Assembly (NCBI GenBank): GCA_022561895.1
Contig: JADFQH010000003.1
Coordinates: forward strand, 2,448 to 38,407
Reading direction: 5' to 3'
Source of the DNA: Methanobacteriota archaeon
GTDB lineage: Archaea; Halobacteriota; Halobacteria; Halobacteriales; Halalkalicoccaceae
Length of the DNA: 35,960 nt
The notes under the pieces are model-generated. The model worked only from the letters and a program-made list of their open reading frames with translations. It was not told where the DNA came from and did no database searches. The position numbers were made by a program, and so were the translations under genes. Position 1 is the stretch's first letter, and each line of letters starts with the position of its first letter. Positions 1 to 35,960 of the stretch are shown piece by piece.

Positions 1-70
1 CCTCGGCCACTAGACACAACTCTGGGTCCTGGTTGAAGCTGGTGGTGATCTCGTACTGACCGATGCTGGT

Positions 71-592
71 GTGCAGCTGCTGGCTGAACTCGACATCGGA
101 CAAACAGCGAAGCTCTCCGAGGCTGACATCGAATCGTTCGGTCTCGATTTCGTTAATCTCTACGATCGCAACCTCGATCATCCATTACTGCAGGGAATCC
201 GTGAGATTCAGCATGAACTCTGGAAGACACCACAAGTCGGTTACACGCCGGACGAAGATGACCAACCCGTATATGCTGTCGACGAAGATGCCTTTGAAAC
301 CGCTGGTGGCTCCGTCGCAGGCACATTCGAAGATGGGGGTGGCGTCGGCGTTGGGACGCTATCTGGGGGCGATTGCGATATCCATGTCATCGCTTCGATT
401 CTACCGACAGCTAATCAGGAGTATCTCCACCAGTTCGGCATGGCGGACTACGTGGTGTCGACGATGGGGCATACGGTTCTCTGTAATGCGATCAGTGGCG
501 AGCAGCGGCGATATGTCGACGGCAAGCTGGTCGAGACCGTCGGCGAAGACGCCAGCGAGAGCACGTACCGTCGCCAGACCGTGACCCACTGA
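71..592 (+). CDS. Hypothetical protein, possibly 5'-truncated; in-frame stop at 11-13 and GTG start
   Basis: Acidic haloarchaeal-like ORF with glycine-rich GGGVGVGTLSGGDCDIHV; family not recognised; two other frames are also open here. Confidence 0.4.
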   Translation: MQLLAELDIGQTAKLSEADIESFGLDFVNLYDRNLDHPLLQGIREIQHELWKTPQVGYTPDEDDQPVYAVDEDAFETAGGSVAGTFEDGGGVGVGTLSGGDCDIHVIASILPTANQEYLHQFGMADYVVSTMGHTVLCNAISGEQRRYVDGKLVETVGEDASESTYRRQTVTH

Positions 593-1083
593 ATTCTGGC
601 GCACTCTCGCAGCTTTTGATGGATGAGGGTGTCTCCCATCTTGTTGTTTGGACGACTCCTTGTGACTGATCGGCCGCTGCAGCACGTATTCCGCATCGGC
701 GTGATCAATCTCCGCTGTCGCGAAAATCGCAGTCGCTCGATTGACAGATCCCACTCACAAACGTTGACGTGAGACGCGAGCATTCGATGTACGTCGAGAA
801 TTAGTCAAACAGGGCTGTGTGAACATTTCAATGCGTTGTAATCACAATTCAGTGCGTACAATCGATCTGGTTCGTGGATCTAACCGGATCGAGATTGGCT
901 GCAATACACAAATCATCGATCCTGCGTTCCGTTTCATATGGAACGTTCTATAAGTAAATTGTCTCGTAAGAGGATACGATTAGACTATTTTCTCTGTAGC
1001 ATCAAACAGAATGGTGAATTATGCGCTACACTTGATTTTTAAATAAAATGATTTATGTTTGCCAGCGGCGTCCTCCAACTGAC

Positions 1084-2001
1084 ATGGTAGATAATAACAA
1101 TCAACCATATCGCGGTCCCGAAGTCAGCCGACGAACGTACATGCAAGGTACCGCCGCAACAGGCGCCGGACTGGCAGGTCTGGGCACAGCAAGCGCACAT
1201 TCGCTTGATGAACCGATGATGGGCGGTTCGGAAGAATTTCTTGACCGGGTCGAGGATGGTGAGACGGTTTTCGGAATGTCGACAGGATTTGCGAGCATGG
1301 ATCCTGCAACTGTCGTTGGTAACCATCCGGCAACGGATTGGGTCTGGGTGGACAGCGAGCACGGGTCCTATGATCTCAGAATCATCCGTCAGATCGTCTC
1401 AGTTATTCCCGACGACACCGCCGCGTTGGTACGTATTCCCGGTCATCACCCGAGAGAGGTGGACCGCGTACTCGATGCGGGGGCCGATGGGGTTATCGTA
1501 CCGTTTCTGCCAAGGGTTGACGGGCCGGGCGTCATCGAAGACGCTGAAATGTTCGTCGAGGCAGCGTATTACCCACCTGATGGAAATCGGGGGGCTGCTG
1601 GTAGCCACGCTGGGGCGGTGTACGGCTTGGAAGCCGATGAATACTTTGAGACCATCAACGACCGCGTATTCGTGATGCTTCAAGTTGAGACACGAGAAAT
1701 GATCGACAACATCGACGAAATCGCACAAATCGATGGACTCGACTGTCTGTTGGTCGGACCAACTGATCTGTCATATCAGCTTGGCGATCCGGGGAACTTC
1801 GACTCTTCGGAGTTCCAGCAGGCGATCCAAGACGTCCTCGATGCCTCACACCGCCACGGCGTCGCACCCGGATACTGGGTGGGTGACGAAGACGAAAACG
1901 AGTTCATTGATGACGGATGGCAGGTCCTTTCGTTAGGAGCGGATGGTGGTCTGTTAGCCGCTGGTATCGAGGACCGGTTCCCGAATTCCAACGAATCATA
2001 A
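1084..2001 (+). CDS. HpcH/HpaI family aldolase with N-terminal Tat-type signal sequence
   Basis: VDSEHGSYDLR, LVRIPGHHPREVDRVLDAGADGVIVPF, LQVETREMIDNIDEIAQIDGLDCLLVGPTDLS; N-terminus SRRTYMQGTAATGAGLAGLGTASA. Confidence 0.85.
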   Translation: MVDNNNQPYRGPEVSRRTYMQGTAATGAGLAGLGTASAHSLDEPMMGGSEEFLDRVEDGETVFGMSTGFASMDPATVVGNHPATDWVWVDSEHGSYDLRIIRQIVSVIPDDTAALVRIPGHHPREVDRVLDAGADGVIVPFLPRVDGPGVIEDAEMFVEAAYYPPDGNRGAAGSHAGAVYGLEADEYFETINDRVFVMLQVETREMIDNIDEIAQIDGLDCLLVGPTDLSYQLGDPGNFDSSEFQQAIQDVLDASHRHGVAPGYWVGDEDENEFIDDGWQVLSLGADGGLLAAGIEDRFPNSNES

Positions 2002-2202
2002 CACCAGTTTGTGACTCGACCGCTTTTTGACAGCCAATTTTGACAATGTAGTTGTTCGTTGTTGCTACTTATATCAGTCTATTATTTATCTTAATCGGCG
2101 CGCAATCGAACGATCACTTCACTGGTGGGAGAACGCTTGGTAGAGGAGCTTACGACCACGAGAAGCTATAACCCCACACGAATAGACTGTCCACACAGTA
2201 CA

Positions 2203-3702
2203 ATGACCGACCAGTTTCAGCTAGTAGAAGCAACCGTTGATGAGATACACGATGCGATGAAAGACGGGGAACTCACGAGCCAAGAGCTTGTTGAGCGCTA
2301 TCTCGAACGGATCGACGCGTACGATCGAAGCGGTCCCGAACTAAACAGTATCATCACCATCAACGAAAACGCAGTCGAACGCGCAGCTGAATTGGATCAA
2401 GTGCTGGAAACGGAGGGCTTCGTCGGCTCGCTGCACGGCATTCCGGTTCTCGTCAAGGATCAAGCGGAGACTGCGGGAGTGAGGACGACGTTCGGTTCCG
2501 AGGCATGCGCTGACTATGTTCCGGACACCGATGCGACCATCGTCACGAAACTCAAAGACGCTGGTGCGATCGTCCTAGCCAAGACGAACCTGCCGGACTG
2601 GGCCGCCGCATATTTCGGCTACTCCTCGGCGCACGGACAGACGAAGAACCCATACGATCTCGATCGAGATCCCGGTGGATCCAGTGCTGGGACCGGCACC
2701 GGTGTCGCTGCCAACCTCGGAACGATCGGGATCGGCGAGGATACAGGTGGCTCGATTCGCGTTCCATCGGCCAACTGTAACCTGTTCGGGATCCGCGTGA
2801 CGACCGGACTCATTAGTCGAATCGGACTCTCGCCGATCGTCCCCCGACAGGACACCGCCGGACCGATGGCACGAACAGTGACGGACATGACTTACTTGCT
2901 AGATGTTCTCGTTGGGTACGACCCGGAGGAGTCGTGGACCGGCGCGACGGCACAGACGGACATCGACTCGTATACGAACTACCTCGACGAGGACGGGCTC
3001 GACGGCGTCCGTCTCGGGGTTCTGCGCGAGGCGTTCGGCTCGGACGATGATCCTCGGGCGGCACCCGTAAACGAGATTACCGAGAGGGCACTCGATAGGA
3101 TGGTTGCGGCAGGTGCCGAACTCGTCGATCCGGTATCGGTTCCCGATCTCACGGAGCAGATCGGGGAAACCACCGTGTACACCTATTATGGGACGCTGTC
3201 TCTCAACGAGTTTCTCACCGAGCGCGAGGGAATTCCGTACGACTCCGTAAGAGAGATCTACGAGGCGGGTGCGTATCACGAAGAGCTGGAGCTGCTCGAA
3301 GCGATCGCCGCGATGACCGCAGATCCCGAGGAGGAACTCGACTTCTGGCGGCGTTCGCTCGGCCAGGAGTCGTTCCGTCGTGACGTGCTGAACACCTTTG
3401 CCGCGGATGATCTCGACGCGATCGTCTTTCCGGATGTGCGAGTCGTGGCCCCGACGATCGCGGATCTCGGTGACCGGTATACGACGGCGAACTACCCGAC
3501 GAACACGCCGATCGGATCCCAGACACAGTGTCCGGCGATCTCGGTTCCGGGCGGACTCACCGACGGTGGGCTGCCCGTCGGTGTCGAACTCCTCGGAAAG
3601 CCATATCACGAACACCGGCTCATCGAGATGGCCTACGCTTACGAGCAGGTGACGGAGACAAGACAGCCGCCCGAAACTGCACCTTCGCTCCGAGAGGAGT
3701 AA
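2203..3702 (+). CDS. Amidase (amidase signature family)
   Basis: GIPVLVKDQAETAGVRTTFGS, DPGGSSAGTGTGVAANLGTIGIGEDTGGSIRVPS. Confidence 0.9.
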   Translation: MTDQFQLVEATVDEIHDAMKDGELTSQELVERYLERIDAYDRSGPELNSIITINENAVERAAELDQVLETEGFVGSLHGIPVLVKDQAETAGVRTTFGSEACADYVPDTDATIVTKLKDAGAIVLAKTNLPDWAAAYFGYSSAHGQTKNPYDLDRDPGGSSAGTGTGVAANLGTIGIGEDTGGSIRVPSANCNLFGIRVTTGLISRIGLSPIVPRQDTAGPMARTVTDMTYLLDVLVGYDPEESWTGATAQTDIDSYTNYLDEDGLDGVRLGVLREAFGSDDDPRAAPVNEITERALDRMVAAGAELVDPVSVPDLTEQIGETTVYTYYGTLSLNEFLTEREGIPYDSVREIYEAGAYHEELELLEAIAAMTADPEEELDFWRRSLGQESFRRDVLNTFAADDLDAIVFPDVRVVAPTIADLGDRYTTANYPTNTPIGSQTQCPAISVPGGLTDGGLPVGVELLGKPYHEHRLIEMAYAYEQVTETRQPPETAPSLREE

Positions 3703-3801
3703 TGATACAAAACAACACGGAAGACGTGCGCTACACTGCGTAGAACAGCTGAAATATTGAATTAGAAATAGTCGGGACACGATACAGCGGTAGACTGGTA
3801 A

Positions 3802-5382
3802 CTATTCTCCTACAGTATCTTTTCCCGTGACGGACTTCTTCGTCGACTGGTGTGAACTAGACTCTTCCATATCTCGGAGGTCTCGAAGAGCCTGCGTTCG
3901 CTGGTCCCATATTTCGAAGGTCGCTTCGTAAGCCTCCCTATAGACATCGTACCAACGGCGGTACTGACGGACTTTCTCGGGTTGGGGCTCGAACGATTTT
4001 TCGACGGACGACGTCTGTTCGACAGCACTGGGAAGATCAGCATATGCATCGACCCCGACACCAGCCAGTAGTGCTGCACCTTTCGCTCCGAACTCCGATC
4101 CTTCGGGGACGATGATCGTCGCGTTGAGACAATCAGCGAACATCTGACACCAGAAACTGGAGTTCGCACCGCCACCACTGAGATAGATATTCTCCGTCTC
4201 GTATGGAAGGTGTGCGTAACAGTCACGCATGGCGAGCGATATCCCCTCGTATACTGCACGAACGAGATGAGCCTGTGTATGCTCTTGAGTCAATCCCATG
4301 AACTGTGCACGAGCATTCGGGTTCACGAACGGTGCGCGCTCGCCGGCCGAACTGAGGAACGGATGGTAGAGAACGCCATCCGATCCGATTGGAATCGACT
4401 CGACTGCTTCCTCAACGAGGTTGAAATCGCTCTTGTCCATGATCTCTTCGATCGCCCAATCGAGATTCGGTGTCCCGGTCATCGACGCCATAAACTGTGT
4501 CCAAAGGCCGTCTCCGATGCCGAGTGTGAGTGTGATCCCGGCTTGCTGATCGCCCAGTACCGGTTCATCCAAGATCATCTGACTGACCGATGTCGTTCCA
4601 ACGACCGATGATCCATCGCCCGAGAGTGCGGCACCGCTGCCGAAGGCGGATGCAGCGACATCGATGAAGCCAGAAACGACCGGCGTTCCGGGAGGGAGAC
4701 CTGTTTCGACGGAGGCGTCCCTCGTGATTTCGCCAATAATCTCCGTCCCGGCCGCCAGCGAGGGGCGCATTGGTGCGACTTCGGGCATCTCGACGATATC
4801 GAGTACCTCGTCGGCGTACTCGCCCGTCTCGACATCGACGTACGGAAGGGACCCATCGCTCAGATCCGTCGTGAGTTCGTCCGTGAGATTGTACTTCAGC
4901 CAGTCCTTGCAGAAAAAGACGGTATCGATCTTCTCGTAGGTCTCTGGCTCGTGTTCTCGAAGCCATCCGAGGATAACGAGACTACTGCCCGTAAACTGCG
5001 TGCCACCACAGATGTCGTATATCCGCTCGGTGATCCCCTCATCTTGCCATTTTGTGACGCGATCACTCGCGCGACCGTCCGACCAGAGGATCGCAGAGCG
5101 GGCAGGGGTCCCGTCCGCTTCAATGAGCCAGCAGCCATCACCCTGTCCAGTGACGCCAACAGCGAGAATTTCGTCCGATCGATCGAGCTGATCGATGACT
5201 TCACTGATCGTTTGGACGGTCTTCTTCCACGTCGTTACCATCGATTGTTCCGTCCAGCCGGGTTCGGGACGCTTTACCGTATTCCGAACGCTGCTCTTGC
5301 AGACAGTATCGCCTTCGAGAGAGAAGGCGACAGCCTTTATCATGGTCGTCCCGGCATCTATGCCAATGATAATCTTTCTCAT
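3802..5382 (-). CDS. FGGY-family carbohydrate kinase, substrate unknown
   Basis: MRKIIIGIDAGTTMIKAVAF, LSGGGANSSFWCQMFADCLN, GAKGAALLAGVG; ORF extends to 5406 but the MRKIIIG start fits the family. Confidence 0.88.
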   Translation of the reverse strand: MRKIIIGIDAGTTMIKAVAFSLEGDTVCKSSVRNTVKRPEPGWTEQSMVTTWKKTVQTISEVIDQLDRSDEILAVGVTGQGDGCWLIEADGTPARSAILWSDGRASDRVTKWQDEGITERIYDICGGTQFTGSSLVILGWLREHEPETYEKIDTVFFCKDWLKYNLTDELTTDLSDGSLPYVDVETGEYADEVLDIVEMPEVAPMRPSLAAGTEIIGEITRDASVETGLPPGTPVVSGFIDVAASAFGSGAALSGDGSSVVGTTSVSQMILDEPVLGDQQAGITLTLGIGDGLWTQFMASMTGTPNLDWAIEEIMDKSDFNLVEEAVESIPIGSDGVLYHPFLSSAGERAPFVNPNARAQFMGLTQEHTQAHLVRAVYEGISLAMRDCYAHLPYETENIYLSGGGANSSFWCQMFADCLNATIIVPEGSEFGAKGAALLAGVGVDAYADLPSAVEQTSSVEKSFEPQPEKVRQYRRWYDVYREAYEATFEIWDQRTQALRDLRDMEESSSHQSTKKSVTGKDTVGE

Positions 5383-5498
5383 ATCGGTAAGTACCTCGAT
5401 TTGCATGGTAATTTAGCTTCGCATCGTCGAACGGGGCTGTCGATGACTGCCCGAAAAGGATAGGAGCCTCAATCGAGTGAGGATCGGTAGACGACATC

Positions 5499-6554
5499 AT
5501 GAACGCACTGGTCACAGCGAACTTCGATTCGGCGGCGCTCGATCGCCTCCGCAATGAACTGAACATGGATATCGAGTACGCACCGATCGCCGAACGCGAG
5601 GGACGGCTTCCCGAAGACGAATTCAAGGAGCGCGTTCGTGATGTCGATGTCCTCATCGTCGGCTACGAGGGAGTTTCCGCGAGCGTCATCGACGCTGCAG
5701 TAGAGTTACAGATCATCGCCTGTGCCCGCGGTGGACCGGATGCGAACGTCGACATCGAGGCTGCAACCGAACGGGGTATTCCGGTTCTGTACGCTCCGGT
5801 CCGCAATGCAGTCAGCGTTGCCGACTTCACATGGGGCGAGATCCTCTCGGTGATGAGAAACATTGCACAGGCACACCATCTCCTTCATACCGGGACGTAC
5901 ACCGGGACACCCCGTGCTGACGCCGCGTCGGGTGGCGCTCGCGAAGACGTGACCTGGGGAATGGGACAGGATTCTCCGTACGTGAACCTCAAAGGGCCGG
6001 AGCTGGAGGGCAAAACAGTCGGTATTATTGGCATGGGAGCCGTTGGCCGCGAAGTCGCAACACGCGCACAGGGGTTCGGAGTGACACTCCTCGGGTTCGA
6101 TCCGTATATCGACGAGGAGACCATGGCGGAACACGATACGGAGAAGGTCGAGCTCGCAGAGCTGCTTCGCGAAAGCGACGTTGTAACCGTCCACGTCCCC
6201 GTTACCGAGAGCACACGAGGTCTCATCGGCACAGACGAGTTCGCGTCGATGAAGGAGAGTGCGTACTTCATCAACAACGCACGCGGTGTGATCATCGATC
6301 AGGAAGCACTGCTCGAAGAACTGCGGACGGGTGGGATTCGAGGGGCGGCGCTCGATGTCTACGATATGGAGCCGATCCCGAACGATCATCCCCTGCTCGA
6401 CCGCGATAACGTCGTTACGACGCCACATCTCGCCGGCGCTGCCGAGGAAGTGATCACTCGACACTCGACGATGATCGTCGACGATATCGATGCACTTCTT
6501 TCGGGTGAGAGTCCAACCTACGTTGCGAACGAAGAAGTGTTAGCCGAGAAGTAG
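5499..6554 (+). CDS. D-isomer-specific 2-hydroxyacid dehydrogenase (phosphoglycerate dehydrogenase-like)
   Basis: GKTVGIIGMGAVGREVATRAQGFG Rossmann motif; NNARGVIIDQEAL; TTPHLAGAAEEV. Confidence 0.9.
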   Translation: MNALVTANFDSAALDRLRNELNMDIEYAPIAEREGRLPEDEFKERVRDVDVLIVGYEGVSASVIDAAVELQIIACARGGPDANVDIEAATERGIPVLYAPVRNAVSVADFTWGEILSVMRNIAQAHHLLHTGTYTGTPRADAASGGAREDVTWGMGQDSPYVNLKGPELEGKTVGIIGMGAVGREVATRAQGFGVTLLGFDPYIDEETMAEHDTEKVELAELLRESDVVTVHVPVTESTRGLIGTDEFASMKESAYFINNARGVIIDQEALLEELRTGGIRGAALDVYDMEPIPNDHPLLDRDNVVTTPHLAGAAEEVITRHSTMIVDDIDALLSGESPTYVANEEVLAEK

Positions 6555-6598
6555 AACGAACAGTGAAATACCCCAGTCACGAGCAACTAACCGAACAT

Positions 6599-7264
6599 AT
6601 GAGCTCCAACTCCGTAGACGAAGGCGCTGTCCGGGAGGAACGCGAATCGATCAGCAATTACGGGCGCGAGATGGTGAAACAGGGTCTCACGAAAGGGACG
6701 GGTGGCAATATCAGCGCGCGCGTCGAGGGCGATCATATGGCGATCAGCCCGTCCGGGGTCGCTTACGAGGAGATCACCGTCGACGACGTTCCAGTCCTCG
6801 ATCCCGCTGAGGCGACCGTTCTCGGCTCGCTAAAACCGTCGGCTGAACACTCGATGCACATGCAGGTGTATCGCGAGCGAGACGACGTCGGTGGCGTCGT
6901 TCACAACCACTCGCCGTACGCGAGTACGTTCGCAAGCATCAGTGAACCCATCGAAGCGTCCCACTATCTCATCGCGTTCGCGGGGGACGAAGTGCCAGTC
7001 GCGGCGTACGAAACCTACGGGACCGAAGAACTCGGTACGGTCGCAGTCGAGACACTCGGTGATGAATACAACGCGTGCCTCTTGGAGAATCATGGCGTGT
7101 TGGCCGTTGGAGACGACGTCGCTTCCGCGTTCGAAATCGCCTTGATGGTCGAATACTGTGCCCGGATCCACTATCAAGCCCGGACCATCGGCGATCCGAC
7201 GATCCTCCCGGACGAAGAAGTCGAGAACCTCATGACCAAGTTCGAGGGGTACGGTCAGAACTGA
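6599..7264 (+). CDS. Class II aldolase/adducin family protein (fuculose-phosphate aldolase-like)
   Basis: GLTKGTGGNISARVEGDHMAISPSG; VVHNHSPYAS; CLLENHGVLAVGDDVASAFE. Confidence 0.88.
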   Translation: MSSNSVDEGAVREERESISNYGREMVKQGLTKGTGGNISARVEGDHMAISPSGVAYEEITVDDVPVLDPAEATVLGSLKPSAEHSMHMQVYRERDDVGGVVHNHSPYASTFASISEPIEASHYLIAFAGDEVPVAAYETYGTEELGTVAVETLGDEYNACLLENHGVLAVGDDVASAFEIALMVEYCARIHYQARTIGDPTILPDEEVENLMTKFEGYGQN

Positions 7265-7342
7265 TAAGGTCGGTTGTAATCCCTTACCGCTGATCGCCGA
7301 CGTGTACTGGTGATCGCCGGTAAATAGTTACAACCGACCTTA
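7265..7342. repeat. 78-bp palindromic element, copy 1, flanked by TGA on both sides
   Basis: TAAGGTCGGTTGTAA...TTACAACCGACCTTA perfect outer arms; inner TTACCG...CGGTAA; left TGA (7262-7264) is the aldolase stop, right TGA 7343-7345. Confidence 0.85.
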
Positions 7343-7410
7343 TGACACCGTCTACACGAGTTCGACGAGGTCGAACGGATGGTCGTCAGCGCCAGCATCG
7401 ACGCCTGTCG

Positions 7411-7850
7411 TCACTCGGTGATGACGGTACGCTCGGTCGCGTACCCTTCTCCCTCTTCGTAGCTCCAGAGGCTCACCACGACGAGTACTGGAATCGCGAC
7501 CGGCCAGACGAGAATCGGGGAGTACTCGGGGAACAGATAGAGGTTTCCGATCGATCCGGCGAGGCCGATGACGATCTTCGGGCCGCGACCGCCGCCACCA
7601 TCTGCTTTGATAGCAACAGGATAGCCGTGATCGTCAGCGAACGCACGCACCTCATCCGGAGAATCGACGGTATCGTCCGTTCCGGGAACGACCGGAACAC
7701 CTGCCTGTTGCACGATAGCTCGAGCCTTTGCTTTCTCGCCAAAATCGGCCATGACTTCCGCAGGTGGGCCAACCTAGACGAACTCGGATTCCTCGACATG
7801 GCGGGCGAACGGTTCGCTCACGGCCTTTGCGCCTGTTTTGTACGCCGCCA
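7411..7850 (-). pseudogene. Chimeric remnant: biotin carboxylase fragment with internal TAG joined to a membrane-protein C-terminal fragment
   Basis: [75 protein letters not shown] then [45 protein letters not shown]. Confidence 0.75.
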
Positions 7851-7944
7851 AGTAGACGGTGACGGAGGTGCAGGTTAGTCGGTTTAGATGCGCGGTACGG
7901 GCATTCTGGCCACGTGGCCGTCGCCATTGGCGAACTCGTACGTC

Positions 7945-8304
7945 ATGAAATTCACCGAAGCCCGTGACTCGCTTGCGCCGCTCCAGCAACCCGACTCAGA
8001 AAATGCGGGCTCCGACCAGCTCGATTCGCTTCGCGAGACACAATCCCAGCTCGAGGACGTTATACTGTCGGACAGAACGGTTGATACAGTCGCCAACGGC
8101 CGTCCCCGGCGATGAACTATCAAAGCCTCTGTCCGATAGTATAGCTACGATCTCGAAACCGAACAGGAGAATGTCGCCTCACTCGAAGCGGAACACACCG
8201 AACTCACCGAGGAACTCGACGAAATTATCTCCCAACTGCAGACGGTCATCCAGTTCAACGAGCAAACCACTGACGGGTGGTTACGATCGTTCGCCTTCGC
8301 ATGA
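7945..8304 (+). pseudogene. Coiled-coil protein ORF split by a MITE
   Basis: MKFTEARDSLAPLQQPDSENAGSDQLDSLRETQSQLEDV [MITE with TGA] SYDLETEQENVASLEAEHTELTEELDEIISQLQTVIQFNEQ; same frame both sides. Confidence 0.75.
8063..8141. mobile_element. 79-bp MITE with TA target duplication
   Basis: TIRs TACTGTCGGACAG (8063-8075) / CTGTCCGATAGTA (8129-8141), one mismatch; TA at 8061-8062 and 8142-8143. Confidence 0.8.
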
Positions 8305-8354
8305 AAACAGCTCATCTGAACACCGCCTTAGGCACAACTGTTTTATTTGTTGGA

Positions 8355-8376
8355 ACTGAATGAACGTTCAATCAGT
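8355..8376. promoter_or_regulatory. Putative TetR operator overlapping the tetR start codon
   Basis: ACTGAATGAAC|GTTCAATCAGT, 22-bp palindrome with 10/11 arm matches, next to the TetR gene; TTTTATTT upstream. Confidence 0.65.
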
Positions 8377-9004
8377 GAGTTCATATGCGTTCTTTGACGA
8401 CGAACCAGCCGACACCCGAGCGGCTATCATGCAGGCAACGTACCGGGCGCTCTGTGAGCACGGCTACGCCGGGCTGACGATTCAACGAATTGGCGACGAG
8501 TTCCCGAAAAGCAAGTCGCTTCTCTACCATCATTACGACGGCAAGGACGCGCTGTTGGTCGAGTTCCTCTCGTTCATGCTCAGACGCTTCGAAGCGACGA
8601 TACCGGATCGGGAGTACGAGGACGCCCGCGACCAGCTTACTGCGATCTTCGATCACACACTTCCACGAGATCCTGCTCCCGAGCGCGCGCAGTTCAGGGC
8701 TGCGATGGTCGAGCTGCGTGCGCAAGCCACTACCAATAGAGCCTACCGGACGCACTTCACCCGGAACGACCGGTTCTTCCGCGAGCGCTTCGCCGCGGTC
8801 GTCCGGAGAGGGATCGAGGAGGGTGTGTTCCGCGAGGTCGATCCGGATCGGGTCGCCGCGATGGTGGTTGCGACGATCCATGGCGCGATGCAGGAAGAAG
8901 CAACGACCAACGGCGCTGAGAGCGCACACGTCCGAGAGGAGCTACGGGCCTACGTTCGGTCCCAACTGCTCGCAGAGAACGTCACGCCGGAGACGATCGG
9001 ATGA
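8360..9004 (+). CDS. TetR/AcrR family transcriptional regulator
   Basis: IMQATYRALCEHGYAGLTIQRIGDEFPKSKSLLYHHYDGKDALLVEFL. Confidence 0.9.
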   Translation: MNVQSVSSYAFFDDEPADTRAAIMQATYRALCEHGYAGLTIQRIGDEFPKSKSLLYHHYDGKDALLVEFLSFMLRRFEATIPDREYEDARDQLTAIFDHTLPRDPAPERAQFRAAMVELRAQATTNRAYRTHFTRNDRFFRERFAAVVRRGIEEGVFREVDPDRVAAMVVATIHGAMQEEATTNGAESAHVREELRAYVRSQLLAENVTPETIG

Positions 9005-10521
9005 GCAAGGGCGAGACTGACCGGGCTGTCGATGTCGTCAACGGCGGACTGGTGTGGCCGCTGGTCGTGCTGTCCGTTCCCATCGTCCTGACGAACCTGC
9101 TCATGGTGGGGTACAACCTCGCCGACACCTTTTGGGTCGGGCGGTTGGGCCAAGAGGCCGTCTCGGCACTGTCCTTTTCGTGGGCGATCATCTTTCTCGT
9201 CATCAGCTTCGCGATCGGATTTAACGTCGCTGGAACGGTACTGGTCGCCCAGAACAAGGGCGCTGGCAATATCGGGAGGATCAGCCACGTTGCCGGACAG
9301 ACGGTCACGTTCGTCTTCTTGCTATCGATAGCGTTCGGCGTCATCGGCTTTTTCCTCTCGCCGTCCCTGCTCCGGCTCATCGGGGCCGAACCAGGTACGC
9401 TAGAGTACGAGTACGCCCTCGTTTACACCCAGACCGAGTTCATCGGCATGCCGTTTATTTTTGCCTTTTTCGTCTTCCAATCGCTGTTGCAGGGTTGGGG
9501 CGACACCAAAACGCCGTTCTATCTCATGAGCGCAAGCGTCGCGCTCAACGTCGTGATCGACCCGTTTTTCATCCTCGGATTCCAGGAGAACGTCGTCTTC
9601 GCGTGGTTCGGTCTCGAAGCGCTCGAAGCACAGCTGTACGCACTCACGGGCTTTGCGGGCTGGGAAGTCCAAGGCGCGGCGCTCGCGACGATCCTCTCTC
9701 GGGGGCTTGCCGCCGGAATCGGAATCTGGCTCCTCCTTTCGGGTCGGGTCGGCATCCAGCTTTCGTCGAGTGACTTCCGGCTTCGGGCGGAAACGGTAAA
9801 ACAGCTCATCACGATCGGCACGCCCGCGAGCGTCGAGATAAGTACGAAGGCTTTTAGTGTCACTATTCTGACCGCGCTCGTGGCGCTCGCTGGCCCGACG
9901 CCGGTCGCCGGGTACGGGATCGGAACCCGTATTACATCGATGGTCGTGCTGCCAGCGCTCGGGCTCGCACGCGGCGTCGAGACCGTCGTCGGGCAGAATC
10001 TCGGCGCTAAACAGGTCGAGCGCGCCAAACGCGGTGTGTTCGCCGCGAGTGGGATCATTGCGGGCTGTCTGCTCGTTTTCAGTCTCTTCGTCTACGTTCT
10101 TGCAGACCCCATCATCGGCGTCTTTATCACCGGATCCGGCGCGGCCGAAGTGATAGAAATCGGCGCGGAGTATCTCCGGATCGTCAGCGTCTCGTACGTC
10201 TTCCTCGGCGTCTTTTACATCGTGCAGGGTGCGTTCCGCGGCAGCGGAAGCACGCGGATCGCAATGACGTTCGCGATCATCGGCTTCATCGTCCTCCGGC
10301 CGATACTAGCATACGCTTTCGCCGAACCCATGGGGATGGGCGCGAGCGGTGTCTTCCTCGGGGACGCCCTGACGAACGTCGTCATCGTCGTTCTCGCCGG
10401 ACTGTACCTCCTTCGTGGGACGTGGACCGACAACGTGATCGAGGACGAACCTGAAGGGGGTCCCGTGACCGACGCCGGAGAGCACGCAACGGCAACGAGC
10501 GGCGGGGGCGAGGACGACTGA
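9001..10521 (+). CDS. MATE family efflux transporter
   Basis: MVGYNLADTFWVGRLGQEAVSALSFSWAI; multi-TM; ATGA overlap with tetR. Confidence 0.93.
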   Translation: MSKGETDRAVDVVNGGLVWPLVVLSVPIVLTNLLMVGYNLADTFWVGRLGQEAVSALSFSWAIIFLVISFAIGFNVAGTVLVAQNKGAGNIGRISHVAGQTVTFVFLLSIAFGVIGFFLSPSLLRLIGAEPGTLEYEYALVYTQTEFIGMPFIFAFFVFQSLLQGWGDTKTPFYLMSASVALNVVIDPFFILGFQENVVFAWFGLEALEAQLYALTGFAGWEVQGAALATILSRGLAAGIGIWLLLSGRVGIQLSSSDFRLRAETVKQLITIGTPASVEISTKAFSVTILTALVALAGPTPVAGYGIGTRITSMVVLPALGLARGVETVVGQNLGAKQVERAKRGVFAASGIIAGCLLVFSLFVYVLADPIIGVFITGSGAAEVIEIGAEYLRIVSVSYVFLGVFYIVQGAFRGSGSTRIAMTFAIIGFIVLRPILAYAFAEPMGMGASGVFLGDALTNVVIVVLAGLYLLRGTWTDNVIEDEPEGGPVTDAGEHATATSGGGEDD

Positions 10522-10708
10522 TAAGGGTGGTTGTAACTGTTTACTGGTGATCGCTTGTGTGGGTCGGCGATCACCGGTAAGGGACTATACTGTCGGTCAT
10601 GGGAGATTGAACGGCGGTGATCGATCCGAATAACAACAGCACGTCAGCTGCCCGGCTTTGCCATCGCCGCTTTACGTACTTATGACCGACAGTATACAAC
10701 CACCCTTA
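10522..10708. repeat. 78-bp palindromic element, copy 2, containing a nested MITE
   Basis: TAAGGGTGGTTGTA ... TACAACCACCCTTA; length 187 bp = 78 + 107 MITE + 2 TA; TGA at 10519-10521 (matE stop) and 10709-10711. Confidence 0.85.
10588..10694. mobile_element. 107-bp MITE with TA target duplication, nested in 78-bp element copy 2
   Basis: Perfect 13-bp TIR TACTGTCGGTCAT (10588-10600) / ATGACCGACAGTA (10682-10694); TA at 10586-10587 and 10695-10696. Confidence 0.85.
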
Positions 10709-10846
10709 TGACGATCGCAGCGCAACACACCTCCACCGGGGTGCGCTGGTGGCCTTATCGGGAGGAAGCACACTCGAAACGTGATTCTGCGCGTCGATGT
10801 GAAATCAGAATCTACTTACCGATCTATCACATCATATTTGTTACGT

Positions 10847-11923
10847 ATGAAGAAACACAGTTCGCGCAGATCGTTCATCGCGCTGGGAGGGGCGACCGTG
10901 GCCGCATTGGCCGGGTGCATCGGAGAGAACGGCGAGAACGGTCGAAACGGAGCGGACAACGGTGAAGAAGGGTTTCCTTCGCATGATCTCCCACGACACA
11001 GCGAGTGGGTAGCGACTGAAACCCACGACGGGGACGTCTTCTTCACCCATCTCGACTGGGCGGTGCTCGACGACCTCGATAGCGAGGGCGGCGAGGACGA
11101 GGAGGACACCGAAGACGTCATCGAGGAGATCCCGATCCTCGGGCTCCCGCTCTATGGCGGTCTCATCAGCCCGCTCGCCGTCTTCGGCATCGCCTTTTAC
11201 CCGTTTTCGGGGGACGTGCTTCCCGAAAACGGACAGACCGCCGAGGGCGTTGGCACCGAAACGATGACGTGGGCCGGCGAGGCGCTCGTTTTTCAGGGGG
11301 AGTACGATCCCGCCGTCTTCGCCGACCAGTACGCAGACGGGTTCGAGGAGACCGACGGGCGCGAGGGCTTTACGCTCTACGTCGGCGACGACGAGTTCAC
11401 CGAGGGGATGGCCTACGCTGTCTCGGAGGAGACGCTCGTCGTCGGCATGATGCCCGGCGACGACGATGAGTACGTTCCTGAAAATATTGTTTCCGACGCA
11501 CTCGAGCGCTACGGCGATTCGACGGGTCGCGTGGTCGACGAGGACGACGGTCAGTGGCTCTTCGAGACGACCGGCGAGGCGCGGATGGCCTTCGGCGCGT
11601 GGCAGACCGATGATCTCATGGCCGCGCTCGCTCCCGATGAGGGAGGAGACGAGGATGTCGATAACGGACCGGACGCGGAACCCGATGTCGAGGACAACCC
11701 GGTTTTCGACGCCGTCGAAAGCCTCGTCAACAACATCGTGTTCACCGTCGAGGACGGCGAGATGCACGATATCGAAGCCCGGTTTTCCGGGATCTATCCC
11801 GACGAGGCGGTTCCCTCCGAGGACGAGGTAAGAGAGCACCTTATCGGGGTGGAGGACGTGCCCCACGAGATCGTGATCGACGGCAACAGGGTCCACGCGA
11901 CGGCGACGTTCGAGGAGCTGTAA
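10847..11923 (+). CDS. Tat-exported lipoprotein of unknown function
   Basis: MKKHSSRRSFIALGGATVAALAGCIGENGEN: twin Arg plus lipobox LAGC; acidic exported domain. Confidence 0.8.
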   Translation: MKKHSSRRSFIALGGATVAALAGCIGENGENGRNGADNGEEGFPSHDLPRHSEWVATETHDGDVFFTHLDWAVLDDLDSEGGEDEEDTEDVIEEIPILGLPLYGGLISPLAVFGIAFYPFSGDVLPENGQTAEGVGTETMTWAGEALVFQGEYDPAVFADQYADGFEETDGREGFTLYVGDDEFTEGMAYAVSEETLVVGMMPGDDDEYVPENIVSDALERYGDSTGRVVDEDDGQWLFETTGEARMAFGAWQTDDLMAALAPDEGGDEDVDNGPDAEPDVEDNPVFDAVESLVNNIVFTVEDGEMHDIEARFSGIYPDEAVPSEDEVREHLIGVEDVPHEIVIDGNRVHATATFEEL

Positions 11924-11956
11924 CCGCTGTCCGCGTCGGAGGACTTTGGCAGGATA

Positions 11957-11984
11957 CAGGGATGAGCTCCGATATCCATCCCTG
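11957..11984. terminator. Stem-loop downstream of the lipoprotein gene, possible 3' end signal
   Basis: CAGGGATG-N12-CATCCCTG about 33 bp after the stop codon. Confidence 0.3.
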
Positions 11985-12300
11985 TTGGCGAGGCGGACGC
12001 CTTCGCCGAGCGCTCCGGCTGTTTTTCGCGCGTGAGATCGTACTGGCTGATGAAACGACGGTACTGACCGGATTTTGGGATCAATACGTTTCCCGGTATC
12101 AGCATCACCCGCTGAAACACATCGATAGAGGGGCGTCGATGACGCGATCACGGAGTATAAGCCTGCGGTTCAGCGGAGCGAGGCTGACAATGCATGCCAT
12201 AGAACTAAGTGCTGTTTGCCGGAGTATCCACTGTGTTGATGTTACGACTCCGAGCGGCTGGATCCCTCTCGGATGCTAACGGGAACGGGGGACGGTTTCG

Positions 12301-13260
12301 ATGACCCCCATTGGCTATCACGCCTCGCACGAACAGTTCGCGCCAAGCGACCTCTTGGAGTGGGTGCAGCTCGCAGAGGATCACGGCTTTGCGGACTGTC
12401 TGGCGTCGGATCACTTCCATCCGTGGAGCGAGCAGCAGGGCGAATCGGGGTTCGTCTGGTCGTGGCTCGGGTCGGCGATGGAGGCAACCTCGATGCGCTT
12501 TGGGACCGTCAACGCGCCCGGCTATCGCTATCATCCCGCGATCATCGCACAGGCAGCGGCGACCCTCCGAGAGATCTATCCCGAGCGGTTCTTTCTCGCC
12601 GTCGGCAGCGGCCAACTGATCAACGAGGGGATTACGGGGACCGACTGGCCGGTAAAGGAGGAGCGAAACGCCCGGCTCGAAGAGTGCACGGAGATCATGC
12701 GACGGCTCTTCGAGGGCGAGCAGGTGACCCATCACGGTCATGTGGATGTCGAAAAGGCGAAACTCTACTCACGGCCCGAAACGGCTCCACCAGTAATCGG
12801 CGCGGCGCTGTCGGAAGAAACAGCAAAATGGCTCGCCAAGTGGGCCGACGGCATGATCACGATCGCCACGCCGAACCAGGAGGAGGACGCCGCGCGCGTC
12901 GAGGCGTTCCGGGAGAACGCACCCGACAAACCGGTCTATCTCAAGGCCCAACACTCCTATGACGCCGACGACGAGGCAGCCCTCGAAGGTGCCTACGAGC
13001 AGTGGCGAAACCAGTGCGTTCCGGGGCCGGTGACCCAGCAGCTTCGAACCCCCGAGGAGTACGACCAGCTAGGTGAGCAGCTGACGGCGGAGCACGCCGA
13101 GGCGAACATTCGAATCTCCGCCGACCTCGACGACCACATCGAGTGGCTCGACAACGATCTCGACCTCGGCGTCGAGCGGGTGTTCGTCCACAACGTGAAC
13201 ACGAATCAGGAGACGTTCATCGAGGCGTTCGGCGAGAGCGTGCTGCCGGCGTTCGACTGA
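12301..13260 (+). CDS. LLM-class (luciferase-like, probably F420-dependent) oxidoreductase
   Basis: IGYHASHEQFAPSDLLEWVQLAEDHGFADCLASDHFHPW; GYRYHPAIIAQAAATL. Confidence 0.88.
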   Translation: MTPIGYHASHEQFAPSDLLEWVQLAEDHGFADCLASDHFHPWSEQQGESGFVWSWLGSAMEATSMRFGTVNAPGYRYHPAIIAQAAATLREIYPERFFLAVGSGQLINEGITGTDWPVKEERNARLEECTEIMRRLFEGEQVTHHGHVDVEKAKLYSRPETAPPVIGAALSEETAKWLAKWADGMITIATPNQEEDAARVEAFRENAPDKPVYLKAQHSYDADDEAALEGAYEQWRNQCVPGPVTQQLRTPEEYDQLGEQLTAEHAEANIRISADLDDHIEWLDNDLDLGVERVFVHNVNTNQETFIEAFGESVLPAFD

Positions 13261-13473
13261 TACCCGGCGGTCCGCGAGTGGGTCGTGGAGCGATCTGAGT
13301 CGATCAGAAAGATCTGATACCCAACGGGATAGCTTGGTTTCACTTAGACAGGGCGCATCTGCCGGGGGAGAGAGTATGTCAATTGGTTACGTTCTCTCAT
13401 ACACTAATCCGTTTCGTTGAAACGAACGTGAATACGAGTTCGTCGTCGATCGCTCCGATGGGTGGTGTTTGAA

Positions 13474-15066
13474 ATGTCCGAAAAAGACGGGATAGATAGG
13501 AACGTACAAACGGTTTCGCTTTCGAAATCGTTTGACGATGAACGACTGTGGCTGTTCGTTGCCCTCCTTACTGGTTCGATCGTTACCGCGAGTTACTATC
13601 TTTCTAACCCCTACCCGTCGTACGCGACGGCGCTGTTTCCACATATGGCGGAGGTGTTGCTCGAAAACGGCTATCGGAGACCCGAGACGATCCCCCTCTA
13701 TACGGCGGGTGGCATCCCCTTTGCATATCCGCCACTTTTGTTCTACGTGATGGCGATCCTGATCGATCTCGGGATCAATCCGTTCGAACTCATCAGACTG
13801 CTACCCGGAATCAGCTTCGTTCTCGCGCTGATCCCCTATTTCTATCTCGCTCGTGAGTTTCTCTCGGTGCGGGAAGCCGGTTTTGCGACGGTCATTCTCG
13901 CGGTCGCTCCACAGGTCGTTCGCTGGCACATCTCGGGGGGTGGCACAGTGAGAAGTCCCGCCTTTCTGTTCATGCTCGCCGGGTTATACGTCGGCGTTCG
14001 GTTGTTCAAAACCGGCGACAGACGCTATATCCTCCCCGGTGCGCTGCTGTACGGGTTGACGATGCTCACCCATCCGGTGTACATGGCGTACTTCGGGATC
14101 TCGTATCTCGTTTTCTTTGCCGTCTTTTCGCGGTCGGCCCGTGGCCTGTTGTCCGGCGCTGGCGTTGCGCTGGGCGGTACGCTCGTCGGCGCGCCGTGGT
14201 GGCTCTTCGTCGTTCGTACTCATGGATACGAACCCATTCTAAACGCCTCGGATACTCACGGTGGTCTCGGGGCGGACTTTGCGGAAGCCATCGATGCAGT
14301 ACTGCTCTTTCATTACGGCACATATCCTTCTGAGATAATTCTCGGCTTTCTCGTTCTCGCCGGGGCAATATACCTGCTCTCGAAGCGACAGTACGCGCTG
14401 CCGATCTGGTTTGTCCTCACTGCTGTTGTGATCTCCCAGCTCCGGTTTGCGTACATCCCCGGTGCGATGTTGATCGCTGCGGCGGTCGCGGGCGGGGTCG
14501 TCCCATGGTTTGCGGAGGTTGCCGCTGGACGAGGCGAACGTGGGAGAACAACCATTATGACCGTGGCGTTCGCTGCAGTGCTCTTGACGACGACGTGGTT
14601 CGGGGCGCTTTACGTGACGGGCGATCCACCCGGCGAGGACAGAAACGCGATGTCCTCGTACGTCGATCACGGCGATATCGAGGCGATGGAATGGGTCGAA
14701 GTGGAAACCCCACCCGATGCGGAGTTCGTCGTCCTCGGTGATCAGGCAGAATGGTTCCCCTACGTTGCCGAGCGCACGAGCCTCGTCGGCCCGTGGGGCG
14801 TCGAGTGGATCTCTCCCGAAGCGTACGACCATCATCGGCTCCTTCATGGCGATCTCACCCGGTGTTCCGACGAGGCGTGCGTGAGCGACCACCTCGACGA
14901 ACACACCGTCGAGGCCGACTACGTGTACGTCCCGGCAGGCGAGTACACCCTCGGCGGGGGCGTTCGAACACAGGACGAAGCGATGCGCGAAACGATGGTC
15001 GAAAGCGAGCGCTACGATCTCGTCTACGAGAACGAGAGCGCGCTGGTCTTCGAAGTCACCGAGTAG
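13474..15066 (+). CDS. Multi-pass membrane protein, glycosyltransferase-39/oligosaccharyltransferase-like topology
   Basis: YYLSNPYPSYATALFPHMAEVLLENGYRRPETIPLYTAGGIPFAYPPL, many TM segments then soluble C-terminal part. Confidence 0.6.
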   Translation: MSEKDGIDRNVQTVSLSKSFDDERLWLFVALLTGSIVTASYYLSNPYPSYATALFPHMAEVLLENGYRRPETIPLYTAGGIPFAYPPLLFYVMAILIDLGINPFELIRLLPGISFVLALIPYFYLAREFLSVREAGFATVILAVAPQVVRWHISGGGTVRSPAFLFMLAGLYVGVRLFKTGDRRYILPGALLYGLTMLTHPVYMAYFGISYLVFFAVFSRSARGLLSGAGVALGGTLVGAPWWLFVVRTHGYEPILNASDTHGGLGADFAEAIDAVLLFHYGTYPSEIILGFLVLAGAIYLLSKRQYALPIWFVLTAVVISQLRFAYIPGAMLIAAAVAGGVVPWFAEVAAGRGERGRTTIMTVAFAAVLLTTTWFGALYVTGDPPGEDRNAMSSYVDHGDIEAMEWVEVETPPDAEFVVLGDQAEWFPYVAERTSLVGPWGVEWISPEAYDHHRLLHGDLTRCSDEACVSDHLDEHTVEADYVYVPAGEYTLGGGVRTQDEAMRETMVESERYDLVYENESALVFEVTE

Positions 15067-15121
15067 TAGGGGTGACGAACCTCCCCACAACGTTGATCTG
15101 TCTCCGCGATGGTTAGCCTCC

Positions 15122-15322
15122 ATGGCAGCATACGACACCGACGAGGTCGTTCTCGTCGACGGCGCTCGGACGCCACACGGCACTCTCTTGGGATCGCTCG
15201 CCGACGTCTCGGCAGTCGACCTCGCGCGGGTCGCGCTTGACGGGTTGGTCGAAAGGATCGAGATCGGAGGCGAGACCGTCGAGTGGGTCTGTCTCGGCAA
15301 CACCGGTCGCGAAGCGGTATAG
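15122..15322 (+). pseudogene. Truncated thiolase (acetyl-CoA acetyltransferase) N-terminal fragment
   Basis: EVVLVDGARTPHGTLLGSLADVSAVDLARVALDGLVER; stops after 66 aa versus about 380 aa for the family. Confidence 0.7.
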
Positions 15323-15503
15323 ACGTGGGTGGAGCGCGTCGAGCGCGATCACCCGGTCCCGCCAACGAAAATCGAGTAACGACGTTCCTAAACGGGTGAG
15401 AATGGTGCCGTGTGTCACTTACTGGATCTGCGGTCACGTGACGGTTCAGATTTATAACTTGCCAGTAGAAATCGCTTATTGAGACCCTCCCAGTAGACGG
15501 GAT

Positions 15504-17225
15504 GTGAACCGATTCGATCCGGAGGAGGGCGTGCTGGGGGCCGACGCATCGAGCGGCGAGGGCATCGGCGCCAGCGAGGAGACGAGTGTCAGTCCCACGG
15601 CCGACTCGGCGTTCGAGTACCCGTGGCAGTTCATCAGTCGGCGCTCGGCCGTGATGGCGAGAAACGGGATGGTCGCGACCAGCCACCCGCTCGCGGCCCA
15701 GACCGGCGTACGGATCCTCCTGAAAGGTGGGAACGCGGCGGACGCCGCGGTCGCCGTCGCCGCCGAACTCAGTTTCGTTGAACCGCACATGACCACGATC
15801 GGCGGCGATATGATCGCGCTCACCCACTTCGACGGCGAGTATAAGGCGCTCAACGGCAGCGGGTTCGCGCCGAAGGCTGCCGATATCGAGACCTACCGCG
15901 AGCGCAGCGACGAGAGCGAGGACGGCGAGCCGATCGTCCCCTCGGAGGGTGGGCTTTCCGTGACGGTGCCCGGCGCAGTCGACGGGCTCTACCGACTCGC
16001 AGAGCGCTACGGAACGCTCGAGTTCGCTGAACTCCTCGGGCCGGCGATCGATCACGCTCGACAGGGCGTGCCCGTCACCGAGTACATCGCCTCCCAGTGG
16101 GAGTCGGCCGCCCCGCGGGTCAGCGAGTTCGACGCCCTCGCCGAAACGTTCCTGATCGACGGCGAGAGCCCGCCGCCCGAGTACGTCTTCGACAACCCCG
16201 ACCTCGCCGACTCGCTCGAACGAATCGCCGAGGAGGGTATCGAGACGTTCTACGGCGGGGAGCTTGGCGAGGAGATCGTCGAGACAGTCCAGGAACACGG
16301 CGGATTTCTCGAACTCTCGGATCTCGAAGAGTACGAGAGCGAGTGGAGGGATCCGATCAGCACCGAGTATCGGGGAATCGAGGTGCTCGAACACCCGCCG
16401 AACACCATCGGTGTCGTCGCGCTGGAGGCATTAAACGTCCTCGAGAACTTCGACCTCCCGGAGGAGCCGACCGACCCCGAGCGACTCCACCGGATGATCG
16501 AGGCGGTAAAGATCGGTTTCGCCGACGCCGAGGAACATCTCGCCGATCCCGACGCAGAGCAGATCCCGCTCGAAACCAAGCTCTCCTCGGAGTACGCGAG
16601 CGAACGAGCCGGAGAGATCGGCTCGGAGGTCGGCGAGTACGAAGCGCGGGCAGGTGAGGCGAGCGACACCGTCTACCTCACCGTCGTGGATGGCGACGGC
16701 AACGCCGTCTCGCTGATGAAAAGCGGCTACCAGCCGTTCGCGAGCGGGCTCGTCGTTGGCGGGTTCACGCTACAGAATCACGCTTCCGAGTTCAACCTCG
16801 ACCCCGACGACGTGAACGCGCTCGAACCCGGCAAACGTCCGTTCCACACGCTCATCCCCGCGATGCTCGCCGAGGACGGCGAGTTTCGCGCCTCCTTCGG
16901 CGTGATGGGGGGAAGCATCATGCCCCAGGGTCAGCTCCAAGTGGTCTCGAACCTGATCGATTCGGGACTCAACCCGCAGGCCGCCCTCGACGTGCCGCGG
17001 TTCCGGTACGAGAAGGGCCAGACGGTCGCCCTCGAAACCACCCGAATCCCCGACGAGGTCGTCGAGGAGCTCCGCGAGCGGGGACACGACGTGCTCACCG
17101 AAGAGGAGTACTTCGTCCCCGACTCGGACCACTTCGGCGGCGGCCAACTCATCTACCGCACCGAGGACGGGACGTTAATCGGCGGCTCGGAGCCACGCCG
17201 CGACGGCTTGTCGATCGGTTTCTGA
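15504..17225 (+). CDS. Gamma-glutamyltransferase family Ntn-hydrolase (YwrD/HpxW-like subtype); GTG start uncertain
   Basis: MVATSHPLAAQTGVRILLKGGNAADAAVAVAAELSFVEPHMTTIGGD; DTVYLTVVDGDGNAVSLMKSGYQPFASGLVV; MGGSIMPQGQLQVVSNLID. Confidence 0.88.
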   Translation: MNRFDPEEGVLGADASSGEGIGASEETSVSPTADSAFEYPWQFISRRSAVMARNGMVATSHPLAAQTGVRILLKGGNAADAAVAVAAELSFVEPHMTTIGGDMIALTHFDGEYKALNGSGFAPKAADIETYRERSDESEDGEPIVPSEGGLSVTVPGAVDGLYRLAERYGTLEFAELLGPAIDHARQGVPVTEYIASQWESAAPRVSEFDALAETFLIDGESPPPEYVFDNPDLADSLERIAEEGIETFYGGELGEEIVETVQEHGGFLELSDLEEYESEWRDPISTEYRGIEVLEHPPNTIGVVALEALNVLENFDLPEEPTDPERLHRMIEAVKIGFADAEEHLADPDAEQIPLETKLSSEYASERAGEIGSEVGEYEARAGEASDTVYLTVVDGDGNAVSLMKSGYQPFASGLVVGGFTLQNHASEFNLDPDDVNALEPGKRPFHTLIPAMLAEDGEFRASFGVMGGSIMPQGQLQVVSNLIDSGLNPQAALDVPRFRYEKGQTVALETTRIPDEVVEELRERGHDVLTEEEYFVPDSDHFGGGQLIYRTEDGTLIGGSEPRRDGLSIGF

Positions 17226-17354
17226 GGTCGGCGGAGCACACCGAATACGGCGATACGATCGTCATGACCGTCGAGTCGGGGTAGCGTTCTGCACCGCGAT
17301 CGCTCCTTCCGGAATCGACTGGAACATTAAGTACGGGGGATTAGTACGACGCAC

Positions 17355-18056
17355 ATGAGCCTTCCGCTCGCGTTCGAATGGCGGCATCTCCTGTTCGCGA
17401 ACTGGCCCGTCGATCCCGATTACCTCTCGGCGCATCTCCCGGATCGGTTGTCGGTCCAAGAGTACGAGGGAACGGGCTGGCTCTCCATCATTCCGTTCGT
17501 GAACGTCGATACCAGACCACGTGGTCTGCCCGCGTGGCTGGGCGTCGATCTGCCCGAACTCAACCTCCGGACGTACGTCACCTGCGAGGGCGAGCCGGGA
17601 GTGTACTTCTTCAGCCTCGATGCGAATATGCTCAGTAGCGTCCTCGGCGCGCGAGTGCTCCATCGGCTCCCGTACTACTACGCGCGAATGAGCTGTGACT
17701 GGGCGGGCGGCCGGGTGGCGTTCGAGAGCCACCGGCGTCATCCCGGCGATCGACCCGCACGGTTCGAGGCGACCTACTGGCCGACCGGCGAGCCGTTCAC
17801 GCCCGGTCCGAACTCGCTGTCCGAGTTCCTCACCGAACGCCGCCGTCTCTACACGCAGGGGATGGACGGGGCGATTCGATACACCGATGTCGAACACGAG
17901 CGGTGGACGCTCTATCCCGCCGACGCGACAATCGAGGAGAACACGCTTTTCGAAGCGAACGCGTTCAGGAATCCCGACTCCGAACCCCTCTTTTATTACA
18001 GTCCTGGTCTCGATGTTCTCACGACGCGGAGCAAGCGGTGGGATCGGCGCACGTAA
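17355..18056 (+). CDS. DUF2071 (YqjF-like) protein
   Basis: FEWRHLLFANWPVDPDYLSAHLPDRLSVQEYEGTGWLSIIPF; LNLRTYVTCEGEPGVYFFSLDAN. Confidence 0.82.
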   Translation: MSLPLAFEWRHLLFANWPVDPDYLSAHLPDRLSVQEYEGTGWLSIIPFVNVDTRPRGLPAWLGVDLPELNLRTYVTCEGEPGVYFFSLDANMLSSVLGARVLHRLPYYYARMSCDWAGGRVAFESHRRHPGDRPARFEATYWPTGEPFTPGPNSLSEFLTERRRLYTQGMDGAIRYTDVEHERWTLYPADATIEENTLFEANAFRNPDSEPLFYYSPGLDVLTTRSKRWDRRT

Positions 18057-18104
18057 CGGCAGGTGTCGCCAAACGGCGGAGTTCCGGCAGCAGCTATCCC
18101 ATCC

Positions 18105-18121
18105 GTTCCGAAATGCGGAAC
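18105..18121. promoter_or_regulatory. Putative IclR-type operator upstream of iclR
   Basis: GTTCCG-AAATG-CGGAAC perfect inverted repeat 31 bp before the iclR ATG. Confidence 0.5.
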
Positions 18122-18151
18122 AGTAAAGGATGTGGGAGGGTATTCGGACGT

Positions 18152-18919
18152 ATGCCCGATACGTCCGAACGGAACAGGGTGCGGACGACACGAACGGCGT
18201 TCGAAATTCTCCGATGGATCCGGGATAAGGATGGAATAGGAGTGAGCGAACTGGCGCGCGATCTCGGGATCGCGAAAAGCACGGCCCACCGCCATCTGAC
18301 AACGCTTCTCGACGAGGAGTGCATCATCAAAGAGGGTGAGAAGTACTATCTCGGCCTCCAGTTTCTGAACTTCGGCGAGGCCGCAAGAAACCGCCATCCG
18401 GCGTATCGAATGGCCGGCCGGAAGGTCGAACAGCTCGCGGCGGAGACCCAAGAGCGCGTCCAGTTCATCGTCGAGGAACACGGCCACGCGGTCTACGTTT
18501 ACAGAGAAGTCGGCGAGCGAGCCGTCCAGACGGATCCGGGGATCGGCAAACGGATCCCGCTTCACGCGACCGCCGCGGGAAAAGCGATCCTCGCGTCGTT
18601 CCCACAGGAAAGAATCGAGGCGATCATCGAGCGGCGCGGGTTGGACGCGCTCACCGAAGCCACGATCACCCGGCCGGACGCGCTGTTCGACGAGCTGGAG
18701 GAGATCCGCTCGCGGGGATACGGCTTCAATGAACAGGAGAACATCGTGGGGCTGCACGCCGTCGGCGTCCCGATCAGGGGAGCCGACGAGACGGTGATCG
18801 GGGCGCTCAGCATCTCGGGTCCCAGCCACCGGCTCGTCGGCGAGACGCTCACTGAAAAACTCCCGCGACTGCTTCTGGGCACGGCCAACGAACTCGAACT
18901 CAACATCGCTCACTCCTAA
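18152..18919 (+). CDS. IclR family transcriptional regulator
   Basis: RTTRTAFEILRWIRDKDGIGVSELARDLGIAKSTAHRHLTTLLDEECIIKEGEKYYLG; PLHATAAGKAILASF. Confidence 0.93.
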   Translation: MPDTSERNRVRTTRTAFEILRWIRDKDGIGVSELARDLGIAKSTAHRHLTTLLDEECIIKEGEKYYLGLQFLNFGEAARNRHPAYRMAGRKVEQLAAETQERVQFIVEEHGHAVYVYREVGERAVQTDPGIGKRIPLHATAAGKAILASFPQERIEAIIERRGLDALTEATITRPDALFDELEEIRSRGYGFNEQENIVGLHAVGVPIRGADETVIGALSISGPSHRLVGETLTEKLPRLLLGTANELELNIAHS

Positions 18920-18921
18920 GC

Positions 18922-18938
18922 GTTCCACATAGCGGAAG
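18922..18938. promoter_or_regulatory. Second IclR-operator-like motif, downstream of iclR and upstream of the acyl-CoA dehydrogenase operon
   Basis: GTTCCACATAGCGGAAG resembles GTTCCGAAATGCGGAAC at 18105. Confidence 0.4.
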
Positions 18939-19158
18939 TTACCGACCGAATCACGCTCTCACGATTACACGGATACTGTTGTAATCAGCTCTGATACGCG
19001 ACGTTGGCTGACACGAATCCGTGTCGGTCGTTGTTTGCTGTTCCGTATAGGAGAACGCGGTCGTGTCAATCATTCCCACCGTGTGGGACGTCGCGTGTTT
19101 GTCCATGAATCAGGGGGAATGCATACATTTAACTCGCGGTGTTCGTTCTTCCTACGCG

Positions 19159-20361
19159 ATGGCAATACAGTGGGACGATAGCATCGCACTTTCTTCGACA
19201 CAGCGGGCGGTTCGGTCGGAGGTCCGGGATCTCTGTGCCGAGTTCGACGCGGCGTACTGGCGCGAGAAGGACCGCGAGGGCGAGTATCCGTACGATTTCG
19301 TCGAAACGCTCGCCGAGGCGGGCTGGCTCGGGACGCTCGTACCCGAAGAGTACGGCGGGAAAGGCTACGGAACCGAGGAAACCGTCGTCCTGATGAACGA
19401 GATCGCCAGAAGTGGGGCGGGTTTTAGCGGCGCACAAACCGTTCATGCGGCGATCTACAACTCCGCGCCGCTCGTTCGCTACGCGAGCGAGGAAATGAAG
19501 GAGGATCTGCTCCCCCGCGTCGCAAACGGCGAGGCGTGGATCCAGTGTTTCAGCCTCACCGAACCCGAAACGGGCTCGGACTCGACGGCGATGACGACAG
19601 AAGCCGTCCGCGAGGGCGAGGAGTACGTCATCAACGGCGAGAAGCTCTGGACCTCCCGGCTCGACGTGAGCGACTATCTCGTGTTGGCGGCACGAACCAC
19701 ACCAAAAAACGACGTCGGGAAGAAAACACGGGGAGTCTCGCTGTTTCTCGTCGATATCGCCGCGGGGATCGAGGACGGTTCGATCGAGTACGAAGAGATC
19801 GAAAAGACAGTTAGCGGCGTCGTCCACTCGTTTCGGGTGACCTACGACGATCTGCGTCTCCCGTCGAAAAACCTGATCGGCGAGGAGGACCGAGGATTCT
19901 ATCACGTCCTCGATGGGTTGAACGAGGAACGCCTGGTCATCGCCGCCGAATGTATCGGTCTCGGGGAGCTCGCGATCGAGAAAGGGGTTTCCTACGCGAA
20001 CGACCGGGAAGTCTTTGGGCGTTCTATTGGACAGAATCAGGCGATCCAACACCCGCTTGCGGCCGCCTTTGCGCGCGTGCAGGCGGCCAAACAGCTCACC
20101 TACGACGCCGCTACCCGCACCGACGACGACAGAAAGGACGTTGGCGCGCGCGCAAACATGGCGAAGTATCTCGCCGCGGAGGCGGCCTACGAGGCCGCCG
20201 ACGCCGCGGTCCAGACCCACGGCGGGCGGGGCGTCGCCCGCGAGTACGACGTCGAGCGATATTTCAGAGAAGCGCGCCTCACCCGGCTCGTCCCCATCAC
20301 GCAGGAACTGGTGTTGAACTACATCGGGGAAAACGTGTTAGAACTGCCCCGATCGTACTAA
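19159..20361 (+). CDS. Acyl-CoA dehydrogenase
   Basis: CFSLTEPETGSDSTAMTTEAVREGEEYVINGEKLWTS; GRSIGQNQAIQHPLA; QTHGGRGVAREYDVERYFREARL. Confidence 0.93.
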   Translation: MAIQWDDSIALSSTQRAVRSEVRDLCAEFDAAYWREKDREGEYPYDFVETLAEAGWLGTLVPEEYGGKGYGTEETVVLMNEIARSGAGFSGAQTVHAAIYNSAPLVRYASEEMKEDLLPRVANGEAWIQCFSLTEPETGSDSTAMTTEAVREGEEYVINGEKLWTSRLDVSDYLVLAARTTPKNDVGKKTRGVSLFLVDIAAGIEDGSIEYEEIEKTVSGVVHSFRVTYDDLRLPSKNLIGEEDRGFYHVLDGLNEERLVIAAECIGLGELAIEKGVSYANDREVFGRSIGQNQAIQHPLAAAFARVQAAKQLTYDAATRTDDDRKDVGARANMAKYLAAEAAYEAADAAVQTHGGRGVAREYDVERYFREARLTRLVPITQELVLNYIGENVLELPRSY

Positions 20362-20382
20362 CGAAACGACGAACCCCAATCC

Positions 20383-20976
20383 ATGACTGACGATACCACA
20401 GGCGATTCCGACACTGAATCAGTTACTAAAAAACTCGTTTCCGGCTGGCAGGGCCGGTACTACGAGGATTTCGAGGTAGGCGACATCTACAAACACCCCT
20501 TCGGACGCACGGTGACGGAAACGGACAACGTCTGGATGACGAACGTGACTATGAACCTCAATCCGATGCATTTCAACGAGGCCTACGCCGCAGAAACCGA
20601 GTTCGGCGAGCGCCTCGTCGACGGCACGTTCGTCATCGCGCTGGCGGTGGGCATGAGCGTCATCGATATCTCGGTGAACGCGACTGCGAACCTGGGCTAC
20701 GACGCGATCCGCCATCACGCACCTGTCTTTCACGGCGATACGATCCTCGCCGAAAGCGAGGTGATCGAAAAGCGCGAAAGTAGTTCGAGGGATCACGTCG
20801 GGATCGTTACGACCGAGCTCCGGGCGTACAATCAAGAGGGTGAAAAGGTGCTCTCTCTAGAGCGTACGCCGATGGTGCTCAAACGCGAGTACGCACAGCC
20901 GACGGCGGCGAAGCCACCGGGCTGGCCCGAGGGCGTGGGAACCCAGCCCGAGGAGATCGACGGAGCAGGCGAATGA
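20383..20976 (+). CDS. MaoC family (R-hydratase/dehydratase-like) protein
   Basis: GRYYEDFEVGDIYKHPFGRTVTETDNVWMTNVTMNLNPMHFNEAYA; LVDGTFVIALAVGMS. Confidence 0.9.
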   Translation: MTDDTTGDSDTESVTKKLVSGWQGRYYEDFEVGDIYKHPFGRTVTETDNVWMTNVTMNLNPMHFNEAYAAETEFGERLVDGTFVIALAVGMSVIDISVNATANLGYDAIRHHAPVFHGDTILAESEVIEKRESSSRDHVGIVTTELRAYNQEGEKVLSLERTPMVLKREYAQPTAAKPPGWPEGVGTQPEEIDGAGE

Positions 20977-22442
20977 GCTTCGACCTCGAAGACGGACGAC
21001 TGCAGGGTGATCTCCCGACGACGGACCCGGAAACGGCAGCCGGGGCAGTCGGTCCCGAGGATCTCGTGTTGGTGAGCGGCTTTGGAGGGGTTGGCTATCC
21101 GAAGCGCGTTCCAGAAGCACTTGCGGCGGACGATCGAGAGCTGTCGCTGTCGGTCGTCAGCGGCGGCGGCGTCGGTGCGGAACTCGACGATCGGATAGTT
21201 GAATCCGGAAAACTCGCCCGGCGATACCCCTTCCAAACGCGTCGAACATCGAGAAAAGCGATCAACGAGGGTGAGGTTGCCTTCCACGACCGGCATATCT
21301 CCCGCTTTGGCGACGAAGTTCGACTTGGGGATCTCGGCACGCCCGACGTCGCGATCATCGAGGCGATCGCCCTTGGAAAGAACTGGCTCGTCCCCTCGAC
21401 GTCGATCGGGCACAGTCCATCATTTGTCGCGAGCGCACGGAAACTGATCGTCGAGGTGAATCACGCACAGCCCGTAGAGCTGGCGCGCGTTCACGACATC
21501 GATCTTCGAGAGCTGCCGCCGAACAGGGAGCCAATTGCCCTCGATGGTCCAACTGATAGGATCGGCTCGCCGACGATCGAGTTCGATCCCGAGAAGGTAG
21601 TTGGAATCGTCGAAACCGAGCGCACGGACGATCCGTACACGTTTCGCGACCCCACGGAGGCGGATCTCGCGATCGCCTCGCATCTCAAAGGGTTTCTCGA
21701 AGCCGAAATCGAGCGCAATCCGCTGTGCGAAGAGACGGTCCACCTCCAGTTCGGCGTCGGGAGCATGGGCAACGCGCTGATGGGTGCGCTTGAGGACATC
21801 GAGTTCGGGGATCACGAGGTCGTCTACTTCGGGGAGGTCTTTCAGGACGGCCTGCTCGACAGCCTCGACAGCGGCCTGCTCGCGGGCGCGAGCGCGACGT
21901 CGCTTGCGCTCTCGGAGGCGGGCCAGCAGCGGCTGTTCGACGATATCGAGCGATATGCCAAAAACACGGTGTTGCGACCGGCGGATATCTCGAACAACCC
22001 CGCGCTGATCGAGCGCTTCGGCGTCGTGGGGATCAACAGCGCCGTCGAAGTCGATCTGTATGGAAACGCGAACGCGACGCATCTCGGCGGCACGCGGATG
22101 GTAAACGGGATCGGCGGGAGCGGGGATTTCAACCGCAATAGTCGGTTAGGAATTATCGCGCTGCCTGCGACGGCGAGCGATGGCGAGATCTCACGGATCG
22201 TTCCGATGACCCCGCACGTCGACCACACCGAGCACGACTTTTCAATCATTGTCACCGAACACGGGGTGGCCGATCTTCGGGGGCTGAGCCCCCGCGAACG
22301 CGCAGAAACGATCGTCGAGATTGCTGATCCGAGTTTTCGCGAGGAGTTAGACGAGTACCGAGCGCGGGCCGTTCGCGGTGGCGGGAACACGCCACACGAT
22401 CTTGAAACCGCGCTGTCGTGGCATGCTAGCTGGAATCGCTGA
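20973..22442 (+). CDS. Acetyl-CoA hydrolase/transferase family CoA-transferase
   Basis: HLQFGVGSMGNALMGAL; HLGGTRMVNGIGGSGDFNRNSRLGIIALP; VTEHGVADLRGLSPRERAETIV; ATGA overlap with maoC. Confidence 0.9.
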   Translation: MSFDLEDGRLQGDLPTTDPETAAGAVGPEDLVLVSGFGGVGYPKRVPEALAADDRELSLSVVSGGGVGAELDDRIVESGKLARRYPFQTRRTSRKAINEGEVAFHDRHISRFGDEVRLGDLGTPDVAIIEAIALGKNWLVPSTSIGHSPSFVASARKLIVEVNHAQPVELARVHDIDLRELPPNREPIALDGPTDRIGSPTIEFDPEKVVGIVETERTDDPYTFRDPTEADLAIASHLKGFLEAEIERNPLCEETVHLQFGVGSMGNALMGALEDIEFGDHEVVYFGEVFQDGLLDSLDSGLLAGASATSLALSEAGQQRLFDDIERYAKNTVLRPADISNNPALIERFGVVGINSAVEVDLYGNANATHLGGTRMVNGIGGSGDFNRNSRLGIIALPATASDGEISRIVPMTPHVDHTEHDFSIIVTEHGVADLRGLSPRERAETIVEIADPSFREELDEYRARAVRGGGNTPHDLETALSWHASWNR

Positions 22443-23889
22443 ACGGACCAGCCGTTGGTGTCCCTGTCGTACCTCGGCGTCGGTCGTCTGCGACCGCACT
22501 ATGCTGATCGAGTCCCACAAACGGCTCCGTCAGCTCCCCGGCCGTCCGATGTTCGAGCGACTGAACGCTATCGAGCGCCTCGCCCCTCGTCTCCGGCGAG
22601 AGGTGGTCGGTCAGCTCCTCGAATTTTTCTGTAACCTCCTCCCACGACATCGGGTTTTCGGGTTCGCCCTTTGCAAACTCGACGTGCTTTTCGTACTGCT
22701 GGCCGGCCGCTTCGAGACGCACGTAGGCCGACCATTTCTCCGGGTATGGCTCGTTCACCCGATCCGTTGATTCGACCGCCGTCACGTCCATCAGTTTCTC
22801 GAATCCCTCGTCGTGTCCAGTCTCGCTGGCTTCGAGAAAGCTATCGATTCCGGCGTCGCCTTCGGTGATCGCGAGCGCAACCCCGAAGGGCATGCTGAAC
22901 TGTGCATCGACGAACGACTGGGGGCGCTGTTTTCGCTCGATTGGCTTCCCGACGATGTTGACGCCGGCACGCGGGAGCTCGACGACGACTCGCTCGACGG
23001 ATTCGGAACTGATCGGGTTCTCGGAGAGCAGCGAGAACAGCGCATCGAGGGCCGGATGCATGTACCGACAGCAGGGGTAGGGCTTCATTCCAGTTTGGAG
23101 CAGTTCGAACGCCTCGTCGAGTTCTCTTATCGCGAGTTCCGGTTTCGCATCGTCGCTGTAGCCGGAGAGAAAGCCGTCCTCACCCTCGATCGGGGCGCTC
23201 GAACCGTAGAAACCAGCGTCGGCGAACGAGACGGCGAGGATGCCCGCGTGTGCAGCCAGCCCCGGATGGGCGCGCTTGTTCCACGCCCCGTTCGAGAGAA
23301 ACTGCATCGATCCGGACGCTTGGCTTCCGTTGAGACCGAAGGCGTTCGTGAGTTTTTCACTATCCAGTCCCGCGATTTTTCCGGCTGCGGCCGTTGCCCC
23401 GAACGTCCCGCAGGTCCCCGTGCCGTGAAACCCCCTCGAGTAATGCGATTCGGGGTTGATCGCCATCCCCAGTCGGCAGTCGACCTCGTAGCCCGCGACG
23501 ATCGCAGTCAGTAGCTCTTCGCCATTCACCGCACGGTCGGCCGCCTCGGCCGCGGCGATGGCCGCCGGGATCACCGCCGCACCGGGATGATGTGAGGCTC
23601 CCCTGTGGGTGTCATCGTAATCGAGACTATGAACGAGTGCGCCGTTCAACAGCGCCGCGTACTCCGGTTCGAGGCCTCGATGAGAGGAGAACACCGTCAC
23701 ATCGCCGCCGTTCGCGAGCGCGTCGACGCCGTCTATGAACGCCTCGCTCGAGATCGCGCGGTGTTCGGCTCCGAGCGCGATTCCGATCGCGTCGAGTGTC
23801 AGTTTTTTCGCGTGCTCGACGACCTCGTCCGGAAGGTCGTCGTACTGTAGCTCGGTCACGTACGCCGCGTACGTCTCGGCGATAGTCAT
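22426..23889 (-). CDS. MmgE/PrpD family protein
   Basis: LNGALVHSLDYDDTHRGASHHPGAAVIPAAIAAAEA; FGATAAAGKIAGLDSEKLTNAFGLNGSQASGSMQFLSNGAWNKRAHPG. Confidence 0.92.
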   Translation of the reverse strand: MTIAETYAAYVTELQYDDLPDEVVEHAKKLTLDAIGIALGAEHRAISSEAFIDGVDALANGGDVTVFSSHRGLEPEYAALLNGALVHSLDYDDTHRGASHHPGAAVIPAAIAAAEAADRAVNGEELLTAIVAGYEVDCRLGMAINPESHYSRGFHGTGTCGTFGATAAAGKIAGLDSEKLTNAFGLNGSQASGSMQFLSNGAWNKRAHPGLAAHAGILAVSFADAGFYGSSAPIEGEDGFLSGYSDDAKPELAIRELDEAFELLQTGMKPYPCCRYMHPALDALFSLLSENPISSESVERVVVELPRAGVNIVGKPIERKQRPQSFVDAQFSMPFGVALAITEGDAGIDSFLEASETGHDEGFEKLMDVTAVESTDRVNEPYPEKWSAYVRLEAAGQQYEKHVEFAKGEPENPMSWEEVTEKFEELTDHLSPETRGEALDSVQSLEHRTAGELTEPFVGLDQHSAVADDRRRGTTGTPTAGPFSDSS

Positions 23890-23953
23890 TGCTATCTGGA
23901 GATCACAGCCGGATTGCTTCAGTGTTTGGGTGGATTATCCATTCGAATCTCGG

Positions 23954-24154
23954 TCAGCCCGTGGGTCGATCACTGACGTCTCGTATCTCCCTGGAGTTGC
24001 ACTCGGGACAGACGAGCGTCCCTTTCGCGGGGAGGCGTGCTTCGCTCCGGAGAAACGTCGCTTGGCATTCGCCACAGCGCATCAGCGCCTTCGCTTCCGG
24101 CTCGATATCGACGTGCACCCGTGGCAGCTGGCAGTCCTCCGAATCAGTTCCCAT
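23954..24154 (-). CDS. 66-aa zinc-ribbon protein (two CxxC)
   Basis: MRCGECQATFLRSEARLPAKGTLVCPECNSREIRDVSD. Confidence 0.7.
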   Translation of the reverse strand: MGTDSEDCQLPRVHVDIEPEAKALMRCGECQATFLRSEARLPAKGTLVCPECNSREIRDVSDRPTG

Positions 24155-24216
24155 AGCTACCGTGTCTCAACCAGTGCTAATAAATCTCGTCCGCCCTCTC
24201 CGTTTGGAGCGACGAA

Positions 24217-24966
24217 CTACTCGTTTCCGTCCGTGTCGCGTTCGAGAAATTCCCGAGTCGCACGCTGGCAATCCTCCGAGAGAGCTGTCCGGGCGAGCGC
24301 ACCGGCGATGCGGGTTCGTGCTTTGTCGCCCCCTTGACCGAACCGAGCGTGCTGCTTTGTCACTCGCGTCGACTGTTCGGGCGACTGGACGATCGAGTCG
24401 ACGTACTCCATCACCGTTTCCTCCAAGGATGCCCGAGGAACGACGCGGTTGATCACCCCCCATTCGAGTGCGGTCTCCGCATCGATCGGCTCGCCCGTCA
24501 GCATCAGCTCCATGCCCCGTTTCTTGCCGCCCAGCGTGCCCAGCCGTTCGACGGCGAACGGCGGATACGCCCCGATACGCGTTTCGGGAAGCGCAAACGT
24601 CGCGTCCTCGACTGCAACGGCCAGATCCGCGGCGGCGACGATCTCACACCCACCACCGTAGGCGAGCCCGTTGACGGCGGCGATCACCGGGATGGGCAGC
24701 GCTTCGATCCCGAACAGCACGTCGTACAGGTGCACAGCGAGTTCGCTCACCTCGTCCGTCGTGGTCATCGAATCCAGCGTTTCGATATCATCACCCGCAC
24801 AGAACACCTCGGCGGTCCCGGTTATCACTGCGACACGTGCGTTCTCGCTTGCTCGCTCGAGTTCTTCGGAGAGGGCGGCCCAGCCCTCTATATGCAGGGC
24901 GTTCATCTTCTCGGGTCTGTCGAGTCGGATCCAAACCGCCTCTCCGCGCGCGCTACGCTCTATCAT
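24217..24966 (-). CDS. Enoyl-CoA hydratase/isomerase family protein
   Basis: RLDRPEKMNALHIEGWAAL; FCAGDDIETLDSM; PIPVIAAVNGLAYGGGCEIVAAADLAVA. Confidence 0.92.
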   Translation of the reverse strand: MIERSARGEAVWIRLDRPEKMNALHIEGWAALSEELERASENARVAVITGTAEVFCAGDDIETLDSMTTTDEVSELAVHLYDVLFGIEALPIPVIAAVNGLAYGGGCEIVAAADLAVAVEDATFALPETRIGAYPPFAVERLGTLGGKKRGMELMLTGEPIDAETALEWGVINRVVPRASLEETVMEYVDSIVQSPEQSTRVTKQHARFGQGGDKARTRIAGALARTALSEDCQRATREFLERDTDGNE

Positions 24967-25004
24967 ACACTGAGAGATTGGTTGCCGATACTAAATCCGT
25001 TTCT

Positions 25005-25169
25005 CTACCCCGTCTTTCGATACTCCAGATAGCTGAACACCGCGAGGACGATCCAGCCGACCGCAATCACTCCGGTGACCGGGTTCTCCCACTGGAGTGC
25101 AAATCCAGCAGTGCCGAGACCGATCAGCACCCAGACAGCGGTTCCGACCCTCGATCCGAACAGTTTCAT
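25005..25169 (-). CDS. 54-aa predicted two-TM small protein downstream of the SSS transporter
   Basis: MKLFGSRVGTAVWVLIGLGTAGFALQWENPVTGVIAVGWIVLAVFSYLEYRKTG; 16 bp after SSS stop; absent from supplied ORF list. Confidence 0.65.
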   Translation of the reverse strand: MKLFGSRVGTAVWVLIGLGTAGFALQWENPVTGVIAVGWIVLAVFSYLEYRKTG

Positions 25170-25185
25170 CGGATAGCGATCCCCG

Positions 25186-26874
25186 TTACCACGGCTGGAG
25201 TCCCCACCAGAGAATCGGGAGCATGAGGACGGCGAGAACGATCAAGGGGGCTGCACTCGTAAACCGATCGACGCCGTCGTCGGGGTAGCCGTGCATCTCG
25301 TTGATGAGCGATCGGTTGTACTCGGGGTCGACATCGAGGGAGTCGATCCGTTCGGCGAGAAGTGAAACGACGACGAAGGTGATGATCGAAAGCGGGAACG
25401 CGATCATGATCGCGTCGATACCGAGATCGGCTGTCAGCCCCTCGCCACCCGCCCCGATGGAGCCGAGCGCGTGCGGCGAGAGAATCAGGACGGTAAAGAA
25501 CCCGACGGCGCTCGATGCGATCGCGCCGTACTTGTTGACGCGTGCGGACCAGACACCGAGTACGATTGCGGGGGTGATGGCGGCCGCGCTGATGGCAAAG
25601 GCCCACAGAATGCTGACGACCAAGAACGCCGGAGGTTGCAGGGCAATGAGGGCGATCACGAGCCCGGCTGCGATGACCGAAACATACCCAAATTGAGTTT
25701 TTCGATCGTCGGTGACTTCGAGTTCGAACGCTTCGACTACGTCGTTTGCGACCGCCGCGCTGATCGCGAGCATATGCCCGCTCACCGTCGAGAGTCCACC
25801 GGCGACCGCCCCCGCGACCACATACCCGGTGATGGTATCGCCGTTGAAGGCGAAGTTGAGATAGAAGATCATCTTATCGAGATCCGCCTCCCCGATCTCG
25901 TGGCCCTGCTGTTCGATCCACATGACACCGGCAAAAGCAACGGAATAGATCGTTGCGAACATGAGTCCGGTCACGATGATGAACCAGAACACCGTCCGCC
26001 GACCGGCTTCGACATCCCTACTAGTAAAGATTCGCTGGGCGAGATGCGGCATGCCAACTGGACCCAACGCCATCGCCAGGAACATCGCGAAGTACCATTT
26101 CACGTCGAAGGTCATATCGAAAAAGCCGGGAAGCGCCTCTGCCATCTCGCCCGAGAGATTCCCATATCCAAGCGGCGGGAAGTACCACGCGCTTGCGCCG
26201 AGATCCTGTAGAATGAACATCATCGGGAAAAAGGCCGCGGTGAACATGATCCAAAACTGGAGTGCGGAGTTGTACGAGACGCCCCACATCCCGGCGATGA
26301 CGACGTAGCCAGTGACGAGGACGGCGATAACAAGTAGGGAAAGGCTGTACTCCCAGCCAAAGAGGATCTCTGCGATCTGCGCTAAGCCGATAAACTGCCC
26401 CAGTGCGTACATCAGCATGACGAAGACGATGAGCAGCGCCATCACCATCGACATCGTGTTCCCATATCTATCTTTACAGAACGTCGCGGGTGTGAACGAA
26501 CCCAGTCGTCGGAGCGTCTGGCCGTACAGGATGACGATCAGCGGGATCGATAACAGAAAGTTAGTCCAGAGTGCGAGAAACGGCATCTGGACTTGGATCA
26601 TCAGGGCAATCACACCCATAAAGGTCGCGAGGCTCTCCCACGTCGCAGAGACCGCCGATCCGTTGACGAACGGGCCGATCGTCCGTCCCGCCACGTAGTA
26701 GTCGGTCGTGCCGTGGATCCGGCTCTTCATGTAGTAGCTAATCCCGTAGTAGAGCGCAAACGTCGCGAGAAGAATGAGAAGCGGAACCAGTAGCGCGCCG
26801 AACGTTTCCTGAAAGGGGTACTCCCCGATCTCGCCGACTTCCGTCTGGAGCAGCCAGCTACTCATTGTTCTCAC
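25186..26874 (-). CDS. Sodium:solute symporter (SSS) family transporter
   Basis: SRIHGTTDYYVAGRTIGPFVNGSAVSATWESLATFMG; AVAGGLSTVSGHMLAISAAVANDV. Confidence 0.92.
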   Translation of the reverse strand: MRTMSSWLLQTEVGEIGEYPFQETFGALLVPLLILLATFALYYGISYYMKSRIHGTTDYYVAGRTIGPFVNGSAVSATWESLATFMGVIALMIQVQMPFLALWTNFLLSIPLIVILYGQTLRRLGSFTPATFCKDRYGNTMSMVMALLIVFVMLMYALGQFIGLAQIAEILFGWEYSLSLLVIAVLVTGYVVIAGMWGVSYNSALQFWIMFTAAFFPMMFILQDLGASAWYFPPLGYGNLSGEMAEALPGFFDMTFDVKWYFAMFLAMALGPVGMPHLAQRIFTSRDVEAGRRTVFWFIIVTGLMFATIYSVAFAGVMWIEQQGHEIGEADLDKMIFYLNFAFNGDTITGYVVAGAVAGGLSTVSGHMLAISAAVANDVVEAFELEVTDDRKTQFGYVSVIAAGLVIALIALQPPAFLVVSILWAFAISAAAITPAIVLGVWSARVNKYGAIASSAVGFFTVLILSPHALGSIGAGGEGLTADLGIDAIMIAFPLSIITFVVVSLLAERIDSLDVDPEYNRSLINEMHGYPDDGVDRFTSAAPLIVLAVLMLPILWWGLQPW

Positions 26875-27181
26875 CGTAGCGTGAATCGCCCCCGTCAGTG
26901 GTTACGTGATCCGCATCAGCCCGTTGGGTTGAATCGATCTCTGCGTGTAGCAGTTTCTTTTCTTCGACGATAGACGTTGTAATGAACTGATAGTACACCC
27001 AGTACAGCAGATACATCGCGGCGGGTCCGCCCGCCACTAGCCAGAAGTAGTGAAACGGGTATCCCAGTACGGTGAAATCAGGAGTACCGAACAGCGTAAA
27101 CCAGATGCCCGCGTGGATGACTGCCACCAGCGCCAGCGCGGCTCCGAGGGTCGCAGCCGCCTCTTTGGTATGAGTTTGCAT
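26858..27181 (-). CDS. Small membrane protein, probable SSS transporter small subunit
   Basis: Two TM segments; 17-bp overlap with the SSS gene; MQTHTKEAAATLGAALALVAVIHAGIWFTLFG. Confidence 0.65.
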   Translation of the reverse strand: MQTHTKEAAATLGAALALVAVIHAGIWFTLFGTPDFTVLGYPFHYFWLVAGGPAAMYLLYWVYYQFITTSIVEEKKLLHAEIDSTQRADADHVTTDGGDSRYGENNE

Positions 27182-27499
27182 GGCCCCCCCACAGATCCCA
27201 TCTATTAAACTGTTGTGTGCAGTTGATTGATAGCTGTATCGTTCACGAACCGGACGAGCGACGGCGTTTTTTGCGGGTTCGCCACCGGAAATCACGTCTC
27301 GATGGATGTGTCGATAGAACAGAAATAATACGACGTGCGTCCAACTCGTCCGTGTTAGGACGATAGTAGTATCGACCCATACATTCTTGCATATAGAATT
27401 CTTTAATCGACAGATGATAGGAATTATGTGTGTGAGCGGCGCACAGTGTACGGTCCCGCTCGTGATCTCTCGATGCGTGTCTGTATCAGCGATTTTGAG

Positions 27500-28075
27500 T
27501 CAGCGATACAGGACGGACTCGTGGAAATCGACGAGATGGCTATCACGAATCGCTGCCGGGACCGCGTCGCTATTGGCGAACCGGTACTGCTCGACTGACA
27601 GCGCCGACAGACAGTCTCCGAGCGCATCGAGATTCGCTCGTGCGATCTCCCCGCTTTTGCCCCGGTCGGACTCCGCGATCCGAACGTTCTCCTCGATGCG
27701 CGCAGCGTTGAGCACGATCACGTCCGTCTCGCTCCGGTGGAACACGTGTGTGAACCGATCGAGCACCGAAACGAAGTTCTGCAATCGGCTTGCGGAGTTG
27801 TCCGTATTGAAGAGATTCGCTCCGGGTGGAAACAGCGAGGGATAGCCCTCCCGGTCGGTCAGATCGACGGTGAACCCGTTTCGGTGTGTCTCGGTCAGGA
27901 GCGTCGTCAGCGCCGTTTCGGCGTCCGGAGACGGTGATTCCGGGATCTCTATTAGCAGGTACTCCCCGGTGAGATCGGCGGTCGAAATCGGCGAAACGTA
28001 CCGTTTCGAGTTCGAACGATGATGACGGGGGAGATGGCGCAAAGCACTGGTGAACAGTGACTTGATAGTGGGCAT
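27500..28075 (-). CDS. Hypothetical haloarchaeal protein
   Basis: Acidic ORF, family not recognised. Confidence 0.5.
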   Translation of the reverse strand: MPTIKSLFTSALRHLPRHHRSNSKRYVSPISTADLTGEYLLIEIPESPSPDAETALTTLLTETHRNGFTVDLTDREGYPSLFPPGANLFNTDNSASRLQNFVSVLDRFTHVFHRSETDVIVLNAARIEENVRIAESDRGKSGEIARANLDALGDCLSALSVEQYRFANSDAVPAAIRDSHLVDFHESVLYR

Positions 28076-28220
28076 TTCGTGACGGACTCAACAGGAGATT
28101 TCTGGGTAAACGTTTCGATAGAACAATACAGGACAACTGATAGCAAATAAAAGATCTGATCGCAGCGTGAACTGTGTTCCGGAGGGAAACAGCCAATATC
28201 GTGTAGTCTGTTGACAGGGT

Positions 28221-28601
28221 ATGACTCTCAGTCAGGGGACTCGCGTCGAGGACGTGATGTCCTCACCGCTCGAAACGATCACGAAAGAGGCGACCATCGG
28301 GGAGGCCGCAACGGCGATGCGCGAACACAACATCAATGCCCTCGTCGTGACCACCAGCCCTCCTTCGATCGTTACGAGCACCGACGTTCTTGCGGTTGCT
28401 GCCGACGGACACGATCCCGCCGAACTGAGCGTCGCCGACGTAATGACGCGGTCGGTCGAGACCGTCACACCGGATCTCTTCCTCGAAGAGGTCGCCGCGA
28501 TGATGACGAACTTCGAGATCAACCACCTTCCCGTCGTCGACATCGACGACGAGTATATCGGGATGATCTCCTCGACCGACGTAACCGCCCAGCTCTCGTA
28601 A
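28221..28601 (+). CDS. CBS-domain protein
   Basis: VEDVMSSPLETITKEATIGEAATAMREHNINALVV; VADVMTRSVETVTPDLFLEEVAAMM. Confidence 0.9.
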   Translation: MTLSQGTRVEDVMSSPLETITKEATIGEAATAMREHNINALVVTTSPPSIVTSTDVLAVAADGHDPAELSVADVMTRSVETVTPDLFLEEVAAMMTNFEINHLPVVDIDDEYIGMISSTDVTAQLS

Positions 28602-28656
28602 ACTACCCTACCCTACTTCGCTCACCCCATACAGGGTTCGCTCGTTGAGGGTGGGG

Positions 28657-28823
28657 CCACCGACGGAGCGAAGCTCCGTCGAGGCCTCGAAAGGCTTAGC
28701 CTTTCGGTGGCTTTGATGTGGACTCCCGGCAATCAGTCACCAGCAACAGGCCGGTGACTCTTGCCGTTCAACGTCACCAGAACGCTTTGCGTTCTGGTTG
28801 GCTCACGAGACCGAAGGTCTCGT
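28657..28823 (-). ncRNA. Putative omega-RNA (reRNA)/sotRNA region overlapping the tnpB 3' end
   Basis: Hairpins at 28662-28680, 28688-28706 (both enclosed by CCACCG/CGGTGG), 28736-28758, 28777-28797, 28805-28823; position matches TnpB guide-RNA scaffolds. Confidence 0.55.
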
Positions 28824-30032
28824 CAACGTCCCACCATTCACACGCACGTCTACTGGTGCGTCTCCGTTCCCCGACGTGGGCGAGGAACGGAGTCTGTGTT
28901 TTCGCTTCCGGGCGTATCGTAGCCCGATGTTTTTTGCCGCGTTGTAGTCTGCGTTGACCTCGTAGCTGCACTTCTGGCAGTGGAAGTGTTCACCGTCGCG
29001 GTTGTTGCGATGCGTGAACCCACAGTCCATCCGAGAACAGCGTTGGGACGTGTGGTTCGGCGCAACCTGCTTCGCCGTGACGCCGCGTTCCGGGGCCTTG
29101 TACTCGACGTACTCGTAGAGGCGTCGGAACGCCCAGACGTGGTGCCACTTCGCGTGTGGGAGCCGCTCGCGGATGTCCGTTAAGTCCTCGAACGCGATCA
29201 CGTCGCACCCGTTCTCGACGGCTTCCGAGGCAATCTCGTTGGCGACGGTGTGGATGTACTGCTCCCGCCACGCTTCTTCGCGCTTGCCGAGGCGGAGGAG
29301 AGCGTTGTGCGCGGCTTGCGTCCCGCGCTGTTGCATCTCTCCACGTCGCTTCTCGAACTCGCGGCACCAGTGGTCGTACTCGTCGCCCTGCCAGAACGTT
29401 CCGGTCGAAGCGACCGCAAGGCTGTTGACGCCGAGGTCGATACCAAGGACTGTTTGGTGCTCGGTATCCGCCGAAACCTCGGATTCGTCGTTGTCGTACT
29501 TCCGCGTCGTGATGTGGAAGTAGAACTCGTCGGTCGCCTTGTCGTATTGCAGTGTACTCGCCCGAAACTCGTACTCCTCCGAGAGAACATACCGCTCATA
29601 GGGCGTCGGACTATCCGCCGGAAGCTCAAAATCGCACTCGACGCGCCCGTTGACGGTTGAGAGGGATACGCGGTCGCGGTAGAAGGTCGCGCTTCGCTTG
29701 TCGTAGACCATGCTCCATGACGTGAACTCCGGCTGGCTCACCCGCTTGCCCTGTTTCCACCGTTCGACACAGCCTTTCGTCGCTTGGACGGCGCGTCGGA
29801 TGGCTTCTTGAACGAGGTTCGCGGTGAGGTCGGTTTCCTTTCGTAGTTCCGCGTAGAGCGCGTCCCGTGCGGTCGTGTTCGCCGTAACGCAGTTCGTGTA
29901 GGAGTCGTCGTTCCAACAGAACTCGGCGGCACAATTCGCGCAGTGAAGGAATTGTCGGGCGGATTCGTGGAGGTCATCGCGGCGCTCATCGGGAACGATG
30001 AGTTTGACCGGCGCGGTTCGACGCACCTCCAT
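28803..30032 (-). CDS. tnpB: RNA-guided endonuclease TnpB (IS1341-type), apparently intact
   Basis: RuvC motifs VLGIDLGVNSLAV, DVIAFEDLTDIRERL, NADYNAAKNI; zinc ribbon CSRMDC...CQKC. Confidence 0.92.
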   Translation of the reverse strand: MEVRRTAPVKLIVPDERRDDLHESARQFLHCANCAAEFCWNDDSYTNCVTANTTARDALYAELRKETDLTANLVQEAIRRAVQATKGCVERWKQGKRVSQPEFTSWSMVYDKRSATFYRDRVSLSTVNGRVECDFELPADSPTPYERYVLSEEYEFRASTLQYDKATDEFYFHITTRKYDNDESEVSADTEHQTVLGIDLGVNSLAVASTGTFWQGDEYDHWCREFEKRRGEMQQRGTQAAHNALLRLGKREEAWREQYIHTVANEIASEAVENGCDVIAFEDLTDIRERLPHAKWHHVWAFRRLYEYVEYKAPERGVTAKQVAPNHTSQRCSRMDCGFTHRNNRDGEHFHCQKCSYEVNADYNAAKNIGLRYARKRKHRLRSSPTSGNGDAPVDVRVNGGTLTRPSVS

Positions 30033-30184
30033 ATTTCAGAATGCTACCCAATGGTACTTATAGCTCTGGGATTCGGGTAGCTACAGTCGTGCGGTTGCGT
30101 CGTGCATTGTCGGTTTCCTCTCCGACCTACTCCCTCGGCGCATACGCGCCTCGCTCCTTGAGGTCGGAGGCTCCACCTCGAATT

Positions 30185-30955
30185 ATGCTGATCGGCTCGC
30201 TCGCCCAGTGGCTGATCATGCCGACGCTCGCCTATATTCTCGTGGTTGGATTCGATCTCCCGACGGAGGTGGGTATCGGGCTGATTCTCCTCGGGGCTGC
30301 ACCGGGCGGGACCGCCTCGAACGTTATGACGTACTTGGGAAAAGGCGACGTCGCCCTTTCGGTGACTATTACGTCGGTGACGACGCTTGCCGCACCGATC
30401 GTGATGCCGGCGTGGGTCGTCTTTCTCGCTGGCGAGCAGATCCAAGTCACGTTCGCGGAGATGTTCCAAGAGATCGTTCTTATTGTACTTATCCCAGTGA
30501 TCGCTGGCGTAGCAGTTCGCCAGTTCTTGGATCGCACGGCCCCGACCGCAGCGGAGGTCGGTCTCAGCGTCTTCCCCGCGATCAGCGTCCTCGCGATCGT
30601 GACGATCGTCGCGGCGGTCGTCGCTCTCAACGTCGAGAACGTTCTGACGGCGAGCGCGTTTGCACTCGCGGCCGTCTTCTTCCACAACGCGGTCGGACTG
30701 GGCGCGGGCTACGGCGTCGGCCACGCGACGAAGATGCCGGAGGATCGCGCGCGTGCCTGTGCGTTCGAGGTCGGAATGCAGAACAGCGGTCTCGCCGTTG
30801 CCCTCGCTGTTGCCTTTTTCAGCCCGCTCGCGGCGCTCGTGCCCGCACTCGCAAGCGTCTGGCACAACGTCACCGGACCTGCGTTAGCGACGTACTTCAC
30901 CCGACGAACGCCCGAACGGTCGTCGGCGACACCGATGACACGCGAATCGGACTGA
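30185..30955 (+). pseudogene. 5'-truncated bile acid:sodium symporter (BASS) family protein
   Basis: LLGAAPGGTASNVMTYLGKGDVALSVTITSVTTLAAP; GMQNSGLAVALAVAFF; N-terminal TM region missing at the IS left end. Confidence 0.75.
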
Positions 30956-31111
30956 GGTCGTATCGCCCTATGCAAATGGGTATAGGGATTATCGTTACGA
31001 CCCTCCGTACAGACGAGAGCGACCACGAGGGTCATGCAGCAAGCGCGAAATCGATGAATCTCTACGATAATCCTATATCACTCGCACACCCACCAGCACA
31101 CAGTAGATACG

Positions 31112-32484
31112 ATGGCACACGACTGTTCATTCGTTGATGACGTCGTTCGAAAGGGACGAGTCAGCACCGACGACGAGATTCTGCTGGCGCACTCGAAGGA
31201 CGAGGGACCACACGACGCCCATCGGCCCGATGTCGTCGTTTGGCCGGGATCAGTGAGCGAGATTTCGGCGCTGCTTTCGGCGGCGAACACCCGAAAAGTT
31301 CCGGTGACGCCGTGGAGCGGCGGAACCAGTATCGAGGGGAATCCGATCCCCGTTGCGGGCGGGATCGTACTCGACACCTACGAGTGCAACGAGATCACGG
31401 TGAGAAACGACGATCTTCAGGCGGTCGTCGGTCCCGGCGTCGTCTATGACGACCTCAACGCAGCGCTCGAACCGTACGATCTCCGATTCGCACCGGGGAT
31501 CGCAGCCGGTGATGTCGCGACCATCGGCGGGATGATCGCGAACAACGCGAGTGGACTCAACGCCGTTCGCTACGGCGTGACCGGCGATCACGTCCTTCGA
31601 CTGGAGGTCGTCCTGCCCGACGGGCGGATCATCGAGTGTGGCCGCGATGTCCCGAAAACCACGGCCGGATACAACCTCAAGGACCTCTTCGTGGGCAGCG
31701 AGGGAACCCTTGGGGTCATCACCGAGGCAACCCTCTCGCTCGAAGGAGTTCCCCGGCATCGACACGCCGCGCTCGTCACCTTCTCTTCGAATACTGCGGC
31801 GAGTCGAGCCGTTTCGACGATCATGGGTTCGGGACTGAAACCCGGAGCGCTCGAGTTCATGGACTCCCAGCTCGTCAGGCTGCTCAACGAGTACAGAGAA
31901 GACGCCGATTTTCCCGATCCCCTCTCCTGTTGATCGAACTTCATGGGGACGTGGGCGATCTCGCCACACAGATGGATCGCGTCCGAACGATCTGTGAGGA
32001 ACACGACGCCACGCAGTGGTCGGAGGCCGATACGGGTGAGATCGAAACCATCTGGCACGTCCGGCGGGATGCGTATCCGGCAGCCTGCGAGTACTACCCC
32101 GATCGAACGGTCGGAGTCATCGGCGATGTCGTGGTCCCGATCTCGACCTACCCCGAGATCGTCCGTCGAATCGATGAAATCGGTGACGAACTCGATCTGC
32201 TGACGCCCTGCGTCGGGCACGCCGGCGACGGAAACATCCACTTTCTACCGGTCGTCGACACGAGTGATAGAACGGCAATGGATCGCGTTCACGAGCTGAC
32301 TGATCAGATCGTCGGGACGGCGCTCGAACTCGGCGGGACCGCGACCGGCGAACACGGGATCGGGATCGGCAAACGCAAGTTCATGCGTCGAGAACACGGC
32401 GACGGCGTCGATGTTATGCGTGGAATCAAGGACGTGATCGATCCGAACGGGATCATGAACCCCGGAAAGACGCTTCCGGACTGA
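31112..32484 (+). pseudogene. FAD-linked oxidase (GlcD/D-lactate dehydrogenase-like) with a -1 frameshift at the C-run near 31919-31922
   Basis: Frame 1: TPWSGGTSIEGNPIPV...LFVGSEGTLGVITEATL...EDADFPD; frame 2: PLLLIELHGDVGDLATQ...CVGHAGDGNIHFLPVVD...GTATGEHGIGIGKRKFM. Confidence 0.88.
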
Positions 32485-32562
32485 TAAGGACTGTTGGAAC
32501 TGTTTACCGGTGATCGCCAGTACGGGTCAGCGATTACCGGTACGGGACTACAACAGAACTTA
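32485..32562. repeat. 78-bp palindromic element, copy 3, flanked by TGA on both sides
   Basis: TAAGGACTGTTGGAACTGTTTACCGGTGATCGC...GCGATTACCGGTACGGGACTACAACAGAACTTA; TGA at 32482-32484 (glcD stop) and 32563-32565. Confidence 0.8.
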
Positions 32563-32649
32563 TGAGGGGAGAAGCTCCCATCAACGGTCATCGAACCCTC
32601 TCCCGTGGCTGAAATCCGCGAGTGCGCTCGACGACGATCGAGCTTCTCG

Positions 32650-32770
32650 TTATCGATCCGACCCGGTCCGAAGAAGAACGTCCACGATCGAGGTCTCGTC
32701 GCCGACGGGATGGACGAGAACCGGATTGAGGTCGAGTTCGGCTCGTGAACGTACGTGTCGATCACACTAG
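32650..32770 (-). pseudogene. C-terminal remnant of an NDP-forming acyl-CoA synthetase
   Basis: SRAELDLNPVLVHPVGDETSIVDVLLRTGSDR*. Confidence 0.55.
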
Positions 32771-32957
32771 TCCCGTAGTGTGTGAAGCTGATCGGGAATC
32801 GTGCCCTCGTTCTCTCGGGTTCATGTGAGCGAGTTCAGCCAGCGACACGAGGTGGAGGACGCCTTAGAATACACCGACTAACGAGATGGTGCGCCTCCTG
32901 AGAGGGACGTTCTCGTATGTCCTACCGTATTGTGAACAGGTCATGTGCCATCGAGGG

Positions 32958-33131
32958 CTACTCCAGACCGACGTTCCGTTCGTGTTCCGCAGTCGCGACT
33001 CGTTCGATACTGTGGCCGAATATGATATGATGATCGATCGCGGCCGAGGTTGCTGCGGTAGGAGGGTCTCGTACCTCGACGGCTGTCTTCCATCCGCAAT
33101 GACAGCACACGAGGGTTTCTTTCTCGTCCAT
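32958..33131 (-). CDS. 57-aa cysteine-containing small protein (haloarchaeal micro-protein candidate)
   Basis: MDEKETLVCCHCGWKTAVEVRDPPTAATSAAIDHHIIFGHSIERVATAEHERNVGLE; AT-rich TATA-like CTATAATATC upstream. Confidence 0.55.
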   Translation of the reverse strand: MDEKETLVCCHCGWKTAVEVRDPPTAATSAAIDHHIIFGHSIERVATAEHERNVGLE

Positions 33132-33239
33132 ATCTCTTGTTTGGACCTAGAGATATTATAGCTACTGTTGGGATGATAAAGGTCTATAAGTCAACGGCGA
33201 GAAAGTCCCGTCCTGAGGCCGAAGGCCAAAGGGGCGTCG

Positions 33240-33398
33240 CCAGAACCGTCGGTTCTGGCTGCCAACCAGACGCCACGTGTCTGGGGACGTTGACGAGACG
33301 CTTCGCGTCTCGTTCGCACATCAGAAACGCGAAGCGTTTCTGAGGACGTTAACGAGAACGAAGTTCTCGTCCGCACACCAGAAATCAAAGATTTCTGG
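33240..33398 (+). repeat. Array of six triloop-type hairpins homologous to the tnpB 3' end region
   Basis: Hairpins at 33240-33258, 33266-33284, 33293-33313, 33322-33342, 33352-33370, 33378-33398; recurring GGACGTT[G/A]ACGAGA. Confidence 0.75.
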
Positions 33399-33476
33399 GG
33401 ACGGTGACGAATCGCGTACTGCACGGGGATCAGCCGACGACGATTGCCGGCTGGATATTTCACGGAAGCGATACTC

Positions 33477-33600
33477 CTACTCGGTATGTTCCTCAGTCCA
33501 TTCTTGGATCAACCTCCGTACAATCTCGGCTTTCGTTGCATCCACATCGATTACAGCCTTCGAGAACTCTCGGTGTAGATCTTCGTCTAAGTCAACGGCG
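33477..33600 (-). pseudogene. Possible remnant of a CopG/RHH-like small protein
   Basis: VDLDEDLHREFSKAVIDVDATKAEIVRRLIQEWTEEHTE*, no start codon found. Confidence 0.35.
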
Positions 33601-33603
33601 TTC

Positions 33604-33791
33604 GCAAATCCGAACGCGACACCTCGAAGACCTGCTCGGTCTGTGGGACGAAAGCCGACCGCCAGCGCGTTGAGCGTGGGTTGTACGTCTGTGACGACTG
33701 CGGATTGGTTGCGAACGCCGATGTTAACGGAGCCAAGAACATCCGAGAGAAAGCAAAAGTACTCCCGAATCTCGCCGCTGATGGCGGTTGA
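33604..33791 (+). pseudogene. TnpB C-terminal relic
   Basis: KSERDTSKTCSVCGTKADRQRVERGLYVCDDCGLVANADVNGAKNIREKAKVLPNLAADGG*. Confidence 0.88.
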
Positions 33792-33995
33792 GATAGGGAC
33801 AACGGCTGGATGGCATCTCGGAAATCTTCGATTTCCGAGGACTCGTCAAAAATGCCGAAGGCATTTTTGAGACAGCCAGCGGTGCGCCTGTTCGATATAT
33901 CCACGGGTGGGTTTCACCCGAGAGAACAGACGACTCGCGAACCATAATATCCCAACGCTGGGGAAACCTCACCGTTTACGGCGAGGAGGCTGTCA
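33792..33995 (+). ncRNA. Putative omega-RNA scaffold / right end of the relic TnpB element
   Basis: Hairpins 33817-33839, 33846-33870 (11-bp stem, GAA loop), 33904-33920, terminal CCTCACCG-TTTA-CGGCGAGG then AGGCTGTCA. Confidence 0.55.
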
Positions 33996-34019
33996 TAAGT
34001 CAATGACCCCCGGACATGA

Positions 34020-34511
34020 TCAGACCATCTCGTTCTGCCCGCGGATCTGCGTGATGCAGGGGGCAAATCCGTGCTCTTTGTAGCGTTCGTACAATCGCGC
34101 CAGTTGCTCGCGCTCGGGGACCGACACGCAAAGCGTCCACCGGCCATCGCTCGCGCTGGCGGCTTGCAGCGTCGCTTCCTCGCTACAAACTGCGTTGATC
34201 CGCTCTCGTGCCTGCTCGTCCCATTTGATCCGATACAGCCACTCGTCTTCGTTGTCGAGGACGAGCGAACACGCGGCAATATCCGGATCGTCGATGAGCA
34301 GGCTCCCCGCCTCGATCCGCTCCGTCCCGTGGACCCAGATCGACGGCCATGTGTGCTCGCCACCGTATGCAGTGGTTCTCGCGGGTTCGACCGTTACTAA
34401 CTCGAACCGGCTCAGCGTTCGATCGAGGACGAACTCCCGACTGGGAAGCTCGAACTCAAAGACGCTACCCGCCGTTGAATCCGCATACCGTGGATTCGTT
34501 CGCGATGACAT
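34020..34511 (-). pseudogene. bat-like (bacterio-opsin activator) regulator N-terminal part, HTH-10 domain missing
   Basis: VFEFELPSREFVLDRTLSRFELVTVEPART... LARLYERYKEHGFAPCITQIRGQNEMV*; ends beside the TnpB relic right end. Confidence 0.6.
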
Positions 34512-34626
34512 GGAGATGACCACTCACCGTTAGCTATCTCCTCGATCCACAACCCCGCTCTCCCTAACATACGAAAGTCAAAATCCCGACGTGCCTAGAC
34601 TGTTAGGTTGCGGGGTGCTCCACGTC

Positions 34627-34866
34627 GCAAATCAGAGATTTACTCGCCCGACGAGGCTCACGCCTCGTCGAATCGCGCAAGGCAATACCTTGCTGACCCG
34701 ACGAATCTTACGATTCGTCGAACACACGGCTGGAGATCCGTTGGCTTGACGAAGCTCACGCTTCGTCGAACACCGGGGAGCAAAGCTCAGCTTGCACGAT
34801 GAGGCTTACGCCTCATCGAACAGCGCAAGACGATGCCTTGCTCGCCCGACGAAACTACGTTTCGTC
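34627..34866 (-). repeat. Tandem hairpin array, about 50-nt period, at the 3' end of the HTH-10 gene
   Basis: Type-A hairpins at 34650-34669, 34700-34719, 34748-34767, 34798-34817, 34848-34866, alternating with type-B hairpins (34627, 34677, 34780, 34825). Confidence 0.85.
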
Positions 34867-35960
34867 GAACACCATCTCGAAGATCTTGCGCTGGCTCGCC
34901 CGCAGGTGCTGTATGAACGTCGGCTGAGAGATACCTAATGAAGCGGTGACCTCTTGGCCCGTACTCTCACGCGGGGACTCGAAAAAGCCACTCAGATACG
35001 CCGTCCTGAGGACCTCCTGTTGGCGCTCGGTGAGGCGCTCTTCGAAGGCCGTCCGTAGCTCGTGGCGGGTCGTTGCCGGTCGATCACGACTACGGCGCGC
35101 GAGCAGTTCCGTTTGGGGGTACTGCCCCTGGAGAGTTTCGATGAACTCGCGGGTTTCGGTGGTGGCGGGAAGATCGATAATGGCCCTCCCACTGTCGCCG
35201 TCGATACTGAGCGAGCGGATCGCACCGTCCCGCTCGATGAGCACCATCGGGAGCGACCGCCCGGAACAGACGGCCTTGAACGCCGAGTTCTCGCCGTGAT
35301 CCGCGAGACAGGTCAGTTCCTCGATGGCGATCGAGTGCGCTCCGTGCGTCAGGATCTCCTCGATCGACGCGCCGCGTGCGGTAAAGAAGATCTGTGCGGT
35401 CCCGTCCGATCCGGGAACGAGCCCCTCGAACTCGATCCGACAGCCCGTCTCCCCTGCGAGCCGGCAGAGAACGTCCTCGGGCGCTGAAATCCGGAGTTCG
35501 AGTTCGGCGACGCTGTCGGTCTGGAGCGTTCGTTTCGTCTCGACGGTGTCGATGGCGTGGGCGATCGTCTCGCCGAGTTCAGCGAGGACGGTGTAATCGC
35601 GCTCGTCGGACTGGGGACAGCTCGCATAGACGGTCAAAACGCCGTAAGGCGACTTCTCGTACACCAGCGGGATCGCAACACAGGAGCGAACGCCTTCCGC
35701 GAGCGTCTCCTCGCGCCACGGGGCGAACGTCGGATCGGTGAGGATGTCCTCCGTGACCTGTAGCTCGCCCGTTCGCAGTGCGGTGCCGATCGGCCCTGTA
35801 GAGCCCTCGTCGGTCGCGATTGAAAGGCCTTCGAGATACTCGCTGTCGACGCCGGCCCACTCCTGTGGCACGACTGTGTTGGACCGTGTGTCGTACTGGC
35901 CGATCCACGCAAACGCATAGAGATCCGAACCGGCGAGTCGCTCACAGACGGTCCGATTGA
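34855..35960 (-). CDS. bat-like regulator with GAF-type and C-terminal HTH-10 domains; 5' end outside the window
   Basis: CVAIPLVYEKSPYGVLTVYA; LTERQQEVLRTAYLSGFFESPRESTGQEVTASLGISQPTFIQHLRASQRKIFEMVF; frame open through 35960. Confidence 0.88.
   Translation of the reverse strand, partial: NRTVCERLAGSDLYAFAWIGQYDTRSNTVVPQEWAGVDSEYLEGLSIATDEGSTGPIGTALRTGELQVTEDILTDPTFAPWREETLAEGVRSCVAIPLVYEKSPYGVLTVYASCPQSDERDYTVLAELGETIAHAIDTVETKRTLQTDSVAELELRISAPEDVLCRLAGETGCRIEFEGLVPGSDGTAQIFFTARGASIEEILTHGAHSIAIEELTCLADHGENSAFKAVCSGRSLPMVLIERDGAIRSLSIDGDSGRAIIDLPATTETREFIETLQGQYPQTELLARRSRDRPATTRHELRTAFEERLTERQQEVLRTAYLSGFFESPRESTGQEVTASLGISQPTFIQHLRASQRKIFEMVFDET

Follow-up and report, generated by a model that had tools for sequence, protein, structure and literature searches.

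Hairpin array at the end of an HTH_10 gene

The window, by which we mean the whole analysed stretch of 35,960 nucleotides, contains on its minus strand an HTH_10 regulator gene, followed by a tandem hairpin array and then by a gene for a BAT-domain protein. Two hairpin types make up the array, designated A for the type that encloses a stop codon and B for the type that lies between most of the A copies. The features are listed in minus-strand order.

34855..35871, minus strand: HTH_10 regulator gene with GAF, BAT and HTH_10 domains (Pfam PF15915, PF04967 and PF13185; open reading frame)
34847..34867, minus strand: A hairpin 1, GACGAAAC-GTA-GTTTCGTC, 9-bp arms, enclosing the HTH_10 gene's own TAG
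34825..34841, minus strand: B hairpin 1, GCAAGGC-atc-GTCTTGC, one G.U pair
34797..34818, minus strand: A hairpin 2, GATGAGGC-GTAA-GCCTCATC, 9-bp arms
34778..34788, minus strand: B hairpin 2, short, GAGC-ttt-GCTC
34748..34767, minus strand: A hairpin 3, GACGAAGC-GTGA-GCTTCGTC, 8-bp arms
34726..34741, minus strand: B hairpin 3, decayed, ACGGAT...GCCGT
34699..34720, minus strand: A hairpin 4, GACGAATC-GTAA-GATTCGTC, 9-bp arms
34677..34693, minus strand: B hairpin 4, GCAAGGT-att-GCCTTGC
34649..34670, minus strand: A hairpin 5, GACGAGGC-GTGA-GCCTCGTC, 9-bp arms
34627..34643, minus strand: B hairpin 5, GTAAATC-tct-GATTTGC
34020..34523, minus strand: next gene downstream of the array, BAT-domain protein (open reading frame; no Pfam HTH_10 match)

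The HTH_10 gene ends in ...MVFDET-TAG within A hairpin 1, and its open frame continues upstream toward the contig end. Direct reading of the sequence bore out the layout described in the initial annotation, with five perfect A hairpins on the minus strand that begin at the HTH_10 stop codon and follow one another at start-to-start distances of 49, 50, 48 and 50 nucleotides. Across the five, the arms vary at positions 3, 6 and 7, with each change matched on the opposite arm, and every unit reads TTC GAY GAR NCG followed by a stop codon. The B hairpin was likewise found between most units, being clear in three of five (units 1, 4 and 5), short in unit 2 and broken in unit 3. Four of the A loops are GTRA and so resemble the GNRA tetraloops to which they had been compared; however, the stop codon alone accounts for this fit, because a GCG (or TCG, ACG) codon runs into TAA or TGA, and a separate explanation is needless.

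The array gave a fold z of -8.5 as RNA of the minus strand and of -7.5 as DNA of the plus strand, and no cluster of at least three perfect hairpins (stem of at least 7) occurred in some 400 kb of Markov control sequence. The run of T that directly follows the G+C-rich hairpin of a bacterial-type intrinsic terminator is absent after every A hairpin of the window array. A search of Rfam with window positions 34500-35000 returned no match at E<=5, so that no known RNA family was found for the array. This null result, together with a limited literature search on such arrays in haloarchaea that yielded nothing relevant, agrees with the earlier statement that no described element has this layout.

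Usual location of the array at the gnaD 3' end

An association with HTH_10 genes, as first proposed, did not hold. The 3' ends of about 15 HTH_10 relatives, from the same genus and beyond, were read and all were without the array, and HTH_10-linked regulation was rejected on this basis. In a pattern search of the window's own genome (2.94 Mb in 392 contigs), the A hairpin was confined to the window array and a single further gene, two poor matches aside. This second gene lies on a different contig from the window and encodes a protein of the enolase superfamily with MR_MLE_N and MR_MLE_C domains. Its best NCBIfam matches are gluconate and galactonate dehydratases, the top one (NF040790) falling below the cut-off, and on the basis of this homology we name the gene gnaD, for a putative gluconate-dehydratase-like enzyme.

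In relatives, the same hairpins directly follow the same gnaD gene, which was found in 365 of 400 Halobacteria genomes. At the roughly 110 gnaD 3' ends that were read, arrays reach up to five units or more and occur in many genera. A covariance model (R1) was built from 37 units chosen for intact hairpins, each unit of about 50 nucleotides comprising an A hairpin with its stop and a B hairpin, and at E<=0.01, where near-threshold matches may be due to chance, it found the unit in 244 of the 400 Halobacteria genomes, spread over 69 of 86 genera. The question raised at the outset, whether such matches would gather at the 3' ends of HTH_10 or of other genes, was answered in favor of gnaD, a gene ending in LFDEA*, whose 3' end immediately precedes the array in 69 of the best 70 loci (L144-L213). 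The 70th locus (L213, genome G209) holds an internally deleted gnaD remnant, in which 49 N-terminal residues are fused to the C-terminus, and the array is still present. When genomes drawn from the whole phylum were searched at E<=1e-4, matches came from 27, of which 25 belong to the window's own order; the remaining two have a short hairpin repeat of another type. As a separate observation, loci L372 and L373, from family f24 of a different order, display a short double-hairpin repeat rich in A-T, GTTACGAA..TTCGTAGCTCACAAATC..GATTTGTGATG, whose arrangement of two hairpins is similar, and the L372 genome has six model matches.

A perfect stem of at least 7 bp with a loop overlapping the stop codon was present at 66 of 159 gnaD 3' ends, compared to 8 of 1,824 long control open reading frames, some of them gnaD genes or frames that do not code. 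Where the C-terminal codons differ (FDEA, FDPA, FDSA, FEEA, FAEA), the non-coding arm has changed to match. The only carriers found besides gnaD are the HTH_10 gene of the window and a 4Fe-4S dicluster (NarH-like) gene ending in VFDDA* in L361 and L362. There, an A-B-A unit (L361:1463-1514, L362:1450-1509) leads from the dicluster gene into the next gene, whose ATG lies within the second A copy (GTTTGACGATGACTG in L362).

The gene that follows the gnaD arrays is convergent in nine cases and co-directional in five. This mixed direction indicates that the element belongs to the gnaD 3' end rather than to the neighbor, and a tie to the downstream gene was rejected for this reason. Mapped on a gnaD tree, array presence required 44 changes, compared to a mean of 55 and a minimum of 45 after shuffling, in a count that does not distinguish gain from loss; such patchy presence fits weak or no selection. 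Taken as a whole, this is a real, class-wide haloarchaeal array whose usual place is the gnaD 3' end, and it is apparently undescribed.

Unit anatomy and array growth

Each unit consists of an A hairpin of the form TTYGAY..(stop in loop)..RTCRR, a GC linker, a B hairpin and a GKTG linker, after which the next copy begins. The left arm of the A hairpin encodes the last codons, FD[E/P/S][A/T], and its loop contains the stop. The B arms are diverse, including GCAAATC/GATTTGC, CGCTGAGC/GCTCAGCG, GCAGCAC/GTGCTGC, CGGAAGGCGAG.. and ACGGATC/GATCCGT. The decayed B hairpin 3 of the window is of the last kind, which is intact as ACGGATC-ttc-GATCCGT in a different gnaD array from this genus (L008/L023).

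Arrays grow through tandem duplication of blocks of one or two units, with the duplicated gene end included in each unit, and identical units in such blocks were found inside single arrays at L072, L167, L176 and L204. The arrays also turn over fast.

Source of the covariation

Two readings had been offered for the matched arms, namely a structured 3'UTR or non-coding RNA kept by selection and hairpins renewed by intramolecular template switching. Each of them received partial support. Template switching is favored by inverted loops, by the symmetry of A mismatches, by palindromic arms that persist in non-coding units and by exact duplications, and RNA constraint is favored by a G.U excess in B hairpins and by recurrence at one gene. 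Stem differences at homologous loci, random and uncompensated ones having been named as evidence against the proposal, gave a divided picture, with many loci intact and many decayed.

Among 210 distinct A hairpins with loops of 3-4 nucleotides, 77 are free of mismatches in the eight core pairs and 36 have one mismatch. G.U and A.C pairs were counted at internal positions only, the outer pair being confounded by linker bases, and the single mismatches of the A hairpins comprise 12 G.U and 10 A.C in the larger set (10 and 8 in the smaller). Selection on RNA should favor G.U over A.C and a process acting on DNA should not, so the symmetry of the A stems points to a DNA process.

The loops lead in the same direction. 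In first units, where the stop is needed, the A loop (GTA, GTAA, GTGA and similar) is in direct orientation in all 63 scorable cases. In later units, 8 loops are inverted (TAC, TTAC or TCAC) versus 39 direct, with the stems intact. Both orientations occur on the same arms within one array at L199, as GATCCGGC-GTGA-GCCGGATC and GATCCGGC-TCAC-GCCGGATC. Palindromic arms are retained in the non-coding downstream units. Inversion of a whole loop is not easily made by point mutation, and template switching between inverted repeats does produce it; arm homogenization combined with inversion of the spacer or loop is a described footprint of template switching (PMC8604942, PMC8794818). Only 8 of 47 loops are inverted, which means either that arms are corrected more often than loops are inverted or that the loops are under selection.

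The array shares with the template-switch, or quasi-palindrome, mutations of those reports (PMC8794818, PMC8604942), which create and maintain hairpins, its identical arms, whole-loop inversion, stable loops of 3-4 nucleotides and a covariation that would need no two-step compensation. Unlike here, where a tandem array occupies the stop of one gene across a whole archaeal class, the published cases from rRNA and yeast genes are individual events.

The best explanation, and in our judgment a probable one, is that the window holds an ectopic gnaD-type array whose arms are kept matched largely by template switching and whose B hairpins are partly constrained in the transcript. It is strongly suggested that during replication one arm would be copied from the other, so that the arms largely stay complementary, and the same switching would also invert loops. 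Copying of this kind generates covariation without any selected compensatory step. We infer that this copying is the main cause, and we consider it likely that template switching together with tandem duplication made the covariation. As the arrays expand by tandem duplication, each unit would supply an interchangeable C-terminus and stop, and recombination inside the array would then rarely harm the protein. This may explain both the expansion at gnaD and the joining of the array to another gene ending in TTCGACGA, for example HTH_10.

Possible selection on RNA structure and a possible 3'UTR role

The chief alternative is a structured 3'UTR RNA maintained mainly by selection, as a nuclease barrier, terminator, or processing or protein-docking platform, with ordinary compensatory covariation. 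We regard this as unlikely to be the main cause, although several observations speak for it, among them the presence at one gene across the class, the RNA fold score of the window array, the G.U bias of the B hairpins, and arrays that follow gnaD whichever way the next gene points. In units chosen for intact hairpins, 95% of pair cells are standard and two-sided changes number 114, compared to 29 in shuffles. None of 500 column shuffles reached the observed covariation score, which was again obtained on intact-hairpin units and is a signal that template switching yields as well. Selection as the main cause is opposed by the lack of a G.U excess in the A hairpins, by loops that have flipped as wholes rather than stepwise, and by gnaD hairpins that are decayed or absent in many genomes and change frequently on the tree.

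The B hairpins behave differently from the A hairpins. Their single internal mismatches comprise 31 G.U and 9 A.C, compared to 57 and 61 in hairpins outside arrays, and a strict set gave 15 and 2 (p=0.002), these 15-31 G.U events being counted without correction for shared descent. The excess could come partly from strand-biased C-to-T mutation; however, A hairpins of the same arrays are without it. The B hairpins therefore carry a transcript-strand bias, hinting at constraint on the transcript. Mutation by itself leaves the residence at one gene in most genera unexplained.

The B bias and the restriction to gnaD suggest that at least the B hairpins would act as 3'UTR structures shielding or defining the mRNA 3' end, and it is plausible, if somewhat short of probable, that some or all of the array has a 3'UTR role. 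In Haloferax volcanii, hairpins were reported upstream of 503 transcript ends, with one tested hairpin terminating 59% of transcripts (PMC7237163). Those hairpins resemble the present ones in belonging to a haloarchaeon and lying shortly before transcript ends and, in the one tested case, in terminating transcription, but they are single structures, with tandem arrays or stop-enclosing units not seen in the text consulted. A more speculative and rather doubtful extension is a gene-specific element in which the C-terminal codons and the stop would form the arm and loop of a regulatory hairpin, so that the array would serve both as a structure of the transcript 3' end and as a store of C-terminus and stop cassettes, perfected throughout the class by template switching and selection.

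Comparison with other repeats

REP/BIME and other bacterial extragenic palindromic repeats also consist of short, imperfectly palindromic sequences that alternate in pairs, and they too are often located in 3' regions. Unlike them, the present element has not spread over hundreds of loci, its arms are without a fixed sequence, no transposase was seen, and its first arm and loop are coding, comprising the last codons and the stop. The many dispersed copies with conserved arms that define REP/BIME were not found, matches being almost wholly at gnaD 3' ends, and a dispersed REP-like repeat was rejected because the A matches in the window's own genome are, apart from the two poor ones, limited to the window array and gnaD. 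CRISPR arrays also have regular spacing and palindromic repeats, but here the repeats diverge freely and carry coding ends, there are no spacers between identical repeats, and no cas genes were seen; the window repeats differ at three of eight arm positions, with hairpins occupying what would be the spacers.

A palindromic element of the MITE or REP kind that is mobile and targets TTCGACGA at gene ends would account for copies at three unrelated gene types ending in FD[E/D]x-stop (gnaD, the HTH_10 gene of the window and the NarH-like dicluster gene of L361/L362). Nearly every copy is at gnaD, however, no transposase, target-site duplication or fixed ends were seen, the B modules differ widely, and the arms vary so freely that an enzyme would find no fixed sequence to recognize, all of which makes this origin very improbable.

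Origin of the window's copy

The array in the window looks like an ectopic copy of a gnaD-type array, placed on a gene that likewise ends in FDE-stop. In the simplest account, which we infer, a gnaD array would have recombined with TTCGACGA at the end of the HTH_10 gene. A junction of HTH_10 with an array was found in no other genome of the family. Junctions of such a kind do occur, since in genome G003 (L008/L023) the gnaD array is fused into a truncated acetamidase gene downstream and replaces its 5' part.

An assembly artefact, in which the window array was collapsed with a gnaD array and two contigs of a fragmented assembly were joined at the HTH_10 junction, is not favored, and we consider it very improbable. 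In its favor, the assembly (G000) has a completeness of 71% and 392 contigs, only about 1.1 kb of the contig remains past the array and the junction was seen in no second genome of the family. Against it, the HTH_10 C-terminus continues in frame into the first unit (GACGAAACGTAGTTTCGTC), which differs from the gnaD unit of the same genome, some HTH_10 relatives end naturally in LFDEE* or have LFDE close to the end, and the downstream gene encodes a BAT-domain relative, a fitting neighbor.

Other hairpin clusters

In 1.24 Mb of sampled haloarchaeal DNA, several further clusters of at least three perfect hairpins were found, unrelated in sequence, and none in the Markov control. Such clusters are located at L217, L221, L226, L261 and L265, with L217 and L261 sharing modules within one genome. 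The window itself contains a second tandem cluster at 33239-33398, with five perfect stems in which CCAGAA..TTCTGG alternates with ACGAGA..TCTCGT, unrelated to the main array. The region 33460-33870 holds the decayed C-terminal part of a TnpB-like sequence (CSVCGTKADRQRVERGLYVCDDCGLVANADVNGAKNIREKAK) and, after it, two hairpins, GGAAATC-ttc-GATTTCC and AAAAATGCC-gaa-GGCATTTTT; an intact-looking IS605-type TnpB/OrfB gene (Cas12f1-like_TNB, OrfB_IS605) occupies 28803-30032 on the minus strand. Tandem hairpin clusters may be a wider haloarchaeal habit, in which only the gnaD family keeps to a fixed location.

Significance

Covariation is the standard proof of conserved RNA structure. The gnaD arrays provide a natural system, spanning dozens of genera, in which strong covariation bears the footprints of DNA copying in its inverted loops and strand-symmetric A mismatches. 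With the symmetric A hairpins beside B hairpins of transcript-strand bias in the same array, the shares of mutation and selection in covariation can be asked about directly, and some haloarchaea (Haloferax) are genetically tractable. In the haloarchaea themselves, a gene resembling a central sugar-degradation enzyme of these organisms carries a class-wide feature that seems not to have been described before.
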